NCBI GenBank assembly: GCA_020846935.1
Contig: JADLCY010000001.1
Location: 62,001-126,000, forward strand
Origin: Gemmatimonadaceae bacterium
GTDB taxonomy: Bacteria; Gemmatimonadota; Gemmatimonadetes; Gemmatimonadales; Gemmatimonadaceae
Direction: 5' to 3'
Length of the DNA: 64,000 nt
The translations under genes were made by a program, and so were the position numbers. Position 1 is the first letter of the stretch. Every line of letters begins with the position of its first letter. Under the pieces are notes generated by a model. That model had not been told where the DNA came from. It did no database searches and was given only the letters and a program-made list of their open reading frames with translations. This document shows positions 1 through 64,000 of the stretch, in pieces.

Positions 1-536
1 GCTTCCACAACATGGCGATCACGTACCGCGATCTTGGTCGCTTGCGTGAGGCTGACGAACTCGAGCTGCGCAGCATCGAGTTCGGGCGCGATGCCGGGCA
101 GCCGTTGATCGTCTCCATTGCGCGGTTGGGACGCGCTGAACTCGCGCTGCGACGCGGCGATCCCACCTTTGCCGAAGCCACGGCGAGACATGCCGCCGTC
201 GCATTCGCCGCCGCGGGCGACGTCGTGCGCGAGGCGGAGGCGCACCGGCTGGCGGGCCTGGCCTGTACCATGAGCGGCAACTTCGCCGAAGCCCGCACCT
301 TGCTCGACTTCGCCGTGGAGCGCTCGCAGCTCCATGGAGCCGTCCTGCACCAGGCCGAGTCCCTGCGCGCGCGCGCGGAACTCGCGGCGGCGGCAGGTGA
401 CACCAGCGCCGCCCTCACGGACGCCCGCAGAGCGCTCGTGTTGTTCGACCAACTCCGGGCAGCCGATGAATGCGAGGCGCTCCGCCGATGGATCGCCGCT
501 ACTGACGCCGCCGCTCCACCTCCGGCGTCCCCCTGA
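1..536 (+). CDS. TPR-repeat protein, C-terminal part (truncated by window edge)
   Basis: The reading frame is open from base 3 at the left edge, so this is the C-terminal ~177 residues of a longer protein; the ATG at 12 is internal and not a convincing start. The visible part is a run of amphipathic helix pairs with TPR-like signatures (NMAITYRDLGRLREA, then NFAEARTLLDFAVE), ending in an Ala/Pro-rich tail. TPR arrays are protein-interaction scaffolds. The N-terminal partner domain (kinase, cyclase, transcription factor or none) cannot be seen from here. About 127 bases without features separate it from the convergent gene on the other strand. Confidence 0.7.
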   Translation, partial: FHNMAITYRDLGRLREADELELRSIEFGRDAGQPLIVSIARLGRAELALRRGDPTFAEATARHAAVAFAAAGDVVREAEAHRLAGLACTMSGNFAEARTLLDFAVERSQLHGAVLHQAESLRARAELAAAAGDTSAALTDARRALVLFDQLRAADECEALRRWIAATDAAAPPPASP

Positions 537-663
537 CGGCGCCGCGCGCGTCGCCTAACGCGGCGCGTCTATGGGAGGGCGTCGTGTCGCGGGCAGACAT
601 CGGCGGCCGGTTCGCCGCGGGGTGATGAGCCGATGTGGAAGGTCGTCTCGGGATCGCCCGCGA

Positions 664-1923
664 TCACGCGGCGGCCAGTCGCTCCTTCGACCACTCGACG
701 GCCACCAGGTACAGTTCCCCGAGCTGACGCGGATCCATGCCGATGGCATCGGACTCGGCGTGCACGACGTCCCAACGCCCCTGCTCCCACGCCTCCAGCA
801 GCGAGAGCACGCCCGCATACGGCCCCGACCGCACCAGCAGCGCGCGACGAATCTCGGGCGCGAGATCGATGCGCTCGAGCAACTCGCTGAGCGGCGTCCG
901 CAACAGCGCATCGAGCAGCGAAAACAGCCCAACCATGAACAGCGACTCGGCGCCTCGGCGATCGCCCGACCGCCGACCGATCAGCTCCGCCAGGTGCGCG
1001 CGCGTGAGCGCCGTACGCACCAGTTCCACGTCGGTCCCGCCACGAGCAGCGATCGACGAGACCAGCAACAGCGACAGCCACTTGTGCAGCTCGCCACGCC
1101 CCACCATCCGCACGGCGTGCCGGATCGACTCGATGCCCTGCCCTCCCATCGATGCAGAGTTCACCGTCCGGAGCAACTTGACGGTCAGCGAGACGTCGCC
1201 GCGGAAGGCGTCTTCCAGCTGCGCATCACTGGATTCGGCATTTCGGAGCAGGTTCATCAGCTGCAGGATCGTGACGTGGCCGGCGGCCAGCTCGCGACGC
1301 GACAGCAGCTCGGGTCGCTGGTAGTAATAGCCCTGGAAGAGCCTGAACCCCATGCTCCGACACGCCGCCTCGACTTCCCGCGTCTCGACGCGCTCCGCCA
1401 ACAGCATGAGTGAACGACCGCGCAGCTGGCCGGCCACGGCGGCAATCTCGTCGAACGCGCGTCCGAGCACATCCACCTTCACCACGTGCACCAGGTCGAG
1501 GAGCGGCTCGTGAGCCGGCGTGTACACAAAGTCATCCAGCGCCACCGTATACCCGGCATCCACGAGCGCCTGAACCGCCGCGATCACTTCGGCGTCTGGC
1601 GCAACCGATTCGAGGATCTCGATCACGACGCGCGCAGGATCAAAGAGCGACCACGTGCGCTGAACCAGCATGTCGCGCGTGAAGTTCAGGTAGGCGCGGG
1701 ATTCTCCCGTCACCCGGTCGAGCCCGATGTTGAGGAAGGTTTGCACCAACACCTCGGCGGCCATCACGTCCGCCGTCGCGTCGGTCGCGCTCTGACTGTT
1801 CCCCGACTTGCGATACAGCAATTCGTAGCCAGCGATGCGGCCGTCGCGCTCGAAGATCGGCTGCCTCGCCATGAAAACGTCGAAGCAGGCAGAGGCTTCC
1901 GTGAGATCGGGTTGTGCAGTCAT
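664..1923 (-). CDS. EAL-like/HDOD domain signalling protein (YuxH type)
   Basis: A 419-residue protein. The first half resembles an EAL domain, but the catalytic signature is YELLYR (about residues 33-38) instead of E-A/V-L, and the other metal-binding acidic positions are not clear. It is therefore probably a non-catalytic cyclic-di-GMP-type module. The second half is an HDOD domain (FRGDVSLTVKLLRTVNSAS and downstream helices), an HD-related signalling fold without phosphohydrolase residues. This EAL-HDOD order is the YuxH/CdgJ family, linked to motility and stress signalling. The frame stays open upstream through the antisense of the tRNA gene, but the ATG at 1923 is chosen because homology-like sequence (MARQPIFERDG) starts just after it. 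Confidence 0.85.
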   Translation of the reverse strand: MTAQPDLTEASACFDVFMARQPIFERDGRIAGYELLYRKSGNSQSATDATADVMAAEVLVQTFLNIGLDRVTGESRAYLNFTRDMLVQRTWSLFDPARVVIEILESVAPDAEVIAAVQALVDAGYTVALDDFVYTPAHEPLLDLVHVVKVDVLGRAFDEIAAVAGQLRGRSLMLLAERVETREVEAACRSMGFRLFQGYYYQRPELLSRRELAAGHVTILQLMNLLRNAESSDAQLEDAFRGDVSLTVKLLRTVNSASMGGQGIESIRHAVRMVGRGELHKWLSLLLVSSIAARGGTDVELVRTALTRAHLAELIGRRSGDRRGAESLFMVGLFSLLDALLRTPLSELLERIDLAPEIRRALLVRSGPYAGVLSLLEAWEQGRWDVVHAESDAIGMDPRQLGELYLVAVEWSKERLAAA

Positions 1924-2060
1924 GGGGGCAGAGCGCGAGAAGCTCAGGTCGCTGGCCAGGGAGGCACCTCTCGGCCAGTATCGACCGGAAGCGGCCGCGA
2001 CTTGTATCACCCCCGGGCCGGGGTTAGTCTTTGCCTCCCGGGTCGCCTGTTCCCCGGACC

Positions 2061-2134
2061 GCGCGAGTAGCTCAGCTGGATAGAGCGTCGGCCTCCGGAG
2101 CCGAAGGTCGTGGGTTCGAATCCCGCCTCGCGCA
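2061..2134 (+). tRNA. tRNA-Arg (anticodon CCG)
   Basis: A full cloverleaf can be folded: acceptor arms GCGCGAG/CTCGCGC with discriminator A, D arm GCTC...GAGC, anticodon stem TCGGC/GCCGA with loop CTCCGGA giving anticodon CCG (reads CGG), and T arm GTGGG/CCCGC with loop TTCGAAT. CCA is not encoded. It is followed by a GC-rich hairpin that probably ends the transcript. Confidence 0.96.
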
Positions 2135-2198
2135 TGCTCCCGCACCGCACCCAAGTCGCTGCCGGCTCGTGCCTTAGGCTGGTCTCGCAGCTCGGAGT

Positions 2199-2240
2199 GG
2201 GGCGGCGAGCACGTGTGCTCGGCATCACACTGGCCGCCCC
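2199..2240 (+). terminator. Nested hairpin downstream of tRNA-Arg
   Basis: Outer arms GGGGCGG (2199-2205) and CCGCCCC (2234-2240) enclose a second near-perfect palindrome, CGAGCAC-GT-GTGCTCG (2206-2221). The bases after it (CTTCTATATG) are only moderately T-rich. It probably terminates the tRNA transcript, but the inner palindrome could also bind a protein. Confidence 0.5.
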
Positions 2241-2499
2241 CTTCTATATGAAGAGCCGTCGCTGACCGGGAGCGGGGAGGTCCCGCGAATGACGCCCGCC
2301 CCTGCCGACCGTCATATTGCCGTCATCGACGGCGTTTCCGATGTTGCACCGGGCGCAACACAGGCCGACCAGGGTGGGCTGAGCAACAGGTGCCGGCCGC
2401 CAACATTGGACGTTTCTTGCTCGACCCATTCTGGATCTATAGCTTCGCCCTGCCGCGCGCGGGATCGCCGAGGCGGTTCGCACACCGGTACCCGACGTA
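2241..2499 (+). other. Long leader upstream of rho, no gene
   Basis: From the tRNA hairpin to the rho start there is no coding frame with gene-like composition. The stretch around 2405-2450 is less GC-rich and holds weak promoter-like hexamers (TTGGAC, TTGCTC, TATAGC) without ideal spacing. rho genes in other bacteria have long autoregulated leaders, so a regulatory role is plausible but not shown. Confidence 0.4.
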
Positions 2500-3756
2500 G
2501 TGACTGACGTGGATATAGCCGATCTCAAGCGCAAGTCGGTGGCCGAGTTGCAGACGCTCGCCACGGATCTCCTCGTGGAAGACACCACGGGCCTGCGAAA
2601 GCAGGACCTGATCTTTCGCATCGAGCAGCGGCTGCTGGACCAGAAGGTCGTGCTCCGCAGCGAAGGCGTGCTCGAGATCCTCACTGAGGGCTACGGGTTC
2701 CTGCGCAGCCAGGACTGGAGCTACCTGCACGGGCCCGACGACATCTACGTCTCGCCGTCGCAGATCAAGCGCTTCGATCTGCGCACGGGAGACACGATCC
2801 ATGGCGAGGTGCGCCCTCCCAAGCAATGGGAGCGTTATCTCGCCCTGCTCAAGGTCGACACGATCAACGGCGACGAGCCGGACCCGTCCAGACCGCGGCT
2901 CATCTTCGAAAACCTGAGGCCGCGGTATCCGGATCAGCGCCTGCGGCTCGAGAACGGTGACCTGTCGATGCGGGTCGTCGATCTCGTGGCGCCGATCGGC
3001 AAGGGACAGCGGGGGTTGATCGTGGCGCCCCCGCGTGCCGGCAAGACGATCCTCCTGCAGAAGATGGCCAACGCCATCGTCCAGAACCATCCCGAGGTAT
3101 CGCTCATCGTGCTGCTGATCGACGAGCGGCCCGAAGAGGTGACGGACTTCCACGAGAGCGTTCCCGGCGCCGAGGTGATCAGCTCGACCTTCGACGAACC
3201 GGCGGAACGGCACGTGCTGGTGGCCGAGATGGTGATCGAGAAGGCCAAGCGGCTCGTCGAGCACGGCAAGGACGTGGTGATCCTGCTCGACTCGATCACG
3301 CGCCTTGCCCGCGCCCACAACGCGGTGATCCCGCAATCCGGCAAGCTGCTCTCCGGCGGTCTCGATGCGTCGGCGATGCAGAAACCCAAGAAGTTCTTCG
3401 GCTCGGCGCGCAAGATCGACGACGGCGGGTCACTCACCATCGTCGCGACCGCGCTGATCGAAACGGGCTCCCGCATGGACGAGGTCATCTTCGAGGAGTT
3501 CAAGGGCACCGGCAACATGGAGTTGGTGCTGAGTCGCGAGATCGGCAACAAGCGCATCTGGCCGGCGATCGACATCAACAAGTCGGGCACGCGCCGCGAG
3601 GAGCTTCTCCTCGATCGCGAGGAGATGAACCGCGTCTACCTGCTGCGCACATTCCTGGGTGACATGCCGTCCGACGAAGCGATCACCTTCCTGACCAAGC
3701 AGCTGCTGCGCTCGAAGACGAATCGCGAGTTCTTCGTGCAGATGGCGCAGGGGTGA
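2500..3756 (+). CDS. rho: Transcription termination factor Rho
   Basis: 418 residues, the normal length for Rho, the hexameric RNA-dependent ATPase that ends transcription. The N-terminal Rho-N helical domain covers about 1-45. The cold-shock-like RNA-binding domain follows at ~50-125 ([25 protein letters not shown]). The RecA-type ATPase core has Walker A PPRAGKT (~177-183), Walker [15 protein letters not shown], and a Q-loop/R-loop region including [19 protein letters not shown]. The start is GTG at 2500; no clear Shine-Dalgarno sequence precedes it and no nearby ATG fits better. It overlaps ruvX by GTGA, implying translational coupling. Confidence 0.97.
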
Positions 3757-4259
3757 ACGCCGTCACGCCACGAGACGGAGTGGTGCCCGCCGGGGACGCC
3801 CCCGAAGCTCCGACACGCGTGCTGGCGATCGATTACGGGGAACGGCGCATCGGGCTCGCCATCAGCGACCCCACGCGCACCATCGCTTCCCCCGCGGGCT
3901 TCATCGTGCGCCGTCCCGGCAAGCGGCCGCCCGTGGCCGAGCTGATGCGACGCGCCGCCGAGCTCGAAGCCGGTGCCTTTGTCATTGGGTTGCCACTCGA
4001 CGGCGACGGCAACGACACACCCCGCGCAACCGAGGTGCGGCGCATCGGCGAGGAGATCGTCAGGCGCACGGGTTGCCCGGTGCGCCTGGTCGACGAGCGC
4101 TACACCACAGCCGCCGCGCTGCGCGCGGTGCGCGACCTCGGGGGCTCGGCCGAGGGGCGCAAGGGAGACGTCGACGCGCTTGCCGCCACGATCCTGCTGC
4201 AACACGCCCTGCGCGTCGCAGAACTGGAGTCCGAAGCCGCCCGGGGCGAGCGCTCATGA
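3753..4259 (+). CDS. ruvX: Putative pre-16S rRNA nuclease / Holliday junction resolvase homologue YqgF
   Basis: 168 residues of the RNase H-like YqgF family, which processes the 5' end of 16S rRNA. Family landmarks are visible: [14 protein letters not shown] with the first catalytic Asp (residue 27), the strand motif VIGLPL, DERYTT, and a final [12 protein letters not shown] with the last acidic residue. The first ~22 residues are a poorly conserved extension. It starts with a GTG that overlaps the rho stop (GTGA) and ends with ATGA shared with mltG, so three genes are translated as one coupled unit. Confidence 0.93.
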
Positions 4260-5275
4260 TGATGGCCCGTCGTCTCCGCCGTCGAAGCGCCCTGCCGCGC
4301 ATCGGTGGCTTCGTTGCTGCCGGCGTGTTTGCGCTCGCGGCATTCAGTGCGTGTACCGGTGATGACACGCCGCGACGAGTGGTGATCCCGGCCGGCAGCA
4401 CGTTCCGCGTGGCCGCCGATTCGTTAGGCGCGCGCGGGGTGATCCGCTTCCCCCGCTTGTTCACCTGGTACGCTTCGGCAACCGACCGCGATCGCTCGAT
4501 ACGCGCCGGGACGTATCAGTTCACCTCCAACCAGTCGTGGAGCGAACTGCTTGCCGCGCTGGCTGCCGGCCGGGGACTCATCCGGTCCGTGACGATCCCC
4601 GAGGGCTGGAACCTCGGGAAGATCGTCCCGCAGCTGGCGCGCGTGCTCGAAGTTCCGGTGGACTCGGTGGAGGCGGCCGTTCGCGATAGCGCGCTCCGAC
4701 ATCGACTCGACGTCCCGACGCCCACCCTCGAAGGCTACCTCTTTCCCGACACCTACGCGTTCCCTCCCGGCGCCTCGGCGCGCGACGCGGTGGGGGCCAT
4801 GGTCGCCCGCTTCGAGAGCATGTGGAAGCCCGAGTGGACCGAGCAGGGGCGCGCCATGAAGATGACGCGCCACGACCTCGTGACGCTCGCCGCGATCATC
4901 GAGACGGAGGCGAGGGTTCCCGAGGAGCGGCCCGTCATCTCCGCGGTCTATCACAATCGACTGAAGGTCGGCATGCGACTCCAGGCCGACCCGACGGTGC
5001 AGTACGCGTTAGGCAGGCATGTCGAGCGCGTGCTGTACAAGGACCTGGAGGTCGACTCCCGGTACAACACGTATCGATACACCGGTCTGCCTCCAGGACC
5101 GATCGCGTCGCCCGGCGCGCCGAGCATGGCGGCCGCGGCGGGCCCAGCCAGTGTGCCGTTCCTGTACTTCGTCGCGCACCCGGACGGGCACCACGAGTTT
5201 CGACGCACGTTCCGGGAGCACGCCGCGGCCATTCGCGAGGTCAGGCGGGCCGCTCGGCCCGCTGCCGCTCGCTAG
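4256..5275 (+). CDS. mltG: Endolytic murein transglycosylase MltG
   Basis: 339 residues of the YceG/MltG family, which cleaves nascent glycan strands at the cytoplasmic membrane. An N-terminal basic stretch and hydrophobic segment (GGFVAAGVFALAAF) is followed by SAC, so it is either a membrane anchor or a lipoprotein signal with an imperfect lipobox. A LysM-like region follows, then the YceG core with the catalytic-Glu region LAAIIETEAR and VISAVYHNRL...MRLQADPTVQYALG. Three in-frame ATGs (4256, 4259, 4262) are possible starts; the first overlaps the ruvX stop as ATGA. Two copies of the dispersed octamer (4422, 5007) lie within the gene as Leu-Gly codons. Confidence 0.93.
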   Translation: MMMARRLRRRSALPRIGGFVAAGVFALAAFSACTGDDTPRRVVIPAGSTFRVAADSLGARGVIRFPRLFTWYASATDRDRSIRAGTYQFTSNQSWSELLAALAAGRGLIRSVTIPEGWNLGKIVPQLARVLEVPVDSVEAAVRDSALRHRLDVPTPTLEGYLFPDTYAFPPGASARDAVGAMVARFESMWKPEWTEQGRAMKMTRHDLVTLAAIIETEARVPEERPVISAVYHNRLKVGMRLQADPTVQYALGRHVERVLYKDLEVDSRYNTYRYTGLPPGPIASPGAPSMAAAAGPASVPFLYFVAHPDGHHEFRRTFREHAAAIREVRRAARPAAAR

Positions 5276-5285
5276 CTTCGTTCTC

Positions 5286-6467
5286 ATGTCGTCGCACGCC
5301 GAGGCCGTGGTGTCGCCCAAGGGCGCCCTCCGCTGGACGTCCGGGCATCCGTGGATCTTTCGCAGCGACGTCGTTCGGTTTCCCGACGTGGATGCGGGGG
5401 CCGTTCGGGTTGTCGACCGCAAGGGAGCCGTCCTCGGCTGGGCGTTGTGGAGTCCACGCTCGGAGATCGCGCTGCGCCTCCTGACGCGCGACGCGGGAGC
5501 CACCATCGATGCCCAATGGTGGCACGCGCGACTCGCGGAGGCCGTGGAGCGACGCCGGGCGCTCGAGGGACTGACCACCGCCTGTCGGCTGGTGCATGGC
5601 GAGGGTGACGGCCTCCCCTCGCTCGTGTGCGACCGGTTCGACCGCTGGCTCGTGGTCCAACTGCTGAGTGCGGGCGTCGAACGGTACCGCACCGACATCT
5701 GCGACGCCCTGCAGACGATCACCGGGTGTCAGGGCATCCTGGCGCGGAATGACCCCGGCATCCGCGAGAAGGAAGGACTCCCGCGCGCCACGGAGCTGCT
5801 GCGTGGCGACGTGCCCCATGAGATCGAAGTCGACGAACATGGCGTGCGCTACCTCGCCGCGCCGTGGACCGGCCAGAAGACCGGGGCGTTTCTCGACCAG
5901 CGCGAGAACCGCGTGCGCATCGGCGGGCTGACCCGCGGTCGCGCGCTCGACTGCTTCAGCTATCACGGATCGTTCGCCCTGCACCTCGCGCGGAGCGCCA
6001 CCTCGGTAGTCGCCATCGACTCCTCTGCGGACGCCCTGGCCCGTGCCCGCGCGAACGCCGAGCGCAATGAGCTGGCCAACATCGAGTTCGTGGAGGCCAA
6101 CGCGTTTGATTGGCTCCGTGACGCCGAACGCTCCGGAGCACGGTTCGAGACCGTGGTGGTGGACCCGCCGGCGTTTGCAAAGAACCGCGCGTCCCTGGGA
6201 AACGCGCTGCGCGGGTACCACGAGATCAACCTGCGTGCGATGCGCCTGCTTGCGCCCGGAGGCCTCATGTTCACCGCCAGTTGCAGCTACCACCTCACCA
6301 AGCCCCGCTTCCTGGAGATGCTGGAGGGCGCGGCGGCCGACAGCGGTCGCCGCATGGCTCTGCGCGAGCTGACCGGCCAGCCACTCGACCACCCGGAGAT
6401 CCTGTCGATTCCCGAAACCGGGTATCTCAAGGGGGCGCTGGTTGAGGCGATGGGCGAGGGGCGTTAG
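5286..6467 (+). CDS. Class I SAM-dependent rRNA methyltransferase, RlmI-like
   Basis: 393 residues matching the COG1092 family, in which E. coli RlmI makes m5C1962 in 23S rRNA. An N-terminal PUA-like RNA-binding domain occupies about 1-75 (PKGALRWTSGHPWIFRSD). A central EEHEI-like domain and a Rossmann methyltransferase follow, with GRALDCFSYHGSFALHLA, the acidic SAM ribose residue in VVAIDSSADAL, VVVDPPAFAK and the SCSYH strand. The ATG at 5286 is 10 bases after mltG; a longer frame upstream is open but overlaps mltG out of frame. The gene's TAG stop lies inside a GCCTAACG-type octamer. The exact target base is not deducible. Confidence 0.88.
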   Translation: MSSHAEAVVSPKGALRWTSGHPWIFRSDVVRFPDVDAGAVRVVDRKGAVLGWALWSPRSEIALRLLTRDAGATIDAQWWHARLAEAVERRRALEGLTTACRLVHGEGDGLPSLVCDRFDRWLVVQLLSAGVERYRTDICDALQTITGCQGILARNDPGIREKEGLPRATELLRGDVPHEIEVDEHGVRYLAAPWTGQKTGAFLDQRENRVRIGGLTRGRALDCFSYHGSFALHLARSATSVVAIDSSADALARARANAERNELANIEFVEANAFDWLRDAERSGARFETVVVDPPAFAKNRASLGNALRGYHEINLRAMRLLAPGGLMFTASCSYHLTKPRFLEMLEGAAADSGRRMALRELTGQPLDHPEILSIPETGYLKGALVEAMGEGR

Positions 6468-6559
6468 GCGCGGGGGCCTCGCCTTTTCCCGTTCCCCACG
6501 CCCTATTCTCCGGGAGTCGCCGACTCCGTGGCTCCCCTCCCGGCTCACCGACCGCACCC

Positions 6560-7534
6560 ATGCGCCTCACCCTGAGTCTCGCGATCGCGCTCCTCGTCCC
6601 CGTGGTGGATCCGGGCGCACAACCGCTGCGATGGTACAAGGGCAATACGCACACCCACACGCTCAACAGCGACGGAGACACGGCACCGGATGAGGTGGCA
6701 CGATGGTATCGGGAGCACGGGTACCACTTCCTGTTCCTCACCGACCACAACTTCCTGACCTCCGTCGACGGCCTGAACGCGCTGATGGGCGCCGACGAGC
6801 GATTCCTGATCATTCCCGGCGAAGAGGTCACCGACCGCTACGACGGCGCTCCGATCCACATCAACGGGCTCGCGGTGAACCGCCTCGTGGCGCCACAGGG
6901 TGGAACGAGCGTGAGTGACGTCATTCAGCGCGATGTGAACGCCATTCGAGCCGCGGCGGGACTCCCGCACCTGAACCACCCCAACTTTGGCTGGGCGGTG
7001 ACCGCGGCCGACATCAAGCGCATACAGAACGACCGGCTCTTCGAGATCTTCAACGGACATCCCCTCGTGAACAACGACGGCGGGGGTGGTCGGCCCGGGC
7101 TCGAAGAGATGTGGGACGACATTCTTTCCTCGGGCAAGTTGCTCTATGGCCTCGCCACCGACGACGCCCACCATTTCAAGCGCCCCTGGGATCCGACCGC
7201 CTCCAGCCCCGGCAAAGGCTGGATCTGGGTGCGCGCAGCGCGACTCGGCGCCCGCGAGATCGTGGACGCGATCGAACGCGGGGACTTCTACGCCTCCACC
7301 GGCGTGGAACTGAGCGACATCTCCTACGCCGGTGGCCGGATGCACGTCGCGGTGAAGCCGGCGACCTCGAGCAAGTACCGCATCCGCTTCATTGGCCGCG
7401 ATGGCCGCGTGCTCAAGGAAGTCGGAGACTCGACTGCGGAGTATCGGGTGACGGGCAACGAGGGCTATGTGCGCGCGGTCGTGCTCGAGTCCAACGGCAA
7501 GCGAGCGTGGGGACAGCCCGTGTTCGTCAGGTAG
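6560..7534 (+). CDS. Secreted PHP-domain metal-dependent phosphoesterase-like protein
   Basis: 324 residues. Residues 1 to ~20 form a signal peptide (LTLSLAIALLVPVV). The mature part begins with the PHP signature GNTHTHTLNSDGD and continues with FLFLTDHNFL, IIPGEEV, LPHLNHPNFGW and a late YGLATDDAHH. These are the His/Asp clusters that bind two or three metals in PHP enzymes. Family members hydrolyse phosphoesters; the exported location suggests use of external substrates. A short beta-rich C-terminal region (about 255-324) may be an accessory domain. No Shine-Dalgarno sequence is evident. It converges on mutM. Confidence 0.85.
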   Translation: MRLTLSLAIALLVPVVDPGAQPLRWYKGNTHTHTLNSDGDTAPDEVARWYREHGYHFLFLTDHNFLTSVDGLNALMGADERFLIIPGEEVTDRYDGAPIHINGLAVNRLVAPQGGTSVSDVIQRDVNAIRAAAGLPHLNHPNFGWAVTAADIKRIQNDRLFEIFNGHPLVNNDGGGGRPGLEEMWDDILSSGKLLYGLATDDAHHFKRPWDPTASSPGKGWIWVRAARLGAREIVDAIERGDFYASTGVELSDISYAGGRMHVAVKPATSSKYRIRFIGRDGRVLKEVGDSTAEYRVTGNEGYVRAVVLESNGKRAWGQPVFVR

Positions 7535-7548
7535 CGCTCAACGAAGCA

Positions 7549-7613
7549 CCGGGCTCGCTGCCTTCTGCGGGCTCAGCCTCGCGGTCGTTGCCGCATGCCG
7601 CGAGTGAGCCCGG
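7549..7613. terminator. Nested inverted repeats between convergent genes
   Basis: Outer arms CCGGGCTC (7549-7556) and GAGCCCGG (7606-7613) are perfect complements. Inner arms CTCGCGG (7578-7584) and CCGCGAG (7598-7604) form a second stem almost stacked on the outer one. No T-tract follows on either strand. The position between convergent genes suggests transcript end formation. Confidence 0.5.
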
Positions 7614-7667
7614 CGCAGGCCGCAGGCGCTGCCGAAGGGCATGGCGTGGCGCTGGTCGCATGGATCG

Positions 7668-8465
7668 TCAGCGGACAGACGCACATCGCGGGCAGAAGTA
7701 GGTCGAGCGCCCCGTCTGCACGATGCGCGTGATCGGTGTGCCGCACCGCCGGCAGGGACGGCCTTCGCGGTCGTAGACGTTGAAGCGCACCGCGTCGCTC
7801 ACGCCGCCCGCGCCGTAGTAGCGCTCCGGATGCGCGAGGGCCTTCTGCATCGCGCGCTTGACCCCGAGCACGAGCCGTCGGAGCGCGGCGGGGCCGAGGC
7901 GGTTCGCCGCTGCGCGAGGGTCGAGACGCGCGTACCAGAGGGCCTCGCTTGCGTAGATGTTGCCGATGCCGGCGACCTTACGCTGGTCGAGCAGGGCCGG
8001 CTTGACGGGGCCTCGTTTCGTGCGGAACCACGCACCGAGTGAGGTCGCGTTGAATGCGGGGGAATTGGCCTCGGGCCCAAGCGCGGCGAGCAGCACCTCG
8101 CCGGCGTCGTGTAGCGTGATGGTGGCGAGCGCCCGCGAGTCCACGAGGACCAGCGAGGCGCCGGTGTCGAGCTCCAGCACGACGCGCGCATGCGGCGGGA
8201 GCGGGGCGCCAGCGTCCCGGACCGCCCAGTCGCCGTTGAGCCGAAAGTGCACGACGAGCGCCCGGCCGCTGCCGAGCCGAATCACCTGGTACTTCCCCCG
8301 ACGGTTCACCGCGACGACGCGTTCGCCGGCGACGCGACGTTGGGCAGCGACCGGGAGTGCGCGACGCTGCGAGCGGTGCAACACGCGCACGCGGGAAATG
8401 CGGCGGCCCTCGAGCGCCAACCGCGCGAGACGTGCGGCGTATTCGACCTCGGGCAGCTCGGGCAT
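7668..8465 (-). CDS. mutM: Formamidopyrimidine-DNA glycosylase (Fpg)
   Basis: 265 residues, the usual Fpg length. It starts with PELPEVE, where Pro2 is the nucleophile after Met removal and Glu3 is catalytic. NRRGKYQVI supplies the conserved beta-hairpin Lys, LLDQRKVAGIGNIYASEALW is the helix-two-turn-helix, and the C-terminal zinc finger has CRRC and CPRC pairs. Fpg removes 8-oxoguanine and formamidopyrimidines and nicks the abasic site. The start at 8465 is fixed by MPELPEVE although the frame is open further upstream. It lies two bases after the metallo-beta-lactamase gene, so the two are probably cotranscribed. Confidence 0.96.
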   Translation of the reverse strand: MPELPEVEYAARLARLALEGRRISRVRVLHRSQRRALPVAAQRRVAGERVVAVNRRGKYQVIRLGSGRALVVHFRLNGDWAVRDAGAPLPPHARVVLELDTGASLVLVDSRALATITLHDAGEVLLAALGPEANSPAFNATSLGAWFRTKRGPVKPALLDQRKVAGIGNIYASEALWYARLDPRAAANRLGPAALRRLVLGVKRAMQKALAHPERYYGAGGVSDAVRFNVYDREGRPCRRCGTPITRIVQTGRSTYFCPRCASVR

Positions 8466-8467
8466 CG

Positions 8468-9406
8468 TCAGGCCTGCGGTGCCGTGCCTGGCGGGGTGAG
8501 CCGCTTTCGCCAGTAGCGCGCCAGCCCGAACCACGACGAGTGGATCGCGTCCCGTTCGATCCAGCGCACGCGTTCGGGTGGCAGGCCCTCACTGACCAGG
8601 GCGAATTGCTCCTCGAGAAAACGATCGGCGCGCGCGTCGTCGGGTCCGGGTTGCTCGAGTGACGCACGCACCGCGTCGCTCCAGGCGAGGAGGCGCGTCC
8701 ACATGGCTTCGATGTGCGCGCGCGGGTCGCGCACCTCACCGAAGTGGGTGAGGAGCAGCGACTCGGGCCGCCAGTCGAGGATCGCGTCGAGCGAGGGGCG
8801 CCAGGCCTCGAGGTCGATGTCGGGTGGGGGCGTGACGGGGAGTGCCGGCGTGTCGTGCTGCGTGGCTTCGCCGGTGACGTCCCCGGTCCAGGCGACGCCG
8901 GCGTGCTCGTCGAGGTAGGCCACGTGATGTACGGCGTGGCCCGGCGTGGCTGCCACACGCCATCGCCGCCGGCCAGGCGTCAGGCGTTCGCCGCCGCGTA
9001 GCAAGACGAGGTTCTCGTGAGGCACGGGGAGGAACTCGCCCCAGCGTCGCTCCATGTCGTCCTGGTAGATGCGACGGGCGCTCTCGAGCAGCCGCGTGGG
9101 GTCGGCCATGTGCGGCGCACCGCGCTCGTGCACGTACACGCGCACCCGCGGGCTTGCCCGCACGAGCGATCCGGTGATGCCGGCGTGGTCCAGGTGAATG
9201 TGCGTCAGGAACACGTGTCGCACGTCGCTGAGCCGCGCGCCGCTCGCCGTGAGAATGTCCTCGAGCGCCTCGCGACACGAGCTGGGTCCGGGGTCGACGA
9301 TGCCCAGCCCGTCGTCGGTCTCGACGAGACAGACGGCGATGGCCTCCGCGCGTCCGAGGTGGCGCAGGTCGCCGTAGGTGAGCCCTTCGCGCACCCGGGT
9401 GATCAT
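8468..9406 (-). CDS. Metallo-beta-lactamase-fold hydrolase
   Basis: 312 residues with the MBL signature THIHLDHAG, a preceding GIVDPGPSS, downstream ATPGHAVHHVAYL, the metal Asp in WTGDVTGE, and a final LLTHFGE. These give the two-metal site of glyoxalase II-like hydrolases. A C-terminal helical extension (about 220-312) follows. Substrate is unknown. The start codon overlaps the stop of a possible 12-codon leader ORF. It is immediately upstream of mutM. Confidence 0.85.
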   Translation of the reverse strand: MITRVREGLTYGDLRHLGRAEAIAVCLVETDDGLGIVDPGPSSCREALEDILTASGARLSDVRHVFLTHIHLDHAGITGSLVRASPRVRVYVHERGAPHMADPTRLLESARRIYQDDMERRWGEFLPVPHENLVLLRGGERLTPGRRRWRVAATPGHAVHHVAYLDEHAGVAWTGDVTGEATQHDTPALPVTPPPDIDLEAWRPSLDAILDWRPESLLLTHFGEVRDPRAHIEAMWTRLLAWSDAVRASLEQPGPDDARADRFLEEQFALVSEGLPPERVRWIERDAIHSSWFGLARYWRKRLTPPGTAPQA

Positions 9407-9441
9407 GCCAGGGTCTCGTAAGGCATTACGAGTACGTGCAT
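9403..9441 (-). CDS. Possible 12-codon leader ORF upstream of MBL hydrolase
   Basis: An ATG at 9441 opens MHVLVMPYETLA and its TGA overlaps the ATG of the hydrolase gene (ATGA). An AGGAG sits at 9457-9453, 11 bases upstream, a longer gap than ideal. The codons cover the palindrome at 9415-9432. The arrangement is that of a coupled leader peptide, but a 13-codon frame can occur by chance. Confidence 0.35.
   Translation of the reverse strand: MHVLVMPYETLA
9415..9432. promoter_or_regulatory. Perfect palindrome CTCGTAA-GGCA-TTACGAG
   Basis: Seven-base perfect arms around a four-base centre, 9 bases upstream of the hydrolase start, in an unusually AT-rich patch. It could be a repressor operator or an RNA hairpin near the ribosome-binding region. 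Confidence 0.5.
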
Positions 9442-9479
9442 GTGGTCGTCGACTCCTAAAGATTCCTTGCTCGACAGGC

Positions 9480-9507
9480 TTGCGCGCCTGACGAGCGCAC
9501 CTATGTT
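9480..9507 (+). promoter_or_regulatory. Candidate sigma-70-type promoter
   Basis: TTGCGC (9480-9485), a 16-base spacer and TATGTT (9502-9507) lie 28 bases before the ATG at 9535. A partial copy of the dispersed octamer (GCCTAACC) is in the implied leader. Confidence 0.35.
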
Positions 9508-9534
9508 TGTCACAGCCTAACCAGCGTTGAGCGC

Positions 9535-10299
9535 ATGGCCGCGCAGCCGCGATCCCTGAAGTACGAGTACGACTGCTATGTGGAGGCCGAGATCGAGAAC
9601 TATAAGGACTCGATCCCGCGGTCGACGATCCTCCGGATCGGCGACGAGGCCGTGTGCAACATCCGCGAGAGCGAGCAGGGCGGGTTCGGCGAGCTGCTCC
9701 TCTGCACCGAGGTCGATCGCATCATCCGCAAGCGGCTCCGCCTCCCCTCCTACGCCACCTGGCGGCGCCGGCGCCTCAAGCTCATCGAGGCCTATCGCCG
9801 CCCCGAACACTGGGGCATGAGCGCCGACGCACCACTCGTCCGCGCCGTCCCCGCCGTCGCCGAAGCGCACGTGCTCGTGCTCGGCACGCAGGAAGAGGGA
9901 ACCACGCTCTACCTTGCGGCCAATGGGTGCCAGGTCACCACGGTCGAAGACGACCCCGACATGGTCGACCGCGTGATCCTCACCGCGAGCCAATGCGGCC
10001 TGCTCGGCCGTGTCCACGGCAAGGTCTCGTCACTCGACAACTGGGTGCCCGACGTGCCGCTCCACGCCGTCGTGTCCTCGCCGGCCGCCTTCGATCGCCT
10101 CTCGCTCGACGAGCGCCATCGCGTCATCGAAATCCTCAAGAGCGCCACGCTCGACGGCGGCGTTCACCTGGTCCGTGCGCTCGCCGCCGGCGATGCCGTC
10201 CTCGACCTCGATGAACTGCGCCAGCGCTATCAGGGATGGGACGTCGCGATCGCTGAGCAAGGCACGTCATTCCTCGCGCGCAAGAACATCGCGGCGTAG
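9535..10299 (+). CDS. Methyltransferase-like Rossmann protein of unknown function
   Basis: 254 residues, not recognised as a named family. The N-terminal ~95 residues are charged and helical (YEYDCYVEAEIENYKDSIPRS region). The second half looks like a degenerate SAM-binding Rossmann fold: VLVLGTQEEGTTLYLA in place of the glycine-rich loop, then CQVTTVEDDPDMVDRV with acidic residues after strand 2, and a later region resembling strand 4 (LHAVVSSPAAF). The usual GxGxG is absent, so catalytic activity is doubtful. It may sense rather than use SAM. It stands alone, divergent from the hydrolase/mutM pair. Confidence 0.6.
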   Translation: MAAQPRSLKYEYDCYVEAEIENYKDSIPRSTILRIGDEAVCNIRESEQGGFGELLLCTEVDRIIRKRLRLPSYATWRRRRLKLIEAYRRPEHWGMSADAPLVRAVPAVAEAHVLVLGTQEEGTTLYLAANGCQVTTVEDDPDMVDRVILTASQCGLLGRVHGKVSSLDNWVPDVPLHAVVSSPAAFDRLSLDERHRVIEILKSATLDGGVHLVRALAAGDAVLDLDELRQRYQGWDVAIAEQGTSFLARKNIAA

Positions 10300-10729
10300 C
10301 AATGTACGGCGTGTGGAAAATCGAGAGATCCGCGCCGAATCAGCTCTCCTCGGGGCTCAGCATCCTCTCAGCGGAGTAGCTGCAGTCGCGCTTGCCAGTG
10401 TGCTTGGGCAAGGCTGCGTATCCACTCGGTGTCACACCGACACAGGTGTACCCTTGAGCACGTGTCACTTCGCGACGAACCGGACCTGACACAGCGCGCT
10501 CCAGGACCGTGCCTATGGGGCACGACGGTGACTCTCGTGTCGTAATCTCGCGGCACGCGATGTGCTTTCTCGATGTGCGGAGAGGACTCTCTCCCCGTCC
10601 GGCCGCAGTCGGCGAACCGTTCTCGCCGAGGGCGGCCGGATTTGCGTGTGGCACCCGGGAGTGAAGGATCGGAATCCGCCGCGGTGTCCGCACCGTACAT
10701 CAGACGGAGGACGAAAGGACGAGGAGCTT
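10300..10729. other. 430-base region without a convincing gene
   Basis: No frame here has gene-like codon usage throughout. A minus-strand frame ending near 10340 includes a Cys/Tyr-bearing segment (GYTCVGVTPSGYAALPKHTG), but it lacks a supported start. The last ~170 bases are probably the promoter and leader of the small gene at 10730. Confidence 0.4.
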
Positions 10730-10894
10730 ATGCGAACGAGCGAGAACAACGAGAACGACCAGGAGCCAATGGGCATCGTGATCTCGGGCGGAAGTCGCGC
10801 CCCTGCCACGCCCCGTTTGTGGGCCTACGTGTGGGGGCAGTTCGAGGAGCCCGCGCCGGCATCAGGACAGGCGACGGAGGTCCGCGCCGCCTGA
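10730..10894 (+). CDS. Small 54-residue protein of unknown function
   Basis: The ATG at 10730 is preceded by AAAGGA (10 bases away) and GAGGAG (closer), a strong purine-rich ribosome-binding region. The product has a hydrophilic N-terminus (MRTSENNENDQEP), a hydrophobic/aromatic core (MGIVISGG, then PRLWAYVWGQFEE), and a Pro/Ala tail. No signal peptide or membrane helix is apparent. The gene is followed 18 bases later by a textbook intrinsic terminator. The leader-plus-core look recalls peptide precursors, but no maturation enzyme is adjacent. It is a real small gene by RBS and terminator, with function unknown. Confidence 0.65.
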   Translation: MRTSENNENDQEPMGIVISGGSRAPATPRLWAYVWGQFEEPAPASGQATEVRAA

Positions 10895-10912
10895 CACGTC
10901 GTTCGCGCACAC

Positions 10913-10944
10913 AAAAAAGCCGGCGCTTTCGCGTCGGCTTTTTT
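10913..10944. terminator. Bidirectional intrinsic terminator
   Basis: AAAAAAGCCGGCGC, loop TTTC, then GCGTCGGCTTTTTT: an eight-pair GC stem (one G-U) flanked by A6 and T6. It works on both strands and serves the two convergent small genes at 10730-10894 and 10967-11032. Confidence 0.93.
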
Positions 10945-10966
10945 GTTGATTGGGACCACGTGCGCG

Positions 10967-11032
10967 TTAGCGCTTCTTCTTCGCGGCCTTCTTCTTGGTG
11001 GCCTTCTTCGCAGCCTTCTTCTTCGCAGCCAT
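10967..11032 (-). CDS. 21-residue Lys/Ala protein, histone H1-like tail
   Basis: An ATG at 11032 preceded by AGGAGA with 7-base spacing opens a 21-codon frame ending in TAA. Apart from Met1, one Thr and the final Arg, the product contains only Ala and Lys, in AAKKK/AAKK repeats. Eleven of 21 residues are Lys, so it would be strongly DNA- or RNA-binding. The composition matches the C-terminal tails of histone H1-like bacterial proteins, but here it stands alone without a folded domain. It shares the terminator at 10913-10944 with the opposing small gene. A candidate promoter lies ~220 bases upstream. Confidence 0.7.
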   Translation of the reverse strand: MAAKKKAAKKATKKKAAKKKR

Positions 11033-11573
11033 GAGAAAATCTCCTGGTCTGTGGTTTCGCCGGTCCATTCCCCCGGTGGAGTGGTCGGCAGCAACCGGAC
11101 AATCCCTCGCCCGGCTGTTCTGTCGCGCCCGAACCGCGGCGCACATCTGCGAGGACTACCAATACCGCCAGTCAGCCCGCGTGCCCTGAACCTCGCTGCA
11201 CCGCATCACGCAGCACTTGACGAACAGGCCTACAGTTCTGACCGGCAACAATCTATAACAGCGGATGCAAGTCCGTAAAGTTGACCGCGTGAAAAATCTT
11301 CAAGCGGCTTTCCATGGGTGGGACGTCGTCGATGGCGTTCGAGTCACGAAGACTCGCGCCGGCCGCGCGAACGATGGCGCGGGAAGCCCGCTGATGCGGC
11401 GGGGGCGAACGTGGTGCTGAGCGTGCGACGATGTGGTCGTCGGCAGATCCGGCTCCGCTGGACGCGTTGCGCGAATATAGGAACCGGAGCGAGCGCGCGT
11501 CAATGATGCTGGCGCCTGCCGCATGTGGCAACGATGTTCAACGCAGTCGCTCTCCCCTTCACCATCACCCCCA
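11033..11573. other. 541-base intergenic region
   Basis: Besides the minus-strand promoter candidate, it holds a short plus-strand frame from GTG 11290 (starting VKNLQAAFHGWDVVDG, 43 codons) with codon usage unlike the rest of the window and no good RBS. No other gene or repeat is evident. Confidence 0.4.
11252..11279 (-). promoter_or_regulatory. Candidate promoter for the Lys/Ala mini-gene
   Basis: On the minus strand TTTACG (11279-11274), a 16-base spacer and TATAGA (11257-11252) stand in one of the most AT-rich patches of the window. It would give a ~210-base leader before the gene at 11032. Confidence 0.4.
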
Positions 11574-12365
11574 ATGGACCTCGGCCTAACGAACAGAATC
11601 GCCCTCGTCAGCGGGGCGTCTTCGGGTCTCGGACTCGCGATCGCCCGCGAACTGAGTCAGGAAGGCGCAAGCGTGGCGATGGTTGCCAGACGCCAGGATC
11701 TCCTGCAGCGCGAGGCGGCGGCAATCACCGCTGCTACCGGCCGTCGCGTCCTTCCGGTCGCGGCCGACCTCACGCACAAGGACGAGGTCGAGAAGGCGGT
11801 CGCCTTTGTCGAACATGCCCTGGGCCCCATCGACATCCTCGTCGCCAACGCCGGTGGCCCACCGTCCACCACGTTCGACTCCACCACCGACGAGCAATAC
11901 CTCGCCGCGCTCAACCTGAACCTGCTCAGCGCCATTCGCCTGGCCCACGCCGTGGTGCCGGAGATGCGCGACCGAAAGTGGGGTCGCGTGATCTTTCTCT
12001 CCTCCATGGCGGCCAAGCAGCCCGTGCCGGGCCTCATTCTGTCGAACACCGCGCGCTCGGGCCTTCTGGGTTTTGCCAAGACGCTCGCCTCCGAGGTGGC
12101 GAAAGACGGCGTGCTGGTGAACACCGTCATGCCGGGCCACTTCGACACCGACCGGGCGATCGAGCTGGCGAAGATGCGCTCCGTTCGCGAGAAGGTGCCG
12201 ATCGAACAGGTCCTGGCCGCGAGGTCCGCCGGCATTCCGCTCGGACGCTCGGGCGACCCACGCGAGTTCGCGGCCGTCGTCGCGTTCCTCGCCAGCGACC
12301 GCGCCAGCTTCGTCACCGGCACCGCGATTCAGGTGGATGGTGGCCAGATCGCCGGGGTGGTCTGA
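11574..12365 (+). CDS. SDR-family oxidoreductase with altered catalytic motif
   Basis: 263 residues with the NAD(P)-binding glycine motif GASSGLG (14-20), the NAGG stabilising motif (92-95), and the C-terminal GTAIQVDGG typical of FabG-like reductases. At the active site the Ser is present (FLSS, 143-144), but the position of the catalytic Tyr is Ser157 and the YxxxK Lys is Arg161 (LSNTAR). Classical SDR chemistry needs Tyr and Lys, so this is either an inactive or a differently acting member. The ATG at 11574 starts right at the domain. The first Leu-Thr codons carry the dispersed octamer. It is ~125 bases upstream of tdh. Confidence 0.85.
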   Translation: MDLGLTNRIALVSGASSGLGLAIARELSQEGASVAMVARRQDLLQREAAAITAATGRRVLPVAADLTHKDEVEKAVAFVEHALGPIDILVANAGGPPSTTFDSTTDEQYLAALNLNLLSAIRLAHAVVPEMRDRKWGRVIFLSSMAAKQPVPGLILSNTARSGLLGFAKTLASEVAKDGVLVNTVMPGHFDTDRAIELAKMRSVREKVPIEQVLAARSAGIPLGRSGDPREFAAVVAFLASDRASFVTGTAIQVDGGQIAGVV

Positions 12366-12490
12366 GCCAACCGGAACACGTGCGTGCTCATCCTGGCCCG
12401 TAGTGGCTACCCGGTGCAGCCCTCGCCGCACAGCTTTCGCGAGGATTCGCTCGTGGTGATCATCGTACCCCTTCACCTACCCGTCCGCAC

Positions 12491-13519
12491 TTGAAGGCCC
12501 TCGTCAAGGAAACTGCTGCCCCCGGATTCGCCCTGCGCGACGTCCCTGTCCCGGCGATTCTCGACAACGAGGTGCTCATCCGTGTGCGCGCCGCGGGTGT
12601 CTGCGGGACGGACGTGCACATCTTTGCGTGGGACGACTGGGCCGCGGGGCGCTGCAATCCGCCCTTCACCGTCGGGCACGAGTTTGCCGGTGAGGTCGCC
12701 GACGTGGGGAAGCTCGTCACCGACGTCAAGGTCGGCGATCGCGTCACCGCCGAGGGCCACATCGTGTGCGGTCGATGCCACCTGTGCCGCACGGGAAATG
12801 CGCACGTGTGTCCCAACACACGGATCATCGGCGTCGACCGCAACGGCTGCTTTGCCGAATACATCTCGATGCCGGCGACCAACGTCTGGCACCTCGACGC
12901 CAACATCCCGTTCGAGATCGGTGGCATCCACGATCCGATGGGGAATGCGTTCCACACGGCGCTGCACGGTACCGAGATCCCGGGCGCGACGGTCCTGGTG
13001 ACCGGCTGCGGGCCGATCGGCATCTTTGCCGTCGGTATCTGCGTGGCGGCCGGCGCGTCACGCGTGATTGCGAGCGACGTGAACCCCCGCCGCCTCGCCC
13101 TGGCCAAACAGATGGGGGCGCACGACACGGTAACGCCTGCCGAACTGTCTGCGACCGTCGATCGCACGACCGATGGCCTTGGCGTCGACGTCGTGCTGGA
13201 GATGAGTGGCGTGCCCGCGGCGATCCACCAGGCGTTTGCCGAGGTGCGCGACGGAGGCCGCGTCCAGATGCTGGGGATTCCGTCCAAACCGTTCGAGATC
13301 AACCTCGCGACGGAGGTGATCTTCAACGGGATCACCATCTATGGCGTGGTCGGCCGGCGGATGTACGACACCTGGATCCAGATGACGCAGTTCCTGCGTT
13401 CTGGAAAGTTCGACCCCGCACCGGTGATCACGCACCGCTATCCCCTGGAACAGTTCAATGAGGCGATGCACGTGATCCAGAGTGGCGACGCCGGCAAGGT
13501 CGTCTTCGAGATCGGGTGA
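12491..13519 (+). CDS. tdh: L-threonine 3-dehydrogenase
   Basis: 342 residues of the zinc medium-chain dehydrogenase family. Catalytic zinc ligands are in GVCGTDVHIF and GHEFAGEV; the structural zinc Cys cluster is CGRCHLCRTGNAHVC; the Rossmann motif is VTGCGPIGIFAVGI. It oxidises threonine to 2-amino-3-ketobutyrate. It begins with TTG at 12491, giving the expected MKALVKE N-terminus. It is followed 30 bases later by kbl, which completes threonine breakdown to glycine and acetyl-CoA, so the assignment is firm. Confidence 0.95.
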   Translation: MKALVKETAAPGFALRDVPVPAILDNEVLIRVRAAGVCGTDVHIFAWDDWAAGRCNPPFTVGHEFAGEVADVGKLVTDVKVGDRVTAEGHIVCGRCHLCRTGNAHVCPNTRIIGVDRNGCFAEYISMPATNVWHLDANIPFEIGGIHDPMGNAFHTALHGTEIPGATVLVTGCGPIGIFAVGICVAAGASRVIASDVNPRRLALAKQMGAHDTVTPAELSATVDRTTDGLGVDVVLEMSGVPAAIHQAFAEVRDGGRVQMLGIPSKPFEINLATEVIFNGITIYGVVGRRMYDTWIQMTQFLRSGKFDPAPVITHRYPLEQFNEAMHVIQSGDAGKVVFEIG

Positions 13520-13549
13520 TCGCCGTACCCATTCGCCTTCATTCCGCAC

Positions 13550-14752
13550 ATGCTGAACTCGCAGTTTGACGCCGGGCTCCGAGCGACCATCGAGCAGCTC
13601 AAGGCCGACAAGGTCTACAAGCGCCTCAACTACCTCGACTCGCCGCAGGCCGCGCGCGTGCAGATGGAAGGCCGAGGCGAGGTGCTGATTCTCTCGTCCA
13701 ACAACTACCTGGGCCTATGCAATGAGCCCGGCATCGTGCAGGCGGGGATCGAGGGGCTCACTCGCTACGGTGCGGGCACCGGCAGCGTGCGATTCATCTG
13801 CGGGACGTTCACGGTCCATCGCGAACTCGAGCAGGCGCTGGCGCGGTTCGTGGGCACACCGGCCTCCATGTCGTTCGTGTCGGCGTGGGCGGCCAACGAG
13901 GGCTTGACCTCCACCATCGTCGAGGAGGGTGACTTCGTCATCTCCGACGAGCTGAATCACGCCTCGATCATCGACTCGATGCGCCTGGCCAAAGCCATCA
14001 CGAAGTGCACCACCGGCGTGTACAAGCACTCCGACATGGACGACCTGGTCGCCAAACTCCGGGCGCGGAAGGATGCCAGGCGACGGCTGATCTGGACCGA
14101 TGGCATCTTCTCGATGGAGGGGAGCATCGCGAAGCTCCCGGACATCCTCCAGGTCGCACGCGACCACGACGCCGTCGTCCTCATGGACGACTCGCACGCG
14201 ACCGGCGTCCTTGGCGCCACGGGCCGCGGGACCGCCGAACACTGGGGCGTCGTCGGAGAGGTCGACGTGATCACGTCGACGCTGGGCAAAGCGGTTGGCG
14301 GCGCGGCCGGCGGATTCGTCGCCGGGTCGGAGGCGCTCTGCGATATGCTGACGCAGCGTTCACGTCCGCAGCTCTTCTCCAATGCGCTGCCTCCCACCGT
14401 GGCGGCGAGCGCCCTCGCGGCCGTCGAGTTCATCGAGGCTCACCCTGAGCGCGTGCAGGCTCTGCGCGACAACGCCACCTGGTTCCGGGAGCAGATCACC
14501 GAGGCAGGCTTCAAACCGATTCCCGGCGCGACCCCCATCGTCCCGATCATCGTCGGGGAAACGGCCGCCGCGATCCGGATGAGCGACATGCTGCTCGACG
14601 AAGGTGTATTCGTCACGGGCTTTGGCTTCCCCGTCGTCCCGCACGGCACCGCGCGCGTGCGTTGCCAGCTGTCAGCCGCCCACACCCGGGACGACCTCGA
14701 GTTCGCGGTGCGCGCGTTCAGAAAAGTCGGGGCAAGACTCGGTGTGATCTAG
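13550..14752 (+). CDS. kbl: Glycine C-acetyltransferase (2-amino-3-ketobutyrate CoA ligase)
   Basis: 400 residues of the alpha-oxoamine synthase family (PLP fold type I). Landmarks are SSNNYLGLC, GTGSVRFICGTFTVH, FISDELNHASIID-like sequence, VLMDDSHATGVLG, and the PLP lysine in STLGKAVGG. It cleaves 2-amino-3-ketobutyrate with CoA to glycine and acetyl-CoA. It sits directly downstream of tdh, the standard threonine catabolic pair. Confidence 0.96.
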   Translation: MLNSQFDAGLRATIEQLKADKVYKRLNYLDSPQAARVQMEGRGEVLILSSNNYLGLCNEPGIVQAGIEGLTRYGAGTGSVRFICGTFTVHRELEQALARFVGTPASMSFVSAWAANEGLTSTIVEEGDFVISDELNHASIIDSMRLAKAITKCTTGVYKHSDMDDLVAKLRARKDARRRLIWTDGIFSMEGSIAKLPDILQVARDHDAVVLMDDSHATGVLGATGRGTAEHWGVVGEVDVITSTLGKAVGGAAGGFVAGSEALCDMLTQRSRPQLFSNALPPTVAASALAAVEFIEAHPERVQALRDNATWFREQITEAGFKPIPGATPIVPIIVGETAAAIRMSDMLLDEGVFVTGFGFPVVPHGTARVRCQLSAAHTRDDLEFAVRAFRKVGARLGVI

Positions 14753-14828
14753 CCGGTCCAGCGGCCCGTCGTCTGCGCCTGTGCAGGAACGGCGTCCTGG
14801 CCCTCGCACCCTGCACCGGCGCATGCGC

Positions 14829-14851
14829 CAGACGGCCCGCTGAGCCGTCTG
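14829..14851. terminator. Hairpin after kbl
   Basis: CAGACGGC (14829-14836), 7-base loop, GCCGTCTG (14844-14851): a perfect stem between the convergent kbl and amidohydrolase genes. There is no T-tract. Confidence 0.55.
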
Positions 14852-14930
14852 CATAACGAGCCTCCGCTTCAGTTCAGTGCGGTCACCCCGCTGCATGAAG
14901 CAGTGGACGTCCTCGACCCCATCCGTCCGA

Positions 14931-17540
14931 TCAGGGCCGCTCCATGACCGTGATCGCCGACGCGCCAACCACGACCCCGCGCCGCAGTGTCCGTCGGCGC
15001 TCTCCTCCGATCGGGTAGATCACCTCGACGTCCACGCGAGCGATCCCGGCCGGGACCCCGATGTGCACCGAACCTTCGGCCTGGGCGTCGTAGCCCGATC
15101 CCGCGTCCACGAGCCGAGTCGCCACCAGACGGCGCGTACCGGCACGGAACACGCGGATCTCCGCGCCAGGTGCCCCCGTGCCACTGGCACGCTTCACGTG
15201 CACGGCGAGCGATCGTCGCGCGGCCGCGGGCGGCAGCTGGTTGCGCCATGACATCTGCATGCCTCGTGGTGAGGATCCCGTGAGGAGCAGGTCCACGGCG
15301 CCATCGCGGTCGACGTCGAGCCACTGCACGCCGTGGTCTCCCTGCTGCGCGCCGATGCTGTCCGGCGTGACGTCCTCGAAGTGCGTGCCCGTGTTGCGGA
15401 AGAGGAAGTCGCGGTAGCTCACGCCGCCGGTGATGGTGCCGTTGAGGTAGAGGTCGAGGCGGCCGTCGTTGTCGAAGTCCGCGAGCGCACACGCATCGTA
15501 ACGCGCGTCGATCCCGATGCCCCACGCCGTGGTCGCGTCCTCGAAGCGACCGTTCGCGCGATTGAGGAAGAGCCCGGGCTTGCCGTAGTTGGCGGTGACG
15601 AGGTCGAGGCGACCGTCGCCATCCACGTCGGCCGCGCAGGGACGCACCGTGCCGTGGGCGGCGCTCCCGGCCGGTCGCCCGCCCCACTCGACGCCCGCGG
15701 CGGCGGCGACATCGGTGAAGCGACCGGCGTCGTTGCGAAACAGCCCGTTGGTATCGCCGTCCATGTTGGCGACGTATACGTCGAGATCCCCGTCTTCGTC
15801 GAAGTCGAACCAGACCGCACCCACCGTCTTGCGCGTATCGGCGAGCCCCAGCTCCCGAGCCACGTCCGTCAGACGACCCCCGTCATTGCGAAAGAATGCG
15901 TTGGGGCGATCGCGGAACGCAACAAAGAGATCCAGGTCGCCATCTCCGTCGGGGTCCACAAATACGGGCTGCCGCACCGCACCCGAGTCGCGCGCGATCC
16001 CCGACTCGCGTGTCACGTCGACGAATCGTGAACCATCGTTGCGATAGAGGGCGGTCACCGAGCCCGCGCCCGGCGCGTACCCGACAAAGAGGTCCGGATC
16101 CCCGTCGCCGTCGTAGTCGCCCCAGGCGGCGGCCCGCGTCGCCCGCGTACTCGTGAGGCCCAGGGCGGCAGCGCGGTCCACCAGGCGCCCACCGTCGTTG
16201 ACGTAGAGGCGACTCGGAACTCCGTTCATGCCCACGAACACGTCGGCGTCACCGTCCCGATCGATATCGGCGGGCGCGTTGGTCATGCTCACGCTCGCCG
16301 TGAGGGTCGCGTCGTCTCCGGGCGCAAAGTCGGGCGACAGGTTGCGATGCACCTTGCCACCCTTCATCACGAACCGGACGCGTTCGAGGGCCGAGATGTC
16401 GCGCAGCGGGTCGCCGTCGACCGCCACGAGGTCGGCGACCATCCCGGCCCGCACAACCCCAACCGAGTCCTGCATGCCCATCGCGCGGGCATTCCCCGAG
16501 GTCAGCTGCACGATCGCCTCCATCGGCGCCTGCCCGCCCTGCTGCACGCGGTAGATCACCTCACGCGCGTTCTGCCCGTGCGCACCCGCCGTCGCGTCGG
16601 TGCCAACCAGCATCTGCAGCCGGGGGGTCGCCAGCGCACGCTTGAACATGTCGAGCTTGCGCGGAATGCCCTCTTCCATGAACCGGAATCCGGCTTCGTC
16701 GTAGTTCCCGATGCCGAGGTAACGTGACTTGTTCTCCAGGTAATTCTGGGTGACCAGGCCGATGTTGGGCTCGAACAGGGTGCCCCGAGCTGCCATGAGC
16801 TGCAGCTCGGCGTTGGTCACCTGGCTCCCGTGCGTGATGGCAAAGCAGCCCGACTCGGTGGCCGCACGGACGGCGGAAGCAGCGTGGGCATGGACCCAGC
16901 TGCGCTTGCCGAGTTCGCGGGCGGCACCGCACGCGGCGGCGATCTGCGCGTCGGACAGCGTCTGTCCTCCACCCTCCCTGATACTTCGCGACGCGAAGAC
17001 CTTCACGAGATCCGCGCCGCTGTCGACGGTGGTCCGCACCCACGCTCGGATCTGCGCGGGACTCAGACTTGTGTCGGTCAGCGCGCGTGAAGACGTGAGA
17101 AAGCGAGGACCCGGTACATCATCCCGCCGGAGCATCGCACGCAACTCCAGGTCGAGCGGGGCGCCAAGGCTCTGCGCAGACGTGTACCCCGCCCGGAGTG
17201 TGACATAGGCGTTGTCCACCGCCGCCCTGATCCGCTCTGTCGGCGATTCTCCCTGGTTCGAGGCCCGCCCGTCACGTCCGAAGTGCGAGTCCATGTGCAC
17301 GTGCGTGTCGATGAAGCCGGGCATGAGGGTGAAGCGACGCAGATCGTACGTGGCCCTCGCGCCTGGCGAGGCGGTGCGTACTCCCACGATGCGCCCGTCA
17401 CGCACCGAGACGATGACGTTTCGCCTGGTCGCTCCCGCTCCGTCGATCAGCAGCCCTGCATGGATGGTGGTCTGGGCGCTGGTGAGCGAGGGGCTCAGCG
17501 TCGTGAACGCGATCGCGAGCGTGCGTGCGATGGGTCGCAT
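14931..17540 (-). CDS. Secreted amidohydrolase fused to VCBS/FG-GAP repeats and a UnbV/ASPIC-like domain
   Basis: 869 residues. A signal peptide (about 1-22, start at MRPIART) is followed by a metal-dependent amidohydrolase of the prolidase/imidazolonepropionase type: HxH in FIDTHVHMDSH (His80, His82), probable carbamylated Lys in ADLVKVFAS, WVHAHA, AITHGSQ, and metal Asp in LVGTDATAGAH. From about 410 come seven calcium-type repeats of the form D-x-D-G-D-x-D (DYDGDGDPDLFVG, DVDGDGRLDLVTA and so on), a propeller seen in adhesins and integrins. The last ~95 residues resemble the UnbV/ASPIC domain that usually follows such repeats. This enzyme-plus-propeller fusion is unusual. A second ATG ten codons earlier lacks support. 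Confidence 0.85.
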   Translation of the reverse strand: MRPIARTLAIAFTTLSPSLTSAQTTIHAGLLIDGAGATRRNVIVSVRDGRIVGVRTASPGARATYDLRRFTLMPGFIDTHVHMDSHFGRDGRASNQGESPTERIRAAVDNAYVTLRAGYTSAQSLGAPLDLELRAMLRRDDVPGPRFLTSSRALTDTSLSPAQIRAWVRTTVDSGADLVKVFASRSIREGGGQTLSDAQIAAACGAARELGKRSWVHAHAASAVRAATESGCFAITHGSQVTNAELQLMAARGTLFEPNIGLVTQNYLENKSRYLGIGNYDEAGFRFMEEGIPRKLDMFKRALATPRLQMLVGTDATAGAHGQNAREVIYRVQQGGQAPMEAIVQLTSGNARAMGMQDSVGVVRAGMVADLVAVDGDPLRDISALERVRFVMKGGKVHRNLSPDFAPGDDATLTASVSMTNAPADIDRDGDADVFVGMNGVPSRLYVNDGGRLVDRAAALGLTSTRATRAAAWGDYDGDGDPDLFVGYAPGAGSVTALYRNDGSRFVDVTRESGIARDSGAVRQPVFVDPDGDGDLDLFVAFRDRPNAFFRNDGGRLTDVARELGLADTRKTVGAVWFDFDEDGDLDVYVANMDGDTNGLFRNDAGRFTDVAAAAGVEWGGRPAGSAAHGTVRPCAADVDGDGRLDLVTANYGKPGLFLNRANGRFEDATTAWGIGIDARYDACALADFDNDGRLDLYLNGTITGGVSYRDFLFRNTGTHFEDVTPDSIGAQQGDHGVQWLDVDRDGAVDLLLTGSSPRGMQMSWRNQLPPAAARRSLAVHVKRASGTGAPGAEIRVFRAGTRRLVATRLVDAGSGYDAQAEGSVHIGVPAGIARVDVEVIYPIGGERRRTLRRGVVVGASAITVMERP

Positions 17541-17678
17541 TGGAGCGTTTGGGGACGGGGGGAGACACACGAGCCACGAGTCTGGAGGGCCGGGCCTCGG
17601 CCGGGAAGACCCGCCGCACGATCCGCCCGGCAGCCCGCAGCGCCCATCAACCCCGCCGCGAGCTATCCGCCCAGGCGA

Positions 17679-17887
17679 CTATAGCGTGTCCGCGATTGCC
17701 GCGATCTCTTCGGCTTCCTTCCAGGCCTCGTGCAGCGCCTGAACTCGTCACCGAGGGCCGGGCGTTCCACGGACTCGTGCAGGGCCATCTCCATCGCGAG
17801 CCGCGTCGATGGGGTGCGGTTCTTGAGCGCGCCAACCAGTGAGTCGTCCCACCAGTAGCGACGTCCCCTCCGCCAATTGGACGCTCT
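17679..17887 (-). pseudogene. Frameshifted remnant of a small helical protein
   Basis: One minus-strand frame reads RYWWDDSLVGALKNRTP, then RLAMEMALHESVERPALGDEF, ending at ~17741. A shift of one base continues the same amphipathic pattern as QALHEAWKEAEEIAAIADTL and a TAG stop at 17681-17679. Joined, the two parts look like a small two-helix protein of the 'WREAEEIAAIAD' type that I recall from related genomes but cannot name. Loss of a single C at the DEF/QAL joint explains the break. No start codon with an RBS is evident upstream. Confidence 0.5.
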
Positions 17888-18233
17888 GCCCTGCCGATGG
17901 AAGAAGTCGTGCGACTCATCCTGCCTGCCGAGGAGGCTCAAGGCGCGGTCCAGGGGCGGTCGGGGGGCCGTGACGCACCGCACAGCCTCGATGTGGGTCG
18001 GCCCACCGGACGAGGCATGCGCGCAACCCCGGCACCACCAAGGCCTTGCAGCCTGCGCGAGCGGCCCGCGGAACGCGTGGGCGGCCGTGACCACTCCGCC
18101 GTCGTCCTCGTCCCTGACTTGAGATCGAGACCGCGCTCCCCGCGGTCACGTCATGCGACCGTTCAATCCATCGGGTCGGGCATCCCGGACCGATGGTGCT
18201 CTCCACCAACGCGCGTCATCCCGAGGTCAGCGT
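17888..18233. other. 346-base region without a recognised gene
   Basis: The minus-strand frame of the remnant stays open upstream to 18094 but has no protein-like pattern there. Nothing else is supported. The last bases before 18234 (CGAGGTCAGCGT) give a modest RBS for the next gene. Confidence 0.4.
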
Positions 18234-18896
18234 ATGCGCATCGTTCGGAAGCTCGGCTTCACCCTGCTTGCCGCTGTCATTCCCACCGTGGCCGGTGGGC
18301 AGCAGGTCAATCCTCGTTCCGGCTTCCAGGACTCCTGGTACTGGGGCGCGAAGGGCGGCGTGGCCTCCTTTGACGCGAATGGAAGCGGCCGCGTGAGCAA
18401 GCCGAGCGTCGGCGCGGAGTGGCTCATCACGCGGAGCCGCGGCGCGCTGTACGTCTCCATCGACCAGGCGTTCTTTGACGATGTCGCGGGTGTCTACGAT
18501 CCGTCGGTCGCGGGGTCGGTCCGCCCGGTGAGCATCAGCGACCTGCGTCGCTACAGCGCCGGGCTCCTCGCCTTCCCGGTCGCATTCGGAAGCCTTCGTC
18601 CGTACGCGGGCCTTGGCCTCTCGATCAACGTCATTCAGAGCGCCGACCCCGCGGGCACGTTCGTGAGCACGACATCACAGGCGTCGGTGTTCAAGGCGGT
18701 GCAGCAGCAGACCTCCAAGGTGTCGGCGGTGTTCACCGGCGGTGCCCACGTCGTTTTCGGTCGCATCGCGCTCTTTGGCCAGGCCTCGGCCATGCCGACG
18801 CGAAACAACTTTCTGATCTCCGGGTCATCGCACACGTTCCTGCTCGAAGGCGGCATCCGCTACAACCTGGCCAGCGCCATCGAGCAACTGAAGTAG
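18234..18896 (+). CDS. Exported protein, probable outer-membrane beta-barrel
   Basis: 220 residues with a clear signal peptide (MRIVRKLGFTLLAAVIPTVAGGQQ). The mature part is rich in alternating hydrophobic strands ending in aromatic residues (WYWGAKGGVASFD, ALYVSIDQAFF, LRPYAGLGLSINVI, VVFGRIALFGQAS), and the C-terminus has HTFLLEGGIRYNL. This is the pattern of small OmpA/OmpW-like eight-strand barrels, although the terminal residue is Lys and not Phe. Function is unknown. It is followed by a terminator hairpin. Confidence 0.65.
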   Translation: MRIVRKLGFTLLAAVIPTVAGGQQVNPRSGFQDSWYWGAKGGVASFDANGSGRVSKPSVGAEWLITRSRGALYVSIDQAFFDDVAGVYDPSVAGSVRPVSISDLRRYSAGLLAFPVAFGSLRPYAGLGLSINVIQSADPAGTFVSTTSQASVFKAVQQQTSKVSAVFTGGAHVVFGRIALFGQASAMPTRNNFLISGSSHTFLLEGGIRYNLASAIEQLK

Positions 18897-18920
18897 ATCT
18901 CCTTCCTGCTATCGTCGTTT

Positions 18921-18951
18921 GATGGGTCGCGTCGAGCTGATGCGGCCCATC
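18921..18951 (+). terminator. Hairpin after the barrel-like gene
   Basis: GATGGGTCGC (18921-18930) pairs with GCGGCCCATC (18942-18951) with one G-U pair. There is no T-run. Confidence 0.5.
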
Positions 18952-19016
18952 AGTGCTTCACGGGGTGAGGCGGTGAAGGTGTTCCAATACTGTGTGCGCG
19001 GCGCCACAGGACGCGC

Positions 19017-21743
19017 GTGTCCCGGGCGCCACCCCGAAGTTCCCCGGTCCCGATGATGCCCTTGTCCGATCGCCAGCACCGTTGGTGGCCGCGTGCCCTC
19101 TCGCTGCCGATGCGCATCGCCCTCGGGGTAGCGCTCGGCGCGGCATCGATTCCGATCACCGCGATCCTGCACGACGATCTGGGCAACTCGGCGTTCATGC
19201 CGGCCACGGTGGTCGTGCTGATCGCCCTCATCACGCTGGGCGGCTTCTGGCCCACGTTTCTCGGGTCGATGACGGCCCTGGTCGGCACCCTCTGGATCGG
19301 CACGGGGAGTGCTGCGTCGCCGTCCGGCGACACGGCGAAGGTCGCCATCTTCATCATCGGCACGGCCGTCATTGCGCGGTTTGACGCGCGGGCCCGCCGC
19401 GAGCGGGCCGGCCTGCGTGAGCGCGAACTCGCCTTTGCCGACAGCGAAGCGCGCTACCGATTGCTGCTCGAAGAAGCGTCCGACGCGATCCTGGTGTTCG
19501 GGCTCGATCACCGCGCGGAGATGGTCAGCGCCCGCGCCGCCGACGTGCTTGGGCGTCCCGTCGATGCGCTGATCGGTCGGACGCGCGACGAACTGCTGGC
19601 CGACTTCACGACCTCGGGCGGCGCCACTCCCGCGGCGTCGATCGACGGCCTTGTGTCGCATCCCATCGCGCGGCCCGACGGCAGCGTCTTTGTCGGCGAG
19701 CTGTCCACGCGCCGCCTCACCGACGGTCGCGTCCAGGTGATCGTCCGGGACGTCACCGCACGCCTCGAGGCAGCCGAACAGGTGAAGCGCGAGCGCGACC
19801 TGCTGGAGGGAATTCTCGAAACGAGCACTGCATCGATCATCGCCTTCGAGGTGCGAACGAAACGCGTGCTGTTCGCCAATCATCGGCTGGCGGCGTCCAC
19901 CGGGAAGTCGCGCGAACAGCTCATGGCAACGGGCCTGGATGGCATCGGGTGGGAGTTCGCCGACGTGGACGGCGCACCGCTCGCCCCCGGGCACGAGCCC
20001 GCCGCGCGGGTGCTGAAGGCCGGGAAGCTCGTGCGCGACGAGCGCATGCTGGGTCGTACGCCGGGCGGCCCCTGGCAACTGATCAGCTACAGTGGCGCGC
20101 CGCTCTTCAGCGCCGACGGCAGCATCCGCGCCCTCGTCTTCTCGTTTGATGATATCACCGAGCGGGTGCGCGCCGAACAGTCTCTGCTGGAGAGCGAACA
20201 TCGGCTGCGTAGGCTCACCGACGCCATTCCCGGCGCGGTGTATGAGTACGTGCTCGCTCCAGATGGCAAGCAACGGTTCGAGTTTGTCAGTGCCGGCATC
20301 ACGGATCTGCTTCGCCTGACGCCTGACGAGGCCATCGCGGACTTCAACTGCATCTGGGGACTCATCGTCTCCGAGGACCAGGAACGCATCGGCCGCACGA
20401 TCCTCGATTCGGCGCGCACGGGCAGCCGCTGGAACGAGGAGTTCCAGTTGCAGGTCACGAGTGGCGTGCGCAAATGGATCCGGGGCACATCGATGCCGGA
20501 GCCCCCGCGGCCCGACGGGTCGATCCGATGGAACGGCCTGCTCCTCGACATAACGGAGCACAAGCGTGTCGAAGGTGACCTGCTGCAGATCCAGAAGATG
20601 GAAAGCATCGGTCGACTCGCCGGCGGCATTGCGCACGACTTCAACAACATCCTGACCGCGATCCGCGGCAACGTGGACCTCGTGCTGGGCCAGGTCACCG
20701 AGCAGGATGCGCATTTCGCCGAACTCCACGACATTCGACAGGCCGCCGATCGCGCCGCCGCCCTCACGCGCCAGCTGCTGGCCTTCTCGCGCAAGCAGGC
20801 CATGCAGCCCCGTGACATCGACCTCGCTGAACTCGTACGTGACGTGGAGAAGATGCTCCGTCGCGTCATCGGAGAGGACGTCGTGCTGCTGACGCAGCCG
20901 TCGGACACCATCGGCATGGTGCGCGCGGACCCCGGCCAGCTGGAACAGGTGCTGCTCAACCTGGCGGTGAACGCGCGCGACGCCATGCCCACGGGCGGGC
21001 TCCTCACCATCGAGACACACCAGCTCCGCCTCGACACCGCCACGAGCAGTGCGCTCGGCATTCCGGTCGGCGATTACGTCTCGCTCGTTGTGCGCGACAC
21101 CGGCCAGGGCATGGACGAGGAGACCAAGGTCCGCATCTTCGATCCCTTCTTCACGACGAAGCCTGCCGGCCGTGGTACCGGCCTGGGACTCGCGATGGTG
21201 TACGGCATCGTGCGCCAGAGTGGGGGAGCGGTTGCGGTGGAGAGCGATCCCGACCACGGCACCACCTTTCGACTCTACTTCCCTCGCGTGGCGACGCCGG
21301 CGGATCGTGGGAAGTCGGCGGAGCCCGTGACGCCCGTCGTCGACAGCACGTTGCGCCGCGACGCGCGCGTGCTGCTCGTGGAGGACGATCCCGCCGTGCG
21401 CGCACTGACGCGTCGGATGCTCAGGGAGGCTGGTTACACCGTACAGGAAGCATCGGACGCGTACGAAGCCCTCGGACTCGTCGGGGCGGACTGCGCCGGG
21501 TTTGATCTCGTGGTCACCGACGTCATCATGCCGGGCATGGGTGGCCGCGACCTGGCTGCGGAACTGAGGCGTCGGCGACCCGACATGCGGATCCTGTTCA
21601 TGTCAGGGTACCTCGACATCGACCTCCCCTCGCTCGGGCTCGACGGCCGCACGCGATTGCTCTCCAAGCCCTTCACGCGCGCGTCGTTGCTGCGCGACGT
21701 GTCAGAGATGGTGGAGCTGCCTGTCGCGGCCCTGTCGGACTGA
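19017..21743 (+). CDS. Hybrid PAS-domain histidine kinase with C-terminal receiver
   Basis: 908 residues. Membrane helices occupy about 30-120 (MRIALGVALGAASIPITAIL; VVVLIALITLGGFWPTFLG; VAIFIIGTAVIARF). Three PAS/PAC-like domains follow from ~140 to 520. The kinase core has the H-box GRLAGGIAHDFNNILT, N-box LNLAVNARDAMP, G1 VRDTGQGMD and G2 GRGTGLGLAMVYGIV. The C-terminal receiver has LLVEDDPAVR, phospho-Asp in LVVTDVIMPGMGG and Lys in LLSKPF. This is the common hybrid kinase layout that passes phosphate to its own receiver. The start may be GTG 19017 or the ATG pair at 19053/19056. No partner regulator is adjacent. Confidence 0.93.
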   Translation: MSRAPPRSSPVPMMPLSDRQHRWWPRALSLPMRIALGVALGAASIPITAILHDDLGNSAFMPATVVVLIALITLGGFWPTFLGSMTALVGTLWIGTGSAASPSGDTAKVAIFIIGTAVIARFDARARRERAGLRERELAFADSEARYRLLLEEASDAILVFGLDHRAEMVSARAADVLGRPVDALIGRTRDELLADFTTSGGATPAASIDGLVSHPIARPDGSVFVGELSTRRLTDGRVQVIVRDVTARLEAAEQVKRERDLLEGILETSTASIIAFEVRTKRVLFANHRLAASTGKSREQLMATGLDGIGWEFADVDGAPLAPGHEPAARVLKAGKLVRDERMLGRTPGGPWQLISYSGAPLFSADGSIRALVFSFDDITERVRAEQSLLESEHRLRRLTDAIPGAVYEYVLAPDGKQRFEFVSAGITDLLRLTPDEAIADFNCIWGLIVSEDQERIGRTILDSARTGSRWNEEFQLQVTSGVRKWIRGTSMPEPPRPDGSIRWNGLLLDITEHKRVEGDLLQIQKMESIGRLAGGIAHDFNNILTAIRGNVDLVLGQVTEQDAHFAELHDIRQAADRAAALTRQLLAFSRKQAMQPRDIDLAELVRDVEKMLRRVIGEDVVLLTQPSDTIGMVRADPGQLEQVLLNLAVNARDAMPTGGLLTIETHQLRLDTATSSALGIPVGDYVSLVVRDTGQGMDEETKVRIFDPFFTTKPAGRGTGLGLAMVYGIVRQSGGAVAVESDPDHGTTFRLYFPRVATPADRGKSAEPVTPVVDSTLRRDARVLLVEDDPAVRALTRRMLREAGYTVQEASDAYEALGLVGADCAGFDLVVTDVIMPGMGGRDLAAELRRRRPDMRILFMSGYLDIDLPSLGLDGRTRLLSKPFTRASLLRDVSEMVELPVAALSD

Positions 21744-21752
21744 CGCCTTTCG

Positions 21753-23249
21753 CTACCGCGCTCGCCACTCGGCGGGCGGGCTCACGTTGCCGGCCTGATC
21801 GACCGCGGAGAGCAGGACGCGGTCTGGCGCAGCGGTGAGGGTGGATGTGCGGGCGTCGCCAAAGAGTACGCGGGTGGTCCACCCCGTGGACGCCCGGGCG
21901 CGAACGAACCACCACCGCGGTGCCTCCCCGATGGCTGGAGTGAACGTCAGCGTCGTCCCGGCGACCGCGAGCGCCGGAGCCAATGGGGCGTCCGAGTCGA
22001 GCCACGGGAACGCCGGCACCAGTGCCCGCGTGCCGTAGAGTGGAGCCAACGACGATGCGACGAGGCCGCCCGAGCGACGCAGCGTCGACGTGGCGTTGTA
22101 GAGCAGATGCCCTGGCGCGCCCGACCGCGAGCGCGTGAGACGCACCTGGTCGGTGATCTCGGAGACGGGAAATGCGCTCGTCGTCCCATCCAGCACGCGA
22201 TACACCGCGAGGCCCGGCCACACGTGGCGCCCACGGCTGTTCTGCGCCATCCACCAATCGAGGAGTGCCGGAAAGCTCTGCTGTGGCGCCGCAATGGACC
22301 AATACAGCTGGGGCGCGAGGTAATCGACCCATCCCTGCTGGAGCCATTTTCGCGAGTCGGCAAAGATCGATGCCCACGCGTCCAGTCCGTTCACGCCCGG
22401 CGGGTTGCCGGGACGCCAGATCCCAAATGGTGAAATGCCGACCTTGAGCGTTGGCCGGATCGCGTGCACCTCGCGCTGCAGGCGCTCGACGAACCGATCG
22501 ACGTTGGCGCGCCGCCAGTCGTCGCGCGCGAGCGTGGTGCCGCTCTGTGCCCAGGTGGCACTGTCGGGGAAGTCGATCAGTCGGTTGGCTGCGTCGCGCT
22601 CCTGGTACGGATAGAAGTAGTCGTCGGCGTGGATCCCGTCGATGTCATAGCGACGGACAATGTCGAGCACGACGCGCATCACGTGGTCGTGCACCTCGGC
22701 GTCGCCGGGCTCGAGCCAGAGCTGCGAGCCATAGACTCGGAGCAGGTTGCGCCGCGTGCGAAACAGGTGGGATGGCGCCAGCGCCAGGCTGTCACGCGTG
22801 TTGCCGGCCCGAAACGGATTGATCCAGGCGTGCAGTTCGAGTCCGCGCGCGTGCGCCGCATTGACCGCGTACGCCAGTGGATCGTATCCGGGGTCGCGTC
22901 CCTGCGTGCCGGTCAGCATCGCGCCCCAGGGCTCCAGCGCGGACTGGTACACGGCGTCCGAGGCCGGGCGCGCATGAAAGAAAACGGCGTTGAGCCCCGC
23001 CAGCGCCGCGCGGTCGAGCAGGTCGTCGAGCTCGGCACGCTGCTGGTCGGCGGTCAGCGTATTGCGCGAAGGCCAGTCGATGTTGGCGACCGTCGCGATC
23101 CACACGCCACGCATTTCGCGGAGGATCGCGGGCGTCGCCGTATCGCTCGGGGTGGGCGTGACCGGCGCCGGGGGCGCCGTCGCGTCGGAGCAGGCCGCGA
23201 CCCCGCAGAGCACGAAGAGCGCGAGCGATCTCCTGGTGGAAATCACCAT
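21753..23249 (-). CDS. Glycoside hydrolase-like lipoprotein (GHL10/DUF187, YngK type)
   Basis: 498 residues. The signal peptide ends in a lipobox (LCGVAAC), followed by a Pro/Thr linker. The GHL10 TIM-barrel domain begins at MRGVWIATVANIDWPS and includes LNAVFFHARPASDAVY, LELHAWINPFRAG, YDIDGIHADDYFYPY, LKVGISPFGIWRPG, and VDYLAPQLYWS. Family members act on peptidoglycan-related or extracellular glycans. The last ~110 residues are a beta-sandwich (fibronectin-like). It is the last gene of a minus-strand group with 12 bases to the gene before it. Confidence 0.9.
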   Translation of the reverse strand: MVISTRRSLALFVLCGVAACSDATAPPAPVTPTPSDTATPAILREMRGVWIATVANIDWPSRNTLTADQQRAELDDLLDRAALAGLNAVFFHARPASDAVYQSALEPWGAMLTGTQGRDPGYDPLAYAVNAAHARGLELHAWINPFRAGNTRDSLALAPSHLFRTRRNLLRVYGSQLWLEPGDAEVHDHVMRVVLDIVRRYDIDGIHADDYFYPYQERDAANRLIDFPDSATWAQSGTTLARDDWRRANVDRFVERLQREVHAIRPTLKVGISPFGIWRPGNPPGVNGLDAWASIFADSRKWLQQGWVDYLAPQLYWSIAAPQQSFPALLDWWMAQNSRGRHVWPGLAVYRVLDGTTSAFPVSEITDQVRLTRSRSGAPGHLLYNATSTLRRSGGLVASSLAPLYGTRALVPAFPWLDSDAPLAPALAVAGTTLTFTPAIGEAPRWWFVRARASTGWTTRVLFGDARTSTLTAAPDRVLLSAVDQAGNVSPPAEWRAR

Positions 23250-23261
23250 GTGGCGAAGTCG

Positions 23262-23540
23262 TTACCCGGCGTCGGCGTGCTCGACGATCGTAGCCTCGGG
23301 GTTGCGCATCACGGCGCCGCCCGGCCCCGCCCAAAGCGCTCGCAACCTGGCCAGCATGTTCGCCGCGTCGGCCAGCGTATCGAACTCGAGGTCGATGAAC
23401 ACGAGGTTCGGATCATCGGTGCCCCGATACACGCGGTGTGCGCGCACCTTCGAGCCCTTGCGGTCGAGCGGATCCCGGTCGAAGGCGCGCTTCCATCCCT
23501 CATAGTCGGGCACGGCGTGCTGGATACGGAGCACGAACAT
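23262..23540 (-). CDS. Small dimeric alpha/beta-barrel protein (monooxygenase/cyclase-like)
   Basis: 92 residues with a ferredoxin-like fold pattern: MFVLRIQHAVPDYEGWKRAFD (strand then helix), RAHRVYRGTDDPNLVFIDLEF (two strands), DTLADAANMLARL (helix), and a final strand. This matches the ABM/EthD-type superfamily whose members form dimers and bind small organics or act without cofactor. The role here is unknown. It is tightly packed (3 and 12 base gaps) between a propeller lipoprotein and a glycoside hydrolase-like gene. Confidence 0.7.
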   Translation of the reverse strand: MFVLRIQHAVPDYEGWKRAFDRDPLDRKGSKVRAHRVYRGTDDPNLVFIDLEFDTLADAANMLARLRALWAGPGGAVMRNPEATIVEHADAG

Positions 23541-23543
23541 CGT

Positions 23544-24623
23544 TCAGAATCCGGAGAGTCGGGTGATTTTGCCCTGCGTACCAACGGCCCAACCAGCACG
23601 CGGCGACGCGAAGCCCACCGACCAGTAGTTGAGCGTGTCGATCGGCGACCAGCTGATCCCCTCATCACGCGACCAGACGGCGCCCGACGGGCCGACGGCA
23701 ACGATCGTCGGACGGCGGGCACCGGGAACGTATACCCCGCCCCACACTCCCGTCTTCAGCGGCGGTCGGTTCCGCGGCGTCCACGTCCGCCCACCGTCGT
23801 TCGAATATGCCGCCAGGATGTCGGTGGGCGTCGCGTTGTAGCCGCCCCCCAATACGACGCCGTTTCGGGCATCGCGGAACAGCACCGACTGCGGGCCCGA
23901 GCCCGCATGCGTCGTGATGGGCAGTGAGTCCGAGAACCAGGTGCGGCCGTAGTCGGTCGTGTGGATGAGACGACCGCTCTCGGGAGTCGACGCCACGATC
24001 CACGCGCGCCCGCCGGGCGCGGTCACGAGACACGTGCCGCTCGCGGCAAAGCTGCCTTCGCCCACACGCGCGCGCGGAAGCGCCGATGGCGGAACACGGT
24101 TCCAATGCCCACCACCATCAGACGTGGTGAGGATCGCCATCTCGTCGCCGATCGCGTCCCCGATCACCACGCCGCGGCTCGGATCCCAGAAGGACATGCA
24201 ATCGTAGAAGCCCTTCGGCTCCGGATTCGTGAACTGCAGCGTCCACGAAGCCCCCGCATCGGTGGTCTTGTAGATGCGCGACTGCCCGCCATTGCCAATG
24301 CTGAGCAGATAGGCGGTGCTGGCGTCCACCGCGTGCACGTCCCGAAACTGCAACGAGTCTGCCCCGCGCACCGTGCCCGAGCGCCATGTCGCTCCTCCAT
24401 CGGTCGTGCGCAGCCAGGTGCCACCGGCACCGCTCACCCACACCGTGCGCTCATCCACCGGGCTCACGGCGATCAGGAGCTGCGTGGTCCCGCTGACCTG
24501 CGTTTCGCGCACCACCTGAGCCGACCCCACGGAACCCGCGCGCGCGCATGACACCGATGCGACCAGCGCCAACGCCACGACGCCGCCGACTGCGGCTGCG
24601 ACTTTGGACGCGCCGCGGGCCAT
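23544..24623 (-). CDS. Exported Asp-box (BNR/Ycf48-like) beta-propeller
   Basis: 359 residues from ATG 24623: hydrophobic signal (VAAAVGGVVALALVASVSC, a poor lipobox match), then six Asp-box repeats such as TTDGGATW, TTDAGASW, TSDGGGHW, TTDYGRTW, SNDGGRTW and SRDEGISW, each ending a propeller blade. Ycf48/HCF136 proteins assist membrane complex assembly; sialidase-type proteins share the fold. Catalytic sialidase residues are not obvious, so a binding or assembly role is more likely. The frame is open further upstream, but this start lies 12 bases after the previous gene. Confidence 0.85.
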   Translation of the reverse strand: MARGASKVAAAVGGVVALALVASVSCARAGSVGSAQVVRETQVSGTTQLLIAVSPVDERTVWVSGAGGTWLRTTDGGATWRSGTVRGADSLQFRDVHAVDASTAYLLSIGNGGQSRIYKTTDAGASWTLQFTNPEPKGFYDCMSFWDPSRGVVIGDAIGDEMAILTTSDGGGHWNRVPPSALPRARVGEGSFAASGTCLVTAPGGRAWIVASTPESGRLIHTTDYGRTWFSDSLPITTHAGSGPQSVLFRDARNGVVLGGGYNATPTDILAAYSNDGGRTWTPRNRPPLKTGVWGGVYVPGARRPTIVAVGPSGAVWSRDEGISWSPIDTLNYWSVGFASPRAGWAVGTQGKITRLSGF

Positions 24624-24634
24624 CGCTCGGGCCC

Positions 24635-25915
24635 TCACGGCTGACCCGCCAGCTTGCGCTGCACCGACTCGGCGGCGGAGCGCTGCGCATCGGTAGACCG
24701 CGGGTTCACTTCCAGTGCCCTGCGATACGCCGCCTGTGCCGCGTCGCGCGCCCCCTGCGCCCGGTGCGCGTCGCCGAGCCGCTCGAACGCGCGCCATGAC
24801 TCCGGAAAGATCGTGGTGACGAAGGCCAACACGGCGCTCGCATCGGCCGCGCGTTTGCGCTGGAGCCGCTCGTCCGCCACGGCAATGAGTGAACCTTCGG
24901 TCACATCGAGGCTGCCAGGGTCAGCCGCGGCGCGCATGGCGCTCGCGATGGCGACGGCGTCGACACCCGCCATCCCGGCCTCCAGCGAATCCCGGATCAC
25001 CGTGGCGAGTGCCAGGCGCCTGGGTGACGTCAGGACGATCTGGTCGCCCCGCGGACTCACCGCGTACGCCGAGATGTTGCGGAGTTCCAGGTTGGCGAAT
25101 CGGGCCACCAGGCGCCACTCGCGATCCCCGACCGCGCGGGCGTAGATCGCGTTGCCCTTGCCCATGACGATGGTCTCGTTCTGCGGGAGCCAGATGTGTA
25201 CCGTGCGTCCGGGAACCGTGGGTCCGAGACTGGACGTGCGACGCGTGGCCAGGTCGACGCGCCGCAGTTCGTGTCGCGCCGTGGCCGTGTCGATGCGCAC
25301 GTAGCTCAACGCTCGCGCACCCGGCACGAGCTGTGGAGGCAACGCCGGCACCCCACTGTCCACGTCAACGATGGTCCCGGTGGACGCGCTGAACAATCCG
25401 ATGGTAAAGCTCGCTGACTTGGGCCGCGTGAGCGCGTAGTCGCCGTTGGCGAGCGGCGTGTAGTACCCCGTCGTGTCGGGGCCACGAAGGACGCCGCGCG
25501 CCGGCACGCCGTCTGATGAATACACCCACGGCCCGAACTCGCGGAACAGAGTGGCCGGGCGCCAGCGAACCGCCACGTATTCACCCCTCGCATTGATCGT
25601 CGGGGAGTTCTCGTTCTCCGGCGTCGAGGTCACCCGGGTTTCGAGGCCGGTCGCGAGGTCGATCCGATAGATGTCGCTCTGCGCCTGAGCGCCGGTGTCG
25701 CGCTGGGCCGAGAAGACGACGCTCCGACCGTCGGGGGAGAAGGCGGGCTGGCTGGCCCCATTGTCCTTCGTGAGCTTCACGGGTTCGCCTAACGCCAGCC
25801 GGTTTCCGTTCCACCGTACGTCAACGAGCCACAGGTTGACGGGATTCGGCCCCTGGGCCGCAGCACACAGGGGGAGGAGCCCAAGGGCTCCGATGCTGAG
25901 GAGTCTGGCGCGCAT
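24635..25915 (-). CDS. Exported TolB-like beta-propeller with C-terminal TPR
   Basis: 426 residues. A signal peptide (LLSIGALGLLPLCAAAQ) is followed by WD40/TolB-type blades (ASQPAFSPDGRSVVFSAQR, SPTINARGEYVAV, IYRIDLATG). The last ~70 residues carry a TPR unit (AFERLGDAHRAQGARDAAQAAYRRALEVNP). Such proteins bind partners in the periplasm or at the outer membrane. The octamer occurs as Leu-Gly codons near residue 40. It starts the tightly spaced run with the Asp-box protein, the small barrel protein and GHL10. Confidence 0.8.
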   Translation of the reverse strand: MRARLLSIGALGLLPLCAAAQGPNPVNLWLVDVRWNGNRLALGEPVKLTKDNGASQPAFSPDGRSVVFSAQRDTGAQAQSDIYRIDLATGLETRVTSTPENENSPTINARGEYVAVRWRPATLFREFGPWVYSSDGVPARGVLRGPDTTGYYTPLANGDYALTRPKSASFTIGLFSASTGTIVDVDSGVPALPPQLVPGARALSYVRIDTATARHELRRVDLATRRTSSLGPTVPGRTVHIWLPQNETIVMGKGNAIYARAVGDREWRLVARFANLELRNISAYAVSPRGDQIVLTSPRRLALATVIRDSLEAGMAGVDAVAIASAMRAAADPGSLDVTEGSLIAVADERLQRKRAADASAVLAFVTTIFPESWRAFERLGDAHRAQGARDAAQAAYRRALEVNPRSTDAQRSAAESVQRKLAGQP

Positions 25916-26041
25916 GGCGGGCGGTGAAGGAGTCAGGCTCGCTCCCGAACGGGGAAGACGTAACAGGGGGAACACGCAGGTGACGGGCATGGGGTCGTGC
26001 CTGGTCCGAGCCTCTCGAAAGGCGGACCCGACCACGATACC

Positions 26042-27550
26042 CTACCCGGCCCGCTTGTAGATGATCGGATTGAGCGGGAGCCTGTCCCGATCAATGATCG
26101 CGCCGTCCTTCATCACCATGCGGATCTTGCGGATGTTCTTGATGTCGGCCAGGGGGTCGGCGTCCAGCATCACCAGATCCGCGATCTTGCCACGCTCGAT
26201 GGTGCCGAGCTGTTCTCCCATGCGATGCGGGAGCGCCCGCGCGCCGTTCTTCGTCGCGGCGACGATGGCCTGGCCGGGAGTCATGCCGAAGTCCACCAGC
26301 GATTCGATCGACGCGAGGGTGCCCACGCCCGGCTGGCGAGGGCCCCACTGGTTGGGGTCCCGCGAGAACTCGATGGCCTGCGTCACCTGGTTGTCGGTCG
26401 CGGTCGTGATGGGACACCGCGTCTTCACGATCTTCTCTGCGTTGCCGCGCATGACGCGCGAATTGGTGGCCCGGATCGAGTCCTCGATCATCTTTTCCGT
26501 CATCCGTGGCTTGGGCCAGTTCCGCAGTTCGGTCGGCTCGTTGTTCGCGCCGCCGGCGCCGGCCCGGTTTGCCCCCGCGCCCCGTGACTGCGCCATCTGA
26601 TAGGCACGGCCCGCGTGGTTGTTGCCGTGAATCGAGCAGAACGGCCGCTTTTCGTCGAGCAGCGTAAGGATCTCCTGGGGGATCGGCACGCCACCGACCT
26701 CAGGGTGCTGGATGAGATCGATCCCGGACGTCAGGGCGATGTACATGCCCTCGGGTGTCGTCGAGTGCGTCTCGGCCATCAGGCCACGTGCGTGCACGGC
26801 GTCGACGATCGCCTTGAACTGGCGTTCGGAGAAGACGAGCCCGGGGTCGGTGTGCGTGTGCGACGTGCCCCCGATCTTCACGAAGTCCACGCCCTTGTCG
26901 ATGTAGTTGTTGACGATCACGCGCAGCGAATCCGGGCCGAACCACGGCATCAGTTCGCCGGCGCCCTGGGTGATCTGATCGTTGACCCACTCCTCGTAGT
27001 ACGTCTCGGGGTCGCGGCCACGGAACGTCTTCGAGAAGGTGCCCCCCCAACCGATGATGTTTCCGGCCACGTACATTCGGGCACCGATCGCTTTGCCGCT
27101 CCTGATGGCATCGCGCGCCGCGAGCAGCGGCATCATCGTCCCGTAGGAATCGCGCATCGACGTCACGCCGTACTTGAGGTGCATCTGCGCGCCTTCGATC
27201 GCGATGTCCGACAGCTTGTCCCAGTATTTGGCGTACTCCGCCGCACTCGCTGGCATCGCGTTATGCACGTTCGTGTCCACGAAGCCCGGCGTGAGGTACT
27301 TGCCGGCACCGTCCACCTTCTGCGCGCAGTCGGGCACCTTCACCTCGGCGCGCTTCCCGACCTCGCTGAACTTCCCGCCGCGTACAATGACCGTGGCGTC
27401 AGCCAGCGGCGCTCCACCGTTGCCATCGATGACTGTCGCACCGACGATCGCGATGCCACAGGGCTGAGGGGCTGACGCGAGAAGCGTCGCGGGCGCCGTC
27501 AACGCGGCGATCATGGCGGCCGCGGGCAAGGCAGCGAGGACGGAGAGCAT
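26042..27550 (-). CDS. Secreted amidohydrolase with an altered first metal motif
   Basis: 502 residues from ATG 27550, signal peptide about 1-30 (LAALPAAAMIAALTAPATLL). It has the amidohydrolase frame: IVGATVIDGNGG, then FVDTNVHNAM where the usual HxH is NxH (Asn94, His96), VDFVKIGGTSHTH with the bridging Lys, MAETHST, DLIQHPE, and TATDNQVTQ with the final Asp. The C-terminal IADLVMLDADPLADI is family standard. The lost His may change or remove one metal. A Gly/Ala-rich insertion lies near residue 315. It is divergent from the susC gene. Confidence 0.85.
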   Translation of the reverse strand: MLSVLAALPAAAMIAALTAPATLLASAPQPCGIAIVGATVIDGNGGAPLADATVIVRGGKFSEVGKRAEVKVPDCAQKVDGAGKYLTPGFVDTNVHNAMPASAAEYAKYWDKLSDIAIEGAQMHLKYGVTSMRDSYGTMMPLLAARDAIRSGKAIGARMYVAGNIIGWGGTFSKTFRGRDPETYYEEWVNDQITQGAGELMPWFGPDSLRVIVNNYIDKGVDFVKIGGTSHTHTDPGLVFSERQFKAIVDAVHARGLMAETHSTTPEGMYIALTSGIDLIQHPEVGGVPIPQEILTLLDEKRPFCSIHGNNHAGRAYQMAQSRGAGANRAGAGGANNEPTELRNWPKPRMTEKMIEDSIRATNSRVMRGNAEKIVKTRCPITTATDNQVTQAIEFSRDPNQWGPRQPGVGTLASIESLVDFGMTPGQAIVAATKNGARALPHRMGEQLGTIERGKIADLVMLDADPLADIKNIRKIRMVMKDGAIIDRDRLPLNPIIYKRAG

Positions 27551-27756
27551 ATGCGAACCTCGGAGGAGACGGGTGAAGGAAGATGGACGCTCGCTCAGCG
27601 GACCGCACGGGGTCACTGACTGAGCAACGTCGTCTTCATGAGCGGAGAACCGCGGCAAGCGCGACCGCGAGGTTCGTCACACGTCGTCGGCAGCATGTGC
27701 GGGCAGGCTCGCACCGGACTCCTACAGCCCTCTGACGGTGTCGCTGCGTCAGCGGC

Positions 27757-27785
27757 TTGACCCTGTGCCGTACGCCACCAATCTT
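27757..27785 (+). promoter_or_regulatory. Candidate promoter for susC-susD
   Basis: TTGACC (27757-27762), 17-base spacer, AATCTT (27780-27785), followed by an ~80-base leader. The rest of the 315-base divergent region 27551-27865 shows no gene. Confidence 0.35.
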
Positions 27786-27865
27786 CGCGGCGGCCTTGCG
27801 TCGCGGCGGAAGACCACACCGTGTCGAGTCCAAGCCCGTGAGGCCTCAACCGTCCTGGAGGACGC

Positions 27866-30800
27866 ATGCACTTGTCTCTGCTCCCCGCCTTGGTGCTCCC
27901 GATGGCGCTGGGATCACCGCCGGCCCTCAATGGGGCCGCCCACTTCAACGAGTCCGTGTTCGCTGAACGCGGCAATCGCGCCGGTACCGTCCGAGGGCGG
28001 GTTACCGACCAGGCGTCGGGCCAGCCCGTTCCCGGGGCACAGGTCGTGATCGCGAACACGCGGCTTGGCGCCGTCGCCGACCAGGGCGGCCGCTATGTCA
28101 TCACGCAGGTACCTGCCGGAGCCCACGCGCTCACGGCCCGCATGCTCGGGTACGCGCCGAAGACGGCCAACGTCACCGTTCAGGACAACGGTGAGGCCAC
28201 CGTCGATTTTGCCATCGAACGCACGGCGTCGCAGCTCTCAGAGGTGGTCGTCACCGCAACGGGCGACCAGCGCAAGGTCGAGATCGGCAACGCCGTCGCC
28301 ACGCTGCGCGCCGATTCCCTCGTCATCGGTTCCCCCATCACGTCGGTGGGGGACATGCTGCAGGGCCGCGTCGCCGGACTGCTCACGTTTGCCAACGCCG
28401 GCGTGACCGGCTCATCGCCGCGCATTCGCATCCGCGGATTCAATTCGCTTTCGCAGCCCAATAACCCGCTCATCATCATTGACGGTACCCGCGTCGACAA
28501 CACGACGGGCGCCGGCAGCGGCGGTGGTACCAACATCCAGTCCTACGGATGGACCGCGGGCTCGGTCACCTCGATGAATCCAGAGGAAATCGAGTCGTTC
28601 GAAATTGTGAAGGGGCCCGCAGCCGCGACGCTCTACGGTACCGACGCGGCCAACGGCGTCATCGTGATTCGTACCAAGCGTGGCGTCGCCGGCGCGCCGA
28701 AGTGGAACTTCTACGGCGAGGGTGGCCTCATCCCGGGCCCGACCAAGTGGAACGAGAACTACTACGCGTTCGGGCGGAACGCGGCGGGTCAGCAGGTCAA
28801 CTGCGTGAACCTCGCGCGCGCGGCCGGACAATGCACCGTCGACAGCGTGAGCCGCTGGAATCCCATGGCCGATGCCATCAGCTCGCCGGTGGGCACGGGG
28901 AATCGCCGCCAGGTAGGCGCGCAGGTCTCGGGCGGCGCGCAGCAGTTGCGCTACTTCGTCGGCAGCGACTGGGAGCGTGAACGGGGCTACCTCGAGCTCT
29001 CGGACTCCGAGATCAAGCGCATCAGCGCCGAGCGTGGGGGAGCCAAGGTTCCCGACGAGCAGATCCATCCGAACTACCTCAACCGCACGGCGCTGCGTGC
29101 CAACGCCTCGGCGATGCTCGGCCCGAAGACAGACCTGAACATCTCCAACAGTCTCCAGTTCCAGCGCAGCCAGATTCCGACCAACACGATCTTCACCGAC
29201 GCGGCGTGGGGTCGTGGCTTCAAGGATGCGTACGACGGCTGGGGCAACCAGCGTCGTCCCGGCGAAACGTTCGCAACGCGCGCCGCCGAGCGACTCTTCC
29301 GCATCACGAGTTCGGCCAATGGCAACTTCGTGCCGACGCCGTGGCTGTCGACGCGCGCGACCGTGGGCATCGACGCCAGCTCCAACTTCTCCGACAACCT
29401 GCAGCGCCGTGGCGAGGGCGGGACGTCGGTGGCGCCCAGCCTCGGTCGGCGTCTCGACGCGCGCTCGAGCACCATCCTCTTCACCGGCGACGTTGGCGGC
29501 ACGGCGACGTTCAACCTCGCACCGTCCCTCGTGTCCAAGACGTCGGTGGGGGCGCAGTACAATCGGCGTGATCGAGGTATCACGACGGCGATCGGCACCA
29601 ACCTGCCGCCGGGATCGAGCACGCTCGCCGGTGCGGCCACGGTGCAGAACAGCGAAGCGACCATCCAGTCCGTCGTCGCCGGCGGCTATGTGGAGCAGCA
29701 GTTCTCGCTCAACGATCGTCTGTTCGTGACGGGCGCGATGCGTGCCGACGGCGCCAGCACGTTCGGCAAGAACTTCAAGACGGCCTACTACCCCAAGGCC
29801 AGCGTCTCGTGGCTCGTGTCGAGCGAAGACTGGTTCCCGAAGACCAAGGTCATCTCGAGCTTCCGCTTCCGTTCCGCCTTTGGCTCATCCGGCGTGCAAC
29901 CTCCGGCAGATGCCGCCCTGACGCGCCTGCAACTCGCCACGGTGTTCGTGAACGGCACCACCGGTTCCGGCGCGCAGCTCCAGACGCTTGGCAACCCGGA
30001 CCTGGCACCCGAACGCACGACCGAACTCGAAGGCGGCTTCGACATCGACTTCTTCGATGGCCGCATCCGACTCGAGGCCACGGCCTACGAGAAGAAGAGC
30101 GCCGACGCGCTCGTACAGCGCTCCTACCCGCGCTCGGCGGGCCTCATCGCCACGGGCCAGCTCGACAACGTGGGCCGCGTACGCAATCGCGGCGTCGAGG
30201 GCATCGTGAACGCCATGGTGTTCAACGCCGGCGGCGCGCAGCTCGACCTGTCGATCAACGGGTCGATCAACCACTCCAAGCTCCTCGAACTCGACTCCAG
30301 CCTTCGGCCACCGGAAGACCGCTTCATCAAGTTCGTGCAGGGCTACCCGCTGTTCGGCATGTGGGATCGCAAGATCCGCGGCTACAACGATGCCAACAAC
30401 GACGGCGTCCTGCAGATCAGCGAGGTCCAGGTCGATGACTCGATCACCTTCATCGGTGTGACCAACCCGACGGACCTGCTCACGGTGTCGCCAAGCCTGA
30501 CGCTGTTCAACGGAGCGCTGCGCCTGAGCTCGATGTTCGTCTACAAGGGCAACTACATCCAGACGAACTTTACGGAGCTCAACAAGTGCGCGAGCTTTGG
30601 CTCCTGCAAGGCGCGCAACGACCCGAAGGCCTCGGTCGCCGAACAGGCGCCCTACGCCGGATTTGCCGGGTCGACGTTGACCTATGCCGGCTATGCCGAA
30701 GACGGCACGTTCACGCGCTGGGCCGAAGCGTCGGTGGTGTGGGACGCCACGCGGAACCTCAAGCGGCTGCTGGGCAACCGCACGGCCACGCTCACCTTCA

Positions 30801-30967
30801 GCGCGCGCAACCTCGCGCTGTGGACTGACTACTCGGGGCTCGACCCGGAGGTCACCGCCAACCCGGACCTCACGGGCAACTTCGGCACCGTGTGGGATCT
30901 CGGGTACGACAACCCGGTCTCCCCGCTCCCGAAGTATTTCATCCTGCGTCTCTCCCTCGGACTGTGA
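27866..30967 (+). CDS. SusC/RagA-family TonB-dependent outer-membrane transporter
   Basis: 1033 residues. After a signal-like N-terminus comes a carboxypeptidase-regulatory-like domain (VRGRVTDQASGQPVPGAQV... GGRYVITQVPAG). The plug domain follows (VGDMLQGRVAGLLTF, RIRIRGFNSLS, PLIIIDGTRVDN, EIVKGPAAATLYGTDAANGVIVI), then a long beta-barrel ending in YFILRLSLGL. SusC proteins import oligosaccharides, peptides or other polymers with a SusD lid. The RBS GGAGG is 4 bases before ATG 27866. The substrate is not evident; neighbouring secreted hydrolases are a weak hint. Confidence 0.95.
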   Translation: MHLSLLPALVLPMALGSPPALNGAAHFNESVFAERGNRAGTVRGRVTDQASGQPVPGAQVVIANTRLGAVADQGGRYVITQVPAGAHALTARMLGYAPKTANVTVQDNGEATVDFAIERTASQLSEVVVTATGDQRKVEIGNAVATLRADSLVIGSPITSVGDMLQGRVAGLLTFANAGVTGSSPRIRIRGFNSLSQPNNPLIIIDGTRVDNTTGAGSGGGTNIQSYGWTAGSVTSMNPEEIESFEIVKGPAAATLYGTDAANGVIVIRTKRGVAGAPKWNFYGEGGLIPGPTKWNENYYAFGRNAAGQQVNCVNLARAAGQCTVDSVSRWNPMADAISSPVGTGNRRQVGAQVSGGAQQLRYFVGSDWERERGYLELSDSEIKRISAERGGAKVPDEQIHPNYLNRTALRANASAMLGPKTDLNISNSLQFQRSQIPTNTIFTDAAWGRGFKDAYDGWGNQRRPGETFATRAAERLFRITSSANGNFVPTPWLSTRATVGIDASSNFSDNLQRRGEGGTSVAPSLGRRLDARSSTILFTGDVGGTATFNLAPSLVSKTSVGAQYNRRDRGITTAIGTNLPPGSSTLAGAATVQNSEATIQSVVAGGYVEQQFSLNDRLFVTGAMRADGASTFGKNFKTAYYPKASVSWLVSSEDWFPKTKVISSFRFRSAFGSSGVQPPADAALTRLQLATVFVNGTTGSGAQLQTLGNPDLAPERTTELEGGFDIDFFDGRIRLEATAYEKKSADALVQRSYPRSAGLIATGQLDNVGRVRNRGVEGIVNAMVFNAGGAQLDLSINGSINHSKLLELDSSLRPPEDRFIKFVQGYPLFGMWDRKIRGYNDANNDGVLQISEVQVDDSITFIGVTNPTDLLTVSPSLTLFNGALRLSSMFVYKGNYIQTNFTELNKCASFGSCKARNDPKASVAEQAPYAGFAGSTLTYAGYAEDGTFTRWAEASVVWDATRNLKRLLGNRTATLTFSARNLALWTDYSGLDPEVTANPDLTGNFGTVWDLGYDNPVSPLPKYFILRLSLGL

Positions 30968-30978
30968 GGCGCCGACCC

Positions 30979-32259
30979 ATGACTCATACCTCCATGCGGT
31001 TTCTCGGAATTGCCGGCCTTCTGGTGGCCAGCGGCTGCTCCTCCCTGACCGACGTGAACTCCCCCGATGTCGTCCAACCGGAGCAGCTCGCGAACGCGGC
31101 GGGTGCCGAGGCCCTCACGACCGGTGCGCTCGCCTCGATCATGTCGCCGTTCATGACGTTTGCCTACAACACGGCGGTCTTCAGCGACGAGATGAAGCTC
31201 GCCACGGCATTCACCTCGTTCGCGGACATCGACTTCCGCACGCAATCCCTGACGTTCAACGAATACGGACCGATCCTGATGCATCGGGTTCGCACGCAGG
31301 CCACACAGGCCATCGATGCGAGGAAGCAGTTCGCGCCCACACCGCGGGCACGCATCGGTCAGCTGTTTGCCACCAAGGGCCTGGCCGAGCTGTTCATCGG
31401 CGAGACCAGCTGCAACGGCACGCCGCTCACCGACGTGCGCGGAACCGTGGCCACCTTCAGCGGCCCGCTGACCAGCGACAGCATTCTCAAGGTCGCCATT
31501 TCCAACTTCGACTCGGCGCTGGTCTACGCGGCGGACAGCGCGCGCGTGCTGAACCTGGCGAAGGTGGCCCGCGGTCGTGCCCTGCTGAACCGCGGACAGT
31601 ACGCCCAGGCAGCCGCCGCCGTGGCCGGAGTCCCGACGAACTACGTCTACAACGCCGAGGCCACGCTGTCGGTGACCAACCAGATCAACCTGATCTGGAA
31701 TGCAAACAACCTGAAGACCGCGACGGTGTCCGACCGTGAGGGCGGCAACGGCCTCGATTTCGTGAGTGCCGCAGACCCGAGGATCCCGACCACGCCAAAC
31801 GGCGTCGGCACGGACGGCGTGACCAGCGTCGCGATCTTCGGCAAGTACTCCGGTCAGGCGTCGTCCATTCCCATGGTCACCGGCATCGAGGCGCGCCTGA
31901 TCGAAGCCGAGGCCGCGCTGCAGGCCAACCGCAACGATTCCTCGCCGACCGGCACCGGATGGTTGGGCATCCTCAACGCGCTTCGCGCGCCGACGATGAC
32001 GCCACTCGCTGATCCGGGCAGCTTTGATGCACGCGTCAACCTGCTCTTCCGCGAGCGTGCCTTCTGGCTCTACGGCACGGGCCACCGCATGGGCGACCTG
32101 CGGCGCCTGCTGCGTCAATACGGACGCGCCGAAGCTGCCACGTGGCCCAAGGGGCAGTACAAGGCCGGCGTCAGCTACGGTTCGGAGGTCGTCTTCATCC
32201 TGACGCTCTCCGAGCAGGCCAATCCCACGGCGCGAACCTGTTCGAACATGAATCCGTAG
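30979..32259 (+). CDS. SusD/RagB-family substrate-binding lipoprotein
   Basis: 426 residues, signal peptide ending in LLVASGC (lipobox), so surface lipoprotein. Helical TPR-like SusD architecture: TDVNSPDVVQPEQL, RARIGQLFATKGLAELFIGE, NFDSALVYA, RGRALLNRGQYAQAAAAVAGV, ARLIEAEAAL, and the C-terminal FRERAFWLYGTGHRMGDLRRL that marks the family. It pairs with SusC directly upstream (11-base gap) as the lid. A perfect hairpin follows. Confidence 0.94.
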   Translation: MTHTSMRFLGIAGLLVASGCSSLTDVNSPDVVQPEQLANAAGAEALTTGALASIMSPFMTFAYNTAVFSDEMKLATAFTSFADIDFRTQSLTFNEYGPILMHRVRTQATQAIDARKQFAPTPRARIGQLFATKGLAELFIGETSCNGTPLTDVRGTVATFSGPLTSDSILKVAISNFDSALVYAADSARVLNLAKVARGRALLNRGQYAQAAAAVAGVPTNYVYNAEATLSVTNQINLIWNANNLKTATVSDREGGNGLDFVSAADPRIPTTPNGVGTDGVTSVAIFGKYSGQASSIPMVTGIEARLIEAEAALQANRNDSSPTGTGWLGILNALRAPTMTPLADPGSFDARVNLLFRERAFWLYGTGHRMGDLRRLLRQYGRAEAATWPKGQYKAGVSYGSEVVFILTLSEQANPTARTCSNMNP

Positions 32260-32281
32260 CGAGGAGTCGCGACCAGGCAAC

Positions 32282-32313
32282 GACGGGGCGAGATCGCATG
32301 ATCTCGCCCCGTC
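32282..32313 (+). terminator. Strong hairpin after susD
   Basis: GACGGGGCGAGATC (32282-32295), GCAT loop, GATCTCGCCCCGTC (32300-32313), followed by TTGTAT: a perfect 14-pair stem. Confidence 0.85.
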
Positions 32314-32459
32314 TTGTATCCAAACATGGTCTGCCACGCCGGCCTTGCTGCATACTTGTCGCCCGGTCCGACGACGGCGTCACCTGGTGGGCCAGTCCGC
32401 CAAGTGCTCACGCGGCACGCGGGATCGTCTCCGCCACGTCGGCGACGATGACTATCGCG

Positions 32460-33044
32460 CTACTTCACGCGATCGGCGCCAAGGATCACCACAGGCGTCA
32501 CCAGATTCTGTGCGTTGGCCGGTTCGCCCTGGATGCGCCGTGCCACGTCGAGCCCGCGCACGACGCGCCCAAACGCGGCGAAGCCCTGCCCGTCGAGGTT
32601 CCGCTTGCCACCAAAGTCCAGCGCGGGCTGCGGACCGAGGCAGATGAAGAAGCTCGACGTGGCCGTGTTGGGTCCCGCGCGTGCCATGGAGATGGTTCCG
32701 TCGAGGTGGCTGAGCCCCGTCACCGACGTTCGCTCCAGTTCGATCGGAGGGAAGCCCTGCCCTCGCTTCTCGCGGCTTTGTCCGGCCTGGATAACGTCGA
32801 TGCGAATCGAGTCCGTCGGCTGATTGTCGGCACGGACCACGCGATAGAACGAACCGTTGGTGAAGAACCCCCCGTCCACGTAGCGCAGGAAGTTGGTTCC
32901 CGTGATGGGAGCACGAACGGTATCGATCTCGACTTCGATCTCGCCGCGTTCCGTACGGAAGATGACGTGCGGGAGCTGCTGGGCCTGGAGCGAGGAGGTC
33001 AGCCCGACAACGGCGGCTAGCGCGGGAATGATGGCGAGACGCAT
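32460..33044 (-). CDS. Exported cyclophilin-type peptidyl-prolyl isomerase
   Basis: 194 residues with signal peptide (LAIIPALAAVVGLTSSLQAQ). Cyclophilin motifs: VIFRTERGEIEVEID, ITGTNFLRYVDGGFFTNGSFYRVV, GTISMARAGPNTATSSFFICLG, FAAFGRVVRGLDV. It catalyses proline isomerisation during periplasmic folding. It starts 2 bases after the FKBP stop, so two different isomerase folds are made from one transcript. Confidence 0.93.
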   Translation of the reverse strand: MRLAIIPALAAVVGLTSSLQAQQLPHVIFRTERGEIEVEIDTVRAPITGTNFLRYVDGGFFTNGSFYRVVRADNQPTDSIRIDVIQAGQSREKRGQGFPPIELERTSVTGLSHLDGTISMARAGPNTATSSFFICLGPQPALDFGGKRNLDGQGFAAFGRVVRGLDVARRIQGEPANAQNLVTPVVILGADRVK

Positions 33045-33045
33045 G

Positions 33046-33576
33046 TCAGGACCAGGCGGGGCAGCGAGCCGGTGGCGTTCCGGGGGGCGTACCTTGCGCT
33101 GGCGCCGGCGGACCATCGCGTACGTCCATGAGCTCGACGTCGAAGATGAGCGTCGCCTTCGGTGGAATCACTGGCGGGCGACCCCGCACGCCGTACGCGA
33201 GCTGATAGGGAACGATCAGCCGGCGGCGGCCGCCGACCTTCATACCCTCGAAACCCTGATCCCACCCCGGGATGACCGCGCGGCGCCCTTGCTGGAACGG
33301 CAGCGGGGTACGCGGCTGTCCGTTGCTGGCGGTGTCACGCGAGGAATCGAACTTCTTGCCGTCAGTGAGCCAGCCCGTGTAGTGCACATAGTAGCACTTG
33401 TCCGGGGCGGCCTCGGCGCCGGTGCCCTGCACAACATCGATGTAGCGCATCGTGAACTGCGTGCGCTCCTTGCCCTGCACGGGTGGCGGTGTGGGTCCCT
33501 TGGGACCGCCGATGGCGCAACCACCGGCGAGAGCCGACAACGCACCGATCGCGACGAGACGAGCTTGGAGCAGCAT
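33046..33576 (-). CDS. Exported FKBP-type peptidyl-prolyl isomerase, probable lipoprotein
   Basis: 176 residues from ATG 33576, signal segment (LVAIGALSALAGGC) with a permissive lipobox. The FKBP domain has YYVHYTGWLTDGKKFDSSRD, VIPGWDQGFEGMKVGGRRRLIVPYQLAYG, and PPKATLIFDVELMDV. It has a Pro/Gly-rich tail. It is upstream of the cyclophilin with one base between them. The two form a periplasmic folding pair. Confidence 0.92.
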   Translation of the reverse strand: MLLQARLVAIGALSALAGGCAIGGPKGPTPPPVQGKERTQFTMRYIDVVQGTGAEAAPDKCYYVHYTGWLTDGKKFDSSRDTASNGQPRTPLPFQQGRRAVIPGWDQGFEGMKVGGRRRLIVPYQLAYGVRGRPPVIPPKATLIFDVELMDVRDGPPAPAQGTPPGTPPARCPAWS

Positions 33577-33661
33577 GGGGGGGCAGCGAAGAAGGTTGGG
33601 GCAGTCTAGGAGCGGACGCGAGGGAAGTCCAGCACGGCAAGGATCCTCAACCGCGCCGCTG

Positions 33662-34279
33662 TCAGCGCGAAACCTGCGACGCAGCCACGACGAATCGCAG
33701 GGGCCAGTCCGCCGCCTTGCTGATGCCAATGCGCGGTGTCACGATCACGTCGCGATCCGCCACGGCAGTGCCTGCCACGATGCGGAGCGGGCCGCGGTCG
33801 AGGCGCGCTCCGTTGTGTCGCCGGTCGATGTCGAGCGCGCGGCACAGCTTGCCCGGCCCGTTGGCCAGGTCGCGCTCGCGCACGGCGCCGCGACGACGGC
33901 GCATGAGCGGCAACCCGATCAGCGGCTCGATCGCCCGGATGAGCACCGCGCTGCCGTAGCCTTCTTCACGGGTCACGGCGTTGAAGCACCAATGCATGCC
34001 GTAGATGAAGTACACGTACGCGGTGCCGGGCGGTCCGTGCAGCGGCTCGGTGCGCGGCGTGCGCCCGGCCGCCGCATGGCACGCGGGATCGTGGGGCCCG
34101 AGGTACGCCTCGGTCTCGACAATGCGTCCGGCACATCGCCCGTCGGCGGTGCGATGCACCAGCACCATGCCTAACAAGTCGCGCGCCACGAGCTCGGCGT
34201 CGCGATCGTAGAACGCCGGCGGGAGCGGAGGCCCGAAACGCGCACGCCGCGCTTGGGGCGCGGCGTGGCGTGATGTCAT
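33662..34279 (-). CDS. mpg: 3-methyladenine / alkyladenine DNA glycosylase (AAG/MPG family)
   Basis: 205 residues with the AAG signature RIVETEAYLGPHDPACHAA, where the first Glu of VETEAY is the catalytic base, TAYVYFIYGMHWCFNAV with the intercalating Tyr region, and ANGPGKLCRALDI. It removes alkylated purines. Its ATG overlaps the stop of the NYN-domain gene (ATGA), so expression is coupled to that gene. Confidence 0.94.
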   Translation of the reverse strand: MTSRHAAPQARRARFGPPLPPAFYDRDAELVARDLLGMVLVHRTADGRCAGRIVETEAYLGPHDPACHAAAGRTPRTEPLHGPPGTAYVYFIYGMHWCFNAVTREEGYGSAVLIRAIEPLIGLPLMRRRRGAVRERDLANGPGKLCRALDIDRRHNGARLDRGPLRIVAGTAVADRDVIVTPRIGISKAADWPLRFVVAASQVSR

Positions 34280-35919
34280 GCGCCTGCGGCCGCTTTCTTC
34301 GCGGCCCTGGGCCTGGCCTTTGGCGGCTTCTTTTCCGCTTTGGGCGCTTCGGTCGGTTTGGCGTCCTTGCGCACCGCTTTGGTCTTGGGGAGCGCCTTGG
34401 CCTTCTTTGTCGCGGGCTTTGCCGCCGCCGGCGCGCTCGAGACGTCAGGCGCGGGTGCGGGCGGGGCCTCCACGACGCCTACGAGCAGCAGGTCGGGCGG
34501 CGGGCCCGCCGCGCCTCGACGAGCCGGGATGCCGCGCGGACCCATGCCTCGCGGGGTACTCGGCGACGTTGGCGCCGGACGCGCGGGTGTCGCGGCGGCT
34601 TCGGCCGCCTTCACCTGGTCCGCCACGCTCGCCGCCTTGGCCGGCAGCGACACCTCGTAGTCATCGCCACGACGGCGCAGGTCGATCACCTCGGCGTCGT
34701 GCGCATCGCGCAGAATGCGATGGAAGTTGCGCTCACCGAGCGACTCCGAATCGCGGCCGAGGAGCGCAAACGCCTTCTGGCGCACGTCGCTGGAGAGAGC
34801 GGCATCGTCGCCGCTCACGAGGGCGCCGGCGGCGCTGCGCACGAGATCGAAGGCTTCCTGCCTCGTCAGGCGCTCACCGCTGCGACCGATGGCATCACGG
34901 CTCTCGCTTCGCGACGGCGCGGGCGCGGGCGCGGCGGACGGAGCCGCCGGCGGGTTCGGCGCGGGCTGCGCCGCGGACGTCGACTCACCGGTGGGAGGGG
35001 CGGCGCGCTCCGCGGAGGCACCGGGGCGATCACGGTCGCGATCACGATCCCGCCCGCGACCGCGACGACCGCGTCGATCCCGCCGCTCCTCACGCGACGA
35101 CTCGCCGTTCGCCGACGCGGCCGGACGCGACGCATCGGCCGGAGCCGCAGGGGTCGTCGCGCCTTTGCCCTCGCTGGGAGACACTTCGAGCTGACCGTTC
35201 TCCAGCTTCGTGATCTTCACGAGCCCCTTCTCCGAGGCGTCCTGCACGAAGCGCGAGAACTTGGAGTACCCGTGGCCAACGCTCTTCTCGTCGAACGATG
35301 CGTCAATGTCCTGCATCACCTGCTTGAGCCGGTCGGAACGCATCACGTCGCCGTTCTTCTGCATCCGTCCGATCGCCTCGACGACCAGCTCCCACGGATC
35401 CCACTTCACCACTTCCTCGTCGCTCTGCTTCACGAGGCCGGCAAGGGCGTTGTAGGAGTAGTACTCGTCACAGTTCATGACGAGCAGGTCGCTCGACGAC
35501 TCACGGATCCCGACGCCGATGACGTACTTGCCGTACTCCTTGAGCTTGGTGACCAGCGAGGCGAAGTCGGAGTCGCCGGACAGCAGGATGTAGGTCCCGA
35601 TCTCGGGTCGGGTGAAGACGAGTTCGATCGCGTCCACCGCGAGCCGGATATCGGTCGCGTTCTTTTTCGACGACCCGTAGGCCGGCGCCATGATCATGTC
35701 GATCGACGACTCGGCGAGCGGCACGATGTATTGCGGATAGCGGCGCCAGTCGGCGTACGCGCGCTGCACGGCCACCTTGCCCTTGATGATCTCGGAGCCC
35801 AGGAGGTTGCGAAGTTCCCCGGCGAGGTCGGAGCGGATGCCCATCGTGACGTTGTCGAAGTCGATGAGCAGCGCGGCGTTGGGGGCGTGCTGGGTCGGGG
35901 CGCCATACCCCGCCGTCAT
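34276..35919 (-). CDS. NYN-domain (PIN-like) protein with LOTUS-type domains and Lys/Ala tail
   Basis: 547 residues from ATG 35919; an ATG at 35991 would add 24 residues and neither has a clear RBS. The NYN (LabA/Limkain-like PIN) domain is at about 12-165 with the acidic metal site ALLIDFDNV (Asp20, Asp22), SIDMIMAPAYG, KNATDIRLAVD and LLSGDSDFASLV. Two OST-HTH/LOTUS-like regions follow (about 180-255, KQVMQDIDASFDEKSVGHGYSKFSRFV; and about 345-425, FHRILRDAHDAEVIDL), separated by an Arg/Asp-rich and Pro/Ala-rich linker. The end is a Lys/Ala/Pro tail like histone H1. NYN plus LOTUS suggests RNA cleavage with RNA binding. Confidence 0.85.
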   Translation of the reverse strand: MTAGYGAPTQHAPNAALLIDFDNVTMGIRSDLAGELRNLLGSEIIKGKVAVQRAYADWRRYPQYIVPLAESSIDMIMAPAYGSSKKNATDIRLAVDAIELVFTRPEIGTYILLSGDSDFASLVTKLKEYGKYVIGVGIRESSSDLLVMNCDEYYSYNALAGLVKQSDEEVVKWDPWELVVEAIGRMQKNGDVMRSDRLKQVMQDIDASFDEKSVGHGYSKFSRFVQDASEKGLVKITKLENGQLEVSPSEGKGATTPAAPADASRPAASANGESSREERRDRRGRRGRGRDRDRDRDRPGASAERAAPPTGESTSAAQPAPNPPAAPSAAPAPAPSRSESRDAIGRSGERLTRQEAFDLVRSAAGALVSGDDAALSSDVRQKAFALLGRDSESLGERNFHRILRDAHDAEVIDLRRRGDDYEVSLPAKAASVADQVKAAEAAATPARPAPTSPSTPRGMGPRGIPARRGAAGPPPDLLLVGVVEAPPAPAPDVSSAPAAAKPATKKAKALPKTKAVRKDAKPTEAPKAEKKPPKARPRAAKKAAAGA

Positions 35920-35991
35920 GGCCTGTGGGCCCCGGTGCAACGGGGCGATCGGCGAGCGCGGGGCGCCATGCCGAGTGGAACGGGATTGCAT

Positions 35992-36577
35992 GTCGTTCGG
36001 ATGATGGTGTGCGCGGCACCCCCCATGGGCACCAGCTCGTGAATCAGTCGGCAGCGGCGCGGCACACGTAGACACGCCGATCACGACGCGGGACTCGAAG
36101 GGCCGGAACGACTTGCGCCGAAGCGTCGAGATCCCTGCTCCCCACGGCCGCCGCGCGCGCACCGACTCCCCGCGCCTATCACGGAGACACCGATGTCGCA
36201 CTGCGAACCGGCGCGAGTGTCGGAATCCGACAGCCGCGCACTGGGCAACGCCTTACAACATATGGGCTTGCGATGGACGGTACCAGTGGGGGCTCCCTGC
36301 GGCGCGTCCACCCCGCCTGGCAATCGGTCCGCACCTGGGCCGCCGGACCGCAGGATCTCCGCGACGTGACCCTCGCCATGGACCGCGGCACCCCCGCGCG
36401 GTCCCCGCCCGCGCGAATGGCCGCCAGCCCACCGCGTCGCGAAGGGCCGCGCGCGGACCCGCACACGCTTATCACGCCTCCCACAGCGGCCTACCTTCTC
36501 ACCAGGCGCCGCAGGCTCACGCGCCCATCCCCCCGGCACGTGTCGAAACAACACTCCCCACCTCGCGTAGGGCGCTC
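35992..36577. other. Divergent region between NYN gene and kinase operon, 586 bases
   Basis: No frame has convincing gene features, and no clear sigma-70 or sigma-54 promoter was picked out by eye, though both flanking operons must be transcribed from here. Confidence 0.4.
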
Positions 36578-37798
36578 GTGAAGCCACTGGACTTCAGGAA
36601 GCGGCTGTTCCTCGTCCTGTCGATGTTCGCCCTGCTCCCGGCCGCAGTGCTCACGGGGGCGTGGACGGTGGCGGTGTGGCGTGCGCTGCCGTTCGCGGCG
36701 GCGGGGGCGGCGTGGGAGCGGGTCGCAGCGTCGGGCGAACGTGCCAGCGAAGCGGTGCGCGATGCACCGCTCAGCGACGCCCAGCGCCAGGCGCTCGCGA
36801 CCCACGAACGGGAGTTGCATGCCTCGGTCGTGCAGGCGCGCCGGCTGGATTTCGTGGCTCGCCGGTTTGCGCCGGTGGTCATCGCAGTCGCAATCGCAGC
36901 GCTCGTGCTGCTCTGGATCGTCGCCTCACGCGTGGCCGGGCACCTCAGCCGGCAACTGAGCCGGCCGATCCACGAACTCGTCGGATGGACGGAGATGATC
37001 GAACAGGGGATGCAGCCACCGACCGCAGGTACCGCAAGGGGAGCGCCCGAGTTCGAGACGCTGCGCCAGCGCATGCGCGCCATGAGCACGGAACTCGCCG
37101 CTGGCCGCGAGCGCGCCGTTGAAGCCGAGCGACTCGTAGCGTTCCGCGAAACGGCGCGACGGGTGGCTCACGAGCTCAAGAACCCACTCACTCCGATGCA
37201 GCTGGCCATCGCGACCGTCAAACGCGCGGCCCCGGATTCCCTGCACGAAAGCGTCCGCGTGCTCGAGGAAGAAACGGCCCGCCTGGCCCGCATGGCCCGG
37301 AGCTTTGCGCAGTTTGGGCGTCTCCCCGACGGGCAACGATCGGACGTCGACGTGGCCGAGCTGCTCCGGGCGACGGCGAGCGCCTGCGTGCCCTCGCACC
37401 TCGCACTGCGTCTGGAACTCGACGACGACCTCCCCCGCATCCGGGGCTACCACGACGCGCTGCAGCGTGCGGTCATGAACGTCGTGCTCAACGCCGTCGA
37501 CGCGTGCGGCAACGCAGGGACGATCGCCATCAGCGCGACGCACCAGGGCACCCGCCTCCGTATCGAGGTCGCCGACACCGGCGCCGGCATTGCCCCCGAG
37601 CACATGGCCACGATCTGGGAGCCGTACGTGACCCACAAGGCGGGCGGGACCGGGCTGGGCCTCGCCATTGCCGAACAGGCCGTGCGCGCCCACGGCGGGT
37701 CGGTCCGCGCCGAAAGCCGGCCGGGCGAAGGAGCGCGTATCATCATGGAGCTGCCGGCCGACGCCGACACCGAGCCCTCCTCACCCAGGATGCGCTGA
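36578..37798 (+). CDS. NtrY-like sensor histidine kinase
   Basis: 406 residues from GTG 36578. TM1 is ~8-30 (LFLVLSMFALLPAAVLTGAW), a short external loop follows, then TM2 ~108-130 (VVIAVAIAALVLLWIVAS). A HAMP segment begins at LSRQLSRPIHELVGWTE. The kinase core is of the NtrY kind: ARRVAHELKNPLTPMQLAI (phospho-His), NVVLNAVDACG, VADTGAGIAPEH, and GGTGLGLAIAEQAV. The small loop suggests membrane or envelope sensing. Its TGA overlaps the ATG of the next gene (TGATG). It is the first gene of the six-gene run ending with the NtrC-type regulator. Confidence 0.92.
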   Translation: MKPLDFRKRLFLVLSMFALLPAAVLTGAWTVAVWRALPFAAAGAAWERVAASGERASEAVRDAPLSDAQRQALATHERELHASVVQARRLDFVARRFAPVVIAVAIAALVLLWIVASRVAGHLSRQLSRPIHELVGWTEMIEQGMQPPTAGTARGAPEFETLRQRMRAMSTELAAGRERAVEAERLVAFRETARRVAHELKNPLTPMQLAIATVKRAAPDSLHESVRVLEEETARLARMARSFAQFGRLPDGQRSDVDVAELLRATASACVPSHLALRLELDDDLPRIRGYHDALQRAVMNVVLNAVDACGNAGTIAISATHQGTRLRIEVADTGAGIAPEHMATIWEPYVTHKAGGTGLGLAIAEQAVRAHGGSVRAESRPGEGARIIMELPADADTEPSSPRMR

Positions 37799-38079
37799 TG
37801 GGACCCGAGTTCCTCGTTCCGATCGCCTTCTTCTTTGCCGCGGCCTCCGTCGTGCGTACGGTGCTGCGACACAAGGAGCGCCGCCTCGAACTCGAGACGC
37901 AGGGCCTGCCAGGCTCCTCCCGCGATGCGGCGATGCGGCTGGAACGCATGGAACAGGCGATCGATGCCATGGCCGTCGAGATCGAACGGATCGCCGAGGC
38001 CCAGCGATTCACCACGCGCCTGCTCGCCGAGCGCGCGGAACAGGGTCATCATCTCCCCACCAGCGAACCGAGGCGTTAG
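37798..38079 (+). CDS. Small membrane/coiled-coil protein, paralogue 1 of 4
   Basis: 93 residues. An N-terminal membrane helix (FLVPIAFFFAAASVV) is followed by a charged stretch, then the shared motif MRLERMEQAIDAMAVEIERIAEAQRFTTRLL (written in parts: RLERMEQAIDAMA, VEIERIAEAQRF, TTRLL). The motif is heptad-like and predicted cytoplasmic. It overlaps the kinase stop. The final Arg codon and TAG stop lie inside a dispersed octamer. No database family is recognised. The repeated occurrence of the motif in the next three genes shows a local expansion. Confidence 0.8.
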   Translation: MGPEFLVPIAFFFAAASVVRTVLRHKERRLELETQGLPGSSRDAAMRLERMEQAIDAMAVEIERIAEAQRFTTRLLAERAEQGHHLPTSEPRR

Positions 38080-38082
38080 GCA

Positions 38083-38367
38083 ATGGACGCGGACATCCTG
38101 GTCCCCGGCATGTTCTTCTTCACGGTCATCGTGATGGGCATCGGCATCCCGTGGATCCGGGCCAGGGTCCGCCAGATGGACCGCAGCAATATCGGCGCAC
38201 CGGTCGACCACCAGGTGCACGACCGGCTCGCGCACATCGAGCAGGCCATCGACGCCATCGCGGTCGAAGTCGAACGCGTGGCCGAGGGCCAGCGGTTCGT
38301 CACGCGCGTACTCGCCGAGCGGGCACCGGAGCCCGCGGCGCTCCCGCGCGAGATCCCGCGATCCTGA
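38083..38367 (+). CDS. Small membrane/coiled-coil protein, paralogue 2 of 4
   Basis: 94 residues, same layout as the preceding gene: membrane helix (LVPGMFFFTVIVMGIGIPWI), basic stretch RARVRQ, then RLAHIEQAIDAIA and VEVERVAEGQRFVTRVL. The start is 3 bases after the previous stop, so it is the same transcript. It resembles paralogue 1 more than 3 and 4, suggesting a recent tandem duplication. Function is unknown. Confidence 0.8.
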   Translation: MDADILVPGMFFFTVIVMGIGIPWIRARVRQMDRSNIGAPVDHQVHDRLAHIEQAIDAIAVEVERVAEGQRFVTRVLAERAPEPAALPREIPRS

Positions 38368-38370
38368 CCG

Positions 38371-39129
38371 ATGGAGGCCAGAGTGCAAACGCAGAACGAC
38401 GTACGGCGCGAGATCAGGGATGGCGTGCGACACACGGTTCGCGAGGTGGCGCAGGTCGTCACCGGTCCCGACGGCCCTCCCATCGCGCTCGGCCAGGGGG
38501 TCGGCACCGGACCCGTCATTTCGGTGGGCCCGGACGGGCCCGTGATCGTCACGGGTGCCGCACAGCGCCAGGCCATGCTCGACGCGCTGCGGGGCGAGAT
38601 CGCCGCCGCGCGCGCCGAGATCGAGCAGCTCACGAACCGCTTCACCACGGACCTGTCCAACGCCCGTGAGCAGGCTCTCAGCATGCAGCTCGACGCGGCG
38701 GCCAAACGAATGCAGCTGCTCCAGCTGCGCTACGACGAACTGGCCACGCAAGGCACCGGGAGCATTCGCGTTCCACCGCCGGCCGAACGTCCGGCGATCC
38801 CTCCCGACGTCCGCAACATGGTGCAGTGGCTCACCGGAACGGTCGCGATCACGATCGTCTCCATCGTGCTCATCCGGTCCGTCGTCCGCTGGTTCGAAAA
38901 GCGCCAGGAGCGAGCGCCGCTCCCCAGTGACCTCGGTACGCGGCTCGGGCGCATGGAGCAGGCGATCGAGGCCGTGGCCATCGAAGTCGAGCGCATCTCC
39001 GAAAGCCAGCGCTACACCACGAAGGTCCTCAACGAAGGCCGAACACTCCCGGCGCCGGCACCCGCCGAGTCGTGGCCGGCCGCTGCCGAACGGGAAGCCC
39101 TCCCGGTTCGTTCCTCAGGCCAGAAATGA
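38371..39129 (+). CDS. Membrane/coiled-coil protein with long N-terminal domain, paralogue 3 of 4
   Basis: 252 residues. About 60 Gly/Pro/Val-rich residues (VVTGPDGPPIALGQG, GPVISVGPDGPVIVTG) are followed by a coiled coil (about 65-125, LRGEIAAARAEIEQL, AAAKRMQLLQLRYDEL). A membrane helix follows at ~150-170 (LTGTVAITIVSIVLIRSVV), and then the shared motif RLGRMEQAIEAVA and IEVERISESQRYTTKVL. It has a Pro/Ala tail. It starts 3 bases after paralogue 2 and shares ATGA with paralogue 4. The extra N-terminal part could be the periplasmic or sensing portion. Confidence 0.78.
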   Translation: MEARVQTQNDVRREIRDGVRHTVREVAQVVTGPDGPPIALGQGVGTGPVISVGPDGPVIVTGAAQRQAMLDALRGEIAAARAEIEQLTNRFTTDLSNAREQALSMQLDAAAKRMQLLQLRYDELATQGTGSIRVPPPAERPAIPPDVRNMVQWLTGTVAITIVSIVLIRSVVRWFEKRQERAPLPSDLGTRLGRMEQAIEAVAIEVERISESQRYTTKVLNEGRTLPAPAPAESWPAAAEREALPVRSSGQK

Positions 39130-39752
39130 TCGTGCAAACGACCGCGCCGACCCCACCGGTTCCCCCTGCAGCACCGGCACAGGGACTCGCCACCATGAAT
39201 CAGGAACGAGCGATCGAACTGGTCCAGGCGCAGATTGCCGGCATCAAGAAAGAGATCGCCGACCTGACGGGACAGCTCGTGCCCGGCACGTCCGACGCGC
39301 GCGAAAATGTCATCAACGACCAGATCTCCGCGGCGTCCGATCGCCTCGAGTCCCTGCAGGAACAGCTCGATCGCCTGATCACCGGCGAGCCGTTCCCGGG
39401 CACCACGCAGCCACCGTTCGTGCCGCCGGATCCCAATGACATCCCGGCCGGCGTGCAGAGCCTGCTCGAGATGGGACTCGCGGGGGCCGTGCTCGTCGCC
39501 CTGGGCCTGCCCATCGTGCGGCTCATCGCGCGACGCCTGGAGCCGCGTCCCCGCGTGGACCCCACCGCCGACCCGACGCCGCGCTTCGATCGCATCGAGC
39601 AGGCCATGGACGCCGTGGCCATCGAGGTCGAACGGATCTCCGAAGGCCAGCGCTACACCAACAAGGTGCTGGCCGACCTGAAGGCGCTGCCCGCCCCGAA
39701 CCCGGTGGAGCAGTGGCCACTCAAGGCGCGCGCTGAGGAGAAGCTGAGGTAA
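39126..39752 (+). CDS. Membrane/coiled-coil protein with long N-terminal domain, paralogue 4 of 4
   Basis: 208 residues. A Pro/Ala-rich start is followed by a coiled coil (about 22-90: AIELVQAQIAGIKKEIADL, ISAASDRLESLQEQLDRL). A membrane helix follows at ~118-140 (LEMGLAGAVLVALGLPIVRL), and then the shared motif RFDRIEQAMDAVA and IEVERISEGQRYTNKVL. It is the partner of paralogue 3 in domain order. It starts inside the previous stop (ATGA) and ends 3 bases before the response regulator. Confidence 0.78.
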   Translation: MIVQTTAPTPPVPPAAPAQGLATMNQERAIELVQAQIAGIKKEIADLTGQLVPGTSDARENVINDQISAASDRLESLQEQLDRLITGEPFPGTTQPPFVPPDPNDIPAGVQSLLEMGLAGAVLVALGLPIVRLIARRLEPRPRVDPTADPTPRFDRIEQAMDAVAIEVERISEGQRYTNKVLADLKALPAPNPVEQWPLKARAEEKLR

Positions 39753-39755
39753 CCC

Positions 39756-41150
39756 GTGCCGACCGTGCTCATCGTCGACGACGAGCCCAACATCCGCCGC
39801 ATGGTCGGCGCGCTGCTGGGCGCGGAAGGCTATGAGGTGCGAGAGGCCGCGGACGGACGCGCTGGCCTGGCGTCCGCGACGGACAGCGAGCCGGACGTCG
39901 CGCTCGTGGACCTGATGATGCCCGGTGACATGGACGGCATCGCGACGCTGACCGCGCTCCGCGAACGATGCCCGAACCTGCCGGTCGTCATGATGAGCGG
40001 GAAGGCGGGACTCAGCGATGCCGTGCGGGCCACCCGGCTCGGCGCCTTCACGTTCCTCGAAAAGCCGCTGTCCCCCGAAGTCGTGATGCTCGCCCTCGCC
40101 TCGGCGCTGGAACTCCGCGAGGCGAAGCGCGAGGCTGCGTCACTGCGCGCGGACCTCGGCCTCACCGGCGAGATGGTGGGCATGAGTGAGGCGATGCAGG
40201 AGCTGCGTGCGCTCATCGCCCGCGTGGGGCCCACCGACTCGCGCGTGCTCATCACCGGGGAGTCGGGAACGGGAAAGGAGCTCGTGGCGGCGGCGGTGCA
40301 CCAGGCGAGCGCACGCCGCGACCGCGCGTTCATCCGGGTGAACTGCGCGGCGATTCCGCGCGACCTCGTGGAAAGCGAGATGTTCGGCCACGAGCGCGGC
40401 GCGTTCACGGGTGCCGTTGAGCGTCGCATCGGCAAGTTCGAGCTCGCCCATCGCGGCACGCTGCTGCTCGACGAGGTCGGCGACCTCGGGCAGGAAGCGC
40501 AGGCCAAGCTGCTGCGCGCGATCGAGGCCGGCGAGGTGGAGCGCGTGGGCGGCGGCAAGCCGATCCCGGTGGACACGCGCCTCATCGCGGCCACCAACAA
40601 GGATCTGCAGCGGGCGTCGCGTGACGGCGCGTTCCGAGAAGACCTGTACTTTCGCCTGAACGTCATCCCGATTGCCCTTCCGCCCCTGCGGGAGCGGGCC
40701 AGCGATCTTCCGCTTCTCGTCAGGCACTTCTCGGCACTGACCCGCGTCCGCACCGGCCGCGTCCTTCCGGAGTGGGGCGATGATGCCCTCCTGCTCATGC
40801 AGCGCTACCGATGGCCCGGCAACGTCCGTGAGCTGGCCAACATCGTGGAGCGCCTCATCATCCTGCACCCCGGTCAGCGCATCGCCGCCGAGGACGTGCG
40901 ACGGGTGATCGCGATCGCCGAGACGCCGGACTCCGTGCGGGCCGTCCCGGCGTCGAGCGAGACATTCGATGCCCCGCTGAGCGACCTGCTCGACGACTAC
41001 GAGCGACTGTTGATCACGCGCGCGCTGGCCGCCGCAGGCGGCAACGTCGCCGAAGCGGCCCGCCGGCTGCAGACCGACCGTCCCAATCTCTATCGGCGGA
41101 TGAAGCGCCTCGAGATCGCACCGGAGAGCGCTTCCGCGCATACGGGGTGA
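39756..41150 (+). CDS. NtrC-family sigma-54-dependent response regulator
   Basis: 464 residues from GTG 39756. The receiver has LIVDDEPNIR and phospho-Asp52 in VDLMMPG, Lys in FLEKPLSPE. The AAA+ domain has Walker A ITGESGTGKE, the sigma-54 contact loop GAFTGA, Walker B GTLLLDEVGDL, and the arginine-finger region. The C-terminal Fis-type helix-turn-helix is GGNVAEAARRLQTDRPNLYRRMKRL. All parts needed for sigma-54 activation are intact. It closes the kinase operon. A matching sigma-54 promoter lies 103 bases after its stop, ahead of the outer-membrane gene. Confidence 0.96.
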   Translation: MPTVLIVDDEPNIRRMVGALLGAEGYEVREAADGRAGLASATDSEPDVALVDLMMPGDMDGIATLTALRERCPNLPVVMMSGKAGLSDAVRATRLGAFTFLEKPLSPEVVMLALASALELREAKREAASLRADLGLTGEMVGMSEAMQELRALIARVGPTDSRVLITGESGTGKELVAAAVHQASARRDRAFIRVNCAAIPRDLVESEMFGHERGAFTGAVERRIGKFELAHRGTLLLDEVGDLGQEAQAKLLRAIEAGEVERVGGGKPIPVDTRLIAATNKDLQRASRDGAFREDLYFRLNVIPIALPPLRERASDLPLLVRHFSALTRVRTGRVLPEWGDDALLLMQRYRWPGNVRELANIVERLIILHPGQRIAAEDVRRVIAIAETPDSVRAVPASSETFDAPLSDLLDDYERLLITRALAAAGGNVAEAARRLQTDRPNLYRRMKRLEIAPESASAHTG

Positions 41151-41252
41151 CACGGACGGTGACCCCGGGCGCGGACACCTCCTGCGCCGCGGGACTCGCC
41201 GACGCGCGTGGAAGTCATTGCCCCACAGGCGGTCGCCTCACATGGTTGAAAG

Positions 41253-41268
41253 TGGTACGCGGCGTGCA
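41253..41268 (+). promoter_or_regulatory. Candidate sigma-54 (-24/-12) promoter
   Basis: TGGTACGCGGCGTGCA matches the consensus TGGCACGNNNNTTGCA at all but two positions, with the GG and GC dinucleotides correctly 10 bases apart. A start ~12 bases on would give a ~25-base leader carrying the GGGAG ribosome-binding site of the gene at 41303. The preceding gene encodes a sigma-54 activator. Confidence 0.65.
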
Positions 41269-41302
41269 ACGCGCCACGGTCGTTCACCCTACGGGAGCTG
41301 GT

Positions 41303-43048
41303 ATGCGCATCGTGCGGACTGTGGCGAGCCTGAGCCTGATGGTCGTGTCGACGGCCGGGGCGCAGTCGCTGGACCAGCGGGCCCTGCCGACGGAAGTCGC
41401 CGACGAGGTCATCAGGGTCTTCAATGCATCGGGCACGCGTCGCGTGGATGGCCGGCTGCGGGTGGAGGCCGGTGAGGAGGTAGCGCGGGATCTTGCCGTC
41501 ATCGGTGGTCCGTTGACCATCGCCGGCCGCGTAACCGGTCGCATCGTGGCGGTCAACGCCACGGTGGAGCTGGTAAGCGGCGGGTCGGTCAATGGCGACA
41601 TCCTGGTCGTCGGTGGGAGCGTGGTCGGTCGCGAACTGGCTGAGGTCTCGGGAACGATCAGGACGTACAGCGCGCGTCTCGCCTTTCGCCGCGACGGGGA
41701 GTTGATCACGCGGCGCAGCGTGGACGACGACGCGGACGAGGGCCTTCGCTGGTGGCAGCGGCAGGATCGCTGGCGTGACCGCGGCTGGGGCGACATCCGG
41801 CTCGTGTCGGCGCGCACCTACAACCGTGTCGAAGGCCTCCCGATTCAGGTGGGCCCGGCGTTCGGACGTGAGATGGACTGGGGGCGGGTCTCGGTGGACG
41901 CGTTAGGCATCATTCGCAGCGCCGATCGGTTCGAGTGGACACCGGCCAACATCGGCCACACCGCCAAAGTCGAGGTGCGAGTGGGGCGCGAGGAGGGCGT
42001 GCGCCTTGGCATCCGTCACTTCGACGTCGTGGACGCCGTGGAACCCTGGCAGCTCAGCGACTCCGAGGTCGGCCTCGCGTCCTTCTTCCTGCACCGCGAC
42101 TACCGCGACTACTACAACCGGCTCGGCGGTACCGTCTACGCCTCGGCTTTCTCCGGCCGCGGCGCGGACCTTGGCATCTCGTTTTCTCAGCAGCGCTGGG
42201 CGGCGCGCGACACGCGCGATCCGTGGACCCTGTTCCGTGATACCGACCAGTGGCGCGCCAATCCGCAGATGGACGACGCCTCGTTCCACCTGCTGGGCAT
42301 CACGGGTCGCTACGACTCACGGAACGACGATCGCAGCCCGTGGTCGGGGTGGCTGCTCACCGCCGAATACGAGCTGGGCAACGGCACGATCAGGCACTAC
42401 GGCGCCACGTCGTCCGGCGTGCGCACGGCAACGGAGGGCGGCCGCACCACGTACGACCGCCTGCTCCTTGATCTGCGGCGCTACACGCGCGTGGCGCCCA
42501 ACGCCCAGCTCAACGTTCGCGTCGCGGCCGGCGGATGGCTGAGCGGCGACGATCTGCCCCTGCAGCGCCGGTTCTCGCTCGGCGGACCCGCCAACATGCC
42601 GGGCTACGACTTCCGGCGATTCGAGCTTCGCAACGATCCGGCGGCGGTGGACTACCTGACGTGCGGCAACTACGGCGTGGCCGGCGTCCTCAATCCCGTG
42701 GGAACGCCCGGCGAGTGCGAGCGGTTTGCGCTCGCGCAGGTCGAGTTCCGCGGGGATCTCGACCTCGACCCCTTCGGCATCCTCGACGAGGATCGGCACT
42801 GGCGGCGGCGCGGGTGGGGCCGTGGCACGCAGTGGGTCGTGTTTGCCGATGCCGGTCGCGGCTGGCTCGTCGGGACGCCCGATGGCGGTCGCACGTTTGC
42901 GAAGTCCTCGTTCCCCAGGCTGTCGACGTTTCGGACCGATGTCGGCATCGGCCTCGTGCTGGACGACCTGGGGCTCTATCTGGCGAAGTCGCTGTCGCAC
43001 TCCGGGGCGCCGGTCAACTTCTTCATTCGGTTGCGCCCGCGGTTCTAG
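41303..43048 (+). CDS. Outer-membrane beta-barrel with bactofilin-like N-terminal domain
   Basis: 581 residues from ATG 41303 (GGGAG six bases upstream). Signal peptide: VASLSLMVVSTAGAQ. About residues 45-125 form short repeated hydrophobic strands (ARDLAVIGGPLTIAGRVTG, RIVAVNATVELVSGGSVNG, DILVVGGSVVG) like the polymer-forming bactofilin solenoid. The rest is rich in barrel strands and ends like Omp85/surface-antigen barrels (RRFSLGGPANMPGYDF, VVFADAGRGW, FRTDVGIGLVLDDLGLYLAKSLS, and final FFIRLRPRF with C-terminal Phe). The function is not known. Position after the sigma-54 site suggests control by the kinase system. TAGTG overlap couples it to the next gene. Confidence 0.82.
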   Translation: MRIVRTVASLSLMVVSTAGAQSLDQRALPTEVADEVIRVFNASGTRRVDGRLRVEAGEEVARDLAVIGGPLTIAGRVTGRIVAVNATVELVSGGSVNGDILVVGGSVVGRELAEVSGTIRTYSARLAFRRDGELITRRSVDDDADEGLRWWQRQDRWRDRGWGDIRLVSARTYNRVEGLPIQVGPAFGREMDWGRVSVDALGIIRSADRFEWTPANIGHTAKVEVRVGREEGVRLGIRHFDVVDAVEPWQLSDSEVGLASFFLHRDYRDYYNRLGGTVYASAFSGRGADLGISFSQQRWAARDTRDPWTLFRDTDQWRANPQMDDASFHLLGITGRYDSRNDDRSPWSGWLLTAEYELGNGTIRHYGATSSGVRTATEGGRTTYDRLLLDLRRYTRVAPNAQLNVRVAAGGWLSGDDLPLQRRFSLGGPANMPGYDFRRFELRNDPAAVDYLTCGNYGVAGVLNPVGTPGECERFALAQVEFRGDLDLDPFGILDEDRHWRRRGWGRGTQWVVFADAGRGWLVGTPDGGRTFAKSSFPRLSTFRTDVGIGLVLDDLGLYLAKSLSHSGAPVNFFIRLRPRF

Positions 43049-43713
43049 TGAGGGGCGCCGGGTTCCGACGACTCGCGGCCATCGCCTTCCTGCTCGCCGC
43101 GCCACCCGGCGCGGCACAGGAGCGCCCGGCGCTGCTGGTCACGCTGCCTCCCCGCGATTCCGTGGGCGAGGTCGGGCCGCTCGTGCGCGCGAGCCATGTG
43201 CTGGACGATCGCCGCATTCGCGAACTCATGGACCATGGCTTTCCGGCGCGACTGCACTACCGCGTTGAGCTGTGGACGACCGGCGGATTGTTCAACCGCA
43301 TGCTGCGCGCGGTCGAGTGGGACCTCGGCGTGCGCTACGACCCGATGGGGCGAACCTTCGAGGCGGTGCGCGTGACCGGCGACTCGGTGAGCAGCCTCGG
43401 CGTGTTCCGCGACTACACCTCGGCAGCAGCGGAAGTCGAGCGTGCCTACCGCCCGGTGTTCCGGCCTCCGCCTTCCGGAGCGCGGTTGTACTACAACGTC
43501 ACGCTGACGCTCGAGATGATGTCGGTGGGCGATCTCGACGAGCTGGTGCGCTGGGTCCGTGGCGACCTCGGGCCGGCGGTGCGCGGGCAGAGGAACCCCG
43601 GCACGGCGCTCGGGCGCGGCGCGCGCACGCTGGTCTCCCGGCTGCTCGGCGGTGAGCGGCGCACGCTCGAGGCACGGAGCCCGCGCTTTACCGTCCCGGT
43701 GCCCGACCGTTAG
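43048..43713 (+). CDS. Exported DUF4390-like protein
   Basis: 221 residues from GTG 43048, signal peptide (LAAIAFLLAAPPGAAQ). The core FPARLHYRVELWTTGGLFNRM, then VEWDLGVRYDPMGRTFEAVR, resembles DUF4390 (periplasmic proteins with ELW...RRG and W-x-L-x-YDP patterns). In many proteobacteria DUF4390 genes lie next to ntrY/ntrX, which strengthens the reading of this locus as an NtrYX-like envelope system. Function is unknown. It overlaps the barrel gene by one base. Confidence 0.7.
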   Translation: MRGAGFRRLAAIAFLLAAPPGAAQERPALLVTLPPRDSVGEVGPLVRASHVLDDRRIRELMDHGFPARLHYRVELWTTGGLFNRMLRAVEWDLGVRYDPMGRTFEAVRVTGDSVSSLGVFRDYTSAAAEVERAYRPVFRPPPSGARLYYNVTLTLEMMSVGDLDELVRWVRGDLGPAVRGQRNPGTALGRGARTLVSRLLGGERRTLEARSPRFTVPVPDR

Positions 43714-43938
43714 ATCGTTGGCCCGAGCCGGGCTGATGCGGAGGGCGACCCACCGGTAGTCCTGGAACGTCACGACGGGTGGCGGTCGCCGTCCGGGGCC
43801 CGAAGCTTCCTCGTACAGACGCTGCGCATCGCGACGCCGCATCTGCCTGCGCCGCCCCGGGGGTGTGCGGCCGGAGATCCCTGACGGATCCGGTGCAGTT
43901 GCGGGACATCGGGCGGACGCCGCCGCCCGATGCGACCT

Positions 43939-44514
43939 TCAGCCGTGCGCCCGGCGCTCGAATCCTTCGAGCCGGCGCAGTGTTTCGGCGCCGTAGAACA
44001 TGCGGATGTAGCGCGACTGGATCGGCGTGAGGCGACGCACCGCCCAGCTCAGGTGCACGAAGTGCGGCTCGACGGGCGGATGCATCGGGTGCATCCCGAT
44101 TTCGCTCGGGAGCCGGTTCGACTTGCGCGTGTTGCACGACGAACAGGCCGTGACAACGTTGGTCCACTCGTTCGTGCCGCCGCGCGACAACGGAATCAGG
44201 TGATCGCGCGTCAGGGCCTCACGCGGCTTGAGATCGAACGCCGCGCGGCCGCAGTACTGGCACGTGTACTCGTCCCTCGCAAACAGGAACGTATTCGTAA
44301 CCTGCCGCCGGAACTTCCGTGGGACGTGGATGAATCGTGTCAGGCGAATGACCGAAGGGCGCGGGAGGGTCAGCCGCTCGCTGCGCATCACCTTGCCCGT
44401 ATCCGCTTCGACGATCTCCGCCTTGCCATCGATCACCAGGCGCAGGGCACGCTTGAGCGGAACCATGGTCAATGGTTCGAACGATGCATTGAGTGCGAGA
44501 CAGCCTACGAGCAC
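43939..44514 (-). CDS. HNH endonuclease-domain protein
   Basis: 191 residues starting at GTG 44514 with AGGAGG five bases upstream. The N-terminal ~65 residues (LALNASFEPLTMVPLKRALRLVI...) are a conserved lead-in seen in this HNH subgroup. The HNH domain has CQYCGR, LTRDHLIPLSRGGTNEWTNVVTACSSCNTRKSN with two CxxC zinc pairs and the His-Asn-His type catalytic set. Such stand-alone HNH proteins are common and their biological role is mostly unknown. About 225 featureless bases separate it from the convergent DUF4390 gene. Confidence 0.88.
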   Translation of the reverse strand: MLVGCLALNASFEPLTMVPLKRALRLVIDGKAEIVEADTGKVMRSERLTLPRPSVIRLTRFIHVPRKFRRQVTNTFLFARDEYTCQYCGRAAFDLKPREALTRDHLIPLSRGGTNEWTNVVTACSSCNTRKSNRLPSEIGMHPMHPPVEPHFVHLSWAVRRLTPIQSRYIRMFYGAETLRRLEGFERRAHG

Positions 44515-44541
44515 CGGGACCTCCTGTCCCTGAAAACGAAA

Positions 44542-44568
44542 CTCCCGTCCAATGCCATGGGACGGGAG
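44542..44568 (-). terminator. Intrinsic-type terminator after ilvE
   Basis: CTCCCGTCC (44542-44550) pairs with GGACGGGAG (44560-44568). On the minus strand the stem is followed by TTTCGTTTTC. It separates ilvE from the HNH gene. Confidence 0.75.
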
Positions 44569-44677
44569 CAGACACCAGCACCGCGCACTGCACGCGGACT
44601 GCTCCAGCCACCCCTGATGAGGGCCCTGCTTGCACGCTCGCTTGCTGAGTGTGGGCGACCCAACGCGCCGGTCGTGA

Positions 44678-45625
44678 TCATGCCGGCACGCTCACGGGTA
44701 CCGGGGTCAGCCAACCATGACGATCGGGGAGCCGCCCCTTGGCGATTCCCATGAACTCCTGCTGGATCCGGCGGGTGATCTCGCCGGGCTTTCCTGCCCC
44801 GACCGGCAGACGGTCCACCGAGCGAATCGGCGTGATCTCCGCCGCCGTCCCGGTAAAGAACGCCTCGTCCGCGAGGTAGAGCATCTCGCGCGGCAACTGC
44901 GCTTCACGGACCTCCAGATCCATGTCGCGGGCGAGCCGCATCACCGTGTCCCTCGTGATGCCGTGCAGGATGCCGTTGGCGATCTGCGAGGTGTAGAGCA
45001 CACCATCACGAACGAGGAAGAGGTTTTCGCCACTGCCCTCGGCAATGAAGCCGAACGAGTCCAGCATGATGCCTTCGCTGTAGTCGTCCTGCTTGGCCTC
45101 CACCTTGGAAAGGCCGGAATTCATGTAGTTCCCGCCGGCCTTGGCCATCGCCGGAAACGTGTCCGGCGCCGCGCGTCGCCAGCTCGAGACCCGCACGTCG
45201 ACGCCCTCGGTGAGCGCCTCGTGACCCAGGTAGGCGCCCCACTTCCAGCAGATGATGAAACACTCCACGGGCACACCCACCGGGTAGAACCCCATCTGCT
45301 CGCCCGTCCGCACGACCACCGGGCGGATGTAGCATTCCCGAAGGTCGTTGGCGGCCACGGTATCCACCGTCGCCTGCACCAGCTCGTCGACGGAGTAGCG
45401 CAGCGGAAACCGATAGATCTTGGACGAATCCAGGAGCCGGCGCATGTGTTCCCGCAAGCGGAACACGGCACCGCCCGAGGGCGTCTGGTAGCACCGGATG
45501 CCCTCGAACACGGACGAGCCGTAGTGAACGACGTGCGACATGACGTGGAGTGTCGCGTCGCTCCAGTTCACGAGCTCGCCATCGCGCCAGATCTTCTGAG
45601 TCTTGCCCGAAGCAGGGTCGGCCAT
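44678..45625 (-). CDS. ilvE: Branched-chain amino acid aminotransferase
   Basis: 315 residues of PLP fold type IV. Features: IWRDGELVNWSDATLHVMSHVVHYGSSVFEGIRCY, ECYIRPVVVRTGEQMG, PLP lysine in MNSGLSKVEAK, EGIMLDSFGFIAEGSGENLFLV, and GITRDTVMRLARD. It interconverts Leu/Ile/Val and their keto acids. The start is at MADPASG (45625) with a CGGAGA RBS; a TAGTAT -10-like hexamer is ~17 bases further upstream. Confidence 0.94.
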   Translation of the reverse strand: MADPASGKTQKIWRDGELVNWSDATLHVMSHVVHYGSSVFEGIRCYQTPSGGAVFRLREHMRRLLDSSKIYRFPLRYSVDELVQATVDTVAANDLRECYIRPVVVRTGEQMGFYPVGVPVECFIICWKWGAYLGHEALTEGVDVRVSSWRRAAPDTFPAMAKAGGNYMNSGLSKVEAKQDDYSEGIMLDSFGFIAEGSGENLFLVRDGVLYTSQIANGILHGITRDTVMRLARDMDLEVREAQLPREMLYLADEAFFTGTAAEITPIRSVDRLPVGAGKPGEITRRIQQEFMGIAKGRLPDRHGWLTPVPVSVPA

Positions 45626-45687
45626 GGGATTCTCCGTCGCGAATACTACACAGCGCACGCCGGCAAGGGCAGGCGCGGCGGCGCTCC

Positions 45688-47043
45688 CTACCGAACCGCG
45701 GACGCAGCCAACACGGGCTCGGCCAGGGCGAGCGCGGCCTCGTGCACCACGGCCACGTCCGCGCGGATATCGGCCAGCAAAGCCCCATCGCGCACCAGCT
45801 CGCGCCCGGCCACGGTCACGAACCGGGCCCGCCGACCCGCCGCACCAAACACCAGGGCCGGCTCGGGGGCATGCACCGGGACGTCACCCACGCCGTCGAG
45901 CGGAAAGGCCACCAGGTCCGCGGCCAGCCCCGGCACCAGCGCACCGATCGCCTGGCCCATGCCTAACGACTCGGCGCCACCCAGGGTGGCCATGCGCAGC
46001 GCCTCGCCAGCGGAGAGCGCGTCGGGTCGCCCCAGTCGCACCCGCTGCTGGAACGCCGCCACTCGCGCCTCGTCCAGCAGGTCCACACGGTTGCTGCTCG
46101 CCACCGAGTCGCTCCCGAGCCCCACCGGGACTCCGGCCGCGCGCAGCTCCAGCAGTGGCGCGATGCCGTGGCCCAGCTTGGCGTTGGAGGCCGGGCAGTG
46201 GGCGACGCGGGATCCGCTGTCCCGCACCAGGGCAACGTCGGCCGCGTCCGCTCGGACCGCGTGCACCAGCAACGGGCGCGTGACCAGGATCCCCGTGTCG
46301 TGCAGGAGCGCGATCGGCGATCGGGCGCGCGGCGACACCGCGATTCCACGGGCACGCCAGGCCTCGGCAAACTCCCCGCTGCCTGCGCGCACCAGCGCAT
46401 CCTCGGCAGCACCCTCGGCCACATGGACCGTGAGCGGGTAGCCGTCATCGAGCGCCAGGGACGCGGTCGCCCGAAAGAGCGCGTCGCTCACCGTGTACGG
46501 CGCGTGCGGCGAGACACCGACCGAGACGAGGTCCGTCGAACGGGCCCGCATCGATTCGACCTGCGTGCGCAGTGCCCCGATCGCCGAGGGGCACTGCGCG
46601 GGATCGGGGCCAAAGACCTCCCTGAAGACGATCCCGCGAACGCCCATTGAGACCATCGCGTCGAGCGAAACGCCCGAGTCGCTCACGTCGGCCCAGGTCG
46701 TGATCCCCGCCAGCAGCCCTTCGGCGAGGCCCACCCGTGCCGCCGCCAACCGACGCGCCTCCGTCATGGTGGCCTCGCGCGTCTTCGTCAGGCGGAGGAT
46801 CCATTGCCTGAACGGAAGATCCTCGAGCCACCCACGCATCGGTGTGAGTTCGAGGTGCGCGTGCACGTTGACCAGCCCCGGCGTGAGCGCACAGTCGCCA
46901 AGGTCGATGCGCGGGCCGGGCGGTGCTTCCTGGACCGGCCCGACCCACACGATGCGTCCGTCTTCGATGGCGACCGCACCGCGGGCGATGGGCGCGGTGG
47001 CGATCGGCAGCACCCATCGCGCCACGTACACACGATCGATCAT
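45688..47043 (-). CDS. Amidohydrolase of the MtaD/TrzN/guanine deaminase group
   Basis: 451 residues from ATG 47043. HxH in LTPGLVNVHAHLELTPMRGW, VGVSPHAPYTVS, VHVAEG (metal His), LLVHAVRAD, CPASNAKLGHGIAPLLEL, and metal Asp in GLGSDSVASSNRVDLL. These are typical of aminohydrolases acting on methylthioadenosine, S-adenosylhomocysteine, guanine or triazines. The substrate is not settled. The ATG overlaps the stop of the PBP gene (ATGA). Leu-Gly codons near residue 350 carry the octamer. Confidence 0.85.
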   Translation of the reverse strand: MIDRVYVARWVLPIATAPIARGAVAIEDGRIVWVGPVQEAPPGPRIDLGDCALTPGLVNVHAHLELTPMRGWLEDLPFRQWILRLTKTREATMTEARRLAAARVGLAEGLLAGITTWADVSDSGVSLDAMVSMGVRGIVFREVFGPDPAQCPSAIGALRTQVESMRARSTDLVSVGVSPHAPYTVSDALFRATASLALDDGYPLTVHVAEGAAEDALVRAGSGEFAEAWRARGIAVSPRARSPIALLHDTGILVTRPLLVHAVRADAADVALVRDSGSRVAHCPASNAKLGHGIAPLLELRAAGVPVGLGSDSVASSNRVDLLDEARVAAFQQRVRLGRPDALSAGEALRMATLGGAESLGMGQAIGALVPGLAADLVAFPLDGVGDVPVHAPEPALVFGAAGRRARFVTVAGRELVRDGALLADIRADVAVVHEAALALAEPVLAASAVR

Positions 47044-49271
47044 CGCGGAATCCTGAACGGATTCGTGGAGTCGCTCCTGGCCTTGGCCTGCGGCTTCGGG
47101 GCCACGGGGAGCGCGGCCGGACGCGCCGCCGCGGTGTCGACGTGCGGCTGGATCTGGAACGGATTGGCCGCGCACGCCGCCGACTCGGTGCCGGCAAGGA
47201 AGTAGTCGCCAGCCTGGAGCGGACCGCCGCACGTGCTCGCGAAGACCACACCATCGGGCCGAGGCCAGTCCGGGGGCACCGGCTTGCGCCGGTACACCTC
47301 GAGCATGAACTGCGTGAACGCCGGCGCCGCGAGGCGCCCGCCCTGCGCGTTCGGCATGATCTTCTTTGGCGCGTCGAAGCCCATCCAGACACCGGCCACG
47401 AGGTCAGCGGTGTACCCCACGTACCAGACATCGGCGCCGTCGTTGGTCGTCCCGGTCTTGCCACCCGACGGGACGTGGAAGCCCGCGCCCCACACGCTCC
47501 CCGCCGCCGTGCCACGCTGCACGACGCCCTTCATCATGTCGACGATGAGCCAGGCCGCCGATGGGCTCATGACCTCCTCGGACTGATACGCGGGCTTCCA
47601 CAGCACCTCACCCCGCTGATTCTCGACGCGGAGAATCGCGTTAGGCGTCGAGCGCATGCCGAGGTTGGCGAACGTGGAATACGAGGCAATGAGCTGGATG
47701 GGGTAGACGTCCGCCGAACCGATGAAGATCGATGGGTATGGCGGGATGAACGTCTGCAGGCCAAAGGCGCGGGCCATCTGGATCACCGCGCTCTCGCCCA
47801 CGTCCATGCCCGCGCGGATGGCGACAATGTTGCGCGACTGGGCGAACCCGGTCCGCATCGTCATCGGCCCCTCGTACTTTCCGTCGTAGTTGCGCGGGCT
47901 CCAGATCGAACCATCGACCTGCGGCAATGCGATCGGAGAGTCATCGTATACCGTCGCCGGCGCCCGCCCGTTCATCACCGCGGTGGCGTAGACAATCGGC
48001 TTGAACGTGGACCCGGGCTGCCGAAGCGCCTGCGTGGCGCGGTTGAACTTGCTGTCGTCGTAGTCGCGCCCGCCGATCAGGGCGCGGACCGCGCCGGTGC
48101 GGGGATCCAGCGCGACGAAGGCTCCCTGCAGGTAGGGCGACTCGGGGTTGGCGGAGGTCTGCGCGCCGCCGCCGCGCGCGAGGTACTGCTCCATCGTGGT
48201 GTGCGAGTACTTGCCGTACTTGCCGGACTCGATGGTGCGCATCTGCGTCTCGAGGGCACGGTCCGCGGCGGTCTGCAGGTCGAGGTCCAGCGTGGTGTAG
48301 ACGCGAAGTCCCTCGTCGTACAACCGCTCGCCGAACTTCTTCTCCAGCTGCTGGCGCACCCACTCGACGAAATACGGGGCGACGTCACCGCTCTCGGTGC
48401 GCTGCGCGAGCTGCAGCGGATAGGCCTTGGCCAGCGAGGCGTCGTCGTCGGAAATCGAGCCCTGGCGGCGCATCAGCTCGATGATCGTGTTGCGCCGCAT
48501 GATGGCCCGATCGGGATACCGGCGCGGGTTGTAGCGCGTCGGCGCCTTGGGGATGGCCGCGAGCGTCGCCGCCTCCGCCAGGTTGAGGTCCCGCACCGAC
48601 TTGCCGAAGTAGCGCTGAGACGCCGTCTCGATGCCGAACGCCCCGGAGCCGAGGTTGATCTGGTTGAGGTACAACTCGAGGATCTTCTGCTTGGGGTACC
48701 GCGCCTCGATCATCATCGCCACGCGGCTCTCGCGAATCTTGCGCACCAGGCTGCCTAACGAAACCGAACGCTCGCGCGAGATCTGATCAGGGAACACGTT
48801 GCGCGCCAGCTGCATCGTGATCGTCGAGAACCCCTCGGCGAACGCCCCCTGGCGGAGGTTGGCCAGCATCGACCCCGGAATGCGCAGCCAGTCGATCCCG
48901 CCGTGCGAAAAGAAGCGCTTGTCTTCCGTCTGCACGAATGCGTTGCGCACCACCGGCGGAATGTCGTCATACTGCACGAGCGTCCGCCGCTCGATCCCCA
49001 GTTCCGCCACGAATCGGCCGTCCACGGCATAGAGCTTGGACGTCTGGCTCGGCTGGTAGCTGTCGAGGACCGTGACTGCGGGGCAGCGATTGCTTCGGCA
49101 GACGAGGGTCCACGCCCCGATGGCGCCGCCGAGGCCAAAGCAACCGAAGAAGACGACGGCCAGGCCGACACCCCGGGTCAGGCGTGGATGACGCGCGAAC
49201 CACGAAGGGCCGGAGCGCCGAGCGGGCGTGCGGCGGAACCAGCGGGTCAGGCGATCGAGGACGCGGCGCAT
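47040..49271 (-). CDS. Class A penicillin-binding protein (PBP1A-like)
   Basis: 743 residues. Cytoplasmic basic N-terminus, TM ~34-54 (GVGLAVVFFGCFGLGGAIGAW). The GT51 transglycosylase domain has FVQTEDKRFFSHGGIDW with catalytic Glu and the GFSTITMQLARN signature. The transpeptidase has SxxK in QPGSTFKPI, SRN, and SGGKTGTTND. It has a Pro/Ala/Lys tail. It makes and crosslinks peptidoglycan. It carries two octamers (47639, 48753). It is divergent from tyrS and coupled to the downstream amidohydrolase. Confidence 0.96.
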   Translation of the reverse strand: MRRVLDRLTRWFRRTPARRSGPSWFARHPRLTRGVGLAVVFFGCFGLGGAIGAWTLVCRSNRCPAVTVLDSYQPSQTSKLYAVDGRFVAELGIERRTLVQYDDIPPVVRNAFVQTEDKRFFSHGGIDWLRIPGSMLANLRQGAFAEGFSTITMQLARNVFPDQISRERSVSLGSLVRKIRESRVAMMIEARYPKQKILELYLNQINLGSGAFGIETASQRYFGKSVRDLNLAEAATLAAIPKAPTRYNPRRYPDRAIMRRNTIIELMRRQGSISDDDASLAKAYPLQLAQRTESGDVAPYFVEWVRQQLEKKFGERLYDEGLRVYTTLDLDLQTAADRALETQMRTIESGKYGKYSHTTMEQYLARGGGAQTSANPESPYLQGAFVALDPRTGAVRALIGGRDYDDSKFNRATQALRQPGSTFKPIVYATAVMNGRAPATVYDDSPIALPQVDGSIWSPRNYDGKYEGPMTMRTGFAQSRNIVAIRAGMDVGESAVIQMARAFGLQTFIPPYPSIFIGSADVYPIQLIASYSTFANLGMRSTPNAILRVENQRGEVLWKPAYQSEEVMSPSAAWLIVDMMKGVVQRGTAAGSVWGAGFHVPSGGKTGTTNDGADVWYVGYTADLVAGVWMGFDAPKKIMPNAQGGRLAAPAFTQFMLEVYRRKPVPPDWPRPDGVVFASTCGGPLQAGDYFLAGTESAACAANPFQIQPHVDTAAARPAALPVAPKPQAKARSDSTNPFRIPR

Positions 49272-49462
49272 CGTGAAGTCGAAGGTAGGCTCCCGGCGGA
49301 TGATCGGGTAGGCGCGGCGACCGGTGGCGTCGTGCGACCATGTCGTGCCGGCCCAGGGTCGCGCCTCCCAAACCGCCCAACGACAGCCTGTACCCGGTCG
49401 CCACCGCGACGTTCGCGACGGCCTTACGATGGCCGTGATCGCTGATTCCGGTCGTTCCTCGG

Positions 49463-49468
49463 TACTAT
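49463..49468 (+). promoter_or_regulatory. -10 hexamer directly before tyrS
   Basis: TACTAT ends six bases before the tyrS ATG, so transcription would start at or next to the start codon (leaderless). No good -35 was found. Confidence 0.4.
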
Positions 49469-49474
49469 TCCCGC

Positions 49475-50743
49475 ATGACGACGTCTTTCATTGACGAGCT
49501 CTCCTGGCGGGGGCTCCTGCACCAGGCCACTGACGGGGCCGCCGAAGCGCTGAGCAAGGGACCGGTCTCCGGCTACATCGGGTTCGACCCCACCGGCAGC
49601 TCGCTCCACGTGGGACACCTGGTCCAGGTGATGGGACTGGTGTTCCTGCAACGCTGTGGCCATCGGCCAGTCGCCCTGGTGGGCGGCGGCACGGGCATGA
49701 TCGGTGACCCCAGCGGGAGGAGCGCCGAGCGGAACCTGATCTCGCTGGAGCAGGTGACCGCCAACGCCGAGTCCATTCGCACACAGCTCTCGCGCTTCCT
49801 CGACTTCTCCGGCCCACGCGGCGCGCGGATGGTCAACAACGCCGACTGGCTCCTGTCGATGTCGCTCGTCGCGTTCCTGCGCGACGTCGGCAAGCACTTT
49901 GGCGTCAACTACATGCTGGCGAAGGATGTGGTGAAGTCCCGGCTCGAGAGCGGGATCTCGTACACGGAGTTCTCGTACATGCTCCTGCAATCGTATGATT
50001 TTCTCGAACTGTACCGGCGCGAGGGTGTCTCGCTGCAGCTTGGCGGGAGCGACCAGTGGGGCAACATCACCGCCGGCACGGAGCTCATTCGCCGTTCGAT
50101 CGGCGGCGATGCGCACGGCATCACGCTGCCGCTGGTCACGACCGCCGACGGCAAGAAGTTCGGCAAGACGGCGGAGGGCACGAGCGTGTGGCTGGATGCG
50201 GCGCGAACGTCGCCGTATCGCTTCTACCAGTTCTGGATCAACGTCGACGATCGCAACGTGAAGCAGTATCTCCGCATGTTTTCGCTGCGGGAGCGCGAGG
50301 CCATCGAGGCGCTGGATCGCGACGTGGACGAGCGACCGGAATCCCGCGCGGCACAGGCGGCGTTGGCGTACGAGGTGACCGCGCGCGTGCATGGGGACGC
50401 TGCGGCCCGCGCCGCCCGGGACGCATCGCGCGTGGTGTTTGACAAACGCGCCGATGCGCATGCGCTATCGATGGACACGCTCGAGATGCTTCGCGGAGAA
50501 CTCCCGCTGGCGCGGACGACCTCGACCGCCGAGGGCCTGCCGATCGTCGACCTGCTGGTGGACCTCGGCTTCGTGAAGTCCAGAGGCGAGGCGCGACGCC
50601 AGCTGCAGCAGGGCGCAGTCTCGATCAACGGGCGACGCATCGGTGCGGATGAAACCCACGTGCCGGCGAGTGACGCGCTCCACGGGAAGTTCCTGCTGGT
50701 GCGCAAGGGCGGGCGTGAGATGGGGATCGCCGAACTGAGCTGA
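49475..50743 (+). CDS. tyrS: Tyrosyl-tRNA synthetase
   Basis: 422 residues, normal length. Class I signatures: YIGFDPTGSSLHVGH (HIGH-like), GGGTGMIGDPSGRS, YMLLQSYDF, QLGGSDQWGNI, and KKFGKT (KMSKS-like). The C-terminal S4 RNA-binding domain covers about 350-415 (DLLVDLGFVKSRGEARRQLQQGAVSINGRRI). It charges tRNA-Tyr. There is no Shine-Dalgarno sequence; a -10-like hexamer abuts the start, suggesting leaderless translation. Confidence 0.97.
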   Translation: MTTSFIDELSWRGLLHQATDGAAEALSKGPVSGYIGFDPTGSSLHVGHLVQVMGLVFLQRCGHRPVALVGGGTGMIGDPSGRSAERNLISLEQVTANAESIRTQLSRFLDFSGPRGARMVNNADWLLSMSLVAFLRDVGKHFGVNYMLAKDVVKSRLESGISYTEFSYMLLQSYDFLELYRREGVSLQLGGSDQWGNITAGTELIRRSIGGDAHGITLPLVTTADGKKFGKTAEGTSVWLDAARTSPYRFYQFWINVDDRNVKQYLRMFSLREREAIEALDRDVDERPESRAAQAALAYEVTARVHGDAAARAARDASRVVFDKRADAHALSMDTLEMLRGELPLARTTSTAEGLPIVDLLVDLGFVKSRGEARRQLQQGAVSINGRRIGADETHVPASDALHGKFLLVRKGGREMGIAELS

Positions 50744-50912
50744 TACGCTCAGTGTGTTCATGTGTGCACGCGCCGGCGATCGAGCGTCCCGCGCTGTGGC
50801 AGCGGGCAATCTGCGATCCATGCTGCGCGACGCACGCACGTCGGCGCTTCGCTTCAGGCGCCCCGGCGACGGGCGCTGTCCGTGTGTCCGCGTGCGGAGT
50901 CGGCCCGGTGCC

Positions 50913-52058
50913 CTACCGACTCAACACATCGATAGCGCGCTCGACATGCTCGGCGGGCGTGAAGAAGTACGGGGCCAATCGAATCGCGCCCTCGCGCAGC
51001 GAATGCGCGATGCCGCCGGCATTCAGCCGGCTGGACATCGCCACCGGATCGGGCGGCGCGATGGAGACGATTCCCGCGCGACGATGCGGCGCGGCCGGCG
51101 TCACGAGCCGCATCTCAGCGCGTGACGCGGCCCACGCCACCAGCCGGGTCGTGCGTTCGAGCACACGCTCGGCGATGGCGGCCGGGCCGATCTCGTGCAT
51201 GAGAGCAAGGCTCGCCGCCATCACAGCAAAGTCCTGGTAGGGCAGCGTGATGGCATCGAACCGGCGTGCATCGTCGCGGTAGTCGAGGCGGTAGTCGACG
51301 AGGCGCGAGAAGTCCTCGGAGCCCCGCACCGCCATCCAACTCACGTTGATGGGCTCGAGCCGGGCCGCGAGATCCTTTCCGAGGTAGGCAAAGCCAGTAC
51401 CCCACGGCGAGAGGAGCCACTTCTGCCCGCCGCACACGAGGATGTCAATCGGCGTCCGCGACACGTCCAGCGTGAGGGGGCCAAGCCCCTGCATCGCATC
51501 CACGATGAAGGTGATGCCTCGCCGCCGACACTCGGCGCCAAGACGATCGAGGTCGAGCCGAACGCCACTCTCGAACGAGACCCACGACGTGGCGAGGGCC
51601 CGGGCTCCGGGTGTGTCGAGCGCCGCGACGATTGCGTCTTCGTCAAACAGACCATCGCGGCAGGCCACCTGGCGAAACGTGAATCCTCGATCCCTGGCCG
51701 CGGCCATCCACGGGTATGCGTTCGCGGGAAAGTCGCGATCGGTGCCGATGACCACGTCACCAGGCCCGAGGGGCAACGCACGGGCGGCCAGGTTGATCCC
51801 GGCCGTCGTGTTCACCGTCAGCGCGATCTCTTTCGGCGACGCGCCAATCAGGCGTGCACAGTGGGCCCGACATGCATCGAGGGCGCCGAACTGCTCCTCC
51901 GTGCCGTACCGCCACGGCATCAATCGTCGCTCGACCAGCTCGCCGGAGAGCTCGAGCGCGCGCTCCGGCAACGGGCCGGTGGAGGCGTTGTTGAGCCATA
52001 CCGTGTCGCCCTCCAGCAGTCGTGGAAACTCGCGTCGGACGATGTCGTCGAGGGTCAT
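50913..52058 (-). CDS. Class V aminotransferase
   Basis: 381 residues of PLP fold type I, cysteine desulfurase/isopenicillin-epimerase-like. Motifs: WLNNASTGPLPERAL, ALTVNTTAGINLAARAL, GDVVIGTDRDFPANAYPW, FIVDAMQGLGPLTLD, and the PLP lysine in CGGQKWLLSPWGTGFAY. The desulfurase catalytic Cys loop is not evident, so it is more likely a transaminase, epimerase or lyase. It is the last gene of the glycolipid operon; its ATG overlaps the acyltransferase stop (ATGA). It may make an amino-sugar or other building block, which is inference from position. Confidence 0.87.
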   Translation of the reverse strand: MTLDDIVRREFPRLLEGDTVWLNNASTGPLPERALELSGELVERRLMPWRYGTEEQFGALDACRAHCARLIGASPKEIALTVNTTAGINLAARALPLGPGDVVIGTDRDFPANAYPWMAAARDRGFTFRQVACRDGLFDEDAIVAALDTPGARALATSWVSFESGVRLDLDRLGAECRRRGITFIVDAMQGLGPLTLDVSRTPIDILVCGGQKWLLSPWGTGFAYLGKDLAARLEPINVSWMAVRGSEDFSRLVDYRLDYRDDARRFDAITLPYQDFAVMAASLALMHEIGPAAIAERVLERTTRLVAWAASRAEMRLVTPAAPHRRAGIVSIAPPDPVAMSSRLNAGGIAHSLREGAIRLAPYFFTPAEHVERAIDVLSR

Positions 52059-53008
52059 CGGTCGTCGGGCGTGCTCGTGGTCGTGGCAAGGGCCACGGGG
52101 TCGCGAAGAGCTGGCGGCGTGTCGGCGGGCTGGCGCTTCCAGCGCCGGTGTTGCCAGAAGTACTGATCGGGATACTGCCTGACGAGTTCTTCCAGCGCAC
52201 GGGTGAACGCCACGACGGTCGCCTCGACGTCCGCCTCGCGATCGCCGGTCTGCGCCACCGCGATTTCGCGGGCAAGGAACCGGTACTTCCCGCCTGGTTG
52301 TCGAACGGCGGCACAAAAGACGACTGGTGTCTCCAGTCGGAGCGCGAGGACGGCCGGCCCGCGCGGCGTGCGGGCCGGACGACCAAAGAACGGCACGTAC
52401 GTGGACGCGAGGCCCAGCACCCCCTGGTCGGCGAGCAGGCCCGCCACGCGTCCTTCCTTGATCCCGCGGATCAGGTGCGACACGGAGTCGGTGTCAAACA
52501 GCACACGCATGCCGGTGCGACTCCGTGTGCGGAGCAGATAGCCGTCGAGCAACGGATTGGCCATGTGCCGCGCCACGGCATCGACGGGAATGCCATGCAT
52601 CGAGAGGAACGCGCCGGTCAGTTCCCAGTTGCCCACGTGTCCCGAGCAGGCAATCAGTCGCCCCTCGCCCGCGAGGAGAGCCTGCACCACGTGGAGGTCG
52701 GACTCCGGCTCGAAGAGCGAGTCGAATGCCTTGCGCCCGAGGTGAGGCAACAGCGCCAGCTCGATGGCGACGCGACCGAGGTTGGCGTACGAGCCGCGTG
52801 CGATGGCGGCATGCCGCTCGCGGTCAAACTCTGGAAAGGCGGCCGCCACCTGGGCATCAACGACCTGCCGGCGGATCCCGAGCCGCCATCCGAGCGTGCC
52901 GAGTCCCTCACCAATGCGTCGCGCCACGTCGAACGGCACGAGGCGGAGGATGGCAACCGTCAGGCGCAACAGAGCGTACTCGAACCGATGGCGAAGCCGC
53001 GGGGTCAT
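52055..53008 (-). CDS. Lipid A acyltransferase, LpxL/HtrB-like
   Basis: 317 residues of the LABLAT family. N-terminal hydrophobic helix (LLRLTVAILRLVPFDVA), the HxxxxE catalytic motif in LIACSGHVGNWELTGAF, DQGVLGLASTYVPFFGRPARTPRGPAVLAL, and the late QYPDQYFWQHRRWK. It adds a secondary acyl chain to lipid A on the inner face of the membrane. ATGA overlaps exist on both sides. Its presence argues for a lipid A-containing outer membrane. Confidence 0.93.
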   Translation of the reverse strand: MTPRLRHRFEYALLRLTVAILRLVPFDVARRIGEGLGTLGWRLGIRRQVVDAQVAAAFPEFDRERHAAIARGSYANLGRVAIELALLPHLGRKAFDSLFEPESDLHVVQALLAGEGRLIACSGHVGNWELTGAFLSMHGIPVDAVARHMANPLLDGYLLRTRSRTGMRVLFDTDSVSHLIRGIKEGRVAGLLADQGVLGLASTYVPFFGRPARTPRGPAVLALRLETPVVFCAAVRQPGGKYRFLAREIAVAQTGDREADVEATVVAFTRALEELVRQYPDQYFWQHRRWKRQPADTPPALRDPVALATTTSTPDDR

Positions 53009-54174
53009 GTGGCGATCCCGGTGACGCGATGCGCAAACGCCCGCGTCTCGCGCGCCACGCGGTCCCAGTTGTAGTGCGTCTCCACTGCGCGACGGCCTGC
53101 GGCGCCCATGCGCCCCCTGAGGCCGGCGTCGTCGATCAGGCGGGCGATGGCTGCCGCCGCCGACGCGGCATCGCCCGACGGGATGACGAACCCGGTCTCG
53201 TCGTGTCGCACCGCCGAGCGGACGCCGCCGGAGTCTCCGGCCACGACCGGCACTCCGCTCGCCGAGGCTTCGACGAACGAGATGCCGAACCCTTCGACGT
53301 TGATGCCGTTGTCGAGCCGCGAGAGCCCCACGTACACGGTGGCCGTCGCATACGCCTCGGCCACCTCCTCGTCCGAGAGCGGTCCGCTGAAGTGCAGGCG
53401 ATGGGCGACCTGGCGTGCGTTGGCGATGCGCTCCAGCCGTTCGCGGTCGGCGCCGTCCCCCACGATCAGGTACCGCACCGTCGGGCCTAACGATGCCAGC
53501 GCCTCGACCACGGTGTCCTGGCCCTTGTGCGGGACGAGCCGGGCGACGGTCACGAGCAGCGGGGCATCGCCGATCCCGAGCCGGCGCCGGAGCAGCCCGC
53601 GGTCCCGCGACGGAGCGAACTGCAGCGGATCCGTCCCAAGGTCGATCGCGGCCACTTCCGGGGCATGCCGCACGCCCGCGAGTTGCATCACGCGCCGCGC
53701 AAGATCTGCGCTCCACGCCGAGTTGGCCACGACGCCGGACGACCGCGCGAAGATGTCGCGGGCCGACCAGCGCTTGAGCGACAGCGCCCGCCCCACCTTC
53801 TGCTGTTCGCGCAACAGGTCGCCGCCGTTGACGTACACGAGGTAGGGCACGCGTACCCGCCGCGTCGCGAGCTGCACGGCGTAGCCGCAGGGACGGATGT
53901 TGCCGAGATGGATGATCGTCCGCCCACCGGCCGCCTCGTGCGCGATGCCCGCGCTCCACGCGACCTGCCTCGTCAGGCGCTTCGCCTCACGAAACGGGAA
54001 CGGTTCCCGGCGGATGCGATACGCCTCCCCGCGATCGAACGCTTCAGCTCCGCTGGCCGCGACGGTGGACACCACGACCTCGTCAGGCGCGAGCCGCCGG
54101 CACAGCTCAACGTGCCGACGCGCCATGCCCCCGAGGTCGGGCGGGTAGTCCTGGGTCACAAACAGGTGGCGCAT
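53005..54174 (-). CDS. Glycosyltransferase family 4
   Basis: 389 residues, GT-B fold. N-terminal LFVTQDYPPDLGGMARRHVELCRRL, central LLVTVARLVPHKGQDTVVEAL and LIVGDGADRERLERI, C-terminal donor-site EGFGISFVEASASGVPVVAGDSGGV with the EX7E pattern. It transfers an activated sugar, probably onto lipid A-core or another lipid-linked glycan given the neighbours. Leu-Gly codons carry an octamer at 53485. Its stop overlaps the acyltransferase ATG. Confidence 0.92.
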   Translation of the reverse strand: MRHLFVTQDYPPDLGGMARRHVELCRRLAPDEVVVSTVAASGAEAFDRGEAYRIRREPFPFREAKRLTRQVAWSAGIAHEAAGGRTIIHLGNIRPCGYAVQLATRRVRVPYLVYVNGGDLLREQQKVGRALSLKRWSARDIFARSSGVVANSAWSADLARRVMQLAGVRHAPEVAAIDLGTDPLQFAPSRDRGLLRRRLGIGDAPLLVTVARLVPHKGQDTVVEALASLGPTVRYLIVGDGADRERLERIANARQVAHRLHFSGPLSDEEVAEAYATATVYVGLSRLDNGINVEGFGISFVEASASGVPVVAGDSGGVRSAVRHDETGFVIPSGDAASAAAAIARLIDDAGLRGRMGAAGRRAVETHYNWDRVARETRAFAHRVTGIAT

Positions 54175-54213
54175 GGCGGGCAGTACGGGGAGCAGGGAAT
54201 GACGGGGTGGTGG

Positions 54214-54966
54214 TCAGGTCTCGTGGGAGAGGACCCAAAGCTGCGCGTATTTGGCCGCAACGCTCATCGCACCAAGAACGGCGATGATCACGCCGTGAGG
54301 TCCATCGAGGAACCCTCGACGGAGCACGAGCATCGTGAAGAACCGCGCCAGGGGGCGCAGGGTCAGGTCGAGCATCGACGCCCGCCGGCCGCGCGCCGCA
54401 TGCTGTTCGGCCCACCAGCGCGAGTAGCGGTGCAGCTTGTCGAAGTACTCCGAGAGCGTGGCGTACGGCGTGTGCAGCAGCGGCGCCTTCAGTGTGTCGA
54501 CCGCGCCATGCACGATCACATGCTCGTGAACGGGCCGCTCGTCGTAGCGGAGGCTGCGACGAAAGAGCCGGACGGGTCGGTCGCGCTCCCAGCCGCCGTG
54601 CCGGATCTCGCGCCCCAGGAAAAAGTTCCTTCGCGGCGCCCGCCAGGCCGGCGCGCTGTCGATGTTGGCGACGACGGCACGGACTGCCTCGGCCAGGGCG
54701 GGCGTGCCGCGCTCATCGGCATCGACCACGAGGACCCACGCGTGCGACGCCCGCTCGATCGCCGCGTTGCGCTGCGCCCCGATGGTGCGGAACGGATGCG
54801 ACATCACGGTCGCCCCGGCGGCGCGCGCGCGTTCGATCGTGTCGTCGGTCGAATCGTTCTCCACGACGATCACCTCGGCCGCCCACGACACGCTCGCGAT
54901 GCACTCACCGATCTCCCGGCCTTCATCGCGCGCCGCAATGACGACGCTCACAGGCACCGGCGTCAT
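54214..54966 (-). CDS. Glycosyltransferase family 2 (WaaE/KdtX-like)
   Basis: 250 residues, GT-A fold: VSVVIAARDEGREIGECIASV, VIVVENDSTDDTIERA, AQRNAAIERASHAWVLVVDADER (DxD-type), WRAPRRNFFLGREIRHGGW, VRLFRRSLRYDERPVHEHV. This layout is typical of the WaaE beta-1,4-glucosyltransferases that modify LPS inner core heptose. A C-terminal membrane-associated segment follows. The start overlaps the previous gene (ATGA). Confidence 0.9.
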   Translation of the reverse strand: MTPVPVSVVIAARDEGREIGECIASVSWAAEVIVVENDSTDDTIERARAAGATVMSHPFRTIGAQRNAAIERASHAWVLVVDADERGTPALAEAVRAVVANIDSAPAWRAPRRNFFLGREIRHGGWERDRPVRLFRRSLRYDERPVHEHVIVHGAVDTLKAPLLHTPYATLSEYFDKLHRYSRWWAEQHAARGRRASMLDLTLRPLARFFTMLVLRRGFLDGPHGVIIAVLGAMSVAAKYAQLWVLSHET

Positions 54967-56033
54967 GCGGGCGTCCGTCGATCGCGCGACCCGCGCGCCG
55001 CCTGCTCGAACCCGGCGAGCATGTCGCGCAGCGTGAACTCCCGCTCCACCCGCGCGCGGCCGGCAGCGCCCATCGTGGCGCGCCGCTCACGATCGGCGAG
55101 CAGCAGCGTCGTCTCGGCGGCCATGGCGGGAGGATCGAGCGTCGCCATCAGGATCCCGTGCACGCTCGGCGTGACGTATCGCATCGCCACCGGCGTGCGT
55201 TCGGCGAGCGGCACGACGCCGTGCGCCATGAGTTGCAGCATGCCGAGTCCCGCGTCGTCTCCATCGGCGACCACCCAGCCGGCGGACGCTCCCTCGAGCG
55301 CGGTTCCGATGCTCGCGGCCTGCGAGAACCACTCCACGCGCCGCGCGAGGCCGAGCGCGGAGGCGAGCACTTGCAGGTCAGGGTCGCTGGCGGCCGATCC
55401 AATCACCCGGAGCCGAAGGCCGGGGTGCTGGTGGGCGAGGAGCGCGCCAGCGCGAAGCACGTTGGTGGCCCGGCGCAGTGCCTCTCGCGTGGCAATGCAC
55501 GCCAGCACGGCGTACCCATCGTCGACGATTGCCGGCGGACCATCCGGAACGGGCACGCCCAGGTCGGCGCGCAACGCGCTCATCGTGCCGCTCGGCGCCG
55601 CGTGGCCCGTGCGAGGCGTTTCGGTCGTGTAGAGGTAGCGCACCGGCCACGCCTTTTCGGCCTGGCGGGTGCGGCGCGTCGGTTCGAGCGTCTCGCCCGC
55701 ACCAAGGCGCCTGACGAGCAAGCCCTTGCGAGTCTTCGTGAGCGCGCGTGCGGCGACCAGGTGCGATGCGTCGCCGTGCACGAACACGGTATCTGCCGGA
55801 AACTCAACGAGTCGCGCGGCCAGCTGCGCGGCGTCACGACCGGTTCGTCGGCGTTCGCCTTCGAGCTCGAACACCCGCGCCCGCGACGTGCGCGCGCTGC
55901 GAACGAGGTCGCTGCCCTCGGGCCCGAGGATCGCCGTCTCGTGGCCGCGCGTCGCCAGGGCATGCGCAACGGCGGTGAAGATGCGCGACGCGCCGGTCCA
56001 GGCGCCCGAGGTCTCCAGGAAGAGCAGGCGCAC
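54963..56033 (-). CDS. Glycosyltransferase family 4-like protein
   Basis: 356 residues with GT-B shape: MRLLFLETSGAWTGASRIFTAVAHALATRGHETAIL, VFVHGDASHLVAARAL, LRLRVIGSAASDPDLQVLASALGLARRVEWFSQ, and a C-terminal ERTPVAMRYVTPSVHGILMAT. The donor-site EX7E is weak, so donor specificity is uncertain. It starts 1 base after the ABC exporter gene in the same operon. Confidence 0.8.
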   Translation of the reverse strand: MRLLFLETSGAWTGASRIFTAVAHALATRGHETAILGPEGSDLVRSARTSRARVFELEGERRRTGRDAAQLAARLVEFPADTVFVHGDASHLVAARALTKTRKGLLVRRLGAGETLEPTRRTRQAEKAWPVRYLYTTETPRTGHAAPSGTMSALRADLGVPVPDGPPAIVDDGYAVLACIATREALRRATNVLRAGALLAHQHPGLRLRVIGSAASDPDLQVLASALGLARRVEWFSQAASIGTALEGASAGWVVADGDDAGLGMLQLMAHGVVPLAERTPVAMRYVTPSVHGILMATLDPPAMAAETTLLLADRERRATMGAAGRARVEREFTLRDMLAGFEQAARGSRDRRTPA

Positions 56034-56034
56034 G

Positions 56035-57867
56035 TCAGGCCCCGGCGGGGACGCGGCGATCAGCGAACTGCAGGTCGTGCAGTCGCCGGTAGGCCCCGCT
56101 CGCCCCCATCAGCTCTCGATGCGTTCCACGTTCCACGATGCGACCACGCTCGAGCACGAGGATCTGCGTCGCGTGCTGGATCGTGGACAGACGGTGCGCG
56201 ATCACGAACACCGTGCGTCCGGCCAGCAGACGATCGATGGCCTCCTGCACGAGGCGCTCGGACTCCGTGTCGAGCGCGGAAGTCGCCTCATCGAGGATGA
56301 GGATCGGCGGGTCGGTGAGCAGGGCGCGCGCGATCGCGAGGCGCTGCCGCTGCCCGCCGGAGAGGCGCGTGCCGCGTTCACCCAGGATCGTGTCGTATCC
56401 GTCCGGCAGCTCGGCGATGAACGCGTGGGCATTCGCGGCGCGCGCGGCCGCCTCGATCTGCGCATCGGTGTACCGACCGGGGGCGGCATACGCGATGTTG
56501 TTCCGAACCGTGTCGTTGAACAGGACCGTGTCCTGGGACACGACGCCCGTGAGCGATCGCAACGACTCGAGGGTGAGGTCTCTCGTGTCCACCCCGTCGA
56601 TCGTGATGCGCCCTCCCGTGGGGGTGTAGAAGCGCGGAATCAGGTCCACGAGCGTGCTCTTCCCCGCTCCGCTCGCGCCGACCAGCGCCACCACATCGCC
56701 CTGGCGCGCCGTGAAACTGATGTCCTGCAACACGTCGCCGTCATCGTAGGCAAAACGCACGTCGTCAAAGCGGACCTCGCGCTCGAGGCCGCGGACGGTG
56801 CATGACCCACGGTCGTCCTCCACGGGATGGTCGAGCACCTCGAAGATCCGATCGGCGGCGGCCAGGGATTGCTGGGCGACGGCCGGCACCTGCGACAGCT
56901 GCTTGAGCGGCTGCAGCATGCGCATCACCATGGCGAGGAAGGTGATGAGTTCCGCGCCGCTGAGTGTACCGGCGCCGAGGACTTCACGAGCGCCCACCCA
57001 CAGGATGAGCATGGCGATGCCGGTCGCCACGGTCTCGGTGATCGGCTGCGCCATGAGGCTGAGCCGGTTGATGCGCACCATGCCGCGTGAATAGCGACCG
57101 CTCGCCTCGCGGAAGCGGTCGATCTCGTACGGTTCGCCGCGATACGATTTCACGAGGCGCACACCGGCCACCGACTCCTGCACGATGCTGGTGAGGTCGC
57201 CGTACTGGTTGCCGAGCCGTCGGTGGCCCTTCCGCAGTTTGCGGAGAATGGGTTGCAGCAGGCCGATGAGGATCGGCGCGACCACCAGCGCGAGGAGCGA
57301 GAGCCGCCACGACATCACGAACATCGCGACGATGGCCGTCACGACCATCGCCGCGCTCTGGATGGATCGGGTCACGGCCTCGGTGATGACCTGCTTCGTC
57401 TGCTGCGTGTCGGTCATCACGCGCGCGAGGATCTGCCCGGCTCTGGTGCGGGTGTACCAGGTCAGCGGCATGCGCTGGAGGTGTGCATAGACGGCGTTGC
57501 GCAGGTCGCGGGTCACGCCCTCCTGTACCGACGCGCCGAGTTGCCCGCTCAGCCACACGAAGGCGTTCTTGGCCGTGACGGCGACGACGATGACGATGAC
57601 CAGGTTCCGGAGCGACGCCATGGGATCGCCGGCACCGCTGGCGAGGAACCAGCCGATGACGCGCTGCTGAAACGCGACGATCGCGCTGCCCGGCACCGGA
57701 ACGGCGAAGAGCTGGCTCAGAAACGGGATGAGCAGCGTGAACGAGAACACGTCGAGCCACGCCGCGATGAGGTTGCAGGCGATGGTGGCCGACATCCTCG
57801 CGGCGTGCGGGCGGAGAAAGGGAAAAAGGCGGCGCAGCATGGCGTTGGTCAGCGCGGGGTCCGCCAC
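56035..57867 (-). CDS. MsbA-like ABC transporter (fused membrane and ATPase domains)
   Basis: 610 residues. Six-helix exporter domain (about 20-330) and nucleotide-binding domain with Walker [21 protein letters not shown]-loop [12 protein letters not shown], signature [16 protein letters not shown], Walker [13 protein letters not shown], and H-loop [11 protein letters not shown]. Family members flip lipid A-core or other lipids outward. The position among LPS genes supports lipid A export. The start is GTG 57867 or the ATG ten codons later. Confidence 0.93.
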
Positions 57868-57897
57868 CCGGCGCAGGCCCGGCGTCTGGTCATGCCG

Positions 57898-59475
57898 CTA
57901 CCTGGGCGTGAGGAGCGCCAGCGGCACAATGCATTCTTCCGGTGTCACGCCCCCGTGCAGGAACGAGCCGCGATACCGGCTCTGGTACTCGCGCAGCTTG
58001 GTCGGGTAGACAAAGAACGTGTTGCCGACCGCGAGCAGTGTGTTTGCGCCGAGGCCGCGACGCGGGAGCCGGAGCAGATCCTCGTTCGTGACGAGCATCG
58101 CCTGGTCGGGGCGCTCGGCACGGAGGTCTTCGCCAAACTTGTAGCGGAGGTTGTGCGTCGCGTCGCGCTTGGCGAAGACCGTGGCCGGCGTGGTGCAGTG
58201 AATGGAGCCGTGGTCGCTGGTGAGAACCACGGCCACCTTGCGCCGTGCCGCCTCGCGCAGAAGCGACAGGAGCGCGGATCGCTGGAACCATTGCAGCGTG
58301 AGCTGCCGGAGCGCGATCTCGTCGCGCGCGACCTCGTACAGGATGGCGGACTCCGAGCGACCGTGGGTGAGCAGGTCCACGAAGTTGAAGACGAACGCGC
58401 TGATCCCCTCGGGGCCGATCGCGGTGGCGATGTGGCGCTCCAGTTCGTCCGAGTCGCCGGGCGTGGAGATCTTCTGATAGCGGACCGAGGCCTGGACCCT
58501 GAGCTCCATCAACTGCGCTTCGAGCAGCTCGCGCTCGTGGGCGTTGAGGGATTCGTCGTCCCGCTCGCCCCACCAGTCCGGGAAGCGTGCCGCGATCTCG
58601 CCTGGAAACAGGCCGCTGAACAGCGCGTTGCGCGCGTACGGCGTGGCGGTGGGGAGCACCGCAAAGTAGTGCGTGGTTTCGACGTCAAAGAGTGATGACA
58701 CCGTGGACTCGATCACGCGCCACTGGTCGAGGCGCATGCAGTCGACCACGACCAGCACCACGCGCGTGTCGCGGGCGAGGACTGGCAGCACGAACTCCGG
58801 CACGACGTCGATCGACAGCGGTGGCCGATCGCCCTCGAGGTCACGCAGCCACCCCGGGTACGCCTGCTGCATGTACGCGAAGAACTCACGATGCATGTCC
58901 GGGTAGAGCCCGCGCAGTGAATCGTAGAGTCCCGATTCGCCAGCGCCGGCGAGGTCGACGTCCCAGCGCATCAGTTCGTCGAAGCGCTCGATCCAGCCCC
59001 GCCACTCGAGGTCGGGCCGGCGCTCGAGTTCCATGGCCCGGAACCGCTCGACGAACGCCCGGGCCACGGCCTGCTGTCGAATGCGCGGCCCCTCGAGCAC
59101 GCGCGTGACCGCCGACAGGACCTGCCGCGGGCTCACCGGCTTCACCAGGTAGTCGCGGACGTCCGCGCCTAACGCCTCGCGCAGGGTGGCGTCGTCCTCC
59201 GACTTGGTGATCATGACCACCGGCATCGTGGGCGCGACCTCGCGCACCTCGCGAAACGCGTCCAGGCCGCGGCGGCCGGGCATCTGTTCGTCGAGGAGCA
59301 GCAGGTCATACGGCTTGCGGCGGATCATCTCCACCGCGTCGTCGGCGTTGGTCGCGACGGAGACGTCGATCCCCTTTTCCGCGAGGAAGAGCCGGTGGGG
59401 CTCCAGCAACTCGGCTTCGTCGTCGACCCAGAGCACGGCTTTGGGTGGTTGGCCGATCCTGGGCAGCGGCGGCAT
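57898..59475 (-). CDS. porX: PorX-like response regulator with PglZ phosphatase-superfamily domain
   Basis: 525 residues. Receiver 1-125: VLWVDDEAELL, phospho-Asp62 in LLLLDEQMPG, Lys112 in YLVKPVSP. A helical linker follows, then a PglZ (alkaline phosphatase superfamily) domain from ~215: metal Asp245 in VVVDCMRLDQWR, candidate nucleophile Thr276 in VLPTATPYARNALFSG, NFVDLLTHG, and metal Asp-His in LTSDHGSIH. This is the PorX layout; in Bacteroidota PorX with kinase PorY controls type IX secretion, and its PglZ domain is reported to cleave nucleotide phosphodiesters. The metal site is intact here. A TACATT seven bases before the ATG suggests leaderless transcription. It heads the lipid A/glycan operon. 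Confidence 0.92.
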   Translation of the reverse strand: MPPLPRIGQPPKAVLWVDDEAELLEPHRLFLAEKGIDVSVATNADDAVEMIRRKPYDLLLLDEQMPGRRGLDAFREVREVAPTMPVVMITKSEDDATLREALGADVRDYLVKPVSPRQVLSAVTRVLEGPRIRQQAVARAFVERFRAMELERRPDLEWRGWIERFDELMRWDVDLAGAGESGLYDSLRGLYPDMHREFFAYMQQAYPGWLRDLEGDRPPLSIDVVPEFVLPVLARDTRVVLVVVDCMRLDQWRVIESTVSSLFDVETTHYFAVLPTATPYARNALFSGLFPGEIAARFPDWWGERDDESLNAHERELLEAQLMELRVQASVRYQKISTPGDSDELERHIATAIGPEGISAFVFNFVDLLTHGRSESAILYEVARDEIALRQLTLQWFQRSALLSLLREAARRKVAVVLTSDHGSIHCTTPATVFAKRDATHNLRYKFGEDLRAERPDQAMLVTNEDLLRLPRRGLGANTLLAVGNTFFVYPTKLREYQSRYRGSFLHGGVTPEECIVPLALLTPR

Positions 59476-59482
59476 GGAGTCG

Positions 59483-59533
59483 AATGTAAGGGGAAAATCG
59501 CGCGTTTGCCGAGTGGCGGTGGGCGCCTAGATT
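59483..59533. promoter_or_regulatory. Divergent promoter region with two start-proximal -10 hexamers
   Basis: On the minus strand TACATT (59488-59483) ends seven bases before the ATG at 59475. On the plus strand TTGCCG, a 16-base spacer and TAGATT (59528-59533) end seven bases before GTG 59541. Both transcripts would begin at the start codon. Confidence 0.5.
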
Positions 59534-59540
59534 GCGGCCC

Positions 59541-59936
59541 GTGAGCGCCCTTCCTCCATATGCCCTGACGCCCCCGACGTTCCGTTTCCGCGCGCTCGTC
59601 GCGCTGGCGGAGCGGCTGCCCCTCGGAGGCGAGCGCGAGCTGGTGCTGGCCACGTTTGTCGCGGCGAGAGTGCTGTGGGCCTGGAGCGGGGCGCCGGACT
59701 CCCCGGGCGCCGCACCGGCGCGAACAGCCGCGGCCCGACTCTGGCTCCAATCGATGTCGCTGCCGGCGCCGTGTCGCTCGGCGTTCGTGCAGCTCGTCGA
59801 CGCCGTGGCGCGAGGGGAGCGCTCTGCCGTGGCCGCGGCGTGGGAGCGCGCCCTGGCCCTCTCGGCGCGCACGATCGACGGCGTTGCCCGCACCGACCTC
59901 AGGGCACTCGCCGGCCGCCTGGCGCCCGCCGCATGA
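59541..59936 (+). CDS. Small alpha-helical protein of unknown function
   Basis: 131 residues from GTG 59541, chosen because a -10 hexamer ends seven bases before it. The product is Ala/Arg/Leu-rich and helical (FRFRALVALAERLPLGGERELVLATFVAARVLWAW..., AFVQLVDAVARGERSAVAAAWERAL). No signal peptide or known motif. Its stop overlaps the ATG of the DnaB-like ATPase (ATGA), so it is likely made in fixed ratio with it and may be its partner, much as DnaB has a helical N-terminal domain. Confidence 0.65.
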   Translation: MSALPPYALTPPTFRFRALVALAERLPLGGERELVLATFVAARVLWAWSGAPDSPGAAPARTAAARLWLQSMSLPAPCRSAFVQLVDAVARGERSAVAAAWERALALSARTIDGVARTDLRALAGRLAPAA

Positions 59937-60796
59937 GCGACGTCGCGCCTAACGACGACGGCGCGGATGCCCGCCCGTTCGACGCCATCTCGTACCTCGC
60001 CGGCGTGGACGCGCACGGTGGGCGCCTCGACGCGGTTCCCACGGGCTTTCCCAGCCTCGACGCGCTCCTGAGCGGTGGCCCGCGCCGCGGGGATCTCGTG
60101 GTCCTCGCCGGCGACAGTGGCTGCGGCAAGTCCGCCCTCGCCATGGCCATCGCCCTGCGCGCCGCCGAGGCCGAATACGACGTGGCACTGTTCTCCGGCG
60201 AATACGGACCCGAGCGACTCTTCGAACGCGCCCTCGCGATGACGGGACGCGCGCGCGTCGACGACCTGCGACACGGCACGCTCGACGAAGCCGGGCGCGC
60301 GTCCGTCGCGGCCGCCGCGCTCCGCCTGCGCGAGCGCGCGCCCATGTTCTCGCACGTCGCGCCCAACGGCGTGGCCGGGCTGTCCGACCTGCTCATCGAG
60401 CACCTCGGCCTCGACCTGCTCGTGGTGGACCCGGTACAGTCTCTCGCTGTCGGTCGCCTGCCCAGGGACGAGGAACTGGCCCACGCGGTGCTCCAGCTCA
60501 AGTCGCTCGCCGTTCGGCGGCAGTGTGTGGTCCTCGCGGTGAGCCATCTGGCCGTGCCGGTCCGCGAACGGGCCGATCCGCGGCCTCAACTCGAGGACCT
60601 CGGTATCCTGGGCGCGCTGGCCCACCACGCCGACATCGTCCTGGGACTGTACCGCGAAGAACAGTATCACGCCGCCAACGATATCGATGGCGCCGCCGAG
60701 GTGCACGTGCGCAAGAGTCGCGACGGCTCGTTAGGCTACGCCGATCTGTTCTACTTCAAGGCGTGGCTGCGGTTCGAGGACATGGTGGAACCCTGA
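59933..60796 (+). CDS. Stand-alone DnaB C-domain-like RecA-fold ATPase
   Basis: 287 residues. After ~30 leader residues: TGFPSLDALLSGGPRRGDLVVLAGDSGCGKSALAMAIA (Walker A GDSGCGKS), ALFSGEYGPERLFERAL (compare FSLEM of DnaB), LDLLVVDPVQSL (Walker B), LKSLAVRRQCVVLAVSHLAVP (compare LSQL), and VRKSRDGSLGYADLFYFKAWLRFED (compare the DnaB C-terminal K-x-R-x-G motif). It corresponds to the replicative helicase motor without the DnaB N-terminal domain. It could be a helicase loader-like, recombination or KaiC/RadA-like factor. It has octamers at 59947 and 60729. Confidence 0.85.
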   Translation: MSDVAPNDDGADARPFDAISYLAGVDAHGGRLDAVPTGFPSLDALLSGGPRRGDLVVLAGDSGCGKSALAMAIALRAAEAEYDVALFSGEYGPERLFERALAMTGRARVDDLRHGTLDEAGRASVAAAALRLRERAPMFSHVAPNGVAGLSDLLIEHLGLDLLVVDPVQSLAVGRLPRDEELAHAVLQLKSLAVRRQCVVLAVSHLAVPVRERADPRPQLEDLGILGALAHHADIVLGLYREEQYHAANDIDGAAEVHVRKSRDGSLGYADLFYFKAWLRFEDMVEP

Positions 60797-60804
60797 CCGG
60801 TTCA

Positions 60805-60832
60805 CCGAGCGGCAGCCTTGGCTGACGCTCGG
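60805..60832 (+). terminator. Nested hairpin after the DnaB-like gene
   Basis: CCGAGCG...CGCTCGG outer stem (60805-60811/60826-60832) with AGCC-TT-GGCT inside. No T-tract. The following ~200 bases to 61027 show no gene. Confidence 0.55.
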
Positions 60833-61027
60833 CCCGGGCCGCCGTACCGATTTGCACGATGCGCAGGTGCAGCCTTCTTCACCTGCCCGGCACCGTGACC
60901 AGGGCCTGCGGGTCGGCCTGCGCTGGCGCAGAGACGTCGCACGCGAGTTCCATGAGGTCCGGTCGTCCCACGAACTCGCGATCAGCGCGAGCGACGCTGG
61001 CCGGGCGCAGCCGCGATCGACGCGTAA

Positions 61028-61048
61028 CTCCGGAGAGCCCTTCCGGAG
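61028..61048 (+). promoter_or_regulatory. Hairpin sequestering the ribosome-binding site of the surface lipoprotein gene
   Basis: CTCCGGA (61028-61034) pairs with TCCGGAG (61042-61048). The 3' arm contains the GGAG that sits six bases before ATG 61055, so the folded RNA would hide the Shine-Dalgarno sequence. Confidence 0.5.
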
Positions 61049-61054
61049 CCCGCA

Positions 61055-63889
61055 ATGCCGTCTATCCGTCCACGTCCCCGCTTGATTCTCACCCTGGTCC
61101 TCCTCGCCGGATCCGGCTGCGGAGACGATGGGGGATCCGACCCGCCGGCGCCGGCACGAATCGAAATCACTCCGGCGACGCCAACCATCATCGCGGGGAG
61201 CACGGTTCAACTGACCGCCACCGTGCGGGACGCAGGTGGCGCGGCGCTCAATCGACCGGTGATGTGGTCAAGTCAGTCGACCGGCGTTGCCACCGTCTCG
61301 ACGGCTGGTCTCGTGACCGGGGTCGCGGTGGGGACGGCGACTATTTCCGCCGCCGCCGATGGCGTCGTTGGCACCGTACAGGTCGTTGTCACTCCGCCTC
61401 CGGTGGCCACGGTGGCCGTGACTGCCGCCGCGACCTCGATCCTGGTCGGGCGATCGAGCACCGCAACCGCCGCGCTGCGTGATGCGGCGGGAAACGCTCT
61501 GACCGGTCGCACCATCGCGTGGACCACGTCGAACGCGGCCGTGGCAACCGTCGCGGCGGCCGGCGCCAGCACGACGATCACCGCCGTCAGCGTTGGGAAC
61601 GCCACGATCACGGCGACGAGCGAAGGCGTGAGCGGGTCGGTGGCGATCACGGTGGCTCCCGTACCCGTGGCGTCCGTCACGGTCACACCGGCTTCGGCAT
61701 CGGTGATCGTGGGCCGGACGCTGACCCTCTCCGCGACCCCGCTGGACTCGGCGGGCGGGGCGCTCACCAATCGCGTCGTTACGTGGACGTCCGGCAGTCC
61801 ATCGGTTGCCACGGTGACAGCCACCGGAAACACGACGACGCTCACCGCCGTGGCACTGGGGACAGCACAGGTCACGGCAACTGTCGAGGGGCGCACGGCC
61901 GTCGCTACGGTCAGCGTCGTCGGCCTCGACCTTTCGCTCACCCGAGACACGACGATCAGCGGGACCGTCGATGTGTCGGCGCTCAGAGTGCCGCGCGCCG
62001 TGACCGTGACCGTCGCCGGGCCACTCACCCTGCGCTCCTCCGGCCCGATCGAGATCCACGGCTCGGTGCGTGCGAACTGCAGCGCGGTGTCGATCACCGG
62101 CCGCTCGTTGCTCACCCGCGGCACAGTGACCAACCGCTGTGCCACGACGACGGGCACGCCGCCGGACCTGCTCCTGCGCAGCGAAGGTGGCATCCGGCTC
62201 GACTCCGCCACCATCACCAGCAGTGGCAGCATCGTCGTCACGAGTCGACCCGCGGCGGGACTGGGGCGCGTGCGCGCACGGGTCGCCGGCACGGCCGCAG
62301 ACACGCTGCTCGATCCCTGCGTCATCCAGCACACGCAGATCGGATCCGGAGGGCTGGCCGCCCCGGGCGCCGATGCCTCGCCTAACGGCGGCAACGGATC
62401 CAGGGGCGGCGACGTCACACTGGAGTGTGGCGGGCACCTGCAGGCGCTCGGGCTGCGCATGACCTCCCAGGGCGGCGGCCGCGGCGGCAAGGGCACCTCT
62501 ACACCGACACAGCCAGCGCTTGGCGGCAACGGTGGCGCCGGCGGCAGCGTGTTCGTGCAGTCGGATGGACGCATCACGTTCGAAGTGAGCGTCCTGTTCG
62601 CACAGGCCGGCGGTCGTGGCGGCGACGCCGTCGATGGCGGCGCTGGCACGCGAAAGGTAGGCACCGGGGGCAACGCCGGCGCGGGAGGTGGCATCTCGGT
62701 CAATGGGGCGATGGGAACCGACGTCCGCCCTTCAGGCCTCGACGTCTATCTCAACCTGCCCGCCAACACGAGTGACACCCCGGACGTGGCACTTGGCGGT
62801 GGTGCATCGATCGGCGGTGACCGCGGCAAGGATGCCTCGACGGTGCCCGCCACGCCCGGGGAGACCGCGACGGCGACCGGGGGCAAGGGGGCCACGATCG
62901 GTGATGAGGCCGTGATCAAGCGCGTGATTGGCGACTATTTCGCCGGTGTGGTCACGGGGGCGGCCAACATTACGGTGACCGCCGGTCCGGCCGGTCGCGG
63001 CGGCGTGGCCGCGGTGCGCGCGGGCGACGGTGGCCACGGCAATGCGCAATTCCGTGACGGCGCGAAGAGTGGTGATGCCAACGCCACGGGCGGCCCCGGC
63101 GGCAATGCTCGCGTGCAGGACAACACCAAGGGAGGCAACAGCTGGCCGGGTGGGCCCGGCATGGGCGGCGTGGTGCAGTATGCGTTTGCCTGGGGCGGCA
63201 ACGGCTTCGGCACGTGCGACGTGCTGCCCTGGCTTCCCGGGGGGAACGGAGGTCTGGGCGGCCTTGCCAGTGGCACGCCCGGTACCGGTGGCACGAACGG
63301 CAGCGGCACCAAGGCGCCTAACGGGACGATCGACTATCTGCAGACCATGAACGGCGGCAACGCGGCTCCCGGCGCGGGCCCCGGCGCTCCCGGCGGCGCC
63401 GGCGCGAAGAACGTCGCGTTGATCGGCACGGTCAATGATGACGGCAAGAGCTTCAAGCCCGGCATGCCGGCGAGTGCCTGCGTGACGAAGGAGATCGACA
63501 CACGCGTGGCGCCCTCCGGGGGCGACCAGAGCCACGAGAACTTCGGCCGCATGGGGCCGCGCCGGCGAGGGCGCTTCCGTCGCGATGATGACGACGACGA
63601 CTCACGGCCTCGTGTGTCCATGCGACAGTCCCTGGCCGTCCACAACGTGACCATCGAGGGTGACGGTCCCTGGATCCAGGTCCGGGGTACGCTGGACGAT
63701 CAGGGCAACTTCACGGCGACCGGCCTCGGCACCTACGCCGGGTTCACCGGCATCGACGCCAGGTACTTCGGGAAGCTCGTCCTCGACCAGGCGGGCCAGA
63801 TCGTGGGCCTGAATGGTACGCTCGAAATCGGCAAGAACGGCAAGCTGCCCGGAGGTCAGCCGATCATCTACACGATGACAGCGCCCTAG
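61055..63889 (+). CDS. Large surface lipoprotein with three Big domains and glycine-rich solenoid
   Basis: 944 residues. Lipoprotein signal (LILTLVLLAGSGC). Three bacterial Ig-like (Big_2) domains follow at about 33-115, 115-203 and 203-290, each with the T-x-x-V-G-T-A-x-I/V-T-A ending. From ~290 a beta-helix-like region with repeated short strands passes into long Gly/Asn/Ala-rich loops (GGNGGAGGSVFVQSDGR and similar) to ~800, resembling PE-PGRS or autotransporter-type solenoids. A basic-acidic patch (RRRGRFRRDDDDDD) precedes a final ~90-residue beta domain. Probably a surface adhesin or matrix protein. Octamers lie at 62380 and 63316. A very strong hairpin follows. Confidence 0.82.
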   Translation: MPSIRPRPRLILTLVLLAGSGCGDDGGSDPPAPARIEITPATPTIIAGSTVQLTATVRDAGGAALNRPVMWSSQSTGVATVSTAGLVTGVAVGTATISAAADGVVGTVQVVVTPPPVATVAVTAAATSILVGRSSTATAALRDAAGNALTGRTIAWTTSNAAVATVAAAGASTTITAVSVGNATITATSEGVSGSVAITVAPVPVASVTVTPASASVIVGRTLTLSATPLDSAGGALTNRVVTWTSGSPSVATVTATGNTTTLTAVALGTAQVTATVEGRTAVATVSVVGLDLSLTRDTTISGTVDVSALRVPRAVTVTVAGPLTLRSSGPIEIHGSVRANCSAVSITGRSLLTRGTVTNRCATTTGTPPDLLLRSEGGIRLDSATITSSGSIVVTSRPAAGLGRVRARVAGTAADTLLDPCVIQHTQIGSGGLAAPGADASPNGGNGSRGGDVTLECGGHLQALGLRMTSQGGGRGGKGTSTPTQPALGGNGGAGGSVFVQSDGRITFEVSVLFAQAGGRGGDAVDGGAGTRKVGTGGNAGAGGGISVNGAMGTDVRPSGLDVYLNLPANTSDTPDVALGGGASIGGDRGKDASTVPATPGETATATGGKGATIGDEAVIKRVIGDYFAGVVTGAANITVTAGPAGRGGVAAVRAGDGGHGNAQFRDGAKSGDANATGGPGGNARVQDNTKGGNSWPGGPGMGGVVQYAFAWGGNGFGTCDVLPWLPGGNGGLGGLASGTPGTGGTNGSGTKAPNGTIDYLQTMNGGNAAPGAGPGAPGGAGAKNVALIGTVNDDGKSFKPGMPASACVTKEIDTRVAPSGGDQSHENFGRMGPRRRGRFRRDDDDDDSRPRVSMRQSLAVHNVTIEGDGPWIQVRGTLDDQGNFTATGLGTYAGFTGIDARYFGKLVLDQAGQIVGLNGTLEIGKNGKLPGGQPIIYTMTAP

Positions 63890-63913
63890 GCTGGCACGGC
63901 AGGCGGTCCGCGA

Positions 63914-63948
63914 GAGAGGGCGATGGGAACGATTCCTATCGCCCTCTC
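63914..63948 (+). terminator. Long perfect hairpin after the surface lipoprotein gene
   Basis: GAGAGGGCGAT (63914-63924) pairs with ATCGCCCTCTC (63938-63948) and the inner GGAA/TTCC continues the stem to a three-base loop with only one G-U pair. No T-run. Confidence 0.75.
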
Positions 63949-63950
63949 CC

Positions 63951-64000
63951 ATGGAGCGCACCCTACTCGTGGCCTCCTTTCCCGCGCTCCTTCCACGCTT
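63951..64000 (+). CDS. Possible start of a further gene at the right edge
   Basis: An ATG at 63951 opens MERTLLVASFPALLPR, hydrophobic like the start of a signal peptide, and runs off the window. It lies two bases after the hairpin and has no RBS, so it may be chance. Confidence 0.2.
   Translation, partial: MERTLLVASFPALLPR

Follow-up and report, generated by a model that had tools for sequence, protein, structure and literature searches.

Bacteria of the family Gemmatimonadaceae appear to make a free peptide of the histone H1 tail type under control at the RNA level, since a leader hides the ribosome-binding site of the conserved gene encoding it. In bacteria, Lys/Ala tails of the H1 kind are known as portions of larger proteins; here the tail stands alone, down to 14 residues in length. 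The gene (referred to below as the KA gene) is conserved, single-copy and family-wide, possesses a dedicated switch-like leader absent from Rfam, and is easily missed in annotation because of its small size. It represents a minimal natural test case for an H1-type tail acting alone. The leader RNA and the link of the tail to SWIB proteins are new here; searches of the literature on Gemmatimonadota yielded nothing about either the RNA or the small protein.

The KA gene and its signals

Features of the locus within the window (the whole stretch of 64,000 nucleotides analysed) are listed in Table 1. A preliminary description of this DNA had proposed a stand-alone frame of 21 residues with clean start and stop, a ribosome-binding site AGGAGA at a distance of 7 bases and a shared strong terminator, and all of these were confirmed. 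The terminator hairpin (-31.2 kcal/mol, z -4.3 upon folding) has an A-run and a T-run on both sides and also ends a convergent plus-strand ORF.

Table 1. Positions of the KA gene and associated elements in the window
Feature	Position	Strand	Remarks
KA microprotein gene	10967..11032	-	21 codons and stop, translation MAAKKKAAKKATKKKAAKKKR; orthologous ORFs in relatives
Shine-Dalgarno (SD) AGGAGA	11040..11045	-	7 nt (TTTTCTC) 5' of ATG
Bidirectional intrinsic terminator	~10911..10946	both	common to KA gene and convergent small ORF
Hairpin pairing SD and start codon (CCA-G-GAGA / UCUC-A-UGG)	11028..11047	-	predicted by folding; form of SD hairpin HP2 in the clade of the window
HP1 of leader, GCCGACCACUCC-ACCGGG-GGAAUGGACCGGC	11059..11089 (loop 11077-11072)	-	R2 match, covariation
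Helix 2, extended leader (CAGCCGGGCG...UGUCCGGUUG)	11092..11117	-	covaries within subclade
Helix 1, extended leader (GCGCC...GGCGC)	11125..11142	-	pairs kept, little variation, weaker support
Candidate promoter TTTACG-16-TATAGA	11252..11279	-	~220 nt 5' of ATG; sequence and spacing conserved

The 21-residue product alone has no match in Pfam or NCBIfam. A longer in-frame ORF of 59 residues, starting from 11146, was rejected as the gene because relatives contain one-base indels in the extension and preserve the inner ATG and SD. The convergent small ORF (10732-10894, containing EPMGIVISGGSRAPATPRLWAYVWG) has no Pfam or NCBIfam match either; 50 of 114 relatives likewise have a similar small gene converging on the KA gene, and it would be a second unannotated conserved small protein.

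A Lys-rich short ORF directly preceding a terminator could belong to an amino-acid attenuator, in which a terminator comes after a leader peptide, and the Thr and Leu leaders of Rfam indeed scored weakly. These scores lie below the gathering thresholds and are driven by the terminator hairpin only, so that a Thr or Leu leader identity was dismissed. The attenuator itself is refuted by gene order: no biosynthetic or other gene follows on the same strand beyond the terminator, the next gene being convergent. We give this explanation practically no credence.

Searching with the DNA of the gene and its flanks, we found four genomes of the same genus matching over most of the query (85-91%) and two other Gemmatimonadaceae genera matching at 72-76%. 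Start, SD, stop and terminator are kept in these relatives; the gene is present throughout the genus, and the ORF length in other genera differs by whole codons. The 116 ORFs linked to the leader described below code for 14-137 amino acids (median 33) and are made almost wholly of K, A, R, G, T and S. Across 115 proteins, K accounts for 39.5% and A for 28% of residues, with seven acidic residues in total; such Lys/Ala low complexity almost devoid of acidic residues is the composition of polycations of the AlgP-tail type. A terminator-like hairpin is present in 103 of 115 relatives. In 64 close pairs of equal length, which overlap phylogenetically and make the counts descriptive, codon positions 1, 2 and 3 differ 84, 87 and 311 times, and the changed codons comprise 245 synonymous versus 118 non-synonymous ones. 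The direction of these counts is clear. At the level of sequence comparison, the KA frame is thus shown to be coding and under coding constraint, and it is no chance frame. The preliminary description had named lack of conservation of the frame or ribosome-binding site as evidence against a gene; instead, frame, SD and terminator turned out to be conserved across the family.

The same data bear on the possibility that the RNA is the functional product, i.e. a small RNA with a terminator, the KA frame being a by-product or serving stability control. As this explanation expects, the leader has strong structure and, within the clade of the window, high conservation, but the strong third-position bias, the in-frame length changes, the K/A/R-rich product maintained throughout the family and the conserved ATG and SD make it highly improbable.

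The candidate promoter of the preliminary description fared less simply. A generic sigma-70 scan gave no promoter suitably spaced from the KA gene, but relatives have the sequence TTTACG-16-TATAGA in the corresponding position, including those without an overlapping gene. Where tldD/pmbA lies upstream, this sequence overlaps the end of tldD (..FNFTSLSDAI, then stop; Pfam check). The sequence is retained even where tldD is not adjacent, as in the window and genus g27. This favours, short of proof, the reading as a candidate promoter. By a strict tail test and Pfam check, tldD was found directly upstream of the KA locus in 37 of 116 cases, and we read this adjacency as neighbourhood history, with the putative promoter lying inside the tldD end. 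A functional link to TldD/PmbA, with the peptide as substrate, was rejected, tldD being adjacent in those 37 cases only and absent beside the gene in the window. DNA resembling a TldD tail (VNFTDLHPLL, then stop) is retained at 11250-11290 of the window (minus strand), where the candidate promoter lies, and three tldD/pmbA pairs are present elsewhere in the same genome.

The leader RNA and the Shine-Dalgarno hairpin

A covariance model (R1), built from ten leaders with a three-helix consensus, matched 86 of 179 Gemmatimonadaceae genomes. The loci share a common core composed of HP1 with the loop ACCGGG, a hairpin holding the SD, and the ATG of a K/A-rich ORF. According to a strict test, the leader precedes an ORF rich in K/A/R/G/T/S in 81 of 90 first-pass loci; among the rest, some have the element but were lost to contig ends or the filter, and a few are chance matches. 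Nearly all further leader matches inspected also precede such an ORF. One match (G023:C4, L045) was discarded as a chance hit inside another gene.

A core alignment of 78 distinct sequences (A3), for which the loop and a minimum of 4 of 5 inner pairs had been required, retains pairing in 84% of cells, and 13 of its 17 pairs display double changes. Its covariation amounts to 0.279 versus 0.109 in shuffled and at most 0.098 in slid controls; for the ten pairs outside the selection filter, the corresponding values are 0.262, 0.117 and at most 0.090. The HP1 stem occurs as GATCC/GGATC, AATCC/GGATT, TTTCC/GGAAA, GAACC/GGTTC, CATCC/GGATG and GATTC/GAATC. Among 35 further leaders, picked without requiring the loop by score of a model that itself favours ACCGGG, 33 have the loop ACCGGG and two have ACCGGT.

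The core served for a second covariance model (R2), which matches the leader of the window at 11099-11030 (56.5 bits, E 1.2e-16). R2 matches were obtained in 152 of 179 Gemmatimonadaceae genomes, 96 of 105 high-quality genomes and 33 of 35 genera, nearly always as one strong copy per genome; in the other nine high-quality genomes, no R2 match was detected. Comparison thus shows a conserved, covarying predicted RNA which travels together with the KA gene, and in our judgement the leader is very probably a real cis-regulatory RNA. No Rfam family matches it at the gathering threshold. Its identity as 6S RNA was rejected, given its sequential hairpins instead of a rod with a central bubble and the lack of an RF00013 match. 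An Rfam search found no such match anywhere in the genome of the window, which may mean either a diverged 6S RNA or its true absence.

Only weak matches to the leader model were found in 109 genomes of the other families of the order; the best in family f2 has an E-value of 3e-4, and a leader may exist there. Of the 57 places found by a pattern scan of 84,980 species, 52 lie in Gemmatimonadota; the remaining five contain neither the hairpin nor a KA frame and were discarded. Within the phylum, genes that begin with a KA stretch and have a GGAG SD hardly occur outside this order. Stand-alone KA genes of the sister family f3 (L016, L025, L028, L034) have a similar hairpin 5' of the SD with diverged loops (ACTGGG, ACTAGG, ACTTCC), and R2 scores L016 at E 0.001. 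Given these analogous hairpins, the two-hairpin leader plan may be older than the Gemmatimonadaceae.

GGAG is conserved in nearly all of the 78 leaders, and CUCC followed after 3 to 9 nt by GGAG is found upstream of the KA start in 84 of 116 cases, versus 3 of 69 control genes (long genes with a GGAG SD). The mean unpaired probability of the SD is 0.08 in KA leaders and 0.37 in controls. The clade of the window differs from this family consensus: its CCA-GAGA/UCUC-UGG hairpin has the same sequence in relatives of the same genus and in genus g27, whereas other genera use CUCC...GGAG. By comparison, the SD is shown to be sequestered in a predicted leader hairpin, and more so than in other genes.

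A hairpin of 4-5 pairs with a variable loop would also fit a simple thermosensor, or an SD hairpin that intrinsically limits the rate of translation without any specific ligand or factor. This would, however, leave HP1 and its near-invariant loop unexplained, and we regard it as unlikely.

SWIB proteins and the proposed role of the free tail

The KA tail is tied to SWIB, a domain of eukaryotic chromatin remodelling and plastid nucleoids. The same organisms encode SWIB-domain proteins whose N-terminal tail is matched by the free one; the SWIB domain (PF02201) is absent from the 21-residue product and present in these KA-tailed relatives. Genus g13 has a second, diverged leader copy in front of genes for MAAKKKAAKKPAKKAAKK...-SWIB proteins (PF02201 5.6e-26), so comparison shows that KA-SWIB genes of one genus use the same putative leader. 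A KA-tailed SWIB protein is encoded in the genome of the window as well, without a recognisable leader. In family f2 (L274, G276:C7 ~71700-72020), a KA-SWIB gene is accompanied by a tandem copy that has the same upstream sequence and stops after the tail. As far as can be read from sequence, this pair is an independent case of a free tail derived from a SWIB gene by duplication and truncation. With frame, SD and terminator conserved and the tail matching those of SWIB proteins, the characterization as an H1-like tail forming its own gene holds as a description; what the preliminary description had missed is the conserved structured leader, the element that tells us most. A KA-rich C-terminal tail was also noted in the genome of the window on a protein that reads, by eye, like ribosomal protein uL4 (L005, G000:C11 ~412089).

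Taken as a whole, the statement that the KA gene specifies a translationally controlled, H1-tail-like polycation acting on the nucleoid seems to us rather probable. The locus would form a complete small transcription unit consisting of promoter, structured 5' leader of ~200 nt, 21-codon gene and terminator, and its product would be a free polycation of the histone H1 tail type. The cis-acting leader would lock the SD, and in the window the start codon as well, into a hairpin and thereby keep translation low until something opens or binds the leader. Recognition or switching is the likely task of HP1 with its ACCGGG loop. Two structural possibilities can be envisaged for HP1: pairing of its GGGGG arm with the anti-SD CUCC might release the SD, and its CCGG loop might support a kissing dimer. 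The ACCGGG loop is near invariant while the protein varies between 14 and 137 residues, which points to a reader of the loop distinct from the peptide or to an action of the loop as RNA. We infer that the peptide is translated and abundant and that it binds DNA, and likewise that the leader is opened in response to some sensed signal.

Most likely, the peptide belongs to the polycations of the H1/AlgP/Hc2-tail type and has nucleic acid or polyphosphate as its target, presumably in a nucleoid- or RNA-binding role. It would most likely coat or compact a polyanion, nucleoid DNA first, together with the KA-tailed SWIB proteins. At 14-21 residues, a KA peptide may lack the length needed to compact DNA specifically, and any polyanion could be its target.

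One such target is polyphosphate, which Gemmatimonas aurantiaca accumulates. The peptide might then be associated with polyphosphate or granules, as AlgP is in Pseudomonas, rather than be mainly a nucleoid protein; AlgP, which has an H1-like KPAA tail, is described as localising to polyphosphate granules and spacing them (PMC9239181). The partner domain of the tail is here SWIB, a chromatin-type domain and not a granule protein, and we hold the granule alternative to be unlikely. The partner domain has precedents on the nucleoid side: plastid SWIB-4 with an H1 motif is described as a DNA binder that complements an hns mutant of E. coli (PMC4154389), and binding of a SWIB protein along the entire genome is described for Waddlia (PMC6426960).

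Binding to ribosomes or RNA must be weighed, too. Here, the product would be an unannotated tiny ribosome-associated protein and the leader its autoregulatory operator. Structured leaders with a sequestered SD are typical of autoregulated ribosomal-protein operons, the KA gene is single-copy in each genome, and a KA tail occurs on the uL4-like protein mentioned above. The length and sequence of the product are, however, far too variable for a fixed ribosomal site, and ribosomal families of Pfam or NCBIfam gave no match. We judge this alternative quite unlikely and retain the nucleoid as the preferred site of action.

A broader proposal can be offered tentatively, as possible rather than probable. 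The leader would constitute a new regulatory RNA family specific to Gemmatimonadaceae, with a diverged counterpart in the sister family, controlling the free H1-tail peptide and, in one genus, KA-SWIB. This would amount to a chromatin-like regulon composed of a detached H1-type tail and its SWIB partner, with HP1 (ACCGGG) as the RNA sensor setting the dose.

Comparison with known systems

AlgP of Pseudomonas aeruginosa offers a close parallel at the level of the tail. Like the KA peptide, its C-terminal KPAA-repeat domain is a disordered, Lys/Ala-rich, H1-tail-like bacterial polycation, and KPAA-repeat peptides are described as binding DNA in vitro (PMC9239181). Unlike the KA peptide, AlgP is a large protein with an N-terminal domain of its own and long Pro-rich repeats, and no structured leader of the KA-gene kind is seen in the available part of the same source. 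Plastid SWIB-4 with an H1 motif (Melonek 2012, as cited in PMC4154389) and bacterial KA-SWIB proteins form a further parallel, the same KA tail being found on SWIB proteins of the genome of the window and its relatives; the gene in the window consists of the tail alone, without the SWIB domain.

The chlamydial proteins Hc1/Hc2 (HctA/HctB) resemble the KA peptide in their H1-tail-like composition. The 21-residue peptide has no match to HC2 (PF07382), and a long Gemmatimonadaceae member (L124, 113 residues) reaches 5.7e-7 and 30.3 bits, below the gathering cut-off of 40. Translational control of HctA by the small RNA IhtA (PMC3469542) is a precedent for such regulation of an H1-like protein; IhtA acts in trans, whereas the KA gene would be controlled by its leader in cis. 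In its architecture, the KA leader is like ribosomal-protein autoregulatory leaders and SD-sequestering riboswitches or thermosensors, having a structured 5' leader, an SD held in a hairpin and a conserved hairpin upstream. It differs from ribosomal-protein-type leaders and riboswitches in lacking an Rfam match and in the gene it would regulate, which encodes an H1-tail-like peptide.
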